Assembly (NCBI GenBank): GCA_002842215.1
Contig: PHCC01000024.1
Coordinates: 62,001-126,000 of the forward strand
Length of the DNA stretch: 64,000 nt
DNA from: Betaproteobacteria bacterium HGW-Betaproteobacteria-9
GTDB lineage: Bacteria; Pseudomonadota; Gammaproteobacteria; Burkholderiales; Burkholderiaceae_C
Direction: 5' to 3'
This document shows, piece by piece, positions 1 to 64,000 of the stretch. Made by a program: the position numbers and the translations under genes. Under the pieces are notes generated by a model. The model ran no database searches and was not told where the DNA came from. It saw nothing but the letters and a program-made list of their open reading frames with translations. Numbering within the stretch: the stretch's first letter is position 1; each line of letters begins with the position of its first letter.

Positions 1-1
1 G

Positions 2-1312
2 GAAGAGTTCGCACCCAAGCAGGCGCTCAAGGGCGCGCGCATCACCGGCTCGCTGCACATGACCATCCAGACGGCCGTGCTGATCGAGACCCTGCAAGCG
101 CTGGGCGCCGAAGTGCGCTGGGCGTCGTGCAACATCTTCTCGACGCAGGACCACGCCGCCGCCGCGATCGCCGCCGCCGGCACGCCGGTGTTCGCCGTCA
201 AGGGCGAAACCCTGACCGACTACTGGGACTACACCCACCGCATCTTCGACTTCGGCCCCAAGGGCAGCGATGGCGAAGGCCCGAACATGATCCTGGACGA
301 CGGCGGCGACGCCACGCTGCTGATGCACCTGGGCAAGCAGGCCGAGAAGGACCAGAGCGTGCTGGCCAACCCCGGCAGCGAAGAAGAGCGCATCCTGTTC
401 GCCGCCATCAAGGCCAAGCTCGCCGTTGACAGCACCTGGTACAGCCGCAAGAGCGCCCAGATCATCGGTGTGACCGAAGAAACCACCACCGGCGTGCACC
501 GCCTGAAGGAAATGTCGGCCAAGGGCAGCCTGATGTTCCGCGCCATCAACGTCAACGACTCGGTGACCAAGAGCAAGTTCGACAACCTGTACGGCTGCCG
601 CGAATCGCTGGTGGACGGCATCAAGCGCGCCACCGACGTGATGATCGCCGGCAAGGTTGCCTGCGTGGCCGGTTACGGCGACGTGGGCAAGGGCTCGGCC
701 CAGGCCCTGCGCGCCCTGAGCGCCCAGGTCTGGGTGACCGAGATCGACCCCATCAACGCCCTGCAGGCCGCGATGGAAGGCTACAAGGTCGTGACCATGG
801 AATACGCCGCCGACAAGGCCGACATCTTCGTGACCACCACCGGCAACCGCGACGTGATCACCTTCGACCACATGGCCGCCATGAAGGACCAGGCCATCGT
901 CTGCAACATCGGCCATTTCGACAACGAGATCCAGGTCGCCAAGCTGGAAGAGAAATGCCAGTGGGAAGAGATCAAGCCCCAGGTGGACCACGTGATCTTC
1001 CCGGACGGCAAGAAGATCATCCTGCTGGCCAAGGGCCGCCTGGTGAATCTGGGCTGCGGCACCGGCCACCCGAGCTTCGTGATGTCGTCGAGCTTCGCCA
1101 ACCAGACGATTGCGCAGATCGAACTGTTCACGCACAGCGACTACTACGAAAACGGCAAGGTCTACGTGTTGCCCAAGCACCTGGACGAGAAGGTCGCCCG
1201 CCTGCACCTGAAGAAGGTCGGCGCGATGTTGAGCGAGCTGAGCGACGAGCAGGCTGCCTACATCGGCGTGCCGAAGCAGGGCCCCTACAAGCCCGATACG
1301 TACCGGTATTGA
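2..1312 (+). CDS. ahcY: Adenosylhomocysteinase, 5' end outside window
   Basis: Hydrolyses S-adenosylhomocysteine to adenosine and homocysteine in the cytoplasm, relieving product inhibition of SAM-dependent methylases. The reading frame is open from base 2, so the gene starts upstream of the window; the first visible residues include [14 protein letters not shown], the conserved substrate-site region near the normal N-terminus. The NAD-binding Rossmann motif [10 protein letters not shown] and the C-terminal PDTYRY end typical of the family are present. The stop is 6 nt before tlyA, and metF follows, so this looks like a SAM-cycle operon. In this bacterial group a SAH riboswitch often precedes ahcY, but that region is not in the window. 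Identity is secure. Confidence 0.97.
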
Positions 1313-1318
1313 TCGCCG

Positions 1319-2086
1319 ATGCGCGCTGACCAGTTGCTCGTCGAGCGAGGGTTGGCCGCTTCGCGCTCGCAGGCCCAGCGCTTGATCGCGGCGGGTGTGC
1401 GCTGGCGTGTGCCCGGTGGCGACTGGAAAGCGGTGAGCAAAAACGGCGACGAGCTGCGCGAGACGGTGGAACTGGAGCTGCTGGACACGGCGGAGTCGCG
1501 TTTCGTGTCGCGCGGCGGGCTCAAGCTCGACGGCGCGCTGGCGCACTGCGGGATGGACGTGACCGGTCAACGTTGCCTCGACGTGGGCCAGAGCAGCGGC
1601 GGTTTCACCGACTGCCTGCTGCAGCGCGGCGCCGCCCGGGTGGTGGGCGTGGACGTGGGCCAGGGCCAGTTGCACCCGAAGCTGCGGGCCGACGAACGGG
1701 TGGTCTGCATCGAGAAATGCAATGCGCGCGAGCTGACGGCGCAGCAGCTGGTGGATGCGGCCGGCGAAAAAGCCGCCGCGCCGTTTGACCTGATCGTGGG
1801 CGACCTGTCGTTCATCTCGCAGACGCTGGTCTGGCCGGCCATCGTCCCGCTGCTCAAACCACAAGGCAGCCTGCTGATGCTGGTCAAGCCGCAGTTCGAA
1901 CTGCAGCCGGGCCAGATCGGCAAGGGTGGTCTGGTGAAGGACGCGGCGAGCTATGTGCTGGTGCGCGAACGCATCGCGCTGGCCTGCGTGGACAACGGCC
2001 TGATGATGCAGGCTTATTTTGAAAGTGCCATCACCGGCGGTGACGGCAACCGCGAATTTTTCGTCTGGGCGAAGCGGACTGCTTGA
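1319..2086 (+). CDS. tlyA: TlyA-family rRNA 2'-O-methyltransferase
   Basis: A 255-residue member of the TlyA family, which methylates cytidine 2'-OH groups in 16S/23S rRNA and in some species was called hemolysin A. An N-terminal S4 RNA-binding domain (residues 1-60, beginning MRADQLLVERGLA) is followed by an FtsJ-like methyltransferase domain with SAM motif DVGQSSGGFTDCLLQ near residue 85 and a DLSFIS segment near 160. The ATG lies 6 nt after the ahcY stop, indicating cotranscription. Family assignment is firm; the exact rRNA target cannot be read from sequence. Confidence 0.9.
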   Translation: MRADQLLVERGLAASRSQAQRLIAAGVRWRVPGGDWKAVSKNGDELRETVELELLDTAESRFVSRGGLKLDGALAHCGMDVTGQRCLDVGQSSGGFTDCLLQRGAARVVGVDVGQGQLHPKLRADERVVCIEKCNARELTAQQLVDAAGEKAAAPFDLIVGDLSFISQTLVWPAIVPLLKPQGSLLMLVKPQFELQPGQIGKGGLVKDAASYVLVRERIALACVDNGLMMQAYFESAITGGDGNREFFVWAKRTA

Positions 2087-2124
2087 AGCCGCCCCGTGAA
2101 CCCGACGCTCGACAAGGAATCACC

Positions 2125-2955
2125 ATGGCGTTGCCAGTGAGTTTTGAATTCTTCCCACCCAAGACGCCCGAGGGCGCCGAAAAACTGCGCGTTGTGCGCC
2201 AGCAGCTGTATGCGCAGAAGCCCGAGTTCTGCTCGGTCACCTACGGCGCGGGCGGCTCCACGCAGCAGGGCACCTTCGACACCGTGGGCGCCATCCTCGC
2301 CGAGGGCGTGGACGCGGCTTCGCACTTTTCGTGCATCGGCGCCACCAAGGCCAGTGTGCGCGAGCAACTGGCCACGCTCAAGGCCATGGGCGTGAAGCGC
2401 CTGGTGGCGCTGCGCGGCGACCTGCCCAGCGGCTACGGCATCGGTGGCGAGTTCCACTACGCGAGCGACCTCGTGGCTTTCATCCGCGCCGAGACCGGGC
2501 GCGACTTCCACATCGAAGTGGCCGCCTATCCCGAGGTGCACCCGCAGGCGAAATCGCCCGAGTCGGACCTGCAGGCCTTCGCCACCAAGGTGCGCGCCGG
2601 CGCCGATTCGGCCATCACGCAGTACTTCTACAACAGCGATGCCTACTTCCACTTCGTCGATGAGGCGCACAAGCTCGGTGTCGATGCGCCGGTGGTGCCG
2701 GGCATCATGCCCATCACCAGCTCCACGCAGCTGATGCGCTTCTCCGACGCTTGTGGCGCCGAGATCCCGCGCTGGATCCGCTTGCGCCTGCAGGCCTATG
2801 GCGACGACATCGCTTCCATCAAGGCCTTCGGCCTCGACGTGGTCACCGACCTGTGTGACCAGCTGCGCAACGCCGGTGTGCCTGCATTGCACTTCTACAC
2901 CATGAACCAGAGCGTGGCGACGCTGGAGATCATGAAGCGTCTTGAGCTGGGTTAA
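2125..2955 (+). CDS. metF: Methylenetetrahydrofolate reductase
   Basis: Reduces 5,10-methylene-THF to 5-methyl-THF, the methyl donor for remethylating homocysteine released by AhcY. The 276-residue protein begins MALPVSFEFFPPKTPEGAEKL, the usual MetF N-terminus, and has the FAD-site region VTYGAGGST and the CIGAT segment. An in-frame TTG at 2083 exists, but the ATG at 2125 has a good AAGGA ribosome site at 2114-2118 and matches the family length, so it is preferred. It lies 38 nt downstream of tlyA in the same direction, completing a SAH-to-methionine unit. Confidence 0.95.
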   Translation: MALPVSFEFFPPKTPEGAEKLRVVRQQLYAQKPEFCSVTYGAGGSTQQGTFDTVGAILAEGVDAASHFSCIGATKASVREQLATLKAMGVKRLVALRGDLPSGYGIGGEFHYASDLVAFIRAETGRDFHIEVAAYPEVHPQAKSPESDLQAFATKVRAGADSAITQYFYNSDAYFHFVDEAHKLGVDAPVVPGIMPITSSTQLMRFSDACGAEIPRWIRLRLQAYGDDIASIKAFGLDVVTDLCDQLRNAGVPALHFYTMNQSVATLEIMKRLELG

Positions 2956-2992
2956 GGTCGGGGGCTGGCCTGGAATGCAGAGAGGAAACGCC

Positions 2993-3532
2993 ATGCCCCA
3001 CACAAGGAAACACCCCGCCGGTCGCCTGCGTCTGGCGCCGGTCCTGCTGGCTGCGCTGCTGACCGCTTGCGCGGTGCCCACGCCCATGCTGGTGGACGCG
3101 CCCATCGACACGGCGGTCCGTGCAGCGCCGGCTGCGCCGGCGGGCCCGTCCCCATCGCAGCCGGCGCCTTCGGGTGTGGTCGCGGTGAACGACCCGACAG
3201 CCGCCGAAACGCCCCCGCTGGCCGTACCGTCCAGTTCGGCGGCGCTGATCGACAAAGGGCTGGCGTCCTGGTACGGCAACCGTTTTCACGGCCGACGCAC
3301 GGCCAGCGGTGAACGCTACGACATGCACGATTTCACCGCCGCACACAAGACACTGCCGTTCGGCACCAAGGTGCGCGTGCGCAGCGTGCAAACGGGCAAG
3401 GAAGTGGTGGTGCGCATCAACGACCGCGGTCCGTACAAACACCAGCGCATCATCGATCTCAGCCAAGCCGCGATCACCGCCCTGGGTGTGCGTCACCGCG
3501 GTGTGACCGTGGTCGAGCTGCTGAGAGAATGA
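2993..3532 (+). CDS. rlpA: RlpA-like septal ring lytic transglycosylase lipoprotein
   Basis: A 179-residue predicted outer-membrane lipoprotein of the RlpA family, which binds or cleaves denuded peptidoglycan at the septum. The N-terminus has a signal peptide ending in the lipobox LLTAC (Cys near residue 25), then a Pro/Ala-rich linker, then a double-psi beta-barrel from about residue 85 with ASWYGNRFHGRRTASGE and the catalytic-region INDRGP. There is no C-terminal SPOR domain, unlike the longer E. coli RlpA. The ATG at 2993 is preceded by AGAGGAAA; a TTG at 2942 inside metF is less likely. Catalytic activity versus a purely binding role is not decidable here. Confidence 0.85.
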   Translation: MPHTRKHPAGRLRLAPVLLAALLTACAVPTPMLVDAPIDTAVRAAPAAPAGPSPSQPAPSGVVAVNDPTAAETPPLAVPSSSAALIDKGLASWYGNRFHGRRTASGERYDMHDFTAAHKTLPFGTKVRVRSVQTGKEVVVRINDRGPYKHQRIIDLSQAAITALGVRHRGVTVVELLRE

Positions 3533-3569
3533 TCCCCCTCCCTCCCAACAACAACCTCCTGGAGACCAC

Positions 3570-4847
3570 ATGAAAATCGAAACCATCGCCGTGCACGGCG
3601 GCTACACCCCCGACCCCACCACCAAGGCGGTGGCGGTGCCGATCTACCAGACCGTGGCCTACGCCTTCGACGACACGCAGCACGGTGCCGACCTGTTCGA
3701 CCTCAAGGTCGCCGGCAACATCTACAGCCGCATCATGAACCCCACCAACGGCGTGCTCGAAGCGCGCCTGGCCGCACTGGAAGGCGGCGTGGGTGCACTC
3801 GCCATGGCCTCGGGCATGGCGGCCATCACGGCGGCGATCCAGACCATCGCCGAAGCGGGCGACAACATCGTCTCGGCCTCCACGCTCTACGGCGGCACCT
3901 ACAACCTGTTTGCCCACACCTTCCCGCAGCAGGGCATCACGGTGCGTTTCGCCGATCCGCGCGATCCGTCCGCGTTCGCCGCGCTGATCGACGAGCGCAC
4001 CAAGGCGATCTACTGCGAATCGGTGGGCAACCCGCTGGGCAACGTGACCGACATCGGCGCGCTCGCCGCCGTGGCGCACGCCGCCGGCGTGCCGCTGATC
4101 GTGGACAACACGGTCTCCAGCCCCTACCTGTGCCGCCCGTTCGAACACGGTGCCGACATCGTGGTGCACTCGCTCACCAAATACCTGGGCGGCCACGGCA
4201 CCACCATCGGCGGCGCCATCGTGGACAGCGGCAAGTTCCCCTGGGCCGAACACAAAGCCCGTTTCAAACGCCTGAACGAGCCCGACGTGAGCTACCACGG
4301 CGTGGTCTACACCGAAGCGCTGGGCGCAGCCGCCTACATCGGCCGCGCCCGCGTCGTGCCGCTGCGCAACATGGGCGCGGCGCTCTCGCCCATGAACGCG
4401 TTCCAGATCCTGCAGGGCATCGAGACGCTGGCGCTGCGCATGGACCGGATCTGCGAGAACGCGGTCAAGGTCGCCACGCACCTGCAGAACCACCCCAAGG
4501 TGGACTGGGTCAACTACGCCGGCCTGCCCGACCACAAGGACCACGCGCTGGTGCAGCAATACATGGGCGGCAAGGCGTCCGGCATCATCAGCTTCGGCCT
4601 GAAGTCGGGTGACGCCATTGCCGCCGGTGCGCGTTTCCAGGACGCACTGATGCTCTTCACGCGCCTGGTGAACATCGGCGACGCCAAGTCGCTCGCCTGC
4701 CACCCGGCCACCACCACGCACCGTCAGCTCAACCCCGACGAAATGAAGAAAGCCGGCGTGAGCCCCGAGATGGTTCGCCTGTCGATCGGCATCGAGCACA
4801 TCGACGACCTGATCGCCGATCTGGAGCAGGCGCTGGAAAAAGTGTGA
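3570..4847 (+). CDS. metY: O-acetylhomoserine sulfhydrylase
   Basis: PLP enzyme that makes homocysteine from O-acetylhomoserine and sulfide, in the cytoplasm. The 425-residue length is that of O-acetylhomoserine aminocarboxypropyltransferases rather than the shorter cystathionine synthases/lyases. Visible motifs are [16 protein letters not shown] (substrate region), the PLP-binding segment [12 protein letters not shown] with the Schiff-base Lys, and the C-terminal [21 protein letters not shown]. The start at 3570 has CTGGAG 8 nt upstream. Its position after metF fits methionine synthesis. O-succinylhomoserine as substrate cannot be fully excluded. Confidence 0.92.
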
Positions 4848-4930
4848 CCCCCCTGCGCCGCTTTGCGGCTTCCCCCAAAGGGGGACCACGCCTTTTGACC
4901 GGCGAAGCCGGATCTTCGGCGTGTGCTGGG
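4848..4930 (+). repeat. Palindromic repeat, type A, forward
   Basis: One copy of the roughly 80-bp GC-rich element found about ten times in the window. Order of parts: a CGCCGC/GCGGC hairpin, the CCCCCAAAGGGGG hairpin, and an ACCGGCGAAGCCGG hairpin. It fills the space between metY and the hydrolase gene. Confidence 0.8.
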
Positions 4931-4960
4931 ATGGAGAGCGCGCTCCGGTGGTGGAGTTCC

Positions 4961-5749
4961 ATGCAAGTCATCCCCCAAGCTCTGCGCTTGATGCGGCTCT
5001 GGGTGACCGCTGGGCTGGCGGTGCTTTTTCTGGCGGGCTGCAGTGACATGGACGCCTGGCAACGTTCAATGCTGTACCACCCGCAGCCGGTACGGCAGGC
5101 GGGTGAATCGCTGACGCTGCCGGTCGACGGCGCCACGCTGCAGATCAGCGTGCGGTTGAAGCCCGGCGCGCCGGCGATCCTCTATTTCGGGGGCAACGCC
5201 GAGGACGTGTCCGGTACCTTGCCCCAGCTCGTGCGCCTGTTTCCCGACCATGCGCTCTACCTGATGCACTACCGCGGCTACGGGCAGAGCACGGGTGAAC
5301 CCGGTGAACCCGCCTTGCACGCAGACGCCCGCGCGCTGTACGAGCATGTGCGGCGCGAGCACACGGAGATCAAGCTGATCGGCCGCAGCCTGGGCAGTGG
5401 CGTCGCCGCCCGCCTCGCGAGCGAGCAGGTGGTGGCCCGGCTGGCCCTGGTCACGCCCTATGACAGCATCGAGCACGTGGCGGTCGAACTCTACCCCTGG
5501 TTGCCGGTGCGCTGGCTGATCCGGGATCGATTCGATTCGGCGGCGGTGGCCGGTCGCATCAGCGCGCCGACCATGCTCATCGCCGCCGAACACGACACGC
5601 TGATCCGGCCACTGCGCACGGCGCAACTCGCCCGGCACTTCAAGCCGGGTGTGGCGCGTTCGGTTGTGGTGCCAGGCGCCGACCACAACGACATCGGCGC
5701 CCATCCGGTCTACGACCGTGCGCTGGTCGAGGCGCTGGCTGCGGATTGA
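4961..5749 (+). CDS. Alpha/beta-hydrolase lipoprotein
   Basis: A 262-residue predicted membrane-anchored hydrolase of unknown substrate. A short hydrophobic signal ends in the lipobox FLAGC (Cys about residue 27). The alpha/beta-hydrolase fold is shown by the oxyanion segment YFGGNAED, the nucleophile elbow GRSLGSG, an acid residue in AAEHDTLI and a terminal His in GADHNDI. It resembles the serine aminopeptidase-like/BEM46 group. ATG codons at 4931, 4961 and 4991 are all in frame; 4961 is preferred because GGAG lies just upstream. The upstream end abuts a palindromic repeat. No pathway is suggested by its neighbours. Confidence 0.75.
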   Translation: MQVIPQALRLMRLWVTAGLAVLFLAGCSDMDAWQRSMLYHPQPVRQAGESLTLPVDGATLQISVRLKPGAPAILYFGGNAEDVSGTLPQLVRLFPDHALYLMHYRGYGQSTGEPGEPALHADARALYEHVRREHTEIKLIGRSLGSGVAARLASEQVVARLALVTPYDSIEHVAVELYPWLPVRWLIRDRFDSAAVAGRISAPTMLIAAEHDTLIRPLRTAQLARHFKPGVARSVVVPGADHNDIGAHPVYDRALVEALAAD

Positions 5750-5759
5750 TCTGAATCAA
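5746..5759. promoter_or_regulatory. FNR/ANR-type box upstream of ompW
   Basis: TTGATCTGAATCAA is an exact match to the FNR consensus TTGAT-N4-ATCAA. It overlaps the stop codon of the preceding hydrolase and is centred about 137 bp upstream of the ompW start. FNR activation of ompW is known in enterics. A start point about 41 bp downstream would leave a leader near 95 nt. Confidence 0.65.
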
Positions 5760-5889
5760 TTCGTTTTCATTTCCGGCGCCGCACCGTGTTTGTGCATGGC
5801 GCCGTTTGATCTTCCGCAAGTGGGTCCCATGCCGGGTCTTCTGTAATCCCTGCCGGGAATGTTCCCGTGTCAAGGACCGAAGGAAGAAC

Positions 5890-6486
5890 ATGAAGAAGCA
5901 CATCGTTGCCGTTGCCGCACTCTGTTTGCTGGGCTCGGGCGCCGCACTGGCGCAGGACTTCAAGGCGGGAAACCTGCTGGTGCGTGCCCGCGCCGTTCAC
6001 CTGGACAGCGCCAACAAGGACAGCACGGGCCTGGACCTCGCCGTCAACGACAAGTGGCTGCCCGAAGTGGATTTCACCTATTTCATGAGTTCGAACCTGG
6101 CGGCCGAACTGATCCTGACCGTGCCCCAGAAGCACACGCTGACCGCGGGCGGCGCCCCCATCGGCAGCCTGAAGCACCTGCCGCCCACATTGACGGTGCA
6201 GTACCACTTCACGGACCTGGGGGCCTTCAAGCCGTACGTGGGCGCGGGTCTGAACTACACCCGCTTCAGCTCGGTGAACCTGCCCGCTGGTGTGGACATC
6301 AAGCGCAACAGCTTCGGTCTGGCGCTGCAGGCGGGCATGGACTTTCGCCTGACCGACACGATGTTCCTGAACGTCGACGTGAAGAAGGTCCAGATCGCCA
6401 CCAAGGTGAGCGCGGGGGGCACCGAGATCGGCAAGCTGAAGGTGGACCCGCTGTTGCTGGGTGTCGGTGTGGGCTGGAAGTTCTGA
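5890..6486 (+). CDS. ompW: OmpW-family outer membrane beta-barrel protein
   Basis: A 198-residue OmpW-family porin-like barrel. A signal peptide of about 21 residues ends ALAQ-DF; the body has the alternating barrel pattern, with VRARAVHLD, LPEVDFTYFMSSNLAAELI and FKPYVGAGLNYTRF, and ends with an aromatic residue in VGWKF, the usual outer-membrane targeting signal. OmpW proteins form small hydrophobic-core channels and are often induced under oxygen limitation. The ATG at 5890 follows AGGAAG. A perfect FNR-type box lies upstream and a strong terminator follows, so it is probably transcribed alone. Confidence 0.92.
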   Translation: MKKHIVAVAALCLLGSGAALAQDFKAGNLLVRARAVHLDSANKDSTGLDLAVNDKWLPEVDFTYFMSSNLAAELILTVPQKHTLTAGGAPIGSLKHLPPTLTVQYHFTDLGAFKPYVGAGLNYTRFSSVNLPAGVDIKRNSFGLALQAGMDFRLTDTMFLNVDVKKVQIATKVSAGGTEIGKLKVDPLLLGVGVGWKF

Positions 6487-6511
6487 CACCCAAGCGTTTC
6501 ACCTGAGTCCG

Positions 6512-6543
6512 AGCCCGGCGCGTCCTGCGTCCGGGCTTTTTTT
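6512..6543 (+). terminator. Rho-independent terminator after ompW
   Basis: AGCCCGG (6512-6518) pairs with CCGGGCT (6531-6537), followed by a run of seven T. It is oriented for ompW transcription; the converging kinase gene has no T-run from it. Confidence 0.9.
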
Positions 6544-6576
6544 CGTGCGCGCCGGCCTGCCGGTGCCGTTGTGCGC

Positions 6577-8748
6577 TCAGGCCGTCCGGGCCAGCCCCAG
6601 CGTGAACAGCACGCCATCGGCCACGTTGCGCGCCTGCACCGTGCCGCCCATCTTGCCCATGTAGGTCTTGACCACGAACAGGCCCTGGCCGCGGTGGCCT
6701 TCCGTCGGCGGCAGGTCGGACACGCCGTAGTCAAAAATGCGCGGCAGCAGCGCCGCGCCAATCGCCGGCCCCTGGTTGTGCACCGCGATCCAGGCCTGTT
6801 GCGGATCGGCCGTCAGCGACAGGGTGATGGCCGTGCCCGGTGTGCGGCAGCGCTGGGCGTTGCTCAGGAGGTGCGTGACCACGTCTTCCAGCGCGAAGCC
6901 ATCGGCCCGCACCTGCAGGCCCGCCAGCGCGGTGTTGTCGGCGTCCAGATAGCGCACGCCGTCGATGCCGGAGAAGTGCGCGTTGTCCGCGATCTGCCGC
7001 AGGAAGGCGTGGATGTCCAGCCGCTCGCTGGCCATGTCCGCGGCGACGATCGCCTCGCTCGGTGAGGCGTGGCCGTACAGCACCTTGACGGCCTGCTGCA
7101 TGCGCTGCACGTAGCGGTGGCTCGGGTCCTCGGGCCGGCCGTGCAGCACCATCAGCGACTGCAGTGGCGACATGATTTCGTGGCCCACGGCGTGCCACAT
7201 GTCCAGCTCCTGCTGGGCGCGCTGGTGCTCGCGCGAGATGTCGTTCTTCACCCGCTGCAGCAGGTCGGACAGGCCCCCGGCCAGGATACCCAGCTCGTCG
7301 CTGCCGCGCAGATCGCTCACGTCCAGATCGGCGAGCCGGTTTTCCGGCAGGGGCGCGTGCACGTTGTACGACACCGCCGCCGCGCGCCGGGTGAGCTGGG
7401 TCACGCGGCGGATGAGCCCGATCTCGATCAGCAGCCAGGCCAGCACGATCGCGCCTAGCATGGCCCCGACCAGCCAGAGCAGGCGCGTGGCGACGATGCT
7501 GATGCGGCGCTCCACCGTGCGCACGTCGCCCGTCAGCGTGATCTCGAAGCGGCCCACCGGCGTGGCCACGGTGTCCACCGCCTGGAGCGGGGGCACCTGG
7601 GTGTCCACCGGCAGCAGGCCCACGATGTGGCGCACCCAGGGCGATTCGCGTTCCCCCGGGTCGGCGCTGCCGTGCAGGGTCTGCTTGGCGGCGTTGCGCG
7701 TGAGGCCGGGCGCGAGGGAACTGGCCACGCGCTGGATCTGCAGGCGCTCGCCCGGCAGCAGGGACTGCGCCAGCTCGGCCAGCGCGGACGGCTCGGCCTG
7801 GCGCGGCGCGGCGGTGTCGAGCAGTTGCGCGGACGCGGGTCCCACGATCTGCAGCCCGACGCGGATGTCGGCGAGATCGGCCGGCGGCCAGACCACCCGC
7901 GCCGGAGGCAGGTGGGCCACGCGCAGGGCGTCCGAGGGCAGGCGGATGGAATAGAAGGCGCGGCGCGGGCAGTCGGGCTGCGCCTGGTCCGCGTCGGCGC
8001 AGTCCTGGCTTTGCCAGACCCAGCCGCGGAAGTCCCGCACCGGGCGGGTCTTGCGTTGCAGCGTGTCCGGCTCCGCGCCTGCCTCGGGTGCCCGAAAGCC
8101 CGCCCAGCGCCCCACCAGCGGCGCCTGCGGCTGGTTACGGGCGCTGGCCACCAGCTCCAGCGGCGCGATCCAGCGCGTGGTCTGGCCCCGCAGCGTCAGG
8201 TGCACCCGGGCGCGGTGAACGTCCTGCAGCTCCAGTTGCCCCCGTTGGCGGCCCACCAGCGGCGGGCTGACGAAACTGCCCGCGAGGTAGACGAAGCCGC
8301 CCGCGTAGGGGTTGCTGCCGATCGCCGCGCAGGCGCTGGAGCCGTCCTGGAACAACACGGCGCAACCCGAGCTCTCCAGCGCCTGCTGGGCCTTGAACGG
8401 GTCGTCGAAGTCGAGCGCGCCAAAGGGCAGCAGCAGCGGTGAGAGTTCGCCGCCTTGGCCGGGCGCGGCCGGCACGTGCTGCGGGTTGAGCAGGGCGAGT
8501 TGACCGGCCGGGTGGCGCAGGCGCGCGAGGATCTCCGACTGGGTCTTGCGAAAACTGTTCTGGTAGTTGAGGTAGCTGCGCTCCTTTTCGTGCCGCAGCA
8601 CGGTCAGCGCCAGGCCCAGCGTGGCCAGCACCAGCAGCGCAAAGACGGCGCGAAAGAAGATGCGCCGCCGAAAGCCGGCCAGCCCCAGGCGCGGCACGCC
8701 GAGCTTGCCCATGCGAAAGCGCGGCAGGTCGAGGCCCGGCACCTTCAT
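6577..8748 (-). CDS. Membrane sensor histidine kinase
   Basis: A 723-residue sensor kinase. The first membrane segment (about residues 29-50) and the second (about 422-446) bracket a periplasmic region of some 370 residues that I do not recognise and that carries four Cys (129, 140, 250, 260). A HAMP-like linker follows, then the phosphoacceptor box GHEIMSPLQSL with His523, an N-box LLSNAQR at about 627-633 and a short G-box RGQGLFVVK near 686. The start codon overlaps the stop of the response regulator by ATGA, so the two are translationally coupled. The ligand is unknown. The open frame continues far upstream, but only this part is supported. Confidence 0.88.
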   Translation of the reverse strand: MKVPGLDLPRFRMGKLGVPRLGLAGFRRRIFFRAVFALLVLATLGLALTVLRHEKERSYLNYQNSFRKTQSEILARLRHPAGQLALLNPQHVPAAPGQGGELSPLLLPFGALDFDDPFKAQQALESSGCAVLFQDGSSACAAIGSNPYAGGFVYLAGSFVSPPLVGRQRGQLELQDVHRARVHLTLRGQTTRWIAPLELVASARNQPQAPLVGRWAGFRAPEAGAEPDTLQRKTRPVRDFRGWVWQSQDCADADQAQPDCPRRAFYSIRLPSDALRVAHLPPARVVWPPADLADIRVGLQIVGPASAQLLDTAAPRQAEPSALAELAQSLLPGERLQIQRVASSLAPGLTRNAAKQTLHGSADPGERESPWVRHIVGLLPVDTQVPPLQAVDTVATPVGRFEITLTGDVRTVERRISIVATRLLWLVGAMLGAIVLAWLLIEIGLIRRVTQLTRRAAAVSYNVHAPLPENRLADLDVSDLRGSDELGILAGGLSDLLQRVKNDISREHQRAQQELDMWHAVGHEIMSPLQSLMVLHGRPEDPSHRYVQRMQQAVKVLYGHASPSEAIVAADMASERLDIHAFLRQIADNAHFSGIDGVRYLDADNTALAGLQVRADGFALEDVVTHLLSNAQRCRTPGTAITLSLTADPQQAWIAVHNQGPAIGAALLPRIFDYGVSDLPPTEGHRGQGLFVVKTYMGKMGGTVQARNVADGVLFTLGLARTA

Positions 8749-9491
8749 GCGGGCTTTCGGCCGGGCGCGGCAACCAGAGCCGCGCGCACCCAGCGAAAGC
8801 CCCGCATCGGCACGTTCTCGATGCCCTCGAACTGCGGGTCCACCTCGCGGAACGCGTCGCGGATGGTGCTCACGTGCTTGCGCACGTTGTCGCGGTTGCG
8901 CCCGCTCTTGACCACGTCGAACAGCTCTTCGTACGACACCACCTCGCCCGCGCGCTGGTGCAGCGTGGCAAGGATGCGCTGCGCGGTCAGCGGCAGGTTG
9001 ATGCGCTGGCCGCGCCAGATCGGCGTGCGCTGCCACAGCGGGTCCAGGCTCAGCTCGTCGGCGGGCTCGGCCGGTGCAGCCTGGGCGGCCTGCCTGCGCG
9101 AGACGCGCAGGATGTCCAGGAAGGTCTCGATGAAATCGCGCTCTTCGAAGGTGGTCTTCTGCAGGTAGTCCCAGGCGTCCAGCGCTTTCATGATGCTGCG
9201 GTAGATGGCCGCGGGCATGGCCGAGACCACCAGCACCGGCGTGCCCTGGCGGTTCTTGTTGATCGCGTTGATGAGGGCCACGCCGGCGTGGCGCTCGTGG
9301 CCGAGTTCGATGTCGAGCACCACCAGGTCGTAGGGCACGCGGTTGATGGCGTTTTCCGCGTCGTCGCGGTTGAACCACTGGTCGATGCGGATGTCGGGCC
9401 GCGCCGACCGGATCCAGGTGGCCAGCTGTCGGCTGGTGGGTTGATCGTCCTCGATCAGGGCCACGCAAAGGGTCGGGGTGGGGCTGGACAT
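8745..9491 (-). CDS. Response regulator with winged-helix output domain
   Basis: A 248-residue response regulator, first gene of the two-component pair. The receiver domain has the acidic pocket E14-D15-D16, phosphoacceptor D60 in DLVVLDIEL, a Ser in VVSAMP and Lys112 in DYLQKTTF. After an Ala/Pro linker the C-terminal half (about residues 155-235) resembles an OmpR/PhoB-type winged helix, with LTAQRILATLHQRAGEVVS and NVRKHVSTIRDAF, although RGFRWV replaces the usual RG.GY. It is divergent from the SPFH gene at 9676, so that gene and its partner are plausible targets (inference). Confidence 0.85.
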   Translation of the reverse strand: MSSPTPTLCVALIEDDQPTSRQLATWIRSARPDIRIDQWFNRDDAENAINRVPYDLVVLDIELGHERHAGVALINAINKNRQGTPVLVVSAMPAAIYRSIMKALDAWDYLQKTTFEERDFIETFLDILRVSRRQAAQAAPAEPADELSLDPLWQRTPIWRGQRINLPLTAQRILATLHQRAGEVVSYEELFDVVKSGRNRDNVRKHVSTIRDAFREVDPQFEGIENVPMRGFRWVRAALVAAPGRKPA

Positions 9492-9675
9492 GGTGCGCCA
9501 TTATGAAATGGCCCCCAGCGCGCGGCCCGGAAGGAATCTTCCGCGGGCGAAGCAAATGCGCCGCGGGGCTGAAGCCTCTCGCCCGGCGCCTGCGTTGTCG
9601 CTTCCCGGGCCCTTGCGAAGAATCGGGTTCATCGGTTGAGCGGCGTCTGCCCCCCGATCCCCAGGAGTCTTCACC

Positions 9676-10980
9676 ATGTCGTTTTCGCTCAAGCAACTCT
9701 CCGCCCGCCTGCGCCAGGCCTTCGCCCGGCCGGTGCCCGACCCCCGCACCGCGCCGCTGTTCGACGATGACGGCGCACCGCCGGCACGGCCCCGCCCGCC
9801 GCTGCGCCTGCCGCGCCTGCCCCGGCACACCGCCCCGGTGGTGGTGGGGGCCCTGCTGCTGGTCGCGGGCGGCTACACCCTGGTGCGCCACCCGCCTGCA
9901 CTGACGATCAACCCGGGCCAGGCGGCCTTGCGCACCAACCAGCTCACCGGCCACCAGCAGGAACTGGGCGCGGGCAATGTCTGGGTGCTGCCCGGTCTGC
10001 ACCGCCTGCGTGTGCTGTCGCTGCGCGACCAGAACTGGAAGTCGGCCGAGATGGCGCGCCACGACGGGCCGGCGCCGGTGCAGTCGGTGGAAGGGCTGTC
10101 GCTGGGCGTGGACGTGACGGTGCGCTTCGCGGTCAACCCGGCCCAGCTCGCGCTGGTGGCCAGCCGGCTGCAGGCGGACGCGGGCGCCGAGCTGGTGGAC
10201 CCGGCCCTGCAGGGGGTGGTCTACAAGACCTTCGCGCGCTACACGGCGCGGGAAATCTTCTCGACCCGGCGCACGGAGATCCAGCAGGCCATGGAGGCCG
10301 AGCTCAAGCCGAAGCTGGCCGCCGAGGGCCTGATCCTGCGCAACGTGCAGGTGGGCAAGATCGACCTGCCGCCGCAGTACAGCGAGCGCATGGAAACCCT
10401 GCTGGCCGAAGAGATGGCCAGCGAAAAGATGCGCTACACGCTGGAGCTGAAGGAAAAGCGCGTGAAGGAACGCGAACTCGAAGCCCGGGCCGAGATGGTG
10501 CAGCGGGAGCTGCAGGCCGAGGCCGCCGGCAAGGTGCAGGTGATCGCGGCCAAGGCGCAGGAAGAGGCCATGAAACACGTGCTGCCCTTCAAGCAGCGCC
10601 AGGTGGAGCAGCGCAAGCTCGAAGCCGAGGCCGACAAGCAGTCGCGCATCCGCACCGCCGAAGGCAATGCCGAGGCGCGACGCATCGAGGCCGACGGCGA
10701 GGCGCTGGCGCGCCAGCGCCTGGCCCAGGCCGAGGCGTACCGGCTGGAGGCCGTGGGCAAGGCCAACGCCGAACAGATGGCGCGCGAAGGCAGCCTGCTG
10801 AGCCGCCATCCGCTGCTGATCCAGAAGGTCATGGCCGACAAGCTGTCGGACAAGGTGCAGGTCATCATCGCCGCGCCGCCGGCCGACGGCGGTTTCATCG
10901 GTTCGGGGCTGTTGGGCCACCCGGGCAAGGCCGTCGCGCTCGCCTCGGGGGCCGCCGCCGACGAAGGGGAAGAAGAATGA
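9676..10980 (+). CDS. SPFH/band 7 family membrane protein
   Basis: A 434-residue prohibitin/stomatin-like protein. An N-terminal cytosolic Pro-rich stretch is followed by one membrane helix (about residues 53-70, APVVVGALLLVAGGYTLV) and an SPFH domain (about 75-235) with TINPGQAALRTNQLTG and VDVTVRFAVNP. A long charged coiled coil (about 240-375, rich in E, A, R, K) ends in a short Gly/Ala tail. Such proteins form ring-like membrane scaffolds that organise proteases or lipid domains. The stop overlaps the next gene by ATGA. The start follows CAGGAG. Specific function is unknown. Confidence 0.85.
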   Translation: MSFSLKQLSARLRQAFARPVPDPRTAPLFDDDGAPPARPRPPLRLPRLPRHTAPVVVGALLLVAGGYTLVRHPPALTINPGQAALRTNQLTGHQQELGAGNVWVLPGLHRLRVLSLRDQNWKSAEMARHDGPAPVQSVEGLSLGVDVTVRFAVNPAQLALVASRLQADAGAELVDPALQGVVYKTFARYTAREIFSTRRTEIQQAMEAELKPKLAAEGLILRNVQVGKIDLPPQYSERMETLLAEEMASEKMRYTLELKEKRVKERELEARAEMVQRELQAEAAGKVQVIAAKAQEEAMKHVLPFKQRQVEQRKLEAEADKQSRIRTAEGNAEARRIEADGEALARQRLAQAEAYRLEAVGKANAEQMAREGSLLSRHPLLIQKVMADKLSDKVQVIIAAPPADGGFIGSGLLGHPGKAVALASGAAADEGEEE

Positions 10981-12539
10981 ACGGCCCCGCCCACCCGCCC
11001 GAGACGGCCGTGAAAACCTGTCTGCGTTATGTGGCCACGGCCGCGCTGGCCGCGGCGGCGGCCTGGCTGCTGGTGTTCGTGGCGCCCCCGGCCCAGGCCG
11101 CCGAGGCGCAGAAGCCAGCGCTGCCGCCACAGGCGCTGATCGTGCAGGACGCGGTGGCGCTGCGCGCCGCGCCACGCGACGCCGCGGCCCAGCAAGCCCG
11201 GCTGTGGCAGGGCGAGCTGCTGGAGATCCGCGGCGAGCGCCTGGAGTACGTGCAGGTCTGGGACCACCAGCGCGAACGCGGTGGCTACGTGCGGGCCAGC
11301 CAGTTGCGCCGCCTGTCCCTGGACGCGGCCCACGCCGACGAACTGCTGGCGGTGCTGCGCTTCGTCAAGGACAGCGCGGGCAGCGAAGGCCTGGGTTTCG
11401 GCTACGGCGCGGCCTGGCTGCGGGCGGCCAGCCCGGCGCAGTTGTCGGGCCCGGTGGGGGCGGAGGTGCTCGACGCGGTGGCCGGCGCGGCCCAGCGGCT
11501 GGCGCAACGGGCGTCGGCCGTGGGCCTGTCCCGCGGCGCCCAGGAAGCGTTGCTGGGCCAGCTGGACGCGGCGGGGCGCTACGGCATCCGTTTCAACAGC
11601 CACGAGCGCGGGGACCGCATGCAGATCTGTTACGACGGCGAACTGTTCACCCGCGTGCTGGCCATGTCCGCGGCCAGCCCAGAGCAGCGCGCCCGCGCCG
11701 CGCTGGCCCTGACGAGCCCGGAATGCGAAGACCCCACGCTCGGTGTGCTGCAGCGCATCCAGCGCCAGGAAGACAGCGCCAGCCTGCTGGACCAGGCCGA
11801 TGCGCCGGGCCTGGCGCCGGTGCTGAAGAACCGCTTGCAGATGCGCCGTGCCAGTGTCTGGTCGGCGGTGGCTTTCGAGCGCTCGCGCCGGGCGCCGGGC
11901 GGTGCAGACGCCGCCACCGCCGCCGAGCAGGCGCTGGAGGCGCTGGCGCGGGTGGACCCGCAGGGCCTGCCCGACACCGACGCGAGCCTGATGAACGACG
12001 CGGTGATGCGTGTGAACGCCTCGCGCTGGGCGGCGGTGCCTGCCAGCATGCCGAGCAAGGGCCTGCAGCTGCGCACCAGCCCGGGCACGCAGGCGGGGCA
12101 GACCTGCGTGAGTCTGCACGGCGGCGCGGCGGGCAGCGCACCGCTGTGGACGCAGTGCAGCCACGGCGTGGTGTGGCCGGCCTCGTTCAGCGTGAACCGC
12201 GAAGGCAATGCCGCGGCCCTGGCGGTGCAGCCAATGGCGGGGTGGCGCGAACTCTGGCTGCTGCGCAAGCAGGCCGGCGGCTGGACGCTGAGCGTGCTGC
12301 CCCCGGCGCCCACCCTGCCGGGCATTGGCTACGCTGAGCTCGCGGGCTGGGTGCCGGGCGGGCGCCAGGTGCTGGTGGCGCGCGAAGCCCGGGGCGAGGG
12401 CCGGTACCAGCGCCGCTACGAAGTGCTCGATCTGGTCACGCTCGCCCCCCAGCGCCAGGCCAGCGACCCGAGCGTGCTGGGCGCTTTCCAGCGCTGGCAG
12501 ATGCCGCAGTGGAAGCAGCAGAGCGTGAGCCTGCGTTGA
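10977..12539 (+). CDS. Exported SH3-like domain protein, function unknown
   Basis: A 520-residue protein coupled by ATGA overlap to the SPFH gene. A hydrophobic N-terminal segment (about residues 13-38) ending AQAAEAQ looks like a signal peptide or anchor. Residues about 50-110 resemble a bacterial SH3 repeat (ALIVQDAVALRAAP ... GGYVRASQLRRL). A central helical Ala/Arg-rich region and a C-terminal part with Trp-rich beta-like stretches (AGWRELWLLRKQAGGWTL) follow; I do not recognise a family for these. The likely location is the periplasm, working with the SPFH protein and perhaps under control of the divergent two-component pair. Confidence 0.7.
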   Translation: MNGPAHPPETAVKTCLRYVATAALAAAAAWLLVFVAPPAQAAEAQKPALPPQALIVQDAVALRAAPRDAAAQQARLWQGELLEIRGERLEYVQVWDHQRERGGYVRASQLRRLSLDAAHADELLAVLRFVKDSAGSEGLGFGYGAAWLRAASPAQLSGPVGAEVLDAVAGAAQRLAQRASAVGLSRGAQEALLGQLDAAGRYGIRFNSHERGDRMQICYDGELFTRVLAMSAASPEQRARAALALTSPECEDPTLGVLQRIQRQEDSASLLDQADAPGLAPVLKNRLQMRRASVWSAVAFERSRRAPGGADAATAAEQALEALARVDPQGLPDTDASLMNDAVMRVNASRWAAVPASMPSKGLQLRTSPGTQAGQTCVSLHGGAAGSAPLWTQCSHGVVWPASFSVNREGNAAALAVQPMAGWRELWLLRKQAGGWTLSVLPPAPTLPGIGYAELAGWVPGGRQVLVAREARGEGRYQRRYEVLDLVTLAPQRQASDPSVLGAFQRWQMPQWKQQSVSLR

Positions 12540-12632
12540 GGGCTGGGGACTGCCTCGCAGACGCAGCACCCTGCGCCTGCGGCAGAAAACTATCGAGAAA
12601 GCCCTTGAACGGAGCGTCCAGGGACCAGAGTG

Positions 12633-13739
12633 TCAGCGTTCGTCGTAGCTCACCACGAGCCGGTCGGTCGTCGGCCGCGCCTGGCAGCTCAGCACGAAGC
12701 CCTTGTCGGTTTCCCAGGGCTCGAGGGTGAAGTTCTTGTCCATGGTGACGGCGCCTTCCACCACCTTGGCGCGGCAGGTGCAGCACACACCACCGCGGCA
12801 CGACCAGGGCAGGTCCAGGCCGGCGTTGAGCGCCACGTCCAGCACGTGTTCGTCCTTGCCCATGCGCAACTGGTGCGGCTTGCCGTCGAGCACCACGGTC
12901 AACGCCACCTCGCCTTCGGTTGGCACGGCCGGGTGGCCGAGCACCGCAGCCTGGCGCTGATCGGCGGGCAGGGCTTCCAGTGTGGGTGAAGTGAAGCGTT
13001 CGGTGTGCACGCGGTCGGGCCGCACGCCGGCCTCCAGCAGCGCCTGCTGCGTGGCTTCGATCATGGCGTCGGGGCCGCAGATGAACACCTCGTCCATGCT
13101 GCCCACCGGCAGCAGCGCGGCGATGATGGCGCGCACCTTGTCGCCGTCGATGCGGCCTTCGAGCAGCGGCACTTCCTGCGCCTGGCGCGAGAGCACGTGG
13201 ATCAGCGTAAGGCGGCCGGGGTAGCGGTCCTTCAGGTCCTGCAGCGCTTCGTTGAACATCACGCTGGCCATGCGCCGGTTACCGAAAACGAGCGTGAATT
13301 TGCTGTCGGCCGATTCCTCCAGCGTGCTGGCCATGATGGACAGGATGGGCGTGATGCCCGAGCCGGCCGCAAAACCCACGCGGTGGATGGCGCGCGGCTT
13401 GTGCACGGTGAAGCGGCCGTCGGGCGGCATCACGCGCAGCGCGTCCCCGGTTTTCAGCTCGGTCGCAGCCCAGTTCGAGAACACACCGCCTTCGACCGGC
13501 CGGATGCCCAGCGTGAGTTCGCCCTGTTGCGTGAGCAGGCTGCGCGGGCTGCTGATGGAATAGCTGCGCCGCACGTCCTGTCCGCCGATGGTGGTGCGCA
13601 GGGTGAGGAACTGGCCGGGCTCGAAGGCGAAGGTCTCGCGAAGTTCCGGCGGAATGTGCAGCGACACCGCCACCGATCCGGCGGCCTCGGGGTGGATGCG
13701 TGAGACGGTGAGGTCGTGGAAGCGGGGGGCTGTGGACAT
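12633..13739 (-). CDS. paaE: Phenylacetyl-CoA epoxidase reductase subunit PaaE
   Basis: A 368-residue flavin/iron-sulfur reductase that passes electrons from NAD(P)H to the PaaABCD oxygenase. Domains in order: FAD-binding barrel (about 5-105, with RRSYSISS), NAD-binding domain (about 110-235, with GFAAGSGITPILSI) and a C-terminal plant-type 2Fe-2S ferredoxin (about 280-368) with CRGGVCCTCRAKV and a last Cys in VLSCQA. The ATG at 13739 starts 1 nt after the paaD stop. Last gene of the paaABCDE operon. Confidence 0.95.
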   Translation of the reverse strand: MSTAPRFHDLTVSRIHPEAAGSVAVSLHIPPELRETFAFEPGQFLTLRTTIGGQDVRRSYSISSPRSLLTQQGELTLGIRPVEGGVFSNWAATELKTGDALRVMPPDGRFTVHKPRAIHRVGFAAGSGITPILSIMASTLEESADSKFTLVFGNRRMASVMFNEALQDLKDRYPGRLTLIHVLSRQAQEVPLLEGRIDGDKVRAIIAALLPVGSMDEVFICGPDAMIEATQQALLEAGVRPDRVHTERFTSPTLEALPADQRQAAVLGHPAVPTEGEVALTVVLDGKPHQLRMGKDEHVLDVALNAGLDLPWSCRGGVCCTCRAKVVEGAVTMDKNFTLEPWETDKGFVLSCQARPTTDRLVVSYDER

Positions 13740-13740
13740 A

Positions 13741-14274
13741 TCAATACGGTTTGAAATAGTCGAAGGGTTCAAGGCAGTCGAGGCAGCGGTACAAGGCTTT
13801 GCACGCGGTTGAACCAAACGGCGAGGTTTGTGTGGTGTTGATGGAGCCACATTGCGGGCAAGGCACGGCCTCGCGCGCGAGGACCTGGCGCGAGAACTTC
13901 ACGACACCGGCAGGTTCATGGGCACGGCTGCCGCATTGCGGCGGCGCGATGCCGTAGGCGCGCAGCTTCTCGCGCGCGGCCTCGCTCATCCAGTCGGTGG
14001 TCCAGGCGGGCGAGAGCTGCGTGATGACGCGGCCGGGCAGTCCGGCGGCGCTCAAGGCAGCGTGGATGTCGTCCTCGATCTGGCCCATGGCCGGGCAGCC
14101 GCTGTAGGTGGGCGTGATGACGACTTCCGGCACGCCGTCGGCCCCTTCGCGCACGTCACGCAGGATGCCCAGCTCGCTCAGGCTGATGACCGGAATCTCC
14201 GGGTCGGCCAGGTGCGCCAGTGCCTCGGTGATGGCCTGCAGCGAAGCGTGGGTGGTCACATCCATGGTGTTCAC
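13741..14274 (-). CDS. paaD: Phenylacetyl-CoA epoxidase subunit PaaD
   Basis: A 177-residue MIP18/DUF59-type protein needed for maturation of the oxygenase iron-sulfur centre. It has DPEIPVISLSELGILRDV and TYSGCPAM in the N-terminal half and two Cys pairs (CPQCGS and CLDC) near the C-terminus. The start is either a GTG at 14274, which overlaps the paaC stop by GTGA, or an ATG at 14265; both give a normal protein. Confidence 0.93.
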   Translation of the reverse strand: MNTMDVTTHASLQAITEALAHLADPEIPVISLSELGILRDVREGADGVPEVVITPTYSGCPAMGQIEDDIHAALSAAGLPGRVITQLSPAWTTDWMSEAAREKLRAYGIAPPQCGSRAHEPAGVVKFSRQVLAREAVPCPQCGSINTTQTSPFGSTACKALYRCLDCLEPFDYFKPY

Positions 14275-15203
14275 CAGACTGCGGTCGGGTGCGCGCGCGC
14301 CAGGCTCTGCATCTCCGCCAGCAAAAAGCCCAGGTGCTCCGAGTGCACGCCCACATGGCCCTGGGCCACGTAGCCCGCGTGTGGCTGGTCGTGGCGCGTG
14401 AGCGTGGCCTCGGTCAGGGTGTCGTTGACCAGGGCGTTCCAGTGATCGCGCAGGGTAGCCGTGTCCATGCCGCTGCCGTCGGCTGCAGCCGCCTGTTCGG
14501 CGGGCGACGGCTGCCAGAAGGCTTCACAGTAGGGCAGCAGGTGGTCCAGCGCGGCCTGCGCGCGGCGGTGGGATTCTTCGGTGCCGTCGCCGAAACGCAC
14601 CAGCCAGTCCGACGCATGGCGCAGGTGGTAGCGCACTTCCTTCAAGGACTTGGCGGCGATGGCGGCCAGCTGCGCATCCTTCGACGCCTGCAGGCTGTCC
14701 CAAACCAGCACCATCAGCGCACTGACGAGAAAGTTGCGCGCGATGGTCACCGCGTAGTCGCGCTCGCTCACCGCGTAACCCACCAAGGCTCCGTGGTGTG
14801 GCAGCTCCATCAGTGTGTGGCAACGGAACTCGGCGGTGTCGCGAAAGTAGGCCAGCGTGTCTTCGGTGATCAGGTTGTTCTGGCGTGCGCCCTGCAGATG
14901 CGCGAAGCGCTGCGCCTCGGCCGGGTCGGCGTTGATGAGGCTGGCCGCGTGCTGGTAGAGCAACCGCGCCTGGCCGATCAGGTCCAGGCTGTTGTTCGCC
15001 AGGGCCAGGTCTTCTTCGAGGACGGGGCCGTGACCGCACCACTCGGCATTGCGTTGGCCGAGCACCAGGGCGTTGTCGGCCAGGTGCAATACGTAGTCAA
15101 CTGGAGCCCCCACGCTTCCCACTGCGTGTGGTGCGCTGCCCCCCAAGGGGGTGCTCGCTTGCTTGGGGCGGCCCTGCGCGGCGCTCGGTTCGGTGGCCTT
15201 CAT
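14271..15203 (-). CDS. paaC: Phenylacetyl-CoA epoxidase structural subunit PaaC
   Basis: A 310-residue ferritin-like subunit that pairs with PaaA in the multicomponent oxygenase converting phenylacetyl-CoA to its ring-1,2-epoxide. Conserved family sequence begins at about residue 36 (YVLHLADNALVLGQRNAEW). The preceding 30 or so residues are unusual: their DNA (15106-15190) is a copy of the dispersed type B repeat, read in frame. The ATG at 15203 overlaps the paaB stop (TGATG); a GTG one codon earlier is also possible. The body is intact. Confidence 0.94.
   Translation of the reverse strand: MKATEPSAAQGRPKQASTPLGGSAPHAVGSVGAPVDYVLHLADNALVLGQRNAEWCGHGPVLEEDLALANNSLDLIGQARLLYQHAASLINADPAEAQRFAHLQGARQNNLITEDTLAYFRDTAEFRCHTLMELPHHGALVGYAVSERDYAVTIARNFLVSALMVLVWDSLQASKDAQLAAIAAKSLKEVRYHLRHASDWLVRFGDGTEESHRRAQAALDHLLPYCEAFWQPSPAEQAAAADGSGMDTATLRDHWNALVNDTLTEATLTRHDQPHAGYVAQGHVGVHSEHLGFLLAEMQSLARAHPTAVW
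15106..15190 (+). repeat. Palindromic repeat, type B, inside paaC
   Basis: Contains CCCCCACGCTTCCC, the GCCCCCCAAGGGGG hairpin and a GCTTGGGGCGGCCCTGCGC segment. It matches the type B copies at 25909 (inverted) and 36261. Here it lies in the 5' part of paaC and is translated on the minus strand. Confidence 0.75.
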
Positions 15204-15511
15204 CACATGTGCCCCACTTTTTCGGGGATTTCGTAGAAGGTCGGGTGGCGGTAGATCTTGTCGGCCGCGGGGTCGAAGAAGCTGTCCTTGCTGTCGGGTT
15301 CGCTGGCGGTGATGGCGTTGGACGGCAGCACCCAGATGCTCACGCCTTCCTGGCGGCGGGTGTAGACGTCGCGCGCCATCTGCAGCGCGTGTTGTGCGTC
15401 GCTGGCGTGCAGACTGCCGCAGTGCTTATGCTCCAGGCCCTGTTTGCTGCGGACGAACACTTCCCAGAGCGGCCATTCTTTCAGTGCGGGTGTCGATGCG
15501 GGCGCGTTCAT
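15203..15511 (-). CDS. paaB: Phenylacetyl-CoA epoxidase subunit PaaB
   Basis: A 102-residue small subunit of the oxygenase, thought to bridge PaaAC heterodimers. Typical sequence: [21 protein letters not shown], then [13 protein letters not shown] and IWVLPSNAI segments, with a [10 protein letters not shown] end. The ATG at 15511 overlaps the paaA stop by ATGA. A longer upstream frame exists but overlaps paaA coding and lacks family similarity. Confidence 0.95.
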
Positions 15512-16530
15512 GCGGCCTCCTTCAGGTTGCGGGCTTGCTGTCTGGCGGCGTGGGCCAGGGCGGCTTCGCGCACCCAGGCCCCTTGCTCGTGGGCTTTCAC
15601 GCGGGTCGCCAGACGTTCCTTGTTGCAAGGGCCGTGGCCGTTGACCACGGCCCAGAACTCGTCCCAGTCGATCTGGCCGTAGTCCCAGTGGCCGCGCGCT
15701 TCATTCCACTTCAGGTCCGGGTCGGGCAAGGTGACGCCCAGCACCTCGGCCTGCGGCACGGTGGCGTCGATGAACTTCTGGCGCAGGTCGTCGTTGCTGA
15801 TGCGTTTGATGCCCCAGCGCATGCCCTGCACGCTGTTGGGGCTGTCGGCGTCGGGCGGGCCGAACATGGCGAGGCATTTCCACCAGTAGCGGTTGACGGC
15901 ATCCTGCACCATGGCTTTCTGCTCGGCCGTGCCCTGCATCATCACCAGCAGCGCTTCGTAGCCCTGGCGCTGGTGAAAGCTCTCTTCCTTGCAGACGCGG
16001 ATCATGGCGCGGGCATAGGGTCCGTAGCTGCAACGGCACAGCGGGATCTGGTTCATGATCGCCGCGCCGTCCACCAGCCAGCCGATCACGCCCACGTCGG
16101 CCCAGTTCAGCGTCGGGTAGTTGAAGATCGAGCTGTACTTGGCTTTACCGCTGTGCAGGCCGTCGAGCATCTGGTCGCGGCTGGCTCCCAGGGTTTCGGC
16201 GGCGCTGTACAAATAGAGGCCGTGGCCGCCTTCGTCCTGCACCTTGGCGATCAGGATGGCCTTGCGTTTCAGGCTGGGCGCGCGGCTGATCCAGTTGCCT
16301 TCGGGCAGCATGCCGACGATCTCGCTGTGCGCGTGCTGGCTGATTTGGCGCACCAGAGTCTTGCGGTAGCCGTCGGGCATCCAGTCGCGCGGCTCGACCT
16401 TGCCGTCGGCGTCGATCACGGTGTCGAAATGCGTTTGCAGGGCGGCATCTTCGGCGCTGGTCGGTGCCGCCACGGCCTTCAGACCGGGCTTGGCCTCGCT
16501 GTCGGCGACTGAAAATGATTGGGTGTACAT
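15508..16530 (-). CDS. paaA: Phenylacetyl-CoA epoxidase catalytic subunit PaaA
   Basis: A 340-residue catalytic subunit with a carboxylate-bridged di-iron centre. Two ExxH-type ligand motifs are visible, [14 protein letters not shown] (about residue 127) and [16 protein letters not shown] (about 196). First gene of the paaABCDE operon, with GGAG 7-10 nt upstream of its ATG. A candidate -10 (TATACT on the minus strand, 16578-16583) and a TetR-type palindrome lie upstream. No other phenylacetate genes (paaK, paaG, paaZ) are present in the window. Confidence 0.96.
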
Positions 16531-16585
16531 GCGTGTCTCCTGACCCCGAAACCGGGTGCCGAATGGGGTGAAGCGGCAGTATATG

Positions 16586-16615
16586 CAATTAACCGACCGA
16601 TCGGTTGGTTAATTG
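16586..16615. promoter_or_regulatory. TetR/PaaR-type operator before paaA
   Basis: A 30-bp dyad centred between 16600 and 16601. The left arm is CAATTAACCGACCGA and the right arm TCGGTTGGTTAATTG; only one position pair breaks symmetry. The core ACCGACCGATCGGT resembles operators of TetR-type PaaR repressors known from betaproteobacterial phenylacetate operons. It lies 56 bp before paaA and spans the spacer and -35 region of a candidate promoter, so repression is expected. No tetR-family gene is in the window. Confidence 0.75.
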
Positions 16616-16702
16616 TCTGGGGGCGGCTCAGGGTTTTTCCGGGGAGGGGCTTTGCGCGATGGGCAGGGCGCACAGGGCGCTCTTTTCCGTACAGTCGGAT
16701 CC

Positions 16703-17329
16703 ATGTCCTTCACTGACAGGCCTTTCCCTTTTTGCGCAGGCTCCTGGTCGCAACGCTGCGCCAGGTTCACGGTCGCGTTGCTGGCGGGGTTCACGGTGGG
16801 GGTGGGTCACAGCGGTCCGGCGGTGGTCAGCGGGACAGCGGCCCAGCGGGTGTTTGTCGCGGACCGTGCTTCCGACGGGGTGCCTCTGAATGCCAGCACC
16901 GCTTGCGGGCTGCCGGACTTTCGGGCTGCGCTGGAGCAGCGCCTCAACGCCGCGCGGGCCGTGGCACGTTCCTGCGGGAACTCGGTCATGCCAGTTGCCG
17001 GTCCGCTGGTGTGGAATCAACGCCTGTTTTCAGCCGCGGACCGCCATGCCCGTGACATGGCCACCCGGAACTACTTCTCTCACACCAGCCTGGACGGGCG
17101 TTCCCTGGCCCAGCGGGTGGCGGCTGAGGGTTATGCGTGGACATCGGTGGGCGAGAACCTGGCGGCTGGTCAATCCACGGTGGACGGTGTGCTCTCGGGC
17201 TGGCTCTCCAGCCCCGGGCATTGCAGCAACCTGATGAGCCGGCAGTTCGAGGCGGTGGGGGTGAGCTGTGTGTGGCAAGCGGGCAGCCGGTTTGGCCACT
17301 ACTGGGTCATGGTGCTGGCCCGGCCCTGA
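16703..17329 (+). CDS. CAP-domain (SCP-like) exported protein
   Basis: A 208-residue protein with an N-terminal hydrophobic stretch (about residues 18-32) suggesting export, and a CAP domain from about residue 70. CAP signatures are visible: HARDMATRNYFSHTSLDGRS, SVGENLAAG, SPGHCSNLM and FGHYWVMVLA. Two or three Cys pairs may form disulfides. Bacterial CAP proteins are of uncertain function, some binding sterols or cell-wall material. The ATG at 16703 is chosen so that the signal sequence starts correctly; the frame is open further upstream without family similarity. It is transcribed away from the paa operon. Confidence 0.82.
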   Translation: MSFTDRPFPFCAGSWSQRCARFTVALLAGFTVGVGHSGPAVVSGTAAQRVFVADRASDGVPLNASTACGLPDFRAALEQRLNAARAVARSCGNSVMPVAGPLVWNQRLFSAADRHARDMATRNYFSHTSLDGRSLAQRVAAEGYAWTSVGENLAAGQSTVDGVLSGWLSSPGHCSNLMSRQFEAVGVSCVWQAGSRFGHYWVMVLARP

Positions 17330-17367
17330 AATCGGTGCCGGGGCCTTGACGCCGCAGTGCGGCGGCT

Positions 17368-18282
17368 TCAGCCGCCGGTGTCGAGCGTCTGGCCTTTGCC
17401 GCGGCCCCGACCGAGGTGGGTCAGCAACTGGGGCAAGGCCACCTGCAGCGCCGCTTTCAGCGTGTGGGGCGGGTTGATGACGAACATGCCGCTGGCTGTG
17501 AGTCCTGGCCGGTCGTCCGGGCCGTGGGTCGGGTCCTGCCCGATGGCCAGCGTCGCGTTCAGCCAGGGCCGTTGCGCCTGATTGCTCAGGGTCTTCAGCC
17601 GGCGGGGCAGGTCGTGCGCCTCCGGGCGCGGAATGATCGGATACCAAACGAGGTAGGTGCCGGTCGGAAAACGGCGGATGAGTTCCTGTATGCAGGCGCT
17701 CACTTTGCCGTAGTCGCTTTTGATCTCGTAGCTCGGATCGATCAGCACCACGGCGCGCTTGGAGCCGGTGGCCGACGGCGGCGGCGGGAGCAAAGGCTTG
17801 ACGCCCTCGAAGCCGTCCTGCAGCGCCACGGCGATCTGGCGCCCCGCTTCGAGTTGGGCGATGTTGGCGTTGAGGGTGCGGCTGTCGGTCGGGTGCAGCT
17901 CGAACAGCTTGAGCTTGTCGCGCGATTCGGTGCGCAGCAGCGAATGCAGGACGAAAGGCGAACCCGGGTAGACGCGCAGCAGCCCCGATGGGTTGTAGCT
18001 GGCGATCAGGTCGAGGTAGTCGTCGATCACCGGCGCGGCGGCCACGGGCGCGGCGCCCGCTGGACGCAGGGCGGCCATCAGCTTGACCACGCCGTCTTTG
18101 GCTTCACCCCCGGTCTCCGTGTAGTCACCGTCCAGCCGGTACAGCCCGGCGCCCGCGTGGGTGTCCACCAGGGTGATGCCCGCTTCTTTCTGCATCAGAT
18201 GGCGCAGCGTGGCGATGAGGGTGATGTGCTTGAGCACGTCGGCGTGGTTGCCGGCGTGGAAGGCGTGTCGGTAACTGAACAT
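17368..18282 (-). CDS. rlmJ: 23S rRNA (adenine2030-N6)-methyltransferase
   Basis: A 304-residue RlmJ, methylating A2030 of 23S rRNA. It starts MFSYRHAFHAGNHADVLKH, the highly conserved family N-terminus, has DTHAGAGLYRL for SAM binding and the catalytic IDPSYEIKSDY (a DPPY-type motif with Ser in the third position). Convergent with the CAP gene and divergent from rplM. Confidence 0.95.
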   Translation of the reverse strand: MFSYRHAFHAGNHADVLKHITLIATLRHLMQKEAGITLVDTHAGAGLYRLDGDYTETGGEAKDGVVKLMAALRPAGAAPVAAAPVIDDYLDLIASYNPSGLLRVYPGSPFVLHSLLRTESRDKLKLFELHPTDSRTLNANIAQLEAGRQIAVALQDGFEGVKPLLPPPPSATGSKRAVVLIDPSYEIKSDYGKVSACIQELIRRFPTGTYLVWYPIIPRPEAHDLPRRLKTLSNQAQRPWLNATLAIGQDPTHGPDDRPGLTASGMFVINPPHTLKAALQVALPQLLTHLGRGRGKGQTLDTGG

Positions 18283-18335
18283 GGGTCGATGGTAGCGCCC
18301 CCAGGCAGCCCAGACACACGCCGCCTATCTGCAAC

Positions 18336-18365
18336 TTGCCAATCGGTACCGATATTTCGTACAAT
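18336..18365 (+). promoter_or_regulatory. Sigma-70 promoter of rplM-rpsI
   Basis: TTGCCA (18336-18341), an 18-bp spacer and TACAAT (18360-18365). The spacer holds a perfect 12-bp palindrome ATCGGTACCGAT at 18342-18353. Transcription from here gives a leader of about 140 nt before rplM. Confidence 0.6.
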
Positions 18366-18511
18366 CGAGGGCTTCGCAGCGAAACGCAAGGCTCCGCGAC
18401 GAAGACCGCACACCGGGCAACCGGGGTGCAAAACCCCACCTAAGAGTGTTCCGACAGAGAACAACCGACCGTGGAAAAGAGCCGCCAAACCCTCCTTCAA
18501 AGAGAAAACTC

Positions 18512-18943
18512 ATGACTACTACGTTCAGCGCCAAACCAGCTGACGTGAAGCACGAGTGGTTTGTGATTGACGCGACCGACAAGGTCCTCGGACGAGTTGC
18601 CAGTGAAGTGGCTCTCCGTTTGCGCGGCAAACACAAGGCCATTTACACGCCTCACGTCGATACCGGTGACTACATCGTCATCATCAACGCGTCCAAGATC
18701 CGCGTCACGGGCACCAAGTCCCTCGACAAGATTTATTACCGCCACTCCGGTTACCCGGGCGGTATCTACGCCACCAACTTCCGCGACATGCAGGCCAAGC
18801 ACCCCGGCCGCGCGCTCGAGAAGGCCGTCAAGGGCATGCTGCCCAAGGGCCCGCTCGGCTACGCCATGATCAAGAAGCTCAAGGTGTACGGCGGTGCTGA
18901 GCACCCGCACACCGCCCAACAGCCGCAAGTGCTGGAACTCTAA
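18512..18943 (+). CDS. rplM: 50S ribosomal protein L13
   Basis: A 143-residue L13, normal length. Typical segments: [26 protein letters not shown], and a C-terminal [16 protein letters not shown]. Binds early to 23S rRNA. The ATG at 18512 matches the family start. It forms the conserved rplM-rpsI operon with S9, which starts 12 nt downstream. A long leader between the promoter and start may carry control, but I recognise no known element in it. Confidence 0.98.
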
Positions 18944-18955
18944 AGGAGCCTTGAG

Positions 18956-19348
18956 ATGATTGGTGAATGGAACAATGGCACCGGCCGTCGCAAATCCAGC
19001 GTCGCTCGTGTGTTTCTGAAAAAAGGCTCCGGCCAGATCGTGGTCAACGGCAAGGACATCCAGTCCTACTTCGGCCGTGAAACCTCGATCATGATCGCCA
19101 AGCAACCGCTGCTGCTGACCAACCACGCCGAAACCTTCGACGTGATGGTCAACGTGCACGGTGGTGGCGAATCCGGCCAGGCTGGCGCGGTGCGCCACGG
19201 CATCACTCGCGCCCTGATCGACTACGACGCCACGCTCAAGCCGAGCCTGTCGCAAGCCGGTTTCGTCACGCGCGATGCCCGCGAAGTCGAACGTAAGAAG
19301 GTCGGTCTGCGTTCCGCACGCCGCGCCAAGCAGTTCAGCAAGCGCTAA
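18956..19348 (+). CDS. rpsI: 30S ribosomal protein S9
   Basis: A 130-residue S9. It begins [20 protein letters not shown] and ends in the basic tail [12 protein letters not shown] that reaches the P-site tRNA. AAGGAG lies upstream of the ATG. Second gene of the rplM-rpsI operon, followed by a terminator. Confidence 0.98.
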
Positions 19349-19369
19349 AGCGCCGGGCTTCTGCCGCAG

Positions 19370-19403
19370 AAACCGCCTGCAAGCTTGCCTTGGGGCGGTT
19401 TTT
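19370..19403 (+). terminator. Rho-independent terminator after rpsI
   Basis: AAACCGCC (19370-19377) pairs with GGCGGTT (19394-19400), followed by T residues. It ends the ribosomal-protein operon. Confidence 0.85.
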
Positions 19404-19456
19404 GCATTTGGGGCCGTGTGATCCGGGTTCTCAATTCCCAATCGAAAGGTGTCTGA

Positions 19457-20164
19457 ATGAGGTTGCGTCTCCTGCGACGACGGCTCACCGTCAGCGCGCC
19501 CCGGGTTTCGGTGCGCAGCGCGATGCCCTGGCCGTTTCGCTGGCTGCTGGGTGCCGTGGTGCTCGGTTTTTCGGGTGCCCTGGCGCTCTGGGCGTTCGAG
19601 GTGGGCAAAGACATCGCCGGGCTGGACCGCAACGCCAAACAGGAACTGGAGCGCCTGCGCAACGAGGTGCAGGACCTTCGTGCCGAGCTGGTGCGGGCGC
19701 AGTCCGTCTCCAACACCTCGGAGAGCCTGCTGACGGCAGAGAAGGCGGCCCAGGCGCAACTGGTGCAGCAGATCCGCCAACTGGAGGCGGACAACCAGGT
19801 GCTGCGCAGTGACCTGGGGTTCTTCGAGCGCCTGATCCCGGGGTCGGGAAGTGGCGCATTGAACATTCGCGGCCTGCAGGTTGATCGTCTGGCGCAGAAC
19901 CAGCTCAAGTGGCAGGTGCTGATGATCCAGGCCACCAAGAACGCGCCCGATTTCAAGGGTGTGTTGGAGGTGAGCTTTGCCGGCACGCTGGAGGGCAAGC
20001 CCTGGTCGGCCGTTCAGGCGCCGTCGCCGCAGCCGGTGCTGATCAAGGGCTATCTGCGCCAAGAGGGGCTGGTGGACGTTCCCGAACAGGCCGTGGTAAA
20101 AACCGTGACCGCAAAAATCCTGCAGGACGGCAAGGTGCTGGCCCTGCACACCATCAAGCTCTAA
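19457..20164 (+). CDS. DUF6776-type membrane coiled-coil protein
   Basis: A 235-residue protein with one membrane helix (about residues 30-48, WLLGAVVLGFSGALALW), a coiled coil (about 55-115, KQELERLRNEVQDLRAELV) and a beta-rich C-terminal domain (about 130-235) ending in TAKILQDGKVLALHTIKL. This layout fits the uncharacterised DUF6776 family found in betaproteobacteria next to bactofilin genes. The bactofilin gene follows 24 nt later, so the two may act together at the cell envelope (inference from context only). Confidence 0.75.
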   Translation: MRLRLLRRRLTVSAPRVSVRSAMPWPFRWLLGAVVLGFSGALALWAFEVGKDIAGLDRNAKQELERLRNEVQDLRAELVRAQSVSNTSESLLTAEKAAQAQLVQQIRQLEADNQVLRSDLGFFERLIPGSGSGALNIRGLQVDRLAQNQLKWQVLMIQATKNAPDFKGVLEVSFAGTLEGKPWSAVQAPSPQPVLIKGYLRQEGLVDVPEQAVVKTVTAKILQDGKVLALHTIKL

Positions 20165-20188
20165 TCAACTGTCGTTTCGGAGAACTCC

Positions 20189-20587
20189 ATGTTTGGCAAG
20201 AAGAAGCAACCCCCCATCAAAAGCCTGATCGCCCATGGAACGCGCATTGAAGGCAATGTGTTTTTCCACGACGGACTGCGGGTGGATGGTGATGTGGTGG
20301 GTGATATCCGCGCCAGCGATGAGCAGTCCAGCATCCTGGTGATCAGCGAATCGGCCACCGTGACCGGCCAGATCCACGCCGACCACGTCATCATCAACGG
20401 CAGCGTCAAGGGCCCTGTGCTGGCGTTTGATCTGCTGGAGCTGCAGCCCAAGGCACGGATCGAGGGCGACGTGTCCTACAAAGCCCTGGAGATGCACCAG
20501 GGCGCAACGATCTCGGGTCAGCTCAAACCCATGACCGGCGGTCTCGAAGACAAACCCACACTCAAACTGGCGGCAAACAACGGCTGA
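20189..20587 (+). CDS. Bactofilin (polymer-forming cytoskeletal protein)
   Basis: A 132-residue bactofilin. The central region (about residues 15-110) is a right-handed beta-helix repeat, with GTRIEGNVFFHDGLRVDGDVVGDI, quoted here only in part as GLRVDGDVVGDI, and repeated hydrophobic-Gly-Asp/Val turns; flexible tails flank it. Bactofilins polymerise without nucleotide and position cell-wall enzymes. Its ATG follows CGGAGAA. It probably shares an operon with the DUF6776 gene. Confidence 0.9.
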   Translation: MFGKKKQPPIKSLIAHGTRIEGNVFFHDGLRVDGDVVGDIRASDEQSSILVISESATVTGQIHADHVIINGSVKGPVLAFDLLELQPKARIEGDVSYKALEMHQGATISGQLKPMTGGLEDKPTLKLAANNG

Positions 20588-20701
20588 GCACAAACCCGAG
20601 CGATTTGCTATAGCATTGCATCCGATGTGGACGAATGGCGTCCACCAGCCGTGTTCAGGAAGCCCCCCGGAAACGGCTCAAGCCCTATGTCAGGACACCC
20701 C

Positions 20702-21067
20702 ATGAGCGCAGTTGCAGAAAACATCCAGACCGACATGCCAGCACCGCTGGTCTTCACCGACAGCGCCGCGGCCAAAGTGGCCGAGTTGGTGGCCGAAGAG
20801 GGCAACCCGGACCTCAAGCTGCGCGTGTTTGTGCAGGGCGGTGGCTGCTCGGGTTTCCAGTACGGTTTCACTTTTGACGAGGTGGTCAACGAAGACGACA
20901 CCACCATGACGAAGAACGGTGTTTCTCTGTTGATCGATGCCATGAGCTACCAGTACCTGGTCGGCGCCGAGATCGACTACAAGGAAGACTTGGAGGGTGC
21001 CCAGTTCGTCATCAAGAACCCCAATGCCTCGACCACCTGTGGTTGTGGCTCCAGCTTCAGCGTCTGA
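20702..21067 (+). CDS. erpA: Iron-sulfur cluster insertion protein ErpA
   Basis: A 121-residue A-type carrier that delivers Fe-S clusters to target proteins. The three cluster Cys are visible: one in [11 protein letters not shown] and two in [11 protein letters not shown] at the C-terminus. The ATG at 20702 has AGGA 5-8 nt upstream; an in-frame ATG at 20687 would add five residues. A small hairpin (GTGGACG/CGTCCAC, 20627-20645) precedes the gene. A terminator follows. Confidence 0.95.
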
Positions 21068-21105
21068 TCGGGCGCAGTCAAAGCGCCCGGCGCTTCCCGG
21101 CCAGC

Positions 21106-21137
21106 AAAAAGCCCCGTCAATTTGACGGGGCTTTTTT
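21106..21137. terminator. Bidirectional terminator between erpA and the glycine-zipper gene
   Basis: Near-perfect palindrome: A-run, GCCCCGTCAA, TTGACGGGGC, T-run. It can serve erpA on the plus strand and the convergent gene ending at 21156. Confidence 0.93.
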
Positions 21138-21155
21138 GTGGGTGCAACCCGGACT

Positions 21156-21800
21156 TCAGCGCCAGTTGCGATCCCATTGTTCGTTCTCGCGATCCCGGCG
21201 ATGGCCGCGGTACACCTCCGGATACGGACGTGTTCCACCGATGTAGACCACTTCGGGTTCCGCCTGGGGCGCCGGGCGGTATTGCATCTGCTGCCGCGGC
21301 GCGGGCGCCGCGATGACGGGTTGCACGTTCACATGGACAAAGCGACCCGGTTCTTCGGGCATCTGCACGTTGTAGCGCCGGCCGGCGTACTCGTACACCA
21401 CGTCGTAGGCCACGGTCTGGTTTTCGTAGAAGGTCTGGGTGCTGCACTGCTGCACGGTCTGCGTGCGGGTCTGTCCGCGGCCTTCGATGTGGTTGCCGAG
21501 CACGGCACCACCGAACAGGCCGATGGCCGTGGCCACCGCACGCCCGCTGCCCCCGCCGATGGCGTTGCCCATGGCGCCGCCGGCGATGCCGCCGATCAGC
21601 GCACTGGCGCCCGACTTGTGGCCGGGTACGGTCACCGTCTGGTTCTGGCACACCTCGCGCGGCGTGGCCACTTGCTGGATGATGGGTTTGCTGCTGAGCA
21701 CACGGGCGCGTTCATCCTGGGCCTGGACGGCACCGGCGCCTGCCAGGGCGATCACACCGGTGAGGACGGGAAGGAGGATGGAACGGTCAGGGGTTTTCAT
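21156..21800 (-). CDS. Glycine-zipper 2TM domain outer membrane-type protein
   Basis: A 214-residue exported protein. A signal peptide (about residues 1-28) ends AVQAQ. Residues about 65-105 carry a glycine-zipper: GASALIGGIAGGAMGNAIG and a second Gly-spaced helix AIGLFGGAVLGNHIEG. The C-terminal part is Pro/Gln/Arg-rich (RPAPQAEPE, YRGHRRDRENEQ). Proteins of this type (Rickettsia 17-kDa antigen-like) are envelope proteins of unclear role. The ATG at 21800 follows a GGAG site; it is convergent with erpA. Confidence 0.82.
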   Translation of the reverse strand: MKTPDRSILLPVLTGVIALAGAGAVQAQDERARVLSSKPIIQQVATPREVCQNQTVTVPGHKSGASALIGGIAGGAMGNAIGGGSGRAVATAIGLFGGAVLGNHIEGRGQTRTQTVQQCSTQTFYENQTVAYDVVYEYAGRRYNVQMPEEPGRFVHVNVQPVIAAPAPRQQMQYRPAPQAEPEVVYIGGTRPYPEVYRGHRRDRENEQWDRNWR

Positions 21801-21904
21801 GGAAAGCTCCTTGGTTGAGGAGCCTCCATCGTGCGGGGCTTGTGTCAAGCCGCTTCACCGCCTGTGTAAAGCTGCTGCCAGACATGTAACGTCTGGTGTC
21901 GGCT

Positions 21905-23740
21905 TCAAACGTCCGAAGAAATCCCGAGCAGATCGCGGGCCAGCGCTTCGGCGACCTTGATGCCGTCCACGCCCGCGGAGAGGATGCCGCCGGCGTAGCC
22001 CGCGCCCTCGCCCGCCGGGTAGAGCCCGCGGGTGTTCAGGCTCTGGCAGTCCGTCCCGCGCGTGATGCGCAGCGGCGACGAGGTGCGCGTTTCCACACCG
22101 GTGAGCACGGCATCGGCCATGTCGTAGCCCTTGATCTTGCGGCCGAACACGGGGATGGCTTCGCGCATGGCCTCAATGGCGAAATCCGGCAGCGCGGGTG
22201 CGAGGTTGCCGAGCTTCACGCCCGGCTTGTACGACGGGTCCACCGTGCCGAGCGCTGTGGACGGTGTCTGGGCCACGAAGTCGCCCACCAGCTGGCCAGG
22301 GGCTTCGTAGGTGCCGCCGCCGAGCTCGTAGGCGCGGGCCTCCAGCTGCCGCTGCAACACGATGCCGGCGAGCGGGTGCGTCTGGCCTTGTGCGGCCAGT
22401 GCCCGCGCCTGCGTGGCGTAACGCGCGCCATCGGCCTCACCGAAAGCGGCGGTCCAGAGCGGCAGGTCTTCTGGAAATGTCTGCGGGAAGTCCGCCACGT
22501 CGATGCCCACCACCAGGCCTGCGTTGGCGTTGCGCTCGTTGCGCGAGTACTGGCTCATGCCGTTGGTGACCACGCGGCCCGGCTCGGAGGTGGCCGCCAC
22601 CACGGTGCCGCCCGGGCACATGCAGAAGCTGTAGACCGCGCGGCCGTTTTTGGCGTGGTGCACCAGCTTGTAATCGGCCGCGCCCAGCAGCGGGTGGCCG
22701 GCGTGGCGGCCCCAGCGCGCGCGGTCGATCACGCTTTGCGGGTGCTCGATGCGGAAGCCCACCGAGAACGGCTTGGCTTCGAGGAACACGCCCGCATCGT
22801 GCAGCAAGGCAAAGGTGTCGCGCGAGCTGTGGCCGAGCGCCAGAACCGCGCGCCGCGCGGGCAGTTCGGTGACCACCCCGCTGTCCAGCTGCAACACGCG
22901 CAGGCCGGTCAGTTGCTGCTGACCGTCGCTTGAGGGTGCCAGTGCGAGGCCGACCACCTGCTGCTGGAAGCGGATCTCGCCGCCCAGCGCGATGATCTTC
23001 TCGCGCATCGCCTCGACCACCTTGACCAGCTTGAAGGTGCCGATGTGCGGGTGCGCCTGGTACAGGATCTCGGGCGGAGCACCCGCGTCCACGAACTCCT
23101 GCATCACCTTGCGGCCGAGGAATCGCGGGTCCTTGATCTGGCTGTAGAGCTTGCCGTCCGAAAAGAGACCGGCCCCGCCTTCGCCGTACTGCACATTGCT
23201 CTGCGGGTTCAGTACTTTCTTGCGCCACAGGCCCCAGGTGTCCTTGGTGCGCTCGCGCACCGGTTTGCCACGCTCCAGCACGATGGGTTTGAGGCCCATC
23301 TGCGCCAGCGCCAGCGCGGTGAACAGGCCGCAGGGACCGAGACCAACCACCACCGGGCGATCCGCCTCGTCGGCGGGCCAGCCGGTGGGCGCGTGACCCG
23401 GCGCTTGCCAGGCCATGTCGGGTGTGGACTGGATGTGCGGGTTGTTCGCAAAGCGGGCCAGCAGACCCGGCTCCAGCGCCGGATCGGACAGCGTCACGTC
23501 CACGATGTACACGGCCAGCAACTCGGCCTTGCGGGCGTCGAAGCTGCGCTTGAACACGTGCAGGTGGGTGATGCCCTCGGGCGCGATGCCCAGCGCCTGC
23601 GCAGCCAGTCGGGTGAGGGCCTCGACCGGGTGTGGCGGCGGGATGCGGTCTTCGTCGGTTTCGGACGGCGCGTCGGACGCGCGGCGGTGTTCGGCCGGCA
23701 CGTCGGCCAGCGGGAGCTTGAGTTCGGAGAGTCGGATCAT
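21905..23740 (-). CDS. Uncharacterised FAD-dependent oxidoreductase
   Basis: A 611-residue protein of the COG2509-type NAD(P)/FAD dehydrogenase group. A short N-terminal domain (about residues 1-110) precedes an FAD-binding Rossmann motif VVVGLGPCGLFTALALAQMG near residue 131. A conserved [19 protein letters not shown] block and a C-terminal GLYPAGEGAGYAGGI follow, where the flavin is contacted again. The natural substrate is unknown for this family. Monocistronic as far as can be seen. Confidence 0.85.
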   Translation of the reverse strand: MIRLSELKLPLADVPAEHRRASDAPSETDEDRIPPPHPVEALTRLAAQALGIAPEGITHLHVFKRSFDARKAELLAVYIVDVTLSDPALEPGLLARFANNPHIQSTPDMAWQAPGHAPTGWPADEADRPVVVGLGPCGLFTALALAQMGLKPIVLERGKPVRERTKDTWGLWRKKVLNPQSNVQYGEGGAGLFSDGKLYSQIKDPRFLGRKVMQEFVDAGAPPEILYQAHPHIGTFKLVKVVEAMREKIIALGGEIRFQQQVVGLALAPSSDGQQQLTGLRVLQLDSGVVTELPARRAVLALGHSSRDTFALLHDAGVFLEAKPFSVGFRIEHPQSVIDRARWGRHAGHPLLGAADYKLVHHAKNGRAVYSFCMCPGGTVVAATSEPGRVVTNGMSQYSRNERNANAGLVVGIDVADFPQTFPEDLPLWTAAFGEADGARYATQARALAAQGQTHPLAGIVLQRQLEARAYELGGGTYEAPGQLVGDFVAQTPSTALGTVDPSYKPGVKLGNLAPALPDFAIEAMREAIPVFGRKIKGYDMADAVLTGVETRTSSPLRITRGTDCQSLNTRGLYPAGEGAGYAGGILSAGVDGIKVAEALARDLLGISSDV

Positions 23741-23844
23741 GATGAAGAGGGCTTGTGTTTATCAAGCAAGGGGTCCCTATTGTCGTCAAAGCCGCGACCG
23801 GCTTTGTGGAGCACCCGGCTTTTGGTGGGCGGTTTAAATAAATC

Positions 23845-23871
23845 CGGGTAAAATAATAAAACCCGTATAAA
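23845..23871 (+). promoter_or_regulatory. AT-rich promoter with inverted repeat before the DUF2239 gene
   Basis: In a GC-rich genome, 23831-23876 is almost all A/T. It holds the inverted repeat CGGGT (23845-23849) / ACCCG (23861-23865) and TATAAA (23866-23871) only 9 nt before the ATG. A promoter or operator is likely, but no clear -35 is seen. Confidence 0.4.
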
Positions 23872-23880
23872 ATAAGCACC

Positions 23881-24486
23881 ATGAACACCGTCACCACCTC
23901 CACATGCACCGCTTTTCTCGGCCATCGTCGTGTCGCCAACGGCTCTTATGCCGAGGTGGACCAGGCGTTGCGCGCGCTGGACCTGAGCGCTGGGGGCCTG
24001 CTGGTGTTTGACGACGCCAGCGGCGCCCTGGTGGACCACCCCTGGCCAGCCGGCTACGCACCTGCACAGGCCGCCGGCGCTCCCGCAGACGAGTCCGAAG
24101 CCGCGATCGCATCGCAAGGCGTGGGCCGTCCGCGCTTGGGTGTGGTGGCGCGCGAGGTCACGCTGCTGCCGCGCCACTGGGCGTGGCTGGCTCAGCAACG
24201 TGGTGGCGCGTCGGCCGCCCTGCGCCGGCTGGTGGAAGAGGCGCGGCGCAGCCAGGGTGAACAAGATGTGACGCGATTGGCCAAGGAACGGGTCTACCGT
24301 TTCATGAGCGCGATCGGCGGTGGCTTGCCCGGTTTCGAAGAGGCTTCGCGGGCGCTGTTCGCGCAAGACGCCGGGGCGTTCGCCCAACGCACGGCTCACT
24401 GGCCCGCCGATGTGCGGGACCACATCGCCTGGCTCGCCCGCGACGCCTTTGCCGCCACGCCGCGCCCAGCCATCAGCGCCGACTGA
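23881..24486 (+). CDS. DUF2239 family protein
   Basis: A 201-residue protein matching the uncharacterised DUF2239 family. Conserved features: TAFLGHRRVANGSYAEV at the N-terminus, LLVFDDASG, and the central block RPRLGVVAREVTLLPRHW followed by GGASAALRRLVEEARR and GLPGFEEASRALFA. No catalytic motif is known. The central basic block followed by helices might contact nucleic acid (speculation). It has its own AT-rich promoter region. Confidence 0.82.
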   Translation: MNTVTTSTCTAFLGHRRVANGSYAEVDQALRALDLSAGGLLVFDDASGALVDHPWPAGYAPAQAAGAPADESEAAIASQGVGRPRLGVVAREVTLLPRHWAWLAQQRGGASAALRRLVEEARRSQGEQDVTRLAKERVYRFMSAIGGGLPGFEEASRALFAQDAGAFAQRTAHWPADVRDHIAWLARDAFAATPRPAISAD

Positions 24487-24529
24487 GTGCCGCTGATCCA
24501 CCCATCCCCCTTTTTCAGCGATTCGATCC

Positions 24530-25894
24530 ATGCAAGCCCATCCCTCCGGCCCAGCAAAACCCCTCTGGCGCATCTACCTGGTGTTTCTCGCGCCCATGGT
24601 GCTGTCCAACTTCCTGCAAAGCTTCTCGGGCACCCTCAACGGCATCTTCATCGGTCAGATGCTCGGCACCCACGCGCTGGCGGCGGTGTCGGGCATGTTC
24701 CCGATCTTCTTTTTCTTCATCTCGCTGGTGATCGGCCTGGGCGCGGGCGCGTCGGTGCTGATCGGCCAGGCCTGGGGCGCACGGGAGCCCGAGAAGGTCA
24801 AGGCCATTGCGGGCTCGGCGCTGGCACTGGGGGCCTTGATCGGCATCGTGGCGGCGCTGCTGGGCAGCGTGTTTGCGCGCGAGGGGTTGCAGGCACTGGG
24901 CACGCCCGCGGACGTGCTCGACGACGCCACCGCCTACGCGCGGATGATGATGCTGCTCATGCCGCTGCTGCTGGTGGTCATCCTCTACACGCAGCTGCTG
25001 CGCGGCGTGAGCGACACCGTGACCCCGCTGCTGGCCCTGTTGCTGTCCACCGGCCTGGGCCTGGTGCTGACGCCCGCCCTGATCAAAGGCTGGCTGGGGC
25101 TGCCGCCCATGGGCATCCAGAGCGCGGCACTGGCGGGTTTTGTGTCCCAGGCGGCGTCGCTGGGCTTCCTGGTCTGGCGCCTGCGGCGCAAGGGCAGCGT
25201 GCTTGCGCCAGACCGGATGCTGCTCCAGTCCCTGCGGCTGGACGGCAAGATACTGACCCAGGTGATGCGCATCGGTCTGCCCACCGGGCTGCAGATGGTG
25301 GTGATCTCGATCTCGGAGCTGGTGATCCTGTCGCTGGTCAACGGCCACGGCTCGCAGGCCACGGCGGCCTACGGCGCGGTGACGCAGATCGTCAACTACG
25401 TGCAGTTTCCCGCGCTGTCCATCGCCATCACCGCGTCCATCCTCGGCGCGCAGGCCATCGGTGCGGGCCGGGTGGAGCGCCTGGGGGCCATCCTGCGCAC
25501 GGGGCTGTGGATGAACGTGTGCGTGACCGGCTCGCTGGTGCTGCTGGGCTACGCGCTCTCGCACGGGATGCTGGGCCTGTTCCTCACGCAGCCCGAGGTG
25601 CTGGCGCAGGCCGAACACCTGCTGCACATCATGTTGTGGAGCATGCTGCTGTTCGGCTTCCAGTCGGTGGTGGGCGGCATCATGCGCGCCAGCGGCGTGG
25701 TGCTGATGCCGGTGGCGATTTCCATCGCCTGCATCCTGCTGGTGCAGCTGCCGGTGGCCTACGGGCTGAACCAGCGCCTCGGGCTGGAGGGCGTGTGGAT
25801 GGCGTTCCCAGTGACCTACGCGGCCATGCTGGCGCTGCAGACCGGCTACCACCAGCTGGTGTGGCGCTTCAAGAAGATCGAGCGTCTCGTTTGA
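24530..25894 (+). CDS. MATE family efflux transporter
   Basis: A 454-residue inner-membrane multidrug/toxin extrusion protein with about 12 hydrophobic helices. The N-terminal half begins with LWRIYLVFLAPMVLSNFLQ, typical of the family, and contains GIFIGQMLGTHALAAVSG; the second half repeats the fold from about residue 245. It presumably exports cationic compounds using H+ or Na+. The substrate is not inferable. The gene starts 43 nt after the DUF2239 stop, so cotranscription is possible. Confidence 0.9.
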   Translation: MQAHPSGPAKPLWRIYLVFLAPMVLSNFLQSFSGTLNGIFIGQMLGTHALAAVSGMFPIFFFFISLVIGLGAGASVLIGQAWGAREPEKVKAIAGSALALGALIGIVAALLGSVFAREGLQALGTPADVLDDATAYARMMMLLMPLLLVVILYTQLLRGVSDTVTPLLALLLSTGLGLVLTPALIKGWLGLPPMGIQSAALAGFVSQAASLGFLVWRLRRKGSVLAPDRMLLQSLRLDGKILTQVMRIGLPTGLQMVVISISELVILSLVNGHGSQATAAYGAVTQIVNYVQFPALSIAITASILGAQAIGAGRVERLGAILRTGLWMNVCVTGSLVLLGYALSHGMLGLFLTQPEVLAQAEHLLHIMLWSMLLFGFQSVVGGIMRASGVVLMPVAISIACILLVQLPVAYGLNQRLGLEGVWMAFPVTYAAMLALQTGYHQLVWRFKKIERLV

Positions 25895-25908
25895 ATGGGT
25901 GACAGGAC

Positions 25909-25986
25909 GATCCGCCGCCGGGCCGCCCCAAGGCGGATCAGCCCCCTCGGGGGGCAGCGACCCGCGCAGCGGCGGAGCGTGGGGGC
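25909..25986 (-). repeat. Palindromic repeat, type B, reverse
   Basis: Reverse-oriented copy with GGGCCGCCCCAAGGCGG, the CCCCCTCGGGGGG hairpin and a CCGCGCAGCGGCGG segment ending GTGGGGGC. It lies between the MATE gene and the RNase P RNA and reaches the region where that RNA's -35 would be. Confidence 0.8.
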
Positions 25987-25996
25987 ATTTCCATTG

Positions 25997-26002
25997 GATA
26001 AT
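25997..26002 (+). promoter_or_regulatory. Candidate -10 box of the RNase P RNA
   Basis: GATAAT at 25997-26002 lies 6 nt before the 5' strand of P1 (26009), the expected distance to a start site. No good -35 is visible; that position falls at the edge of the type B repeat. Confidence 0.45.
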
Positions 26003-26008
26003 CGCGGC

Positions 26009-26251
26009 GTGAAGCGCGCCAGGCCGTCGCTGGCACAGCCCGCAAGGGAACCCGAAAGGGAGTGCTGGAGGAACGTCCGGACTGCACAGGACAGCGTAGG
26101 AGGTAACACCTCTCCACCGACAAGCCGCAAGGCCCTAAGGTGAGGATCAGAGCAACAGAGACGAGCCGATTCAGTTCGGGTGAAACGGGCAATCTCTACG
26201 CGCAGCAATACCAAATAGGCCAACAAAATCCGGCGTATCGGCGCGCTTCAC
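26009..26251 (+). ncRNA. rnpB: RNase P RNA, compact form lacking P15-P18
   Basis: RNA subunit of the ribozyme that trims tRNA 5' leaders. P1 is a perfect 12-bp helix (26009-26020 with 26240-26251). P2 reduces to GGCC/GGCC (26022-26025, 26218-26221). P3 (26031-26067) is capped by two tiny hairpins with GCAA and GAAA tetraloops. P4 pairs 26073-26081 with 26229-26236, including the bulged U of conserved region I (GAGGAACGTCCGGACT). The specificity domain has a P9 with a GCAA loop (26124-26133), AACAGAGACGAG, GGGTGAAACGGGCAA and CCAAATAGG. After CCAAATAGG the sequence goes straight into conserved region V (ACAAAATCCGGCGTATC). The P15-P18 segment that normally separates them, with the tRNA-CCA-binding loop, is absent. 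Family identity is firm; whether it is the active rnpB is the open question. Confidence 0.85.
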
Positions 26252-26272
26252 ACTATTTTCGGATCCGGCGGT

Positions 26273-26591
26273 TCAACGGCCGCCGTCCACCAGCCAGCGC
26301 ACAAAGCGCTCGGCCTCCCCGGCGCTCAGGCGCTCATGGGCCGGCACACCGCCAAACAGGTGGTGTTCGCGCAGATGCCCGATCTTTCCGGCAATCTGAT
26401 CTTCCTGTCCTTTGAGTGGCACGTACCAGTCGGCCAGCTGTGCGATGGTCGGCGCCTTGCCGCGCGGCGGGGTGCCGTGGCAGGACAGGCAGCCCTTGTC
26501 GAGGGCCAGGTTCATGCTGGCCAGCGCAGGCAGGGTTGTCGGCAAAGGCCAGTGCGATCCCCACCGCGAGGCGGCCTGTGGCGCTTTTCAT
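26273..26591 (-). pseudogene. c-type cytochrome with a frameshift in the signal peptide
   Basis: The mature part encodes a small class I cytochrome c, with heme-binding CLSCHG, helices, and GEAERFVRWLVDGGR at the end. An ATG at 26591 begins MKSATGRLAVGIALAF, a good signal-peptide start, but its frame runs out of the cytochrome frame. Removing one T from the TTT at about 26546-26548 would join them into a normal signal (AVGIALALPTTLPALA) and mature protein. So either the gene is broken by one base or the base is a sequence error. The usual axial Met before the last helix is replaced (GGVPAHERLS). It follows the NUDIX/MBL gene by 29 nt. Confidence 0.65.
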
Positions 26592-26620
26592 GCGTACTCC
26601 CTGCCTTGGTGCCACTGGGG

Positions 26621-28309
26621 CTACAGGTTGAAGCCGCCCAGGCTCTGGATGCGCTCGACGTGCGCGAGCAGGGAGCGTTTGGCCACCGGCCACAGGCGTT
26701 CGGGCACGTCGTCGTAGGCGAGCTTCACCCAGTCGTCCATCGTGCCTTCGGGCAACGCCTGCATGGCACGCGCCACCTTGGCTTCGCGCGCGAGGCGATG
26801 GGCTTTCAGGTGCGCGATGGCCGCGCGGGCACCACCGTGCTCGGGCGCGCTCGGGTTGTCGGGCGTTTGCCTCAGGTCGCCCAGCACGTAGCCGTGCGCG
26901 GGCAGGATGAAGTCGACACCGTGCGCCTCGCACAGCCGGTCCAGCTTGTCCAGCGATTCGAGGTAGGCGCCCATGTGGCCGTCGGGCGGGTCGATCACGG
27001 TGGTGCTGCCGTTGAGGATGTGGTCGCCGCTGAACAACAGGCCGTCTTCTTCGAGCAGCAGGCAGAGGTGGTTGGCCGCGTGGCCCGGGGTGTGCACGGC
27101 CTGCAGCGTGTGCGTGGCGTCGCCCTGGCCTTGCAGCACCAGGCGTTCGCCGTCGGCCAGTGCGCGCTCGGGCGTGAAGCGGCTGTTCTCGCGCGCCGTG
27201 GGTGCGCTGGGCAGGCCCAGGACAGGCGGGTTGTTGGCGCACATGCTTTGCAACCGTGCCGCGCCCGGCGAATGGTCGGGGTGTGAATGCGTGCAGACGA
27301 TGGCGCGAATATCGCCACCCGCAGCGTGCCAGAGGCGCTCGATATGTTCCGGGATGTCCGGGCCGGGGTCGATGGCGATGTGGCCGCTCACCGGGTCGCC
27401 CACCAGGTAGCTGTTGGTGCCCGGGCCGGTCATGAAACCGGGGTTGGGTGCGGTGAGCCGCTGTACGTTCTTCAGCAGCGGCACCGGGCGCTCGGTCTGC
27501 CACGCCAGCTCGTGCACGATCTGACCGCCGGGGCTGACCAGGGCCAGTTCGCCAAACGGCGGTTCGTGCTCCATGTGGCGCGATTCGTGGCCGTTCATCA
27601 GGCCGGCGCGCGGGCAACTGGTGAACAGCGGTTCATCGTTGACCGCACACGCGTCCAGCACCGCCTGCACACTCGGGTAGGCCTGCAGCCGCTCCAGCGT
27701 GCGGATGGTCGGGAAGATGATGAAGAAGTCGCCCGCCGCGTGGCGCGCCAGCGCGTCGGCCGGGCGCACCCAGACCGGCTCGAACTGCTCGGACTCGTCG
27801 GCCACCGGCTCCTGGCCCTCGGGCATGCGCGCCACCAGAAAGGGCACGTCGAAACGGCGCGGCAGGTCGCGGTCGGTGATCCAGTGCGCGAGCACGAAGA
27901 CCTCGGCGCCGGACAGCGTCAGGCCCTGAGCGGTGCACTGTGCGTTGAACGGGGTCTTGCGGTCGAGCGAGGCGATGTCGGCGGTGCCCAGGTGGGTGCC
28001 GTCGGCGCGGCGCGCCAGCAGGATGCCCAGCTCTTCGAAGCTCTCGCGGATGGCGGCGATGGCCTGCGTGAGGTGCAGGTCGCTCTGTGTGGCGCGGCGG
28101 GTGGACTGGCCGTGGGCCAGCGCGTCGGCGGCGTCGATGCCTCCGCCCGGGAACACGTAGGCACCGGGGGCGAAGCTCGCCGTCATGGAGCGGCGCGTCA
28201 TGAGCACCTCGACGCCGTCGGCGCCGTTGCGCAGCAGCAGCACGGTGGCGGCGGGGCGCACGGCAGCGGGCGTGCGGGCGGGGTGCAGGAGTTGGGATGA
28301 GCGGACCAT
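26621..28309 (-). CDS. NUDIX hydrolase / metallo-beta-lactamase-fold fusion protein
   Basis: A 562-residue two-domain protein. The N-terminal half (about residues 15-250) is a NUDIX hydrolase with VFPGGGID and the Nudix-box core RESFEELGI. The C-terminal half (about 280-560) is a metallo-beta-lactamase-fold hydrolase with the zinc motif THSHPDHSPGA, HTPGHAANHLCLL and FSGDHIL. The MBL half resembles the LACTB2 type. Substrates could be a nucleotide or CoA derivative and an ester or RNA, but none is shown. The ATG at 28309 is directly followed by recognisable Nudix sequence. Confidence 0.85.
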   Translation of the reverse strand: MVRSSQLLHPARTPAAVRPAATVLLLRNGADGVEVLMTRRSMTASFAPGAYVFPGGGIDAADALAHGQSTRRATQSDLHLTQAIAAIRESFEELGILLARRADGTHLGTADIASLDRKTPFNAQCTAQGLTLSGAEVFVLAHWITDRDLPRRFDVPFLVARMPEGQEPVADESEQFEPVWVRPADALARHAAGDFFIIFPTIRTLERLQAYPSVQAVLDACAVNDEPLFTSCPRAGLMNGHESRHMEHEPPFGELALVSPGGQIVHELAWQTERPVPLLKNVQRLTAPNPGFMTGPGTNSYLVGDPVSGHIAIDPGPDIPEHIERLWHAAGGDIRAIVCTHSHPDHSPGAARLQSMCANNPPVLGLPSAPTARENSRFTPERALADGERLVLQGQGDATHTLQAVHTPGHAANHLCLLLEEDGLLFSGDHILNGSTTVIDPPDGHMGAYLESLDKLDRLCEAHGVDFILPAHGYVLGDLRQTPDNPSAPEHGGARAAIAHLKAHRLAREAKVARAMQALPEGTMDDWVKLAYDDVPERLWPVAKRSLLAHVERIQSLGGFNL

Positions 28310-28361
28310 CCAGACATTGTGCGGCAGCGGACGAGGCCCGTCTGTCGCGTCCCGGGCAGGA

Positions 28362-29108
28362 TCAGGCCGTTGGGGTTGGCGCGAGAGCGCACATTTCCGG
28401 CGACAGGCCTTGCCAGGCGATGTCGAAGCCGGGGGTGTTGCGCGCCGGCGGCAGTGGCGGCGTGCGCAGCGCCCAGTGGGTGCCGGCGGTCACGCTGTCG
28501 ATCACCGGCACGGGCACATCACTCTGGATGGCGGCCGCCATGCCGGCCAGACCGGCGCCGCCGAGGATCACGGACTGCACGCCGAGCTGATGGGCTGCGT
28601 CGCGGCAGGCCTGGGCCAGCAGGCGGTGGGCGGCGGTCGGGTCGGCGGCGAGCTGGGCACCGGTCGGCACCACGGTGTGGATGCCGGCGAGCTGCTGCGC
28701 CTGGCCGAGCGCCTGCGCGAGGCGCTGCAGCATCGGGCCCCAGCGCTCGCCGCCGGTGACGATGGCGTAGCGGCCATGGCGCGCGGCTTCGATGAAGGCC
28801 GCCTCGGCCAGGCCGGTGACCGGTGCCGGGCTCGATTCGCGCAGCGCCATCAGGCCCGGGTCACCGAAGCAGCCGATCAGCACCGCGTCGGGCCGGGGTT
28901 CGGGGCCGATCAGTGCGGTGGCCCAGGCGTCGAGCGCGGCGTGGGCGGCCACCGCGTAGCTCGCCTCGTCGGCGATGTAGGGCGCGCCAAAGCGCGCGGT
29001 CACGGTGTGCACCCGCACGTGCAGGCCGGCGGCGGCCTGCACATGGGTCTGCAGCAGCGCGCTCACGCGCTCCGAGGTGTTGGGGTTGATGACGAGCAAA
29101 CGCTTCAT
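28362..29108 (-). CDS. Asp/Glu/hydantoin racemase-family protein with one catalytic Cys missing
   Basis: A 248-residue member of the Asp/Glu/hydantoin racemase superfamily. The start MKRLLVINPNTSERVSALL is characteristic of hydantoin/allantoin racemases. The first catalytic Cys is present (Cys80 in LIGCFGDPG). The second, expected in an LGCAGM-type motif, is Gly184 here (ILGGAGLAGM), so a normal two-base racemase mechanism is doubtful. It lies downstream of the GntR regulator and ABC transporter genes, so it probably acts on the transported compound. The enzyme might be a decarboxylase or isomerase instead. Confidence 0.78.
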   Translation of the reverse strand: MKRLLVINPNTSERVSALLQTHVQAAAGLHVRVHTVTARFGAPYIADEASYAVAAHAALDAWATALIGPEPRPDAVLIGCFGDPGLMALRESSPAPVTGLAEAAFIEAARHGRYAIVTGGERWGPMLQRLAQALGQAQQLAGIHTVVPTGAQLAADPTAAHRLLAQACRDAAHQLGVQSVILGGAGLAGMAAAIQSDVPVPVIDSVTAGTHWALRTPPLPPARNTPGFDIAWQGLSPEMCALAPTPTA

Positions 29109-29129
29109 GGCAAAGATGCTCCATCCGGG

Positions 29130-29212
29130 ACACACCGCGGAACTGGCTTTGCCAGACCGCAGGTGGGGTCCCCCCCTCGGGGGGAAGACGCGCAGCGGCG
29201 CAGGGGGGCTTT
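29130..29212 (-). repeat. Palindromic repeat, type A, reverse
   Basis: Contains ACCGCGGAACTGGCTTTGCC, the CCCCCCCTCGGGGGG hairpin and CGCGCAGCGGCGCAGGGGGG. It fills the space between the GntR gene and the racemase-family gene. Confidence 0.78.
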
Positions 29213-30009
29213 CATACCGCGGCGAACAGCTGCAGCAGATCGGGCGCCGCATCGGGCGCGGTCGCAAAGCTCAACTGCGACTCCAGCCGCTCCAGGTGCT
29301 CGCGCATCAGGCGCGCGGCTTCACGCGCATCGCGCAGCTTGAGCGCGGCGAGCAGGGCGCGGTGTTCCTGGCAGCCGCAGGCGGTGGCGTCGTCGCGCGC
29401 CTGGCTGTGCGGCGCGCTGTAGGTCATGAGGATCAGCGAGGTGCGCGAGACCAGCTCGCGCAGGATGCGGCCCAGCGTGGCGTGGCCAGCGTGGTCGGCG
29501 ATGTGCAAATGGAAATCGCCCGAGAGGCGGATGGCGCGGCGCATGTCGCCCGCGGCGCGCGCCGCCTCTTCGTCGCGGATGCAGCGCGTCAAGGTCTGGA
29601 GGTCGGCGGACGTGGCCACCGCCACGAAACGTTCGACCAGGGTCGGCTCGATCAGGCGCCGCACCTCGAACACCTCGCGCGCTTCCTGCTCGCTGGGCTG
29701 GGCGATGGACGCGCCGCGGTTGGGTGTGAGCGTCACCACCTGTTCGTTCGCCAGCCGCACCAGCACCGGGCGGATGCGCGTGCGCGAGACACCAAAGGCC
29801 TCGGCCAGCCGGTCTTCCACCAGCTTGGTGCCGGGCGGCAGCTGGTGGTCCAGGATAGCCGAGACCATGCGCTCGTAGATGTCGTTGTCCGTGAGCGACG
29901 CCGGACCCTCCTCGGCGGCCTTGCGGACGCAGTTGGCGTTCACTCGTGTACCTTCGCCCTGCAGGCTGCGGTGCGAGCTTGCTTGGGAACGGCCCGGCGC
30001 GGCGCTCAT
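29212..30009 (-). CDS. GntR-family (FCD/FadR subfamily) transcriptional regulator
   Basis: A 265-residue regulator with an N-terminal winged helix (about residues 40-110; IYERMVSAILDHQLPPGTKL, EAFGVSRTRIRPVLVRL) and a C-terminal helical FCD ligand domain (about 115-250, with HLHIADHAGHATL and EHRALLAAL). FCD members usually sense carboxylic acids. The ATG at 30009 overlaps the permease stop (ATGA) and has AAGGA upstream. However, the first 22 residues come from a fragment of type B repeat, and a GTG at 29943 with GAAGG 7 nt upstream is also a strong start. A matching operator lies before the transporter operon. Confidence 0.88.
   Translation of the reverse strand: MSAAPGRSQASSHRSLQGEGTRVNANCVRKAAEEGPASLTDNDIYERMVSAILDHQLPPGTKLVEDRLAEAFGVSRTRIRPVLVRLANEQVVTLTPNRGASIAQPSEQEAREVFEVRRLIEPTLVERFVAVATSADLQTLTRCIRDEEAARAAGDMRRAIRLSGDFHLHIADHAGHATLGRILRELVSRTSLILMTYSAPHSQARDDATACGCQEHRALLAALKLRDAREAARLMREHLERLESQLSFATAPDAAPDLLQLFAAV
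29958..30005 (+). repeat. Fragment of a type B repeat in the gntR 5' region
   Basis: GCTTGCTTGGGAACGGCCC followed by GGCGCGGCGCTC matches the 3' part of the type B copy in paaC. Only this end of the element is present. Confidence 0.45.
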
Positions 30010-30899
30010 CCGGCACGTCCTTTTTTCTGCCGGCCCAGCAGCATGGCCAGGCCCACTGTGACGCCGATCACCGCGAACGACACGACGGTGGTCACGGTGC
30101 CGAGCGCGTAGATGGCGGGCGTTGTGACGGTGGAGGTGAGGCCCTGCAGTTCCAGCGGCAGGGTGTTGACATCGCCGATGGCCTGCGAGGTGCGGGCGAT
30201 CTCGTCCCAGCTCAGCGTGAAGCCGAACATGCCGATGCCAACCACCGAAGGCCCGATCAGAGGCAGCATCACGTGGCGGAAGGTCTGCCAGGGCGTGGCG
30301 CCGAGGTCGCGCGCCGCTTCTTCGTAGGCCGGGTTGAAGCGGTTGAACACCGCGAACATGATCAGCAGACCAAACGGCAGGGTCCACGTGAGGTGCGCGC
30401 CGAGCGCCGAAGTGAACAGGCCGAGCGCGGTGCCGTACTCCTCCAGCGTGGTGGTGGCGCCCACCGCTTCGAGCAACCACTTGAGGCCGCCATCCAGCAG
30501 GCGGAACTGCAGGCCGATGCCCAGCGACACGATGATGGACGGCATGATCAGGCTGGCCACGGTGACATAGAACAGCGCGTTGCCGCCACTGAGCTTTTTG
30601 CGGAACGCCAAGCCGGCCAGCACCGAGAGCAGCACGGTGAGCAGCATGACCACACCACCCAGCATCAGCGAGCGCAGGAAGGCCGCGCCGATGTCCACCG
30701 TGCCCAGACCCTCGGCGAGCTGGCGGAACCAGTGCAGCGACAGACCCCGCAGCGGGAAGGTGAGGCCGCCCTCGGGGCCCTGGAACGAGAGCACGAAGAT
30801 GACGGCCATCGGGCCGTACATGAACAGCACGAAGAGGGCAAAAACCGCAGCGAGCGGCCAGAAGCCTGGCGCGCGAGATTCGGAGGAATGGGCCGTCAT
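30006..30899 (-). CDS. ABC transporter permease, PotC-like
   Basis: A 297-residue inner-membrane permease with about six hydrophobic helices and the EAA loop EEAARDLGATPWQTFRHVML that contacts the ATPase. It is of the spermidine/putrescine-type (PotC) group. The ATG overlaps the stop of the upstream permease gene. Part of a transporter set with genes at 30899, 32065 and 33418. The substrate could be a polyamine, but the neighbouring racemase-family and GntR genes suggest another nitrogen compound. Confidence 0.9.
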   Translation of the reverse strand: MTAHSSESRAPGFWPLAAVFALFVLFMYGPMAVIFVLSFQGPEGGLTFPLRGLSLHWFRQLAEGLGTVDIGAAFLRSLMLGGVVMLLTVLLSVLAGLAFRKKLSGGNALFYVTVASLIMPSIIVSLGIGLQFRLLDGGLKWLLEAVGATTTLEEYGTALGLFTSALGAHLTWTLPFGLLIMFAVFNRFNPAYEEAARDLGATPWQTFRHVMLPLIGPSVVGIGMFGFTLSWDEIARTSQAIGDVNTLPLELQGLTSTVTTPAIYALGTVTTVVSFAVIGVTVGLAMLLGRQKKGRAG

Positions 30900-31822
30900 C
30901 AGAGTTCCTTCCGGATATCCACGAGGCGCGTCAGGCCCCAGATGATCATCAGGACCACCGCCAGCAGGATCACCGCGTTGGCCGCAGCCAGCGGGAATTG
31001 AAGGTAGCTGGTCTGCACCTGGATGATCTTGCCGACGGAGGCGATCTGCTGGCCGCCCATGACGCCGATGGTCACGAAGTCGCCCATGACGATGGTGATG
31101 ACGAAGATCGAGCCGATGATGATGCCGGTCTTGCACAGCGGCACGATCACGTTCCACAGCGTCTGCCAGCCACTGGCACCGGCGTCGTTCGCCGCTTCGA
31201 GCAGGCTGCGGTCGATGCGCATCATGCTGTTGAAGATGGGCACGATCATGAACATGGTGTAGAGATGCACAAACGCCAGCACCACCGAGAAATCGGAGAA
31301 CAGCAGCCACTCGATGGGCTCGTCGATCAGCCCCACGCCCTGCAGGCTCTGGTTGACCAAGCCGTTGCGGCCCAGCAGCGGCACCCACGAAATCATGCGG
31401 ATCACGTTCGAGGTCCAGAACGGCACGGTGCACAGCACGAACAGCGCCGTCTGCATGCCCGAAGACCGCACATGGAAGGCCAGAAAATACGCGACCGCAA
31501 AACCCAGCACCAGGGTGATGCCCCAGACCAGCAGGCTGAACTTCAGTGTGGACAAATACGTGGATAGCGAGACACAGAAATCACCGTGTTCGGTGAGCGT
31601 GGAGCAGCCTTCAAAAATGGCGCAGTAATTGCGCAGCGTGAACGCAGGCAGCAGCTCGTACTCGTTGAAATCCCAGAAACTGACCATCAGCACCAGGCCG
31701 AGCGGGATCAGGAAAAACAGCGCGAACACCAGCGTGTACGGCGCGGCCTGCCACCAGGCATGCAGCGTGCGGTTCGGGCTGTCGGTGACCAACGCTGCGG
31801 TGGAGGCGGAGGGACTGCTCAT
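30899..31822 (-). CDS. ABC transporter permease, PotB-like
   Basis: A 307-residue permease paired with the PotC-like protein. It has an N-terminal cytosolic segment, about six membrane helices and the EAA-type motif LEAANDAGASGWQTLWNVIV. The ATG at 31822 is preferred over a TTG at 31834, though neither has a strong ribosome site. It is separated from the binding-protein gene by 242 bp of repeat and hairpin DNA, unlike the tight spacing elsewhere in the operon. Confidence 0.9.
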   Translation of the reverse strand: MSSPSASTAALVTDSPNRTLHAWWQAAPYTLVFALFFLIPLGLVLMVSFWDFNEYELLPAFTLRNYCAIFEGCSTLTEHGDFCVSLSTYLSTLKFSLLVWGITLVLGFAVAYFLAFHVRSSGMQTALFVLCTVPFWTSNVIRMISWVPLLGRNGLVNQSLQGVGLIDEPIEWLLFSDFSVVLAFVHLYTMFMIVPIFNSMMRIDRSLLEAANDAGASGWQTLWNVIVPLCKTGIIIGSIFVITIVMGDFVTIGVMGGQQIASVGKIIQVQTSYLQFPLAAANAVILLAVVLMIIWGLTRLVDIRKEL

Positions 31823-31894
31823 GGGTTCACACAATCAAACAAAGATGGAGGGGGAGGGGTATTCGCTCGGCGAGCGCAGCGAAGCCCCCTCCAG

Positions 31895-32058
31895 GCCACC
31901 GCGGAACCGGCTTTGCCGGGCCGCCAGTGGCGCCCCCCTCTGGGGGGCTGAGGACCGCGGCTCCAAGCCTGCCTTCGCAGGCTTGGACGGGACGAAGAGG
32001 CATCGCCTCTGGCGATGACGCGGCCTGCAAGGCACGCCAAAGGCGGCGCGGGGGGCAG
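31895..32058 (-). repeat. Composite type A repeat with inserted hairpins
   Basis: A reverse type A copy (ACCGCGGAACCGGCTTTGCC to the CCCCCCTCTGGGGGG hairpin, 31895-31950) is followed by extra DNA, then the type A end GGCGGCGCGGGGGGCAG (32042-32058). The extra DNA holds a 10-bp hairpin CCAAGCCTGC/GCAGGCTTGG (31963-31986) and a 7-bp hairpin CATCGCC/GGCGATG (32001-32017). Nothing here looks coding. Confidence 0.7.
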
Positions 32059-32064
32059 AATTCG

Positions 32065-33351
32065 TCACGCAGCGACGAACTCGTTCCACTTTCTGACCAT
32101 GTACTCGTTCTCATCCATCACCGCGTTCCAGCAGGCGATGCCGCCCATGCGCGCTTCGTAGCTGCCGCCGTCGCGCACGGCACCGGCCTTGGCCAGCACG
32201 TCGCCATTCGGGCTCTTGATGTCCTGCGAGGCGGGTTTGCCTTCCATCCAGTAGGCCCACTCGTAGGCGTCCATCTTGGACTTGGCGGTGTCGAGCACGG
32301 CGCTGTAGTAGCCCTGGCGGTTCAGGTAGGCGCCGGCCCAGCCGTCGAGGAACCAGTTGATGAACTCGTAGGCGCCGTCGAGCTTGCGGCCGCTCAGCGT
32401 GGCGGGCAGGCCGAAGCCGGCGGCCCAGGCGCGGTATCCCTCCTTCAGCGGCTGGAAGTTGCAGGCGATGCCCTTGGTGCGCACGGCGGTGACGGCCGGG
32501 CTCCACATCGACTGGATCACCACCTCGCCCGAGGCCATCAGGTTCACCGATTCGTTGAAGTCCTTCCACAGCGCGCGGAACTGGCCGGCCTTCTTGGCTT
32601 CGATCAGGGTCTTGATCGTGAGGTCGATCTCGGCCTTGCTCATGTTGCCCTTGTCGGGGTACTTGTAGAGGCCCATGGCTTCGACCACCATGGCGGCGTC
32701 CATGATGCCGATCGACGGGATGTTCAGGATCGCGGTCTTGCCCTTGAACTCGGGGTTCAGCAGCTCAGCCCAGGAGTTGATCGGGCGCTTGATCAGGTCG
32801 GGGCGGATGCCCAGTGTGTCGGCGTTGTAGACCGTGGGGATCAGGCTCATGAACTGGGTCGGCGACTTGGCGAACACCTTGCTCTTTTCGCCTTCGAGGA
32901 AGATCACCTTCTTGGGCGCGGTGCCCTGGTCGCCCACGGCCTTGCCGGCCACGGTGCCGGTGGTGAACAGCGGGGTGATCTTGTCGGCGTTCTTGATCTT
33001 CTTGACGTCGATGCCCTTGAGGTTGCCGGTCGGCACGATCTTCTTGAGCGAGAAGTACTCGGTGTCGATCAGGTCGAAGCTGTTGGGCGCGGTGACGGCG
33101 CGCTTGGTCACGTCGTCGGTGGTCACGGCGACGTACTGGATCTTGATGCCGGTGTCTTTTTCGAACTTGTCCCCGATGGCCTTGTCCTGGTTCACCGCGG
33201 TGCCCAGGTAGCGCAGGGTGATCTTTTCCTGGCCGATGGCCGGCGAGATGCCGCTGGCCAGGATGCCGGCCATGCCGGCGGTGCCTTGCAGCAGGCTGCG
33301 GCGCGACAGGCCGGTGAGGGTGTCGGGGGTGTCTTTGATCGAATCGGACAT
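32065..33351 (-). CDS. ABC transporter periplasmic substrate-binding protein, PotD-like
   Basis: A 428-residue extracellular solute-binding protein of the spermidine/putrescine-type family. It has a twin-arginine signal, LSRRSLLQGTAGMAGILASG, so it may be exported folded by Tat. The mature protein begins QEKITLRYLGTAVNQ and shows typical segments such as KFEKDTGIKIQYV, INSWAELLNPEFKGK and YEFINWFLDGW. It delivers substrate to the two permeases. Placed between the ATPase gene and the permeases. Confidence 0.9.
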   Translation of the reverse strand: MSDSIKDTPDTLTGLSRRSLLQGTAGMAGILASGISPAIGQEKITLRYLGTAVNQDKAIGDKFEKDTGIKIQYVAVTTDDVTKRAVTAPNSFDLIDTEYFSLKKIVPTGNLKGIDVKKIKNADKITPLFTTGTVAGKAVGDQGTAPKKVIFLEGEKSKVFAKSPTQFMSLIPTVYNADTLGIRPDLIKRPINSWAELLNPEFKGKTAILNIPSIGIMDAAMVVEAMGLYKYPDKGNMSKAEIDLTIKTLIEAKKAGQFRALWKDFNESVNLMASGEVVIQSMWSPAVTAVRTKGIACNFQPLKEGYRAWAAGFGLPATLSGRKLDGAYEFINWFLDGWAGAYLNRQGYYSAVLDTAKSKMDAYEWAYWMEGKPASQDIKSPNGDVLAKAGAVRDGGSYEARMGGIACWNAVMDENEYMVRKWNEFVAA

Positions 33352-33417
33352 GGGTCGAGCTCCAGTGGGTTGGGTTGCGGGGGAGGGAAACGATGGGAAA
33401 AAGAGGGCCGCGCGGGT

Positions 33418-34452
33418 TCAGACCGCCGTGGCGACCGGCGCGTCGAGCACTGGCGGGAAGGTGTGGGCCTGCCAGGGAGCCCAGATCAGGTTCACGCTGT
33501 CGCCGGGGGCGTAGGGCTGTTGCACGAACGCGGCCTCGGGCAGCATCACCGAGACGCTGTCGTCGGTGCCGTTCAGCGTCAGGCCCAGCAGCACATAGGT
33601 GCCCTGGTACTCCACGTCACCGATCGTCGCCAGCCAGCCGCTGCCGCTGTGGGTGGGCGCGAGCTGGATGTGGTCGTTGCGAACGGCCACCTTGCCGTCG
33701 GTGGTGTTGAGCACGTTGTGACCACCCATGAAGCGCGCCACGAACTCGCTGGCGGGCCGGTTGTAGACGGTGTGCGGCGGACCCACCTGTTCGATGCGGC
33801 CGTGGTTCATCACCACCATGGTGTCGGCCAGTGCCATGGCCTCTTCCTGCGAGTGGGTCACGTGGATGAAGGTCAGTCCCAGTTCCTTCTGCCAGTGGCG
33901 CAGCTCGGCGCGCATCTGGATGCGCAGGAAAGGGTCGAGCGCGGACAGCGGCTCGTCGAGCAGCAGCACGCGCGGCTGGGTGATGAGCGCACGCGCCAAC
34001 GCCACGCGCTGCTGTTGGCCACCGGAGAGTTCGCCCGGTTTGCGTTGCGCCAAGTGGCCCATGGCCACGCGCTCCAGCAGGTCCTGCGCCTGTTTCAGCC
34101 GCGTGGGTTTGTCCACGCCCTTCATCTTCAGGCTGAAGGCCACGTTGTCCAGCGCCGAGAGGTGCGGGAACAGCGCGAAACTCTGGAACATCATGGCCGT
34201 GCCGCGCGCGGCGGCGGGCAGGGTGGTGATGTTGCGGTTCTCCAGCAGGATGTCGCCGCCGGTGGTGCTCTCGTGGCCGGCGATCATGCGCAGCGTGGTG
34301 CTCTTGCCGCAGCCCGAGGGGCCGAGCAGGCAGCAGTAGCTGTTGGGCGCGATGCGCAGATCGATGCTGTCCACCGCCACGCTGCCCTGGGCGTAGCGCT
34401 TGGTGAGTGCAATGAGTTCGATGGCGGCAGGCTGGGGTGTGTGGTCATCCAT
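33418..34452 (-). CDS. ABC transporter ATP-binding protein, PotA-like
   Basis: A 344-residue ATPase, first gene of the transporter operon. Walker A GPSGCGKST, signature LSGGQQQRVALARAL, Walker B RVLLLDEPLSALD and switch His in FIHVTHSQEEAM are all present. A C-terminal TOBE domain (about 270-344) is typical of PotA/FbpC-type subunits. The start lies 28 bp from the operator palindrome at 34481, so the operon is probably under control of its own GntR regulator. Confidence 0.93.
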   Translation of the reverse strand: MDDHTPQPAAIELIALTKRYAQGSVAVDSIDLRIAPNSYCCLLGPSGCGKSTTLRMIAGHESTTGGDILLENRNITTLPAAARGTAMMFQSFALFPHLSALDNVAFSLKMKGVDKPTRLKQAQDLLERVAMGHLAQRKPGELSGGQQQRVALARALITQPRVLLLDEPLSALDPFLRIQMRAELRHWQKELGLTFIHVTHSQEEAMALADTMVVMNHGRIEQVGPPHTVYNRPASEFVARFMGGHNVLNTTDGKVAVRNDHIQLAPTHSGSGWLATIGDVEYQGTYVLLGLTLNGTDDSVSVMLPEAAFVQQPYAPGDSVNLIWAPWQAHTFPPVLDAPVATAV

Positions 34453-34480
34453 GACTGCCGTAGTGCATCAACCGTGCCAG

Positions 34481-34521
34481 CTGTTTTGTATGCAATGCGC
34501 ACCGGATTGCATACAAAACAG
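34481..34521. promoter_or_regulatory. Double GntR-type operator between transporter operon and dapF
   Basis: Perfect 16-bp inverted repeat: CTGTTTTGTATGCAAT (34481-34496) and ATTGCATACAAAACAG (34506-34521). Each arm holds its own TTGYATRCAA palindrome, the style of FCD-family GntR sites; their centres are 22 bp apart, about two helical turns. A second dyad, ACTTTG/CAAAGT (34527-34542), lies alongside, nearer dapF. Confidence 0.7.
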
Positions 34522-34655
34522 CACAGACTTTGTGCGCAAAGTGGTCTGGGGGTGGGGTGGAGGGCCGTCGCGGTGCGTGTGCACCGGTGTGAAGCGCACC
34601 ACGCTGCGGCGATGCGGCTTGCGGGTGTGCACCGCTCTGGACGGATAATCCGCCC

Positions 34656-35531
34656 ATGCACATCAGGTTCACCAAAATGCAGGGCGCGGGCAACGATTTC
34701 GTCGTGCTTGACGAGACGCGCGGGCGCCTGGGCCTGAGCCACGCGCAATACCGTTGGCTGGCCGACCGCCATTTCGGCGTCGGCGCCGACCAGATCCTCA
34801 GCGTGCGGCCCTCGCCGGGCGCGGGGATCGACTTCGAATACGTGATCCACAACGCCGATGGTGGTGAGGTTGAGCACTGCGGCAACGGCGCGCGCTGCTT
34901 CGTGCGCTACGTGCACGACAAGGGCCTGACCACCGCCAACCCGGTGCGGGTGAAAGTGAAGCAGGGCGAGATCAGCCTGGCGCTTGACGATGACGGCCGC
35001 ATCACGGTCGACATGGGCGTGCCGGTGTTTGCGCTGGAGCGCGTGCCGTTCGACGCGAGCGGCCTCGTATCAACGACGATGGGCAATGTCGAGCGCTGGC
35101 CGCTCGCCTTGCCCGGTGGCGGCGAGGCGCTGGTGTGTGTGCTGTCCATGGGCAACCCGCACGCGGTGCAGCTGGTGGACAACGTGGACACCGCGCCGGT
35201 GCTCAGCCAGGGGCCGCTGATTGAGCTGCATGCCCGCTTCCCGGCCCGCGTGAACGCGGGTTTCCTGCAGATCGTCAACCGCGGCCAGGTGCGCCTGCGC
35301 GTGTACGAACGCGGTGCTGGCGAGACGCTGGCCTGCGGCACCGGCGCCTGCGCCGCTGTCGTGGCCGGCATCCGCCTGGGCCTGCTGGACCCGAAGGTCG
35401 ACGTGCACACGCACGGCGGCGTGCTCACCATCCAGTGGCAAGACACTCCGGCGCACGACGCCCCGGTGTTCATGACCGGCCCCGCCACCACCGTCTTCGA
35501 AGGTGAGATCGACGTACCCGATCTGGCCTGA
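34656..35531 (+). CDS. dapF: Diaminopimelate epimerase
   Basis: A 291-residue epimerase converting LL- to meso-diaminopimelate, needed for lysine and for the peptidoglycan stem peptide used by the MurE encoded at 49861. Start [19 protein letters not shown] is typical. Both catalytic Cys are visible, in [12 protein letters not shown] and [11 protein letters not shown]. Divergent from the transporter operon. Confidence 0.96.
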
Positions 35532-35552
35532 ACCCCCACCGAACCGAACACC

Positions 35553-36254
35553 ATGACCCATCAGTCCATCCCCCCGATCACCGAAGACGACATCGCCAAC
35601 TACCTGGCCAACACGCCGGACTTCTTTGAGCGCCACGCCGATGTGTTGGGAACGGTGCAGCTCACCAGTCCGCACGGCAAGCGCGCCGTCAGCCTGCAGG
35701 AGCGGCAGGCCGAGATGCTGCGCGAGAAGATCAAGGGGCTTGAACTCAAGGCCGCTGAAATGATCCGCCACGGCCAGGAGAACACGACCATTGCCGACAA
35801 GCTGCAGCGCTGGACGCGCGAGCTCTTGCTCACGCGCCTGGCCAGCGATCTGCCCGCCGTTGCGGCGCGTGGCATTGCCGACCAGTTCCTGGTGCCGCAG
35901 GTGGCCATCAAGGTCTGGGGCGTTGCGCCCGAGTTCGCGACCGAGCCCTATGCCCAGGGCGCCAGCGAAGACGTGATGGCGTTCGCCTCGTCGCTCACGC
36001 TGCCTTATTGCGGCGCCAACCCGGGGCTGGAGGCCGCGCAATGGCTGGGCGACCCGGCGGCCGCGGCCTCGCTGGCCTTGATTCCCCTGCGCGCCGGCAT
36101 CGCGCCCCAGGCCTTTGGCCTGCTGGTACTGGCCTCGTCGGACGCCCAGCGGTTTTCGGCGGACATGGGCACCGATTTCCTGGAGCGCATTGGCGAACTC
36201 ACCAGCGCAGCGCTCTCGCGCCTGCGCCCGGTGGTCCCGGCCGCCATGGTCTGA
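35553..36254 (+). CDS. DUF484 family protein
   Basis: A 233-residue DUF484 protein with a GAF-like fold. Conserved N-terminal block DIANYLANTPDFFERHADVL, a coiled-coil stretch (about residues 45-80), then a C-terminal GAF-like half with FGLLVLASSDAQRFSADMG. It lies in the conserved order dapF-DUF484-xerC. The function is unknown; the linkage suggests a role tied to XerC. Confidence 0.88.
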   Translation: MTHQSIPPITEDDIANYLANTPDFFERHADVLGTVQLTSPHGKRAVSLQERQAEMLREKIKGLELKAAEMIRHGQENTTIADKLQRWTRELLLTRLASDLPAVAARGIADQFLVPQVAIKVWGVAPEFATEPYAQGASEDVMAFASSLTLPYCGANPGLEAAQWLGDPAAAASLALIPLRAGIAPQAFGLLVLASSDAQRFSADMGTDFLERIGELTSAALSRLRPVVPAAMV

Positions 36255-36260
36255 GGACAT

Positions 36261-36342
36261 GACCCCCACGCTGGTCACTTCGTGTCGGGCGCTGCCCCCC
36301 GAGGGGGCTGGCCTGCCTTGGGGCTGCCCGGCTGCAGTCTGA
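36261..36342 (+). repeat. Palindromic repeat, type B, forward
   Basis: ACCCCCACGCTGGTCAC, GCCCCCCGAGGGGGC hairpin and CCTTGGGGCTGCCCGGC. It fills the gap between the DUF484 gene and xerC. Confidence 0.78.
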
Positions 36343-36350
36343 TCGCACAC

Positions 36351-37373
36351 ATGAACGCCACCACCAGCGACGACGACGCCGCTCTGGTGCGGGCCTACCT
36401 GACCCATGTGCGGGTGGAAAAGCGCCTCGCGGAGCGCACGTTGGCGCTCTACACCCTTGATCTGGAAAAACTGGTGCAGCAGGCGCAGCTCGCTGGTGTG
36501 GCGCTGCGCCAGGTGCAGAACGCCCACATCCGCCGCTGGGTGGCGCAGATGCACAGCGGCGGGCGCAGCGCGCGCGGTATCGCGCTCATCCTCTCGGGCT
36601 GGCGCGGTCTCTACGTCTGGCTCGGCCGCCAGGGGCTGATCGACCACAACCCGGTGCAGGACGTGCGTGCCCCCAAGGCCGGCAAACCGCTGCCCAAGGC
36701 GCTGGGCGTGGACGAATCGGTGCAACTGGCCTCGCACGTGGAAGAGGCCGACGACCCGCGGCTGGAAGCGCGTGACCGCTGCATCACCGAGCTGCTCTAC
36801 GGTTGCGGTCTGCGCATCGGTGAGCTGGTGGGGCTGGACGCGACCGCCAGCGGCAGCGCACGCGGCTGGATCGACGCACAAGCCGGCGAGGCGCACGTGC
36901 TGGGCAAGGGTTCCAAACGCCGCAGCGTGCCGGTGGGTCGCGCCGCGCTGGCCGCGCTGGATCAGTGGATGGCCTTGCGCGGCGATTGGGCGAAGGACGA
37001 CCCGGCGTTGTTCATCGGCAGCCGTGGCCAGCGCCTGACGCCGCAGCACATCCGCGTTCGCCTCAAGCGCCGCTCGCTGCTGGCGGGCCTGGCCACACCG
37101 GTGCACCCGCACATGTTGCGCCACTCGTTCGCCAGCCATGTGCTGCAGTCCAGCGGTGACCTGCGCGCGGTGCAGGAACTGCTGGGGCATGCCAGCATCA
37201 GCACCACGCAGGTCTACACCCGGCTCGATTTCCAGCACCTGGCGCAGGTGTACGACGCGGCCCACCCGCGGGCGCAGGCGCGTGCCGGTGATGTGGGTGA
37301 CGATGGCCCGGCCCGCCCGCCCGCCCGCCCGCCCGCGGTGGAGGTGGCGCCGGCGCGCAAGCCGGGGCGCTGA
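36351..37373 (+). CDS. xerC: Tyrosine recombinase XerC
   Basis: A 340-residue site-specific recombinase that with XerD resolves chromosome dimers at dif. An N-terminal SAM-like DNA-binding domain (about 10-100) is followed by a catalytic domain with Arg in GCGLRIGEL, Lys in GKGSKRR, HMLRHSFASH and the nucleophile Tyr in STTQVYTRLD. After the catalytic Tyr the protein has a Pro/Ala/Arg-rich tail encoded partly by a (GCCC)6 repeat. The ATG at 36351 follows a type B repeat. Confidence 0.94.
   Translation: MNATTSDDDAALVRAYLTHVRVEKRLAERTLALYTLDLEKLVQQAQLAGVALRQVQNAHIRRWVAQMHSGGRSARGIALILSGWRGLYVWLGRQGLIDHNPVQDVRAPKAGKPLPKALGVDESVQLASHVEEADDPRLEARDRCITELLYGCGLRIGELVGLDATASGSARGWIDAQAGEAHVLGKGSKRRSVPVGRAALAALDQWMALRGDWAKDDPALFIGSRGQRLTPQHIRVRLKRRSLLAGLATPVHPHMLRHSFASHVLQSSGDLRAVQELLGHASISTTQVYTRLDFQHLAQVYDAAHPRAQARAGDVGDDGPARPPARPPAVEVAPARKPGR
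37311..37334 (+). repeat. (GCCC)6 tetranucleotide repeat at the xerC 3' end
   Basis: Six perfect GCCC units inside the last codons of xerC. The unit is not a multiple of three, so gain or loss of one unit would change the frame of the C-terminal tail but not the catalytic domain. Confidence 0.9.
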
Positions 37374-37495
37374 CCGGCCAGCAGCACCGGACCTGGATGT
37401 CCGGGTAATGGGGCCGGGTTATCCCTGTAGGATTTGCCGGCCCAGCCCCGACAATCGCTCTATAAGCAATTGCTTCTTAATTCTTGGAGACCACC

Positions 37496-37933
37496 ATGTT
37501 CAAGTTCCTCATTGCCCTCAAGTCACTGCTGCTCGCGGGACTCATGGCCACCTCGCTGTCGGCGCAGGCGGCCGACGACGTCATCAAGACCGTCTACCAC
37601 ATGAGCGAAGGCATTCCCCAGGCCTCGCGCGCCATCAACAACATCCGCAACCACCTGGCGGCCGACCCCAAGGCCAAGATCGTGGTCGTGACCCATGGCC
37701 TGGGCATCGACTTCCTGCTGGACGGCGCCACCAACCAGATGGAGCAGCCGTTCGCAGGCGCCATTGGCGAACTGGCCGCTAAAGGCGTGGAGTTCCGCGT
37801 CTGCAACAACACGCTGGTCGCCCGCAAGATCGATCTGGCCAAGGTCGCCATGGAAGCCAAGATCGTTCCGTCGGGCGTGGCCGAGGTGGCCAAGCTGCAG
37901 GCACGCGAAGGTTTTGTCTACCTGCGGCCTTGA
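37496..37933 (+). CDS. DsrE-family exported protein
   Basis: A 145-residue protein with a signal peptide (about 1-25, ending LSAQAADD) and a DsrE/DsrF-like fold: VYHMSEGIPQASRAINNIRNHL, KIVVVTHGLGIDFLL and GVEFRVCNNTL. The single Cys in VCNN is at the position of the active Cys in some family members. The family is linked to sulfur relay, but exported single-gene members are uncharacterised. The ATG at 37496 follows TTGGAG; a palindrome AAGCAATTGCTT (37464-37475) precedes it. Confidence 0.82.
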   Translation: MFKFLIALKSLLLAGLMATSLSAQAADDVIKTVYHMSEGIPQASRAINNIRNHLAADPKAKIVVVTHGLGIDFLLDGATNQMEQPFAGAIGELAAKGVEFRVCNNTLVARKIDLAKVAMEAKIVPSGVAEVAKLQAREGFVYLRP

Positions 37934-37936
37934 ACT

Positions 37937-38019
37937 GACCCACCCCCGCCGCGCTGCGCGCGACCCCCTCAAGGGGGCAACGCGGTGCGGCCCGGCAAAG
38001 CCGGTTCCGCCGCGTTCTG
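37937..38019 (+). repeat. Palindromic repeat, type A, forward
   Basis: GACCCACCCCCGCCGCGCTG, the CCCCCTCAAGGGGG hairpin, CCCGGCAAAGCCGG hairpin and TTCCGC end. Nearly identical to the copy at 43957. It forms an inverted pair with the next copy. Confidence 0.85.
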
Positions 38020-38104
38020 GGTTTGGGCACTTCGCTCCGGAGAGGGTTAAATCCCCGAGCTGCCCGCCTCGGTAGGTACCTCCGCTTCGCAGACAGAGGG
38101 GTAG

Positions 38105-38190
38105 CCCACCCAGGGCACCGCCGGGCCGGCTTTGCCGGACGGCCAGTGCCGCCCCCTGGGGGGTGACGCCGCAGGCGGCGCGGGGGGAGC
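38105..38190 (-). repeat. Palindromic repeat, type A, reverse
   Basis: Inverted copy: CCACCCAGGGCACCGCC, GGCCGGCTTTGCCGG hairpin, CCCCCTGGGGGG hairpin and GGCGGCGCGGGGGG. About 85 bp from the forward copy; the interval 38020-38104 holds no gene. Confidence 0.85.
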
Positions 38191-38224
38191 AGCTTCCCTG
38201 CGGCGCGGGGGAGACAATATCCAG

Positions 38225-39409
38225 ATGAAAATCATTCGACTCAAGCCCGGTAAAGAACGCTCGCTGCAACGGCGCCACCCCTGGGTGTTTGATGGAGCCG
38301 TCGCCCGAGGTGGCGGCGATGCCGGCGAAACTGTGCGGGTCGAGAGCCACGAGGGCCAGTTCCTGGCCTGGGGTGCGTTCTCGCCAAACTCGCGCATCCG
38401 TGTGCGCGCCTGGAGCTTTGACGAGGCGCAACGCATCGACGCCGCTTTCTTCAGCGACACGCTCGCGCGGGCCATCGCCCTGCGCACGCGTCTGGGAATC
38501 CAGAGCAACGGCATCCGCCTGGTGCATGGCGAGTCCGACGGCCTGCCCGGCCTGATCGTGGACCGCTACGGCGACACGCTGGTGGCCCAGTTCACCGCCT
38601 GTGGGGTGGAGCGCTGGAAGGCGGTCATTGCCGACGCGCTGATCAAACTCACCGGCTGCCCACGTCTCTATGAACGCTCCGACACCAGCAGCCGCAAGCT
38701 CGAAGGCCTGCCCGAGGCCACCGGCTGGCTGCGCGGCAGCGGTGAGACGGCGTTCGAGCTGCAGGAACATGGCTGGCGTCTCGGCCTGGACATCGCCCAG
38801 GGCCACAAGACCGGCTACTACCTGGATCAGCGCGACAGCCGCCTGACCCTATACCAGTACACCCAGCGTCTCAAGTTCGCTCAGGTGCTCAACTGCTTCA
38901 GCTACACCGGCGGCTTCAGCGTGGCCGCGCTGGCGGGCAGGGCAGGGCACGTGACCAGCATCGACTCGTCCGGCCCGGCGCTGGAGCAGGCGCGCGCGAA
39001 CCTGCTGCTCAACGGGCTGGACCCGGCCCAGGCCAGCTTCATGGACGCTGACGTCAACACCTCGTTGCGCCAGTTCGTGGCCGAGGGGCGCAGCTTTGAC
39101 GCCATCGTGCTCGATCCGCCCAAATTCGCACCCACGGCGGCCCACGCCGAGCGCGCGGCCCGCGCCTACAAAGACCTCAACCGCCAGGCCTTCAAGCTGC
39201 TTGCGCCGGGCGGCGTGCTGTTCACCTTTTCCTGTTCCGGCGGCATCGGCGTGGAACTGTTCCACAAGATCGTGGCCTCGGCCGGGCTGGACGCTGGCGT
39301 GGACGGCGCCATCCTGCAGCGCCTGGGCGGGGCTTGTGACCACCCGATGACGATCAACTTCCCCGAAGGCGAATACCTCAAGGGCCTGGTGGTGATGAAA
39401 AAGGCGTAG
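38225..39409 (+). CDS. rlmI: RlmI-like 23S rRNA (cytosine-C5) methyltransferase
   Basis: A 394-residue class I SAM-dependent RNA methyltransferase of the RlmI/RlmK type. An N-terminal PUA domain (about 1-75, RHPWVFDGAV) is followed by GLPGLIVDRYGD and DIAQGHKTGYYLDQRDSR, conserved in the group, then the SAM site VLNCFSYTGGFSVAALAG and VLDPPKFAP. RlmI makes m5C1962 in E. coli; this target is inferred by homology. Its upstream region is filled by two palindromic repeats. Confidence 0.87.
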   Translation: MKIIRLKPGKERSLQRRHPWVFDGAVARGGGDAGETVRVESHEGQFLAWGAFSPNSRIRVRAWSFDEAQRIDAAFFSDTLARAIALRTRLGIQSNGIRLVHGESDGLPGLIVDRYGDTLVAQFTACGVERWKAVIADALIKLTGCPRLYERSDTSSRKLEGLPEATGWLRGSGETAFELQEHGWRLGLDIAQGHKTGYYLDQRDSRLTLYQYTQRLKFAQVLNCFSYTGGFSVAALAGRAGHVTSIDSSGPALEQARANLLLNGLDPAQASFMDADVNTSLRQFVAEGRSFDAIVLDPPKFAPTAAHAERAARAYKDLNRQAFKLLAPGGVLFTFSCSGGIGVELFHKIVASAGLDAGVDGAILQRLGGACDHPMTINFPEGEYLKGLVVMKKA

Positions 39410-39478
39410 AACCAACAGGTCGCATACACTCCCCCGCTGTCGCGTTCCCGTTCCCCCGTTGCAGGAGTTTTTCCCGCC

Positions 39479-40594
<1,116 letters not shown>

Positions 40595-40921
40595 GTCGGG
40601 GATCGCCCGTTTCCACCCCCAGAATCCGACCTGAACGTGCTGTTTGTCTCGCTTCTCCAACGCCTTGGCTTCCGATCGGATGCCATGTCAGTGCCCACTA
40701 CGCCGTCATCGTTACAATCGCGCCCCAAGTTGGGCGCCCAGCGTCCGGCCAGGTCTGCTTCAAGTCTGCGGGCCGTTCGCAGTCCGGAGGCGGACCGCAA
40801 ACGGGGTATAACAACAAAGCAGCCGGCGCAGCCGGCGTGTGATGACGCGCCGCGTACGCCGGTTGGCGGCAGCGCACAGCCCCATGACCAGGCATTGACA
40901 GGCACTGAGAGGAGACACCTT
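40595..40921 (+). other. Gene-free leader region before dksA
   Basis: A 327-bp stretch with no supported gene. TACAAT at 40713-40718 could be a -10 box, though no good -35 is present. A strong ribosome site AGAGGAGA (40908-40915) ends the region. The frame of dksA is open upstream through it, but those residues do not look like DksA sequence. Confidence 0.5.
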
Positions 40922-42028
40922 GTGAAAGCCCCGGCTACCAGGACAGCGAAAACCACACCAAGCGCGACCAAGGCGGCCAAGGGGCAGGTATCGCCAGTGT
41001 CGACCCAGAAGAAGCCAGCCGTGCCATCAAAACCCGTGCCGAAAGCGCCCGCCAAGGCCGTGACCAAAACTCCCACCAAAACCGCTGCAAAGTCAGCGCG
41101 TGCGCCTTCGGTGGTCAGCAAACCGGTCGCCAAGAAGGCTGCGCCTGTCAAGAAGGCGCCTGCCGCCAAAACGGCGGGCAAAGCTGCTCCCAAGGCTGTG
41201 GACGCACGCGCGAGCGCGGCAGCCAAGACAGCCGTGGCGGCGAAAACGCCGACCAAGGTGGCGCCGGCTGCGAAAGTCCGGTCAGAAACCAAGGCGGTCG
41301 CCACCTCCGCGGCAACCGTCCCATCCAGCAAGCCCACCCGGCCCGTCGCCAAGGTGGCGTCGGCGCCTGTTGCCAAGCGTCCCCCTCCCGCTCCCGCGCC
41401 TGTTGTGGTCGAATCAACGCCTCGCCCTCTGGGCAAGCGCGCGGCCAAAAAGGTGATGATGGAGCAGATGACGCAGGCCGCGGTGGTTCCCACCCACGCA
41501 CCCGATGCCGTCAAGGCGACCTTCTCCACCATGAACGAACGCGTAATGACCCCTCCCGTGCCATCCTCCATCCAGAAAGACCCCAAGCGGGTCAACAACT
41601 GGAAGAACCTGCCGGTTGAGCAGCTGACCGACCCGGACGTGCAGGCCATGCCCGACGACGAGTACATGAACGAGGTGCAGCTGGCGTTCTTCCGCCGCAA
41701 GCTGTCGCTCCTGAAGGCCGACATGCTGGCCAACGCCGGCGAAACCACCGAACACCTGCGGGAAGACACCGTGGTCGTTCCCGACCCGGCGGACCGCGCC
41801 ACCATCGAGGAAGAACACGCGCTGGAACTTCGGACCCGTGACCGCGAACGCAAGCTGCTCAAGAAGATCGAGCAGGCGATTGCCCGCATCGACGCGGGCG
41901 ACTATGGCTATTGCGAAGAAACCGGTGAAGCCATCGGCGTGGCGCGGCTGATGGCCCGTCCCACCGCAAGCCTGTCGCTCGAAGCACAGCAGCGCCGCGA
42001 ACTCAAGCAGAAGATGTTCGGGGATTGA
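40922..42028 (+). CDS. dksA: DksA-type RNA polymerase-binding regulator with long basic extension
   Basis: A 368-residue protein starting at a GTG with AGAGGAGA 6 nt upstream. Residues about 1-175 are low-complexity Lys/Ala/Pro-rich sequence (PAKAVTKTPTKTAAKSA, KKAAPVKKAPAAKTA), like histone H1 tails. The last 140 or so residues are the DksA domain: coiled coil with VQLAFFRRKLSLLKADM and a globular end GYCEETGEAIGVARLMARPT. Only one of the four zinc-finger Cys remains (Cys331), so the domain should not bind zinc in the E. coli way. DksA acts with ppGpp at the polymerase secondary channel. The extension may bind DNA or RNA (inference). Confidence 0.88.
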   Translation: MKAPATRTAKTTPSATKAAKGQVSPVSTQKKPAVPSKPVPKAPAKAVTKTPTKTAAKSARAPSVVSKPVAKKAAPVKKAPAAKTAGKAAPKAVDARASAAAKTAVAAKTPTKVAPAAKVRSETKAVATSAATVPSSKPTRPVAKVASAPVAKRPPPAPAPVVVESTPRPLGKRAAKKVMMEQMTQAAVVPTHAPDAVKATFSTMNERVMTPPVPSSIQKDPKRVNNWKNLPVEQLTDPDVQAMPDDEYMNEVQLAFFRRKLSLLKADMLANAGETTEHLREDTVVVPDPADRATIEEEHALELRTRDRERKLLKKIEQAIARIDAGDYGYCEETGEAIGVARLMARPTASLSLEAQQRRELKQKMFGD

Positions 42029-42078
42029 TCCTGGTCCGGAACGCGACACCAACAACAACCCTTCGGCGCTGAGCTTTC

Positions 42079-43944
42079 ATGTCCAAGGACGACTCCAACG
42101 GCGGCTTCCTGTCCAAGGTGGTGAAGTTCGTTCGCCATCCGACCACGAGCTGGTCGGATCTGGACACCCGCAGTGTGGACCGCGAGAGCGAGTACAGCAA
42201 AGCGGCCCTGAAGGAGATGATCGAGCGCAAACGGCGCAACGACTTCGTGCGCAAGCGCGAGTTCGACATGCTGCGCAAGATCCGCAGCCGGGAAGGTCCC
42301 GGTGACGGCGGGCAGGGGGTGCGTCCCTCGTTCTTCCAGAGCAGCCTGCCGTCCAAACCGGACGACAGGGCGATGACGCTCAAGAAGATCGACGAAATCG
42401 AGGCCCAGATGTCGATGCAATGGTGGAAAACCAAGGGGCCTGACTCCCTGACCACCAGTTCCAGTCTGAATTCGGGCGCGCACAGCACCGGGGGCACACC
42501 GCTCGATCGCAAGGGCGCTTCCAAGAAATCCGAAGCCGATGCTTCGGTCGACCCCCAGGCCCGGCGTCGCGCTGCGCAGTACAACGAGACCGAAGCCTCT
42601 CCCCTGGTTGATCCGGCCACGACTTCACCACCTCCACCTCCGCCCCCTCCACCCGGCGCGGGCAGCACGACGGCCGCGCGCACCGGACAGGCGCCTCGGC
42701 AGGACAGTGTGCCATCGGAGAACGCGCCAACGCCCGTGCCCGTGCCAGCCGCCGCGCGCACCGGCCTGATGGCACCCACGCAGCGTGGCGAGCTGGGTGG
42801 CTCGGGCCCGGCATTTTCCGCGTCGCACTTTTTTGCGCTGGACGTTCACGAAATCGCCCAGGATCCGGAGGTGGAAGAAGCCGCCATCCGTTTCGCCAAC
42901 GGTGACGATGCCGGGGCCGAACAAGGCTTGCTGGACACCCTGGGCGTGGCCCAGGGTGGCGAAGACCGCCTCGACAACTGGCTGGCCCTGTTCGACCTTT
43001 ACCGGGCCACAGGCCAACTGGCGCCGTTCGAGAGCCAGGCACTGGATTTTGTGAACCGTTTTGGCCGCTCGGCGCCGCAGTGGGAGGACATGCTTGGGGC
43101 GGTGTCGGCCATGACCGGCAAGGCCTACAAACCGTCGGTGACCAATGGCCGCGCGGTCTGGGCGAGCGAGCCCGAACTCGATGCGCACGCGGTGGGCACC
43201 TTGCAGAACGTGCTGTTGCGGGCCAACCAGCCCTGGGTGCTGGATTGGGAGCCGCTGGAAGCGATCGATGTCAAGGCGGCTCGTGCGCTGCTGGGTATCT
43301 TCACCCTGTGGGGTGATCAGAACGTGGAGCTGTGCTTCATGGGGTCGAGCACGCTGCGCGATCTGCTCAAGTCCATGACGCCCTCAGGCCGGCGTGATGT
43401 GGAGCAGCTCTGGTGGGAGTTGCGCATGGCCGTGTTGCGGGTCATGAACCGGCCGGACGAATTCGAGTTGACCGCGCTGGACTTCTGCGTCACCTACGAG
43501 GTGTCTCCGCCAGGGTGGGAGATGCCGCGCTGCCATTTCCGTGCCTTGTCGGGCGGATCTCCGGAGAACGGCTCGTCCGTGCTGGGCGAAGTGGTGCTGG
43601 AACAGGTGCCGTCGGTGTTCCCGGGAGACTCCATGATGGAGAGTCTGAGCTCCGGGCTGAATCAGCTCGGTCTGGTGGAGCTGTCGGGCGAGATCCGGGG
43701 CGATCCTCAGGCCACACTGGAAACGCTTGAACAACGGTTGCAGGGCGCCGACGTGCTCATCATTTCCTGTCGCAACCTGATCCGCGTCGATTTTTCGGCG
43801 GCCGGCACCCTGCTCAACTGGGTCTCAGGCCACCATGCCGAAGGCCGCATGATCCAGTTCGTGGACGCGCACCGCCTGGTGTCCGCCTTTTTCCACGTCA
43901 TCGGTATCACCGAATACGCCAAAGTGGTGGTGCGGAACGACTAA
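42079..43944 (+). CDS. STAS-domain protein of unknown function
   Basis: A 621-residue cytoplasmic protein. The N-terminal part (about 1-120) is charged and helical (LRKIRSREGPGDG nearby), followed by a disordered Ser/Pro/Ala-rich linker with nine consecutive prolines near residue 180. Residues about 260-500 form a globular alpha/beta region I do not recognise. The last 90 or so residues resemble a STAS domain (LVELSGEIRGDP, DVLIISCRNLIRVDFSAAGT, HVIGITEYAKVV). STAS domains are often in anti-anti-sigma or regulatory modules. It lies upstream of hslVU, separated by a repeat. Confidence 0.78.
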   Translation: MSKDDSNGGFLSKVVKFVRHPTTSWSDLDTRSVDRESEYSKAALKEMIERKRRNDFVRKREFDMLRKIRSREGPGDGGQGVRPSFFQSSLPSKPDDRAMTLKKIDEIEAQMSMQWWKTKGPDSLTTSSSLNSGAHSTGGTPLDRKGASKKSEADASVDPQARRRAAQYNETEASPLVDPATTSPPPPPPPPPGAGSTTAARTGQAPRQDSVPSENAPTPVPVPAAARTGLMAPTQRGELGGSGPAFSASHFFALDVHEIAQDPEVEEAAIRFANGDDAGAEQGLLDTLGVAQGGEDRLDNWLALFDLYRATGQLAPFESQALDFVNRFGRSAPQWEDMLGAVSAMTGKAYKPSVTNGRAVWASEPELDAHAVGTLQNVLLRANQPWVLDWEPLEAIDVKAARALLGIFTLWGDQNVELCFMGSSTLRDLLKSMTPSGRRDVEQLWWELRMAVLRVMNRPDEFELTALDFCVTYEVSPPGWEMPRCHFRALSGGSPENGSSVLGEVVLEQVPSVFPGDSMMESLSSGLNQLGLVELSGEIRGDPQATLETLEQRLQGADVLIISCRNLIRVDFSAAGTLLNWVSGHHAEGRMIQFVDAHRLVSAFFHVIGITEYAKVVVRND

Positions 43945-43956
43945 CCCCCGAGGTCT

Positions 43957-44038
43957 GACCCACCCCCGCCGCGCTGCGCGCGACCCCCTCAAGGGGGCGG
44001 CACTGGCGGCCCGGCGAAGCCGGTTCCGCGGTGCCCTT
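43957..44038 (+). repeat. Palindromic repeat, type A, forward
   Basis: GACCCACCCCCGCCGCGCTG, CCCCCTCAAGGGGG hairpin, CCCGGCGAAGCCGG hairpin and TTCCGCGGTGCCC end. A 7-bp GGTCTGA occurs on both sides (43952 and 44078), a possible target duplication. Confidence 0.85.
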
Positions 44039-44106
44039 GGAAAAACATCCCTTCGTTCCGCCGCCGGGCTTGAGCTTGGTCTGATCATCCCCATTTATTG
44101 ACATAT

Positions 44107-44655
44107 ATGGAATCATTTCACGGAACCACCATCGTCTGCGTGCGGCGTGAGACGCCCGAAGGTGTACAGGTCGCCATCGGCGGTGATGGCCAGGTCACCT
44201 TGGGCCACATCGTGGTCAAGGGCACGGCGCGCAAGGTGCGCAAGCTCTACCACGACAAGGTCCTGGCCGGGTTTGCCGGAGCCACGGCGGACGCCTTCAC
44301 CCTGTTTGAACGCTTCGAGGCCAAGCTCGAAAAACACCAGGGTCACCTGGTGCGCGCGGCCATCGAACTGACGCGCGACTGGCGCACCGACCGCGTGTTG
44401 CGCCGCCTGGAAGCCATGCTGGCCGTGGCCGATCACAGCGCCGCGCTGATCATCACTGGCAATGGCGACGTGCTGGAGCCCGAACACGGCGTGGTCGCCA
44501 TTGGTTCGGGGGGTGCCTACGCCCAGGCCGCTGCCCGCGCCCTGACGCAGCACACGGCCCTGAGTGCCGAAGAGGTGGTGCGGCAATCGCTTGCCATCGC
44601 GGGCGAGATCTGCATCTACACCAACATGAACCACACGATCGAAACCCTGGATTGA
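44107..44655 (+). CDS. hslV: HslV peptidase subunit of the HslUV protease
   Basis: A 182-residue threonine peptidase forming the proteolytic core of HslUV. The ATG at 44107 gives MESFHG followed by TTIVCVRR; removal of the short propeptide exposes the catalytic Thr. Typical sequence [19 protein letters not shown] and [19 protein letters not shown] is present. A TTG at 44098 is in frame but less likely. hslU follows 8 nt later. Confidence 0.97.
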
Positions 44656-44663
44656 GCGAACGC

Positions 44664-45992
44664 ATGTCTTCAATGACCCCCCAGGAGATCGTCTCCGAAC
44701 TCGACCGCTTCATCATCGGGCAAAAGGGTGCCAAGCGTGCCGTGGCCATCGCGCTGCGCAACCGCTGGCGCCGCCAGCAGGTGGACGAGAAGCTGCGGCC
44801 CGAGATCACGCCCAAGAACATACTGATGATCGGCCCCACCGGTGTCGGCAAGACCGAGATCGCGCGCCGGCTGGCCCGACTTGCCGATGCGCCCTTCATC
44901 AAGGTCGAAGCCACCAAGTTCACCGAGGTGGGCTATGTGGGCAAGGACGTGGATGCCATCATCCGCGACCTAGCCGAGATCGCGGTCAAGCAGACGCGCG
45001 AAGTCGAGATGCGCAGCCAGCGCGTGCGTGCCGAAGACGCGGCCGAGGAGCGCATCCTCGATGCCTTGTTGCCGCCACCGCGCAGCACCGGCGCCGAGCC
45101 GGTGGCCGTTCCCGAAAGCACTGCCCGGCAGACCTTTCGCAAGAAACTGCGTGAAGGTCAGCTCGATGACCGGGAGATCGAGATTGATCTGGCCGAGCCT
45201 CGCCCCACGATGGAAATCATGGGTCCCGCCGGCATGGAAGACATGGCCGAGCAGTTGCGCGGCATGTTCAGCCAGATGGGGCAGGACAAGCGCCGCTCGC
45301 GCAAACTCAAGATCGCCGAAGCGATGAAGCTTCTGGTGGATGAAGAAGCGGGCAAGCTGGTCAACGAGGAAGAGATCAAGGTGCGCGCTCTGCACAACGC
45401 CGAGCAGAACGGCATCGTCTTCATCGACGAGATCGACAAGGTGACCTCGCGCAGCGATACAGGTGGCGCCGAAGTGTCGCGCCAAGGTGTGCAGCGCGAC
45501 CTGCTGCCGCTGGTGGAGGGCACGACCGTGTCCACCAAATACGGCATGGTCAAGACCGATCACATCCTGTTCATCGCCAGCGGCGCGTTCCACCTGTCCA
45601 AGCCGAGCGACCTGATTCCCGAGCTGCAGGGGCGTTTTCCGATCCGGGTCGAACTGCAGTCGCTGTCGGTGGACGATTTTGAAGCCATCCTGACCCAGAC
45701 CCATGCCTCGCTGGTGCGCCAGTACCAGGCCCTGCTGGCCACCGAGGGGGTGACGCTGGAGTTCGCACCCGAAGGCATCCGCCGCCTGGCGCAGATCGCC
45801 TGCGACGTGAACGAGCGCACCGAGAACATCGGTGCGCGCCGTCTGGCCACGGTGATGGAGCACCTGCTGGACGAAGTGAGTTTTGGTGCCACCGGGCTGC
45901 AGGGGCAGACGGTCCAGGTGGATGCGGCCTACGTGGATGGTCGCCTGGGCGAGCTCAGCCGCAATGAGGACCTGTCCCGCTACATCCTCTGA
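44664..45992 (+). CDS. hslU: HslU ATPase subunit of the HslUV protease
   Basis: A 442-residue AAA+ unfoldase that feeds substrates to HslV. Walker [16 protein letters not shown], the pore motif GYVGKDV, an I-domain (about 110-240), Walker B IVFIDEID and a C-terminal sensor region [12 protein letters not shown] are visible, ending SRYIL, whose tail docks into HslV. ATG codons at 44664 and 44673 are both plausible. Followed by a terminator. Confidence 0.97.
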
Positions 45993-46281
45993 GGTCTGCA
46001 GACCTCGCGAAACCGCGTTCGCCCGCCCGGCGACCGCGGTTTTTTCTTTTGAGGAGTGGACGTCCGATCACGGGTGTCGGGCCTGCTTCATGCCGCCCAT
46101 TCCGTCCGTCGGGAGCCCTCATGTGTAACAGGGCTTTCAAGCATCACATGCAGAGGCGCACGTAAGTGCTTGCTTTTGCTGCATTTTTAAGCAAGAAGTT
46201 GCTTCAAAATGTGTTCTAAGTGCTTGATTTCATTGGAAAAAATTTGTAGCCGCCGACTTGCATGCGCTGCATTTCCTGATA
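45993..46281 (+). other. Gene-free region between hslU and mraZ
   Basis: Holds the hslU terminator, then AT-richer DNA (46141-46280) with the direct repeat TAAGTGCTTG at 46163 and 46217, and an AAGCAA/TTGCTT hairpin (46189-46204). No gene is supported. RNase P RNA, which I recall lying next to mraZ in some related orders, is not here. Confidence 0.6.
46010..46046 (+). terminator. Rho-independent terminator after hslU
   Basis: AACCGCG (46011-46017) pairs with CGCGGTT (46035-46041), followed by a T-run. A perfect 16-bp palindrome GAGGTCTGCAGACCTC (45991-46006) precedes it. Confidence 0.85.
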
Positions 46282-46316
46282 AAGTGGAAAAAAGTGCAAT
46301 TAAGTGGTGAAAAGTG
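46258..46316 (+). promoter_or_regulatory. dcw promoter with four MraZ-type repeats
   Basis: TTGCAT (46258-46263), a 16-bp spacer and TAAAGT (46280-46285) form a candidate promoter. Overlapping and following it, AAGTG recurs at exactly 10-bp steps (46282, 46292, 46302, 46312), the spacing of known MraZ binding repeats. This points to autorepression by MraZ. Confidence 0.7.
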
Positions 46317-46336
46317 TTTTTCAAGGGCTGATCACG

Positions 46337-46762
46337 GTGTTCCAGGGTGCTTCCTCTCTCAGTCTCGATGCCAAGGGTCGGCTCTCCATGCCGACCCGGC
46401 ACCGTGACGCCCTGGGCACGGCCGCCGGTCAACTCACGATCACCAAACACCCACACGGTTGCCTGATGGTATTCCCTCGCGACGAGTGGGAAAAGTTCCG
46501 TGCCCGCATCGCCGCCTTGCCCATGGATGCGCAATGGTGGCGGCGCATTTTCCTGGGCAACGCGATGGACGTCGAGATGGATGCGTCGGGCCGTGTGCTG
46601 GTGTCGCCCGAACTGCGTGCCGCCGCCGGCATTGCCAAAGACGCCGTGTTGCTGGGCATGGGTTCCTACCTGGAACTGTGGGATGCCCCGACCTACGCCG
46701 CCAAGGAGGCCGAAGCGATGCAGGCCGAGATGCCCGATGTGCTCAAGGATTTCTCGTTCTGA
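46337..46762 (+). CDS. mraZ: Transcriptional regulator MraZ
   Basis: A 141-residue AbrB-fold regulator that binds repeats in its own promoter and controls the division cluster. The family start is (M)FQGAS.LTLDAKGR; here a GTG at 46337 gives [20 protein letters not shown], with AAGGG 9 nt upstream. Earlier GTGs at 46304 and 46307 fall inside the operator repeats and are unlikely. The second DxxGR motif, [13 protein letters not shown], is present. First gene of the dcw cluster. Confidence 0.93.
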
Positions 46763-46768
46763 GGCCCC

Positions 46769-47695
46769 ATGGTTCAAGACGCATGGCAACACCAGACGGT
46801 TCTGCTGCACGAGGCTGTCGACGCCTTGGGCATCCAGCCGGACGGCCACTATGTCGACGCCACGTTCGGGCGGGGTGGGCACTCGCGCCTGATCCTGGAG
46901 AAGCTGTCAGCGAGCGGGCGCCTCACGGCGTTCGACAAGGACCCGCAAGCCGTGGCGGCTGCGCAGGAACTGGCGGCCAGCGATGGCCGCTTTTCCATCC
47001 GGCACCAGGGTTTCTGCCACCTGGGCGAACTGGGGGCCAGCACGGCGGATGGGGTGCTGATGGATCTGGGCGTGAGTTCGCCCCAGATCGACGACCCCGA
47101 AAGGGGTTTTTCTTTTCGTCACGATGGACCTCTGGACATGCGCATGGACACCACGCGCGGCCAGAGCGTGGCGCAGTGGCTGGAAACGGCCGAAGTCTCC
47201 ACCCTCGCGGAGGTGATACGTGAATATGGCGAAGAACGGTTTGCTCAACAGGTTGCAAAGGCGATTGATCGTCGCCGACAGGAACGGGGCCCTCTTCGAA
47301 CCACCCGCGAGCTGGCCGAAGTCGTGGCTGGCGCGGTCAAAACCCGCGAGCCGGGCAAGGACCCTGCAACGCGCACATTTCAGGCTTTTCGGATTTTCAT
47401 CAACGCCGAGCTTGAAGAGCTGCAACAAGCGCTAGAGGCCAGCCTGCATGTCTTGCGTCCCGGAGGTCAACTGGTGGTGATCAGCTTCCATTCGCTGGAA
47501 GACCGCATGGTCAAGCAGTTCATGGCGCGCCGCTCGCGCGCTGTGGTGGACCGCCGCGTGCCCTTCGCCGAGCCGGCAGAGATGCAGCTGGTCCGGGTGC
47601 GCCGCGTGATGCCTTCGGACGCCGAGGTGCAGGGCAACCCGCGTTCGCGCAGCGCCGTGATGCGCGTGGCCGAGCGCACGGAGGCGCCGGTATGA
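46769..47695 (+). CDS. rsmH: 16S rRNA (cytosine1402-N4)-methyltransferase
   Basis: A 308-residue RsmH (MraW). [19 protein letters not shown] and [16 protein letters not shown] are diagnostic; [18 protein letters not shown] and the C-terminal [15 protein letters not shown] follow. It modifies the ribosomal P-site. Starts 6 nt after mraZ and overlaps ftsL by 4 nt. Confidence 0.97.
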
Positions 47696-47994
47696 TCCGC
47701 CTGAACCTGATGCTGCTGGCCGCGGTGATGGTCAGCGCCTTTTACCTGGTGCACACCCAGTACGAGTTTCGCCGGCTCTACACCGCGGTGGACCGGGCCC
47801 AGTCGCAGTCGCGCCGGCTCGAAGCCGACCACGAACAGTTGCGTGTGCAGAAGCAGGCACAGGCCACGTCGGCGCGCGTGCAGCAGATCGCCACTCGGCA
47901 GCTGAAGATGCGGCCGGTTAACCCCGGCATCACGGAGTACGTGAGCTTGCATGAGGCCCCCGCGGTGGCGGCAGGGCAGGAGGGTCGGCCATGA
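47692..47994 (+). CDS. ftsL: Cell division protein FtsL
   Basis: A 100-residue bitopic divisome protein. A short N-terminus, one membrane helix (about 3-22, [20 protein letters not shown]) and a periplasmic coiled coil ([18 protein letters not shown]) are the FtsL pattern. It partners FtsB and FtsQ. ATGA overlaps tie it to rsmH and ftsI. Confidence 0.93.
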
Positions 47995-49736
47995 GCCCGC
48001 GCGGCAGCCGCAGCATCAACTACAGCGCCAGTCCCCTGCTGGCGAGCAAGACACCCGTCTGGCGTAGCAAGTTCATCGTCGCGGCGCTGGCCTTGGCGTT
48101 CGTCGGCCTGGGCGCTCGCGCGGCCTATGTGCAGGTGTTCGGCAACGACTTTTTCCAACGCCAGGGTGAGGTGCGGTTCGCGCGCACGCTGGAGCTGCCG
48201 GCCAACCGGGGCCGCGTGCTCGATCGCAACGGCCTGATCCTGGCGACCAGCGTGGTGGCACAGAGCCTCTGGGCTATTCCCGAGGATGTGGACAAGGCCG
48301 ACCCGAAGCTCAAGACCCTGGCCAAGCTGCTGGGTCTGCCCTTTTCCGAGCTGAAGAAAAAACTGGCCAACGAGGACAAGACTTTTGTCTGGGTCCAGCG
48401 CCAGGTGGACGAGCCCCTGGCCAAGGAAATCGCCGCGCTGGGCATCAAGGGCATTTACCAGACCCGCGAATACAAGCGCCAGTACCCCGAAGGCGAGGCC
48501 GCGGCCCATGTGGTGGGTTTCACCAACGTGGAAGACCGGGGGCAGGAGGGCGTGGAACTGGCCTTCAACAAGCAGCTGTCGGGCCGCAACGGTTCGCGCC
48601 GGGTGATCAAGGACCGCCTGGGCCGCGTGGTCGAGGACGTGCGCGATGTGGTGCCGCCGGTGGACGGTCCCGACCTGCAGCTCTCCATCGACAGCAAGGT
48701 GCAGTATTTCGCCTACCAGAAGCTGCGTGACGCGGTGCTCGCGCACAAGGCCAAGGCCGGCAGCGTGGTGGTGCTGGACACCCAGACCGGTGAAATCCTG
48801 GCGCTGGCGAACTACCCGAGCTATGACCCGAACCGGCGCGCCAGGCTCAGCGGCGAACAGTTGCGCAACCGCGTGCTGACCGACAGCTTTGAACCCGGCT
48901 CCACGATGAAGCCTTTCATCGCGGCGTTGGCGCTGGACAAGGGGCTGGTCCGGCCGGAGACCCAGATACAGACCGCGCCCGGCCGCATCATGATCGGTGG
49001 CTCCAGCATCGGCGACGCCCACCCGCACGGCATTCTGACGGTCAACGAGATCATCCAGAAATCGAGCAATGTGGGCACGGTCAAGATGGCCATGCAGATG
49101 CATCCGCGCGAGATGTGGGAAATTTTTGCCCAGGCGGGTTTCGGTCAGAAACCCCATGTGCCTTTCCCTGGGGCGGTGAGTGGACGCCTGCGCCCTTACA
49201 AGACCTGGCGCCCGATCGAGCAGGCAACCATGAGCTACGGCTACGGGCTCTCGGTGTCGCTGTTCCAGCTGGCGCAGGCCTACACCATCTTCTCGCGCGA
49301 TGGCGAGCTGATCCCGGTCACGCTGCTCAAGGCGGAAACGCCTGCGACGGGCGTGCGGGTCTTCAGCGAGAAGAACGCGATCGCGGTGCGCAAGATGCTG
49401 GGCATGGCCACCAGCCCCGGCGGAACGGCGACTCAGGCGCAGACCATGGGCTATTCGGTGGGCGGCAAGACCGGCACCGCCCACAAGCAGGAAGGCAAGG
49501 GCTATGCGGCCAAGAAGTACCGCAGCTTCTTTGTTGGCCTGGCACCGGTGGAAGCGCCGCGCATCGTGGTGGCGGTGATGGTGGACGAACCCAGCAACGG
49601 ACAGTATTTCGGTGGCCTTGTGGCTGCCCCGGTGTTCAGCGAAACGGTGCAGCAGACCTTGCGCATCCTGGGCGTGCAGCCCGACATGAACGTCAAGCCG
49701 CAGATCGTGACCGAGATCGTGGAGGAGTCGTTCTGA
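47991..49736 (+). CDS. ftsI: Peptidoglycan transpeptidase FtsI (PBP3)
   Basis: A 581-residue septal class B penicillin-binding protein. One membrane helix (about 25-45), a non-catalytic pedestal domain with LELPANRGRVLDRNG, then the transpeptidase with active-site STMK (FEPGSTMKPF), SSN (KSSNVGT) and KTG (GGKTGTAHK). It crosslinks septal peptidoglycan with FtsW. The stop codon lies in a 14-bp sequence that recurs at the murE start, on the far side of a repeat. Confidence 0.97.
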   Translation: MSPRGSRSINYSASPLLASKTPVWRSKFIVAALALAFVGLGARAAYVQVFGNDFFQRQGEVRFARTLELPANRGRVLDRNGLILATSVVAQSLWAIPEDVDKADPKLKTLAKLLGLPFSELKKKLANEDKTFVWVQRQVDEPLAKEIAALGIKGIYQTREYKRQYPEGEAAAHVVGFTNVEDRGQEGVELAFNKQLSGRNGSRRVIKDRLGRVVEDVRDVVPPVDGPDLQLSIDSKVQYFAYQKLRDAVLAHKAKAGSVVVLDTQTGEILALANYPSYDPNRRARLSGEQLRNRVLTDSFEPGSTMKPFIAALALDKGLVRPETQIQTAPGRIMIGGSSIGDAHPHGILTVNEIIQKSSNVGTVKMAMQMHPREMWEIFAQAGFGQKPHVPFPGAVSGRLRPYKTWRPIEQATMSYGYGLSVSLFQLAQAYTIFSRDGELIPVTLLKAETPATGVRVFSEKNAIAVRKMLGMATSPGGTATQAQTMGYSVGGKTGTAHKQEGKGYAAKKYRSFFVGLAPVEAPRIVVAVMVDEPSNGQYFGGLVAAPVFSETVQQTLRILGVQPDMNVKPQIVTEIVEESF

Positions 49737-49863
49737 TGTGGAACCGTCTCCCCCCCGTTGCTTGCTCGCTGCGCGTAGCCGCATACCCCCTCAAGGGGGC
49801 AACACCTGCGCCCCGGCAAAGCCGGTTGCGCGGTGTTCCTTGTCTGGGAGAGTCGTTCTGATG
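49725..49863 (+). repeat. 14-bp direct repeats bracketing an inserted element
   Basis: GAGTCGTTCTGATG occurs at 49725-49738 (end of ftsI) and again at 49850-49863 (start of murE). The type A repeat lies between them. The pattern looks like a target-site duplication or a duplication-mediated insertion. Confidence 0.85.
49748..49840 (+). repeat. Palindromic repeat, type A, forward, between ftsI and murE
   Basis: CCCCCCCGTTGCTTGCTCGC, CCCCCTCAAGGGGG hairpin, CCCCGGCAAAGCCGG hairpin and TTGCGCGGTGTTCC end. It interrupts the otherwise tightly packed dcw cluster. Confidence 0.88.
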
Positions 49864-51405
49864 CAGACGATCCAGCATCCCCAGGCTGTGGCTGGCTGGC
49901 TGCGCGAGCGCGTGCGCGGTCATCTGGATTGCGACAGCCGCCGTGTGCAGCCGGGCGATGGCTTCGTGGCCTGGCCCGGTGCCGCCACCGACGGGCGCCG
50001 TTATGTGGCGGGTGCGCTGCAGGCGGGGGCGGCGGCGGTGCTGGTCGAGCGCGAAGGCGTGGAAGCCTTTGACTTCGATGACGAGCGTGTGGCAGCGGTG
50101 CCCGGGCTCAAGGCGCAGGCGGGTCCGATCGCGAGTGCGTTTTATGCCGAGCCCAGCGCGGGGCTCGACGTGGTGGCCTTCACCGGCACCAACGGCAAGA
50201 CCTCCAGCGCCTGGTGGATGGCCCAGCTGCTGTCGGCCGTGGGCCGGCCCTGTGCGGTGGTGGGTACCCTGGGCATTGGCCAGCCGCCACTGGCGGGCGA
50301 CGAGGGGCACGCCCTGGTGCCCACCGGCCTGACCACGCCCGATCCGGTGCTGCTGCAGGCGCGCCTGCGGGACATGGTGGAGGCGGGACTGAAAGCCTGC
50401 GCCATCGAAGCCTCGTCCATCGGCCTGGTCGAGGGCCGCCTGAACGCCACCCAGATCCGCGTCGCGGTCTTCACCAATTTCACGCAGGACCACCTGGACT
50501 TCCACGGCAGCATGGCCGACTACTGGGCCGCCAAGGCCGCCCTGTTCGACTGGCCGGGTCTGGCCCATGCGGTGCTGAACCTCGACGATCCGCAGGGCGC
50601 CTCGCTGGCGTCCTTGCTGAGGGGCAGGGGGCTGGACCTCTGGACGGTGGGCATCGAGGTCTTGGGCGCTTCAAACGCGCCGCGGGTTTTCGCGCGCGAC
50701 ATCGGCTTCACCGACCACGGCATGCGCTTGACCGTGGGGGAGCGTGACGCAACGGGTGGTGAGATCGAATCCCACGGGTTGAGCCTGCCGCTGGTCGGCC
50801 TGTACAACGTGTCCAACCTGCTGGGTGTGCTGGCCTCCGCCCGCGCGCTCGGTGTGTCGCTGGTCGATGCGGTGCGTGCCTGTGAGGCGCTCACGCCGGT
50901 ACCCGGCCGCATGGAGCAGGTGGCGGCCGCAGCGGGCCAACCGCTGGTTCTGGTGGACTACGCCCACACGCCGGATGCGCTGGAAAAAGCCTTGCAGGCG
51001 TTGCAGCCGCTTGCGCAGCAGCGCGGCGGGGCCCTCTGGGCGGTGGCGGGTTGCGGTGGCGACCGCGATGCCGGCAAGCGCCCGCTCATGGCCGCCGTGG
51101 CCGAGCGCGAGGCGCAACACGTGGTGTTGACCAGCGACAACCCGCGCACCGAAGACCCGCTGGTCATCCTGAAACAGATGGTGGCCGGACTGAGCGACCC
51201 CGCCCAAGCGCTGGTCGAGGCCGACCGGGCCGCGGCCATCATGCTGGCGGTGCAGCGCGCCGATGCGGGGGACGTGGTGCTGATCGCGGGCAAGGGCCAC
51301 GAGGACTACCAGGACGTGATGGGTGTGAAAAAGCCGTTCTCCGATCTGGTGCAGGCGCGCGAGGCGCTTGTCCAGCGTGCCGCAGCGCCGGGAGCTTCCG
51401 CATGA
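49861..51405 (+). CDS. murE: UDP-MurNAc-tripeptide synthetase MurE
   Basis: A 514-residue ligase adding meso-diaminopimelate to UDP-MurNAc-L-Ala-D-Glu. ATP-binding P-loop FTGTNGKTSSAWWM, the MurE-specific DNPRTEDP motif that selects diaminopimelate, and IAGKGHEDYQ near the C-terminus are all visible. The ATG at 49861 lies in the 14-bp duplicated sequence; the frame upstream of it is only the repeat. Overlaps murF by ATGA. Confidence 0.96.
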   Translation: MQTIQHPQAVAGWLRERVRGHLDCDSRRVQPGDGFVAWPGAATDGRRYVAGALQAGAAAVLVEREGVEAFDFDDERVAAVPGLKAQAGPIASAFYAEPSAGLDVVAFTGTNGKTSSAWWMAQLLSAVGRPCAVVGTLGIGQPPLAGDEGHALVPTGLTTPDPVLLQARLRDMVEAGLKACAIEASSIGLVEGRLNATQIRVAVFTNFTQDHLDFHGSMADYWAAKAALFDWPGLAHAVLNLDDPQGASLASLLRGRGLDLWTVGIEVLGASNAPRVFARDIGFTDHGMRLTVGERDATGGEIESHGLSLPLVGLYNVSNLLGVLASARALGVSLVDAVRACEALTPVPGRMEQVAAAAGQPLVLVDYAHTPDALEKALQALQPLAQQRGGALWAVAGCGGDRDAGKRPLMAAVAEREAQHVVLTSDNPRTEDPLVILKQMVAGLSDPAQALVEADRAAAIMLAVQRADAGDVVLIAGKGHEDYQDVMGVKKPFSDLVQAREALVQRAAAPGASA

Positions 51406-52838
51406 AGAACTTGAACCAGCTGGTGCTGCAACTCGGTGGCGCCCGTGCCGTGGGAGCGCCCGATGCGGCCGTCCTGCGCGTGCACACCGACACCCGCAGC
51501 CTGCAGCCGGGCGACCTGTTTGTGGCCCTCAAAGGTGAGCGCTTCGATGCGCACGACTTCCTGCCACAGGCGCGCGCGGCCGGTGCTGTGGCCGCCATCG
51601 CGCACAGCGGCCTGGCGGCTGCCGGCCTGCCGGGCGTCGAGGTGCCCGATACGCGACTGGCGCTGGGCGAACTGGCCCGTCTGTGGCGCGAACAGTTCAG
51701 CCTGCCGCTGATCGCCGTGACCGGCAGCAACGGCAAGACCACGGTGACGCAGATGGTTGCGTCCATCCTGCGCGCTGCGGCCGGCGACGCTGCCCACGCC
51801 ACGCAGGGCAATCTGAACAACGACATCGGCGTGCCGCTCACGCTGCTGCGCCTGCGCGAACCCCACCGGCTGGCTGTGATCGAACTGGGCATGAACCACC
51901 CGGGCGAAATCGCCTACCTGGCCGCGCTCACGCAGCCCACGGTGGCCCTGGTCAACAACGCCCAGCGCGAGCACCAGGAATTCATGGGCACGGTCGAAGC
52001 CGTGGCGCGCGAAAACGGGCAGGTGATCACGGCCCTGCGCAGCGGCGGTGCTGCCGTCTTCCCCAGCGACGACGAATACACCTGGGTCTGGCGCGAACTG
52101 GCCGCGGGGCAGCGCGTACTGACCTTCAGCGACAGCGATGTGGCCGCCGATGTGCGAGCGCTCAGCGCCGACTGGTTGGACGGTGCCTGGGCATTGCGCT
52201 TCACCACGCCGTCGGGCGAGCAGGCTTGCCGCCTGCGCATCGCCGGCCGGCACAACGTGCGCAACGCCCTGGCGGCGGCGGCCTGTGCGCTGGCGGCGGG
52301 GGTGTCGCTCGACGACATCGGACGCGGGCTGGACGCGTTCGAACCTGTGGGTGGCCGCTCGCGCGCGCTCTCGCTGGCGCTGCCGGACCGCCATGTCACC
52401 CTGATCGACGACACCTACAACGCCAACCCCGATTCCGTGGTCGCGGCCATCCAGGTGCTGGCCGAACTGCCCGGCCCGCGCCTGCTGGTGCTGGGCGACA
52501 TGGGCGAGGTGGGTGAGCAGGGCCTTGCCTTTCATCTCGAAGTGTTGCGCCTGGCGCAGGCCAGTGGTATCGAGGCCGTGCACTGCGCGGGCGACTGGAT
52601 GCAGCAGGCCGTCACCGCCCTGAGCGCCGCCGGCGAAAACGCCCCCACCCACTGGAGCGACGTGCCCGCAATGGCCGTGCATGCGAGCGCCCTGGTCGCG
52701 GCCGCGCCTGCGCCCGCGGTGCGCAGCGTGCTGGTGAAGGGCTCTCGATTCATGCGCATGGAGCGCGTGGTGCAGGGCCTGTTGGCCCTGACCGCACCCG
52801 GCCAACAAGAACAAAAGGATTCCTCTCATGCTGCTTAG
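51402..52838 (+). CDS. murF: UDP-MurNAc-pentapeptide synthetase MurF
   Basis: A 478-residue ligase adding D-Ala-D-Ala to the stem peptide. [20 protein letters not shown]-loop [27 protein letters not shown] and [11 protein letters not shown] are characteristic. Coupled to murE by ATGA and overlapping mraY by 11 nt. Confidence 0.97.
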
Positions 52839-54006
52839 CCTGACCCAGTGGCTGCAGAGCCTTGGACCCGAGTTCGGGTTCCTGCGGGTCTTTCAGTACC
52901 TGACCTTCCGCGCCGTGATGGCCGCGCTCACCGCGCTCATCGTCGGTCTGGTGGCGGGTCCGTTTTTCATCCGACGCCTCGCCGCGCTCAAGATCGGCCA
53001 GCCGATCCGCGAATACGCGATGCAGAGCCACATCAGCAAGGGCGGCACGCCCACCATGGGGGGGGTGCTGATCCTGTTTGCCATCGCCCTGTCCACGCTG
53101 CTGTGGTTCGATTGGTCCAACCGCTTCACCTGGATCGTGCTGCTGGTGACGCTGGGCTTCGGCGCCATCGGCTGGGTGGACGACTGGCGCAAGGTGGTCA
53201 ACAAAGACCCCGAGGGCATGCGCTCGCGCGAGAAGTACTTCTGGCAGTCGGTGATCGGTCTGGTGGCCGCGTTCTACCTGGCCTTCAGCGTGGCCGAAAC
53301 CAGCAACCTGCGCGTGCTGCAGCTGTTCTTCAACTGGGTGGCCTCGGGCTTCACGCTCGAACTGCCGCCGCGGGCCGGCCTGATGGTGCCCTTCTTCAAG
53401 GAAGTGGCCTACCCGCTGGGCGTGTTCGGCTTCGTGGTCATGACCTACCTGGTGATCGTGGGGTCGAGCAACGCGGTGAACCTCACCGACGGGCTGGACG
53501 GCCTGGCGATCATGCCGGTGGTGATGGTGGGATCGGCGCTCGGCGTGTTCGCCTACGTGACCGGCAGCGCCGTGTTTTCGCGCTACCTGCTGCTGCCGCA
53601 CATTCCAGGGGCGGGCGAACTGCTGATTTTCTGCGCCGCGATGGCCGGTGCCGGTCTGGCCTTCCTGTGGTTCAACACCCACCCCGCGCAGGTCTTCATG
53701 GGCGACGTGGGCGCGCTCGCGCTGGGTGGCGCGCTGGGCACCATCGCCGTCATCGTGCGTCAGGAAATCGTGCTCGCCATCATGGGTGGCATCTTCGTGG
53801 TGGAAGCGCTGTCGGTGATGCTGCAGGTGAGCTATTTCAAATACACCAAGCGCCGCTTCGGCCAGGGTCGCCGCCTGTTCCAGATGGCACCGCTGCACCA
53901 CCACTTCGAGAAAAAGGGCTGGAAGGAGACGCAGGTCGTGGTCCGTTTCTGGATCATCACCATGCTGCTGTGCCTGGTCGGTTTGTCGACTTTGAAACTC
54001 CGATGA
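52828..54006 (+). CDS. mraY: Phospho-MurNAc-pentapeptide transferase MraY
   Basis: A 392-residue inner-membrane enzyme making lipid I on undecaprenyl phosphate. About ten membrane helices; conserved [27 protein letters not shown], and [12 protein letters not shown]. The ATG at 52828 lies in the murF end, with AAAGGA upstream. Overlaps murD by ATGA. Confidence 0.98.
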
Positions 54007-55844
54007 ACGCGCTCAAAGACCAACACGTTCTGATCCTGGGCCTGGGCATCTCCGGCCTGTCGATGGCGCGCTGGTGCGAGCGCCACGGGGCTGTGGTGAC
54101 GGTGGCCGACACGCGCGAGAACCCGCCTTCGTTGGCGGCCTTGCGCGCCGAGTGTCCTCAGGCGGCTTTTGTCGCCGGTCCTTTTGACGACAGCCTGTTG
54201 GCGCGCCAGCCCTGGAACGTGATCGCGCGCAGCCCCGGCCTGCCGCCCGAGCAGTTGGCCCCTGCACGCGCCTGGGCGCTGGTGAACAATGCCGCGTTCG
54301 TGGGCGAGCTCGACCTGTTTGCGCAAGCCCTGCAAGACCTGTCAACGCGCGAGCGCCTGCCCTACAAACCCCAGGTGCTGGCCATCACCGGCACCAACGG
54401 CAAGACCACCGTGACCTCGCTCACCGGCCTGCTGCTGCAGCGCTGTGGCCTGAACGTCGCTGTGGCCGGCAACATCGGCCCCGCGCTGCTGGACGTGCTG
54501 GGTGCGGCGCTGGACGCCGAAGCGCAGGCCGAGGCCGCCGAACGGGCGGAAGCCGAAGCGGCACAGCAGGCCGAGCAGGACAGGCTGGACGCACAGCCCG
54601 CCGCCGAACCGTTGGCGCTGTCGCCTGCCGAGGACGTTTCTGAGCCAGCGCCCGTCGAAGAAGGCGCCCGGCCCGTTCTGGAAAACCAGGGCGAGTTGTT
54701 GCCCGCTGAAGCAGAAGAGCCCTTGCCCGCTCCGGGCGAAGACGACGACGCGCCGTTGATGTTGGTGCCACCGCCCATCGAACCGCCGGCGCCCCCGCAC
54801 CTGCCCGTGGCCTGGGTGCTCGAACTCTCCAGCTTCCAGCTCGACGGCACCGCCGGGGGTGCTTGGGACGGCGTGCCCACGGCAGCCACTGTGCTCAACA
54901 TCACCGAAGACCACCTGGACTGGCACGGTTCGTTGACCGCCTATGCGCAGGCCAAGGCCGCGGTGTACGGCGTGCGGGCGCTGATGCTGCTGAACCGCGA
55001 CGACGCCCAGGTCATGGCCATGAAGCCGGGCAACGTGACCGTGAAGGTCGGCGGACGCAACCGGCAGCAGCCGTCCCGGCCCTACGCCACCTTTGGTCTG
55101 GAGTCGCCCACGCGCCCGGGCGACTGGGGTATCGAGTCGGTCAACGGCATGACCTGGCTGGTGCGCGCGCTCGCGCTGGACGAAACGCGCAAACGGGGCC
55201 GTGCGGCGGACGAGGACGAAGAGATCTACTTCCAGCGCCTGATGCCGGTGGACGCCCTGCGCATCCGCGGCCGCCACAACGCGGCCAACGCGCTGGCCGC
55301 GCTCGCACTGGCCACCTCCACCGGTGCGCCGCTGGGGCCGATGCTGCACGGCCTGCGCGAATACCGCGGCGAGCCGCACCGTGTGGAGCCGGTGGCCATC
55401 ATCAACGGGGTCGAGTACTTCGACGACAGCAAGGGCACCAACGTGGGCGCGACGCTCGCCGCCATCAACGGCCTGGGTGCCGACCGGCGCCTTGTCGTGA
55501 TCCTCGGGGGTGACGGCAAGGGGCAGGATTTTTCGCCACTGGCGGCGCCACTGGCCCGCCACGCCCGCGCCGTGCTGCTGATCGGCCGCGACGCGGCGAC
55601 CCTCCGTGGCCAGGTGGCGCAGGCCGTCGACGAAGCCGGCATTCCCCTGCTGGACGCCAGCAGCCTGCCCGAGGCCGTCGCGCTGGCGGCGCAGCAGGCG
55701 CTGTCGGGCGATGCGGTGCTGTTGTCACCCGCCTGCGCCAGCCTGGACATGTTCAAGGATTACAAGCACCGCGCCGCGGTCTTCGTCGAGGCGGTGGCCG
55801 AGCTGGCCCATGAACAGGGTGTGGAACTGGAGGGCGGGCTGTGA
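54003..55844 (+). CDS. murD: UDP-MurNAc-L-Ala:D-Glu ligase MurD with a long acidic insert
   Basis: A 613-residue MurD, against roughly 440-470 in most species. The N-terminal [16 protein letters not shown]-loop [14 protein letters not shown] (about 127-140), [21 protein letters not shown] and [13 protein letters not shown] are intact. The extra length is mainly an Ala/Glu/Pro-rich, probably disordered insert at about residues 170-268, just before LELSSFQL in the central domain; a smaller charged insert ([12 protein letters not shown]) follows near 400. The reaction is addition of D-Glu to UDP-MurNAc-L-Ala. Coupled to mraY and ftsW by overlaps. Confidence 0.95.
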
Positions 55845-57130
55845 GCCATCGCCTGCACAACAGCTTGAGCCGCCTGCGCGCCGCGATGGGCGGACTGCTG
55901 CCGCGTCTGGTGGGCCTGGGCCCGGCGGGCGGCGATGGTCTGCCGGTGCGCCTGTCCAACCGCACTTACGCCGGCACGCGCCAGGGTCCGGTGCGTGAAC
56001 TCGGGTTCGATCAGCCGCTGCTCTGGGTCGCGGTGGCGCTGATGGCCTGGGGGCTGGTGATGGTGTATTCGGCCTCGATCGCCTTGCCCGACAACCCGCG
56101 CTTCGCCAACTACGCGCACACGCACTTCGTGGTGCGCCATGGCTTCTCCATCCTCATCGGCCTCGTGACTGCGCTGATGGCGTTCCAGTTCCCGCTGCGC
56201 ACCTGGGAAAAACTCGCCCCCTGGCTGTTCGCCGTGGCGCTGCTGCTGCTGGTGTTGGTGCTGATCCCCGTCATCGGCAAGGGGGTGAACGGCGCCCGGC
56301 GCTGGATCCCGCTGGGCATCATGAACTTCCAGCCCTCCGAGCTGGCCAAGCTCGCGGTGCTGCTCTACGCCGCCGATTACATGGTGCGCAAGATGGAGGT
56401 CAAGGAGCGCTTCTTCCGCGCCGTGGCGCCGATGGCGGTGGCCGTGGGCGTGGTCGGCATGTTGCTGCTGGCCGAGCCCGACATGGGCGCCTTCATGGTG
56501 ATCGTGGTCATCGCCATGGGCATTCTGTTCCTCGGTGGTGTCAACGCCCGCATGTTCTTCCTGATGGCGCTGGTGGTGGTGGGTGCTTTTGCGCTCATGG
56601 TCATGACCAGCGAATTCCGGCGCCAGCGGGTGTTCGCCTACCTCGACCCCTGGAGCATCGAGCACGCGCTGGGCAAGGGCTACCAGCTCTCCCATTCGCT
56701 GATCGCCTTCGGGCGCGGTGAAATTTTTGGCGTCGGCCTGGGCGGCAGCGTCGAGAAGCTGCACTGGCTGCCCGAGGCCCACACCGACTTCCTGCTCGCG
56801 GTGGTGGGTGAGGAGTTCGGTTTGATCGGAGTGTTGGTCGTGATCGGCCTGTTCCTTTGGCTCACACGCCGCATCATGCACATCGGCCGCCAGGCTATTG
56901 CGCTGGACCAGGTGTTCGCCGGTCTGGTGGCGCAGGGCGTGGGGTTGTGGATGGGCTTCCAGGCTTTCATCAACATCGGCGTCAACCTGGGCGCGCTGCC
57001 CACCAAGGGCCTGACCTTGCCGCTGATGAGCTACGGTGGGTCCGCCATCCTGCTCGAACTCACCGCCTTGGCCATCGTGCTGCGGGTGGACTATGAAAAC
57101 CGCCAGCTCATGAAAGGTGGGCGGTCATGA
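55841..57130 (+). CDS. ftsW: Septal peptidoglycan polymerase FtsW
   Basis: A 429-residue SEDS glycosyltransferase with about ten membrane helices that works with FtsI. An N-terminal cytosolic stretch of about 50 residues precedes the helices. Conserved [38 protein letters not shown] and PLMSYGGSA are present. The start is a GTG at 55841 overlapping the murD stop (GTGA). Confidence 0.96.
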
Positions 57131-58206
57131 GTAACCAGCCTTGCGCCTTGATCATGGCCGGCGGCACCGGCGGCCACATTTTCCCCGGTCTGGCCGTGGC
57201 CGAAGCCTTGCGCGAGCGCGGCTGGCGCGTGCACTGGCTGGGCGCACCCGGCAGCATGGAGAGCCGCCTGGTGCCGCCGCGCGGCTTTCCGCTGGAGCTG
57301 GTCGATTTCGGGGGTGTGCGCGGTAAGGGCTTGAAAACGCTGTTCCTGCTGCCGCTGCGCCTGTTGCGCGCTTTCTGGCAGGCGCTGCAGGTGGTTCGCC
57401 GCGTCCAGCCCGACGTGCTGGTTGGCCTGGGCGGCTACATCACCTTCCCCGGCGGCATGATGGGCACGCTGCTCGGCAAGCCGCTGGTGCTGCACGAGCA
57501 GAACTCGGTGGCGGGCATGACCAACAAGGTGCTCACCGGCATCGCCGACCGCGTGTTCACCGCGTTCCCCAACGTCTTCAAGAAGGCCGAATGGGTGGGC
57601 AACCCGCTGCGTGCCGAATTCCTGCGCCAGCCTGCACCGGCCGAGCGCTTTGCCGGACGCAGCGGCCCGCTGCGCCTGCTGGTGGTGGGTGGCAGCCTGG
57701 GCGCCAAGGCCCTCAACGACACGGTGCCGCAGGCCCTCGCGCTCATTCCATCGGCGCAGCGTCCGCAGGTGATTCACCAGAGCGGCGAAAAGCAGATCGA
57801 GGCGCTGCGCGCCAACTACACGGCCGCCGGTGTGCTGGCCGAACTCACGCCCTTCATCGATGACACGGCACAGGCTTTTGCCGACGCCGACCTGATCGTC
57901 TGCCGCGCCGGCGCCAGCACCGTCACCGAGATCGCCGCCGTGGGCGCGGCGGCGCTGTTCGTGCCGTTCCCGCACGCGGTGGACGACCACCAGACCACCA
58001 ACGCGCGCTTCCTCACGGACGCTGGCGGCGCCTGGCTGGTGCAACAGACCGAACTCACGCCAGCCTCGCTGGCAATGAAGCTGCAGACGCTGCAGCGCGA
58101 ACAACTGATGGAGATGGCCGGCAAGGCCAAGCAGATGGAAAAGACAGACGCCGTGGCGGCCGTGGTGTCCGCCTGCGAGCAACTCGCGAAAGTAAAACCG
58201 TCATGA
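57127..58206 (+). CDS. murG: MurG GlcNAc transferase
   Basis: A 359-residue peripheral enzyme that converts lipid I to lipid II. The N-terminal [17 protein letters not shown] glycine loop, [12 protein letters not shown], and [15 protein letters not shown] for UDP-GlcNAc binding are all typical. Overlaps ftsW and murC by ATGA. Confidence 0.97.
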
Positions 58207-59612
58207 AACACGCCATTCGCCATATTCACTTTGTTGGCATCGGCGGCTCCGGCATGAGCGGCATCGCCGAAGTGCTGCTGAACCAGGGTTACCGCATCTC
58301 CGGCAGCGACCTGGGCGAGAGCACGGTCACGCGCCGGCTGGTGGCGCTGGGCGCCGAGGTGTTCGTCGGCCACGATGCGGCCCACATTGGTGGGGCCGAC
58401 GCCATCGTCACCTCCACCGCGGTGAAGGATGACAACCCCGAGGTGATCGCCGCGCATGCCCGGCTGGTGCCGGTGGTGCCGCGCGCGGTGATGCTGGCCG
58501 AGCTGATGCGCATGAAAAAAGGCGTGGCGATCGCTGGCACGCACGGCAAGACGACGACCACCAGCCTGGTGGCCAGCGTGCTCGCCGCGGCCAACCTGGA
58601 CCCAACCTTCGTGATCGGCGGCCGCCTCAACAGCGCGGGAGCCAACGCGCAACTGGGTTCGGGTGAATACATCGTGGTCGAGGCCGACGAATCCGACGCT
58701 TCGTTCCTGAATCTGTTGCCGGTGCTCTCGGTCGTCACCAACATCGACGCCGACCACATGGACACCTACGGTCACGACTTTGGTCGACTCAAGGGTGCGT
58801 TCATCGAATTCCTGCACAAGATGCCGTTTTACGGGACCGCTGTGGTGTGTGTGGACGATCCATCCATCCGCGAAATCCTGCCGCAGATCGCGCGCCCCAT
58901 CACCAGCTACGGGTTCTCTGAAGACGCCCAGGTGCGGGCGGTGAACGTGCGTGCGGTGGGTGGCCAGATGCACTTCACCGTGCAGCGCAAGAACGGTATC
59001 CAGATGCCCGACCTGGACGTGGTGCTCAACCTGCCCGGGCACCACAACGTGCTCAACGCGCTGGCCGCGATCGGCATCGCGGTCGAGCTGGGGGTCGCCG
59101 ACGCGGCGGTGCAGCAGGCGCTGGCCGAGTTCAAGGGCGTGGGCCGGCGCTTCCAGCGCTACGGCGAAGCGGCCCTGCCCTCGGGTGGCAGCTGCACCCT
59201 GGTGGACGACTACGGTCACCACCCGGTGGAGATGGCGGCCACGCTGTCCGCCGCACGCGGCGCCTTCCCGGGCCGTCGCCTGGTGCTGGCTTTCCAGCCG
59301 CACCGCTACAGCCGCACACGCGACTGTTTCGAAGATTTCGTGAAAGTGATCAACCAGGCCGACGCGGTGCTGCTGGCCGAGGTGTACGCCGCGGGCGAGG
59401 CGCCCATCGTGGCGGCCGACGGTCGTTCGCTGGCGCGTGCGCTGCGGGTGGCGGGCAAGCTGGAGCCGGTGTTTGTGGACGACATCGCCACCATGCCGCA
59501 GGCCGTGCTGGACAACGCGCGCGACGGCGACGTGGTGCTCTGCATGGGCGCGGGCTCCATTGGGGCGGTGGCCGGACAGGTGGTTGAGCTGGCGCAGAAG
59601 GACAGGACATGA
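58203..59612 (+). CDS. murC: UDP-MurNAc:L-alanine ligase MurC
   Basis: A 469-residue ligase making the first peptide bond of the stem. [20 protein letters not shown]-loop [24 protein letters not shown] and [10 protein letters not shown] are visible. Overlaps murG and ddl by ATGA. Confidence 0.98.
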
Positions 59613-60589
59613 ACGCAGGGGTGAAGACCGTGAATATCGACGTCAAGGCACTGGGCAAGGTGGCCGTGCTCATGGGGGGGCGCTCGGCCGAGCGCGAGGT
59701 GTCGCTCATGTCGGGCACGGGCGTGCTGGCCGCGCTGAAGTCCAAGGGCGTGGACGCGCATGCCTTTGACCCGGCCGAACGCGATCTGGGTGATCTCAAG
59801 CGCGAAGGGTTTGCGCGTTGCTTCATCGCGCTGCACGGCCGCTTCGGCGAAGACGGCACGGTGCAGGGCGCGCTGGAGCTGTTGGGCATTCCCTACACCG
59901 GCCCGGGCGTGATGGCCTCGGCGGTGGCGATGGACAAGCTCATGACCAAGCGCATCTGGCTGGCCGAAGGCCTGTCCACCCCGGCCTGGCGCCAGGTGCA
60001 CAGCGCTGAAGAGACCCGCGCCGCCTTCGCGGCCCTGGGTTCGCCCATGATCGTTAAGCCGGTGCGCGAGGGTTCCACCATCGGTCTGAGCAAGGTCCTG
60101 ACGCTGGCGGAATGCGATGCCGCCTATGCGCTGGCTTCGGGCCAGGACCCGATGGTGATGTGCGAACAGTTCATCGCCGGCGACGAAGTCACCATCCCGG
60201 TGCTGGGCACGGGCGCTGAGGCTCGCGCGCTGCCGGTGATCCGCATCGTGGCGCCCGACGGCAACTACGACTACCAGCACAAGTACTTCACCGACGACAC
60301 GAAATACCTCGTGCCTTGCGGCCTTCCCGATGGCGAAGAGGCCGCTATCCAGGCGCTGGTGCTCAAGGCCTTCCGGACGCTGGACTGCCGCGGCTGGGCC
60401 CGGGCCGACGTGATGATCGACGCCAGGACGCGCAAGCCGTACCTGCTGGAGATCAACACCTCGCCAGGCATGACCGGGCATTCGCTGGTGCCGATGTCGG
60501 CGCGCGCCAACGGGCTTTCGTACGAAGACCTGTGCCTGACGCTGCTGGCCAGTGCGGCGCTGGACAACCCGGCAAACGGACAAGGCTGA
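59609..60589 (+). CDS. ddl: D-alanine:D-alanine ligase
   Basis: A 326-residue ATP-grasp ligase making the D-Ala-D-Ala used by Mur[45 protein letters not shown] and [16 protein letters not shown] are typical. As part of the dcw cluster it corresponds to DdlB. ATGA overlap with murC; ftsQ follows 10 nt later. Confidence 0.97.
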
Positions 60590-60599
60590 AAGCACCGCC

Positions 60600-61394
60600 A
60601 TGGCCCAGACCGACCTGCCCCTGGACGTCAAGCTCATGACCATGGTGACCCACGCCCTGGTGATGGTGTTTGCCGTGCTGTGTCTGGGCGCGTTGGCCAA
60701 CTGGGTGCTGCGCCACCCGGTCTGGGCGGTGCGGGCGATCGCGGTGCACGGCGAGGTGGACCACCAGAACGCGGTGGGCCTGCGCGCCCAGCTCGCGTCC
60801 CAGATGCGGAGCCGGCTGTCGGGTGGCCTGCTGGCCATGGACCTGCAGCCGGTGCGGCAGATGTTCGAGGCCGTGCCCTGGGTGCGGCATGCGCTGGTGC
60901 AGCGTGAGTTTCCCAACCGCCTGCGCGTCACGCTCGAAGAACACCGGGCGGTGGCCTGGTGGGGGCAGGCCGGCGGCGGTCAACTGGTCAACCACCTGGG
61001 TGAGATCTTTGAGGCCAGTCCCGACGATGGCGACGGCCTGCCCGAGCTGGCCGGACCGACCGCGCGGGTGGGCGAAGTCTGGGCCCTGTACCAGTTGCTC
61101 GATGCCGAGCTCAAGCGGCTGGACCTCGGCATCGAGCGGCTCGAACTCAGCGAGCGCGGCAGCTGGCGTGCGACGCTGGACAACGGCGCCCGTATGGAGC
61201 TGGGGCGCGGCACGCCCGAGGAACTGCTGGCGCGTGCGCGCCGCTTCACCGCCACCGTGAGCCAGCTCGCCGAACGCTACCCCGGTGCGGTGCAGTCCGT
61301 CGACCTGCGCTACCCCAACGGTTACGCCCTGCGCATGCGCGGCGTCACCACCGTCAACGAAGAAGACGCGAAACCCGCGAACAACACCCGGTAA
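60600..61394 (+). CDS. ftsQ: Cell division protein FtsQ
   Basis: A 264-residue bitopic divisome protein. Short cytosolic N-terminus, one membrane helix (about 15-38, THALVMVFAVLCLGALANWV), a POTRA domain (about 45-115, VRAIAVHGEVDH ... FPNRLRVTLEEHRAVAWW) and a C-terminal beta domain (AVQSVDLRYPNGYALR). The ATG at 60600 puts the helix at the right distance; the earlier open frame overlaps ddl. Confidence 0.93.
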   Translation: MAQTDLPLDVKLMTMVTHALVMVFAVLCLGALANWVLRHPVWAVRAIAVHGEVDHQNAVGLRAQLASQMRSRLSGGLLAMDLQPVRQMFEAVPWVRHALVQREFPNRLRVTLEEHRAVAWWGQAGGGQLVNHLGEIFEASPDDGDGLPELAGPTARVGEVWALYQLLDAELKRLDLGIERLELSERGSWRATLDNGARMELGRGTPEELLARARRFTATVSQLAERYPGAVQSVDLRYPNGYALRMRGVTTVNEEDAKPANNTR

Positions 61395-61407
61395 TCAAGA
61401 AATCATC

Positions 61408-62637
61408 ATGGCCAAGGAATACAAAGATCTGGTGGTTGGACTCGACATCGGCACCGCCAAAATCATGGTGGTGGTGGCCGAGGTCCAGGCCAACGGCGAA
61501 CTCAAGCTCGCGGGCCTGGGGGTGTCGGCCAGCCATGGCCTGAAACGCGGTGTGGTGGTCAACATCGACGCCACGGTGCAGAGCATCCAGGCGGCCCTGA
61601 AAGAGGCCGAACTGATGGCCGACTGCCGCATCGCCCGCGTCTACACCGGCATCACCGGCAGCCACATCCGCGGCATCAACTCCAGCGGCATGGTCGCCAT
61701 CAAGGACCGCGAGGTCACGCCGGCCGACGTGGCGCGCGTGATCGAAACCGCCAAGGCCATCAACATCTCGACCGACCAGCGCCTGCTGCTGGTGGAACCG
61801 CAGGAATTCGTGATCGACGGCCAGGAAGTGAAAGAGCCGATCGGCATGAGCGGCATCCGCCTGGAGGCCAAGGTGCACATCGTGACCGGCGCGCAGAGCG
61901 CGGCCGAAAACATCATCAAGTGCGTGCGCCGCTGCGGGCTGGAAGTGGATCAGCTGATGCTCAACCCGCTGGCGTCGAGCCAGGCGGTGCTGACCGACGA
62001 CGAAAAAGAGCTTGGCGTGGCGCTGGTGGACATCGGCGCGGGCACCACCGACGTGGCCATCTTCGCGGGCGGCGCGATCCGCCACACCGCGGTGATCCCG
62101 ATCGCGGGCGACCTGATCACCAGCGACATCGCCATGGCGCTGCGCACGCCCACCAAGGACGCCGAAGACATCAAGGTCGAATACGGATGCGCCAAGCAGT
62201 TGCTGGCCGACCCCGACACCCAGGTCGAGGTGCCCGGTCTGGGCGACCGCGGTCCGCGTTTGCTCGGTCGCCAGGCGCTCGCCGGGGTGATCGAGCCGCG
62301 GGTGGAAGAGATTTTTGCGCTGGTGCAGCAGGTGGTGCGCGACTCCGGGTTCGAAGAAGTCTTGTCTTCCGGCATCGTGCTCACGGGCGGCAGCGCCGTC
62401 ATGCACGGCATGGTCGAACTGGGCGAAGACATCTTCCTGAAGCCGGTGCGCCGCGGCATCCCGCACTACGCGTCGGCCTTGTCGGACATGGTGGCCCAGC
62501 CGCGCGCGGCCACGGTCATGGGCCTGCTGGAAGAGGCGCGGCTGGCGCGCGTGCGCGGGCACAAGGTGGCGCAGAAGGCGGGCTCCATGCAGGGCGCGCT
62601 GGAACGCATGAAAAACTGGTTTGTGGGGACTTTCTGA
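61408..62637 (+). CDS. ftsA: Cell division protein FtsA
   Basis: A 409-residue actin-like protein that tethers FtsZ to the membrane. LVVGLDIGTAKIMVVVAEV (phosphate 1), the 1C subdomain, VDIGAGTTDVAIF (phosphate 2), VLTGGSAVMHGM and a C-terminal amphipathic helix GALERMKNWFVGTF are visible. Starts 13 nt after ftsQ. Confidence 0.97.
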   Translation: MAKEYKDLVVGLDIGTAKIMVVVAEVQANGELKLAGLGVSASHGLKRGVVVNIDATVQSIQAALKEAELMADCRIARVYTGITGSHIRGINSSGMVAIKDREVTPADVARVIETAKAINISTDQRLLLVEPQEFVIDGQEVKEPIGMSGIRLEAKVHIVTGAQSAAENIIKCVRRCGLEVDQLMLNPLASSQAVLTDDEKELGVALVDIGAGTTDVAIFAGGAIRHTAVIPIAGDLITSDIAMALRTPTKDAEDIKVEYGCAKQLLADPDTQVEVPGLGDRGPRLLGRQALAGVIEPRVEEIFALVQQVVRDSGFEEVLSSGIVLTGGSAVMHGMVELGEDIFLKPVRRGIPHYASALSDMVAQPRAATVMGLLEEARLARVRGHKVAQKAGSMQGALERMKNWFVGTF

Positions 62638-62858
62638 TCATGAATCACACACACTCGATGAGCGGTTTGTTCGGGTCCCCTGTTGCCCCCGCGCGCCATG
62701 GTGCCGCGGGCCACTACCCGGTGCACCGATGTACGGAATGCACCGGGCCGCCTGGGTGATGCCGGGGCCGCGCAGCGGCCACTCCTTGATGAATACAACG
62801 ATTTTTTATTGAAACAACGCCCGGTGCCGCAGGTTCAGGGCGACAACAGGAGAGAAAA
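62638..62858 (+). other. ftsA-ftsZ spacer
   Basis: 221 bp. A 9-bp inverted repeat CCCGGTGCA (62717-62725) / TGCACCGGG (62739-62747) lies in the middle. An AT-rich stretch (62786-62815) with TTGATG could hold a promoter, but no convincing -10 is placed. AGGAGA precedes the ftsZ ATG. A 39-codon open frame (62640-62759) has no ribosome site and is not called. Confidence 0.5.
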
Positions 62859-64000
62859 ATGAGCATCGAAATGATTGAAGTGGAAGAGTTCAACCAGGGC
62901 ACCCAGATCAAGGTCATCGGCGTGGGCGGTGGCGGTGGCAACGCCGTGGAACACATGATCACCCGCGGCGTGCAGGGGGTGGAATTCATCTGCGCCAACA
63001 CCGACGCGCAAGCCCTGGCGCGCAGCGCCACCAGCCGCACCATCCAGCTCGGTACCAGCGGCCTGGGCGCTGGCAGCAAGCCGGAAAAGGGCCGTGATGC
63101 GGCCGAACTGGCGATCGACGAGATCCGCTCCGCCATCGAGGGCGCGCACATGCTGTTCATCACCGCCGGCATGGGCGGCGGCACCGGCACCGGCGCTGCG
63201 CCCGTGATCGCGCGCGTGGCCAAGGAAATGGGCATCCTCACCGTGGGCGTGGTCACCAAGCCGTTCGACTGGGAAGGTGGCCGCCGCATGACCAACGCCG
63301 ACAGCGGCCTGGCCGAGCTCGAAGCCAACGTGGACTCGCTGATCGTGATCCTGAACGAGAAGCTGCTCGAAGTGCTGGGCGACGACGTGACGCAGGACGA
63401 GGCCTTTGCCCACGCCAACGACGTGCTGAAGAACGCCGTCGGCGGCATCGCCGAGATCATCAACGAGTACGGCAACGTCAACGTCGACTTCGAAGACGTG
63501 CGCACCGTGATGGGCGAGCCCGGCAAGGCCATGATGGGCACGGCGGTTGCCGCCGGCCCGGACCGCGCCCGCATTGCTGCCGAAGAGGCCGTGGCCTGTC
63601 CGCTGCTCGAAGGCATCGACCTCTCGGGTGCCAAGGGCGTGCTGGTGCTGGTCACGGCGGCCAAGGGTTCGCTCAAGCTGTCCGAGTCCAAGCTGGCGAT
63701 GAACACCATCCGCGCCTACGCTTCGCCGGACGCTCACGTGATCTACGGCGCGGCCTACGACGACAGCCTGGGCGACGAGATGCGCGTCACCGTGGTGGCC
63801 ACGGGCCTGTCCCGCCAGGGCGCCCGCCGCACCGCGCCGCCGCTGCAGGTGCTGCGCACCGGCACCGACAACGTGGCGTTCAACATCCCGACGGTGAACA
63901 CCGCCGTGGGTGGCCCGGGTGCTGGGCAACCGGATTACAACTCCATGGCGGTGCCCAGTGTCTGGCGCACCAACCGCACGCAGGCAGCGGCCAAGGTGGA
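62859..64000 (+). CDS. ftsZ: Cell division GTPase FtsZ, 3' end outside window
   Basis: The first 380 codons of FtsZ, the tubulin-like ring protein of division. It begins MSIEMIEVEEFNQGTQIKVIG-type sequence, of which IKVIGVGGGGGNAV is the first nucleotide loop. The signature GGGTGTGAAP, the NVDFEDVRTVM T7-loop region and a variable linker (VGGPGAGQPDYNSM) follow. The conserved C-terminal peptide that binds FtsA is beyond the window. The ATG at 62859 has AGGAGA upstream. Confidence 0.97.
   Translation, partial: MSIEMIEVEEFNQGTQIKVIGVGGGGGNAVEHMITRGVQGVEFICANTDAQALARSATSRTIQLGTSGLGAGSKPEKGRDAAELAIDEIRSAIEGAHMLFITAGMGGGTGTGAAPVIARVAKEMGILTVGVVTKPFDWEGGRRMTNADSGLAELEANVDSLIVILNEKLLEVLGDDVTQDEAFAHANDVLKNAVGGIAEIINEYGNVNVDFEDVRTVMGEPGKAMMGTAVAAGPDRARIAAEEAVACPLLEGIDLSGAKGVLVLVTAAKGSLKLSESKLAMNTIRAYASPDAHVIYGAAYDDSLGDEMRVTVVATGLSRQGARRTAPPLQVLRTGTDNVAFNIPTVNTAVGGPGAGQPDYNSMAVPSVWRTNRTQAAAKV

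Follow-up and report, generated by a model that had tools for sequence, protein, structure and literature searches.

The window analysed here, a stretch of 64,000 nt, is part of the genome of Betaproteobacteria bacterium HGW-Betaproteobacteria-9 (assembly GCA_002842215.1, designated here as G000; contig PHCC01000024.1, our contig 41). The genome is 5.26 Mb long in 57 contigs and is rated 100% complete and 0.12% contaminated. An rnpB gene coding for type A RNase P RNA is located in the window, with a gene for a MATE transporter (24530-25894) upstream and a cytochrome c gene followed by a NUDIX/metallo-beta-lactamase-like gene downstream. The last of these (26621-28309, minus strand) encodes a protein of 562 aa in which a NUDIX domain is fused to a metallo-beta-lactamase domain and a winged helix. 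Directly upstream of rnpB, at about 25911-25990, there is a GC-rich intergenic stretch (CCCCCTCGGGGGGCAGCGA...) that is partly absent in the relative G059. In a promoter and terminator scan, nothing resembling a promoter was seen, and the single terminator-like site lies on the minus strand, at about the level found in shuffled sequences. The Rfam model RF00010 (class A, bacterial RNase P RNA; gathering score 100 bits) was matched by cmscan at 26011-26253 over model positions 1-367, with 98.9 bits and an E value of 4e-31. The match is 1.1 bits below the gathering score and does not pass this cut-off, and the default scan therefore returned an empty list. The features of the gene are as follows.

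26009..26251, plus strand, rnpB as assembled, gene for type A RNase P RNA with RF00010 match, 243 nt from P1 to P1
26009..26020, plus strand, 5' strand of P1, 12 of 12 positions complementary to 26240-26251
26022..26028, plus strand, 5' strand of P2, GGCCGTC, with its 3' partner inside the missing block
26068..26080, plus strand, conserved region I and 5' side of P4, limits approximate, from the RF00010 alignment
26081..26203, plus strand, specificity domain with flanking joins, limits approximate, ungapped against L019
26204..26222, plus strand, conserved AGCAATACCAAATAGG and CCA with the beginning of P15/P16, ending at the breakpoint
26222..26223, plus strand, breakpoint, 103 nt absent in comparison with L019 (genome G042) and 136 nt in comparison with L051 (genome G059)
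26223..26235, plus strand, conserved region V and 3' side of P4 (ACAAAATCCGGCG)
26240..26251, plus strand, 3' strand of P1, perfect 12-bp pairing with 26009-26020

The perfect 12-bp P1 described in the first-pass annotation is confirmed. The P4 core, composed of conserved regions I and V, is kept and is identical to that of the nearest relative, L019, in the model and pairwise alignments. The specificity domain, which had been called complete-looking, aligns with L019 without any gap, as expected for a class A RNA. The same annotation had described a sequence running straight into region V where type A RNAs enter P15, and this is indeed how the gene is assembled, with CCAAATAGGCCA followed by ACAAAATCCGGC and nothing between them. 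The 4-bp P2 (GGCC/GGCC) that had been proposed is fortuitous, and the true 3' strand of P2 (RCGGTC) belongs to the missing block. At the supposed 3' site, TAGGCC is found in 46 of 50 compared loci regardless of whether the 5' strand of P2 has GGCC or GACC, and its GGCC is therefore not a part of P2.

The block absent in comparison with L019, the nearest of the 50 compared loci, is a single clean stretch of 103 nt. It contains the 3' side of P15, L15 with its GGU, P16, P17, P18, J18/2, the 3' strand of P2, and P19; the helix names in the block are those that we assume from comparison with the model alignment and from the usual nomenclature. The P15-P18 region is absent, as first described, but the loss extends beyond it; the earlier estimate was about 100 nt missing at 26221, and the breakpoint lies between 26222 and 26223. 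Of the 103 alignable missing columns, 54 are at least 98% conserved among 47 aligned relatives (L002 and the contig-end loci L032 and L033 were left out of this alignment). The GGU of L15, a class A feature, is kept in all 48 relatives whose 3' part is complete and is absent in G000. The J18/2-P2 motif and the 3' partner of P2 (GACGGTC/GGCGGTC) are likewise absent in G000, and each is present in 47 of these 48 relatives. The P2 helix, J18/2, and P18, all of which belong to the definition of class A, are therefore lacking in the G000 gene. A repeat-driven deletion was rejected, as direct repeats of at least 8 nt were not found around the block in L019 and none was visible at the block edges in the alignment. 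A strong DNA hairpin behind skipping of the stretch is also unsupported, as the fold of the missing stretch has a z value of -0.49.

The position of the gene is ancestral. Its flanks are 94.9% and 90.3% identical to those of L019 in G042, and 94.8% and 93.0% identical to those of L051 in G059, in the same order in both cases, and the rnpB genes of both relatives at this place are intact. The match at 26009-26251 is the only one for RF00010 in the G000 genome; a second full rnpB, for which a genome-wide search had been recommended, was not found in the assembly by this model. RF00011 had no match in G000 at an E value of 1, which is a weak test, as RF00011 is unmatched in E. coli too. The suggestion that the short gene is a paralogue does not agree with its synteny with the full-length genes of relatives and with its being the sole copy found. 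It is a native type A rnpB at its ancestral locus, from which a clean block is missing.

The retained sequence is the same as L019 in 243 of 245 positions. Both substitutions form a compensatory pair in the specificity domain, and this pair is found in L046 also. In no position does the retained sequence have a base not seen in the 47 aligned relatives, and so it shows no sign of decay or adaptation; adaptation of the retained RNA to the loss was rejected on the same ground. The loss is therefore very recent or technical. In the genus, RF00010 was matched in 60 of 67 genomes, and 57 of the 67 reach the cut-off; the seven genomes with no match are 55-82% complete. The 50 compared loci were taken from 60 matches in the genus other than the own one, the other 10 being full-model matches. 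In three genomes, G000, G053, and G060, the match falls short of the cut-off, and since the matches in the last two stop at contig ends, internal loss occurs in G000 alone among the matched genomes of the genus. In the family, the short form was found in one of 399 genomes, namely G000 itself. In G052, rnpB was matched in full twice, and one of these matches (L002, G052:C24:14242-14592, 339.9 bits) looks gammaproteobacterial and is perhaps a contamination of that genome.

The partners of RNase P RNA in G000 are ordinary. The rnpA gene is an open frame of 164 aa with 46.9 bits for PF00825 (cut-off 22.3) and adjoins a gene that we take to be yidD-like. The tRNA genes were checked for encoded CCA, as had been proposed, and CCA is encoded in all 42 distinct tRNA sequences predicted by ARAGORN at the loci of 44 tRNA genes; tRNA genes without CCA, which would be expected beside an RNA of archaeal type M or eukaryal kind, were not among them. 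The tRNA-Ile(GAT) and tRNA-Ala(TGC) genes are not among the 42 distinct sequences either. These two are usually located inside rRNA operons, and given their absence, the rRNA-operon sequence of G000 may be unassembled. As a replacement for the ribozyme, the protein-only RNase P HARP (TIGR03875) was rejected, as its best match in G000 has 11.1 bits and an E value of 0.55 in comparison with a cut-off of 95.3, and no match passes. A detached P15-P18 piece was searched for in G000 at the DNA level with a 129-nt stretch of L019 that covers the block. Of the 13 matches obtained, one corresponds to 23 retained nt and the other 12 have E values of 1.1 or higher; no such piece was found at this level, at which a strongly diverged one would be missed. 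Plasmid and phage records contained no rnpB match, with the reservation that records near G000 may be hidden there.

Loss of parts of the P15-P18 region is already known from other RNase P RNAs. In comparison with type A RNA as modelled in RF00010, the G000 gene has the same P1, P3, P4 with regions I and V, specificity domain, locus, and RnpA, but lacks the GGU of L15, P16, P17, P18, J18/2, the 3' strand of P2, and P19. No bacterial RNA lacking all of P15-P18 together with J18/2 and half of P2 was found in the open-licence literature searched. The L15 site for tRNA CCA is missing, as in G000, in archaeal type M RNAs (PMC4919922) and in eukaryal RNAs, from which P5, P6, and P15-18 are absent as well (PMC13022451). 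Those RNAs are old and adapted, and a review links them to tRNA genes without CCA, whereas G000 has a bacterial RnpA, tRNAs with encoded CCA, and an unadapted RNA. Cyanobacterial RNase P RNAs are described as having no GGU and preferring substrates without CCA (PMC4264200). Helices and the UGG motif are naturally missing in RNase P RNAs of CPR bacteria too, with UGG absent in 23 of 35, P16 and P17 absent in many, and nearly the entire P15 absent in one (PMC8172020). The CPR RNAs are reported as strongly diverged and come from circularised genomes (PMC8172020), while that of G000 is an ordinary gene with a clean deletion. The RNase P RNA of Pyrobaculum is also shortened, but in the opposite manner, as nearly all of its specificity domain is lost and its catalytic domain kept (PMC4919922).

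Further short forms were searched for with a pattern in which two canonical motifs flank a spacer of no more than 30 nt. It recognised 12 loci in the genome_contigs set, none in the viral_contigs set, and in the 399 family genomes that of G000 only; diverged short forms escape it. Eleven of the 12 loci are not RNase P RNA genes, as they had no match at the gathering score nor at an E value of 0.1 with laxer filters. The twelfth is the rnpB of a Rokubacteria MAG (JACPSW010000013.1; L056 at 7191-7481, L140 at 1501-1791), which is 291 nt long, has 226.5 bits, and is the sole one found in that genome. In its genus, a match was obtained in two of three genomes, the MAG included, and the sister G463 has an intact rnpB of 368 nt (L141), almost identical outside the loss and P19. 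In the MAG gene, as in that of G000, the loss is clean and takes away P15-P18 together with J18/2 and the 3' strand of P2; the MAG gene differs in that P19 is kept, about 77 nt are lost (291 in comparison with 368 nt), and the score is higher. The reading of the G000 gene applies equally here, as this deletion is again clean and isolated, and the gene of the sister is intact. Since the pattern selects for the P15-P18 region, two losses in the same place are no evidence of a hot spot.

Quality of the assembly around the gene was compared with that of related genomes. The cytochrome c gene next to rnpB (26273-26620, minus strand), a small c-type gene barely above the cut-off of Pfam PF00034, has a broken frame due to a 2-nt loss near 26540, 318 nt away. 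This loss falls into the signal-peptide part and is absent from both G042 (L019) and G059 (L051). In a survey of the 64-kb window, three frameshift sites were flagged, of which 19399 and 34455 are apparently outside the coding part and the third is the cytochrome c gene; internal stops were flagged in 10 ORF rows of the window, and other genome pairs were similar. In a 248-kb survey, based on 168 matched genes in either direction, G000 had three candidate frameshifts and one internal stop, and the neighbour G001, in the reverse comparison, two and three, respectively. With counts so similar, a generally indel-prone assembly is unsupported as the cause. Matches for tmRNA and 44 tRNAs in G000 span the whole models. 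A first indel count, based on a crude ORF mask, was noisy and was discarded; several presence/absence differences of 84-125 nt between G000 and G001 were seen in it, and these may come from a dispersed small repeat.

An assembly or sequencing fault is the explanation of the gap that we favour over its rivals, and we consider its chances to be about even. RNase P RNA is deemed essential in nearly all organisms (PMC8172020), and the loss is clean and uncompensated; the syntenic relatives are intact, the missing block holds many highly conserved columns, and the short form was found in this genome alone among the 399 of the family. The ordinary rnpA and tRNA CCA, with no HARP above the cut-off, argue for the same cause, as does the second defect in the nearby cytochrome c gene. 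Moreover, deletions in this region are costly, as catalytic efficiency of E. coli RNA without P15-17 is reduced almost 50,000-fold and the kobs of E. coli RNA without P18 over 3,000-fold (PMC5839562), and the G000 RNA has neither of these, nor J18/2 and half of P2. The almost 50,000-fold figure is an RNA-alone result, as restated in PMC13022451, and the loss may therefore be softened by RnpA. A technical cause has against it that neither a repeat apt to mislead an assembler nor a strong DNA fold marks the junction in L019. Normal quality of the assembly elsewhere also counts against it and would suit better a real deletion that destroys or cripples rnpB, with an intact copy unassembled (as a tandem copy, on a plasmid that was lost, or within a gap) or present in part of a mixed population. 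This is rather unlikely, in spite of the 57 contigs, the two missing tRNA genes, from which some sequence seems to be unassembled, and the undecayed and unadapted remainder, which fits a very recent event. The best match of the block outside the 23 retained nt has an E value of only 1.1, a second RF00010 match is missing, the weak RF00011 test is negative, and the plasmid and phage records, as far as near ones are visible in them, have no rnpB.

Another possibility is that the deletion is real and that the 243-nt RNA itself works as RNase P, with P4, the specificity domain, and RnpA, in a CCA-independent manner similar to type M or eukaryal RNAs. Being the sole copy found in a complete-looking genome, with P1, the P4 regions, the specificity domain, and RnpA all kept, it has parallels in the eukaryal RNAs without P5, P6, and P15-18 (PMC13022451), in the CPR RNAs without UGG, P16, P17, or, in one case, nearly all of P15 (PMC8172020), and in the similar loss of the Rokubacteria MAG. 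We nevertheless regard this as decidedly improbable: the 3' strand of P2 and J18/2 are gone too with no compensating change, all the distinct tRNA sequences keep CCA, the measured costs of deleting P15-17 or P18 are large (PMC5839562), and the Rokubacteria case likewise has an intact sister. Eukaryal and archaeal RNase P RNAs, moreover, depend on several extra proteins. The minimal bacterial RNase P RNA proposed in the first-pass annotation is thus a possible reading but not a favoured one, because the data are accounted for by a fault of the assembly or by a deletion that is clean and recent. A split RNase P RNA, with the P15-P18 piece made elsewhere and joining in trans, has a precedent in E. 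coli, where some inactive fragments whose deletions do not overlap formed active complexes once mixed (PMC11143913), but as the best DNA-level match of the block in the rest of the assembly has an E value of 1.1, it is extremely unlikely. Equally hard to credit is a paralogue in decay beside a normal rnpB, which would agree with the short length and the score below the Rfam cut-off, but not with the ancestral syntenic place, the sole copy found, and the lack of decay outside the gap.

Under the favoured explanation of a technical fault, the block of about 103 nt would most likely be present in the living organism and would have been lost in sequencing or assembly, probably when sequences were falsely joined at this place, around which nothing is adapted. 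The full RNA in the cell would then work normally with RnpA, with the GGU of L15 pairing to the 3' CCA of tRNA, J18/2 close to the active site, and P18 docked on P8.

Should the gap prove technical, it is a warning that the gene for an essential ribozyme may seem drastically short even where the genome is rated 100% complete; the completeness rating failed to reveal the gap in rnpB. Should it instead be real and the RNA functional, the need for P15-17, P18, and J18/2 in bacterial type A RNA in vivo would be challenged, and the organism would be a natural one-step test of CCA-independent recognition of pre-tRNA. That this betaproteobacterium lives on a 243-nt RNA with RnpA only, and that a Rokubacteria lineage independently lost nearly the same block, is very unlikely; if both were true, the modules for CCA recognition and P18 would be losable in a single step in nature.
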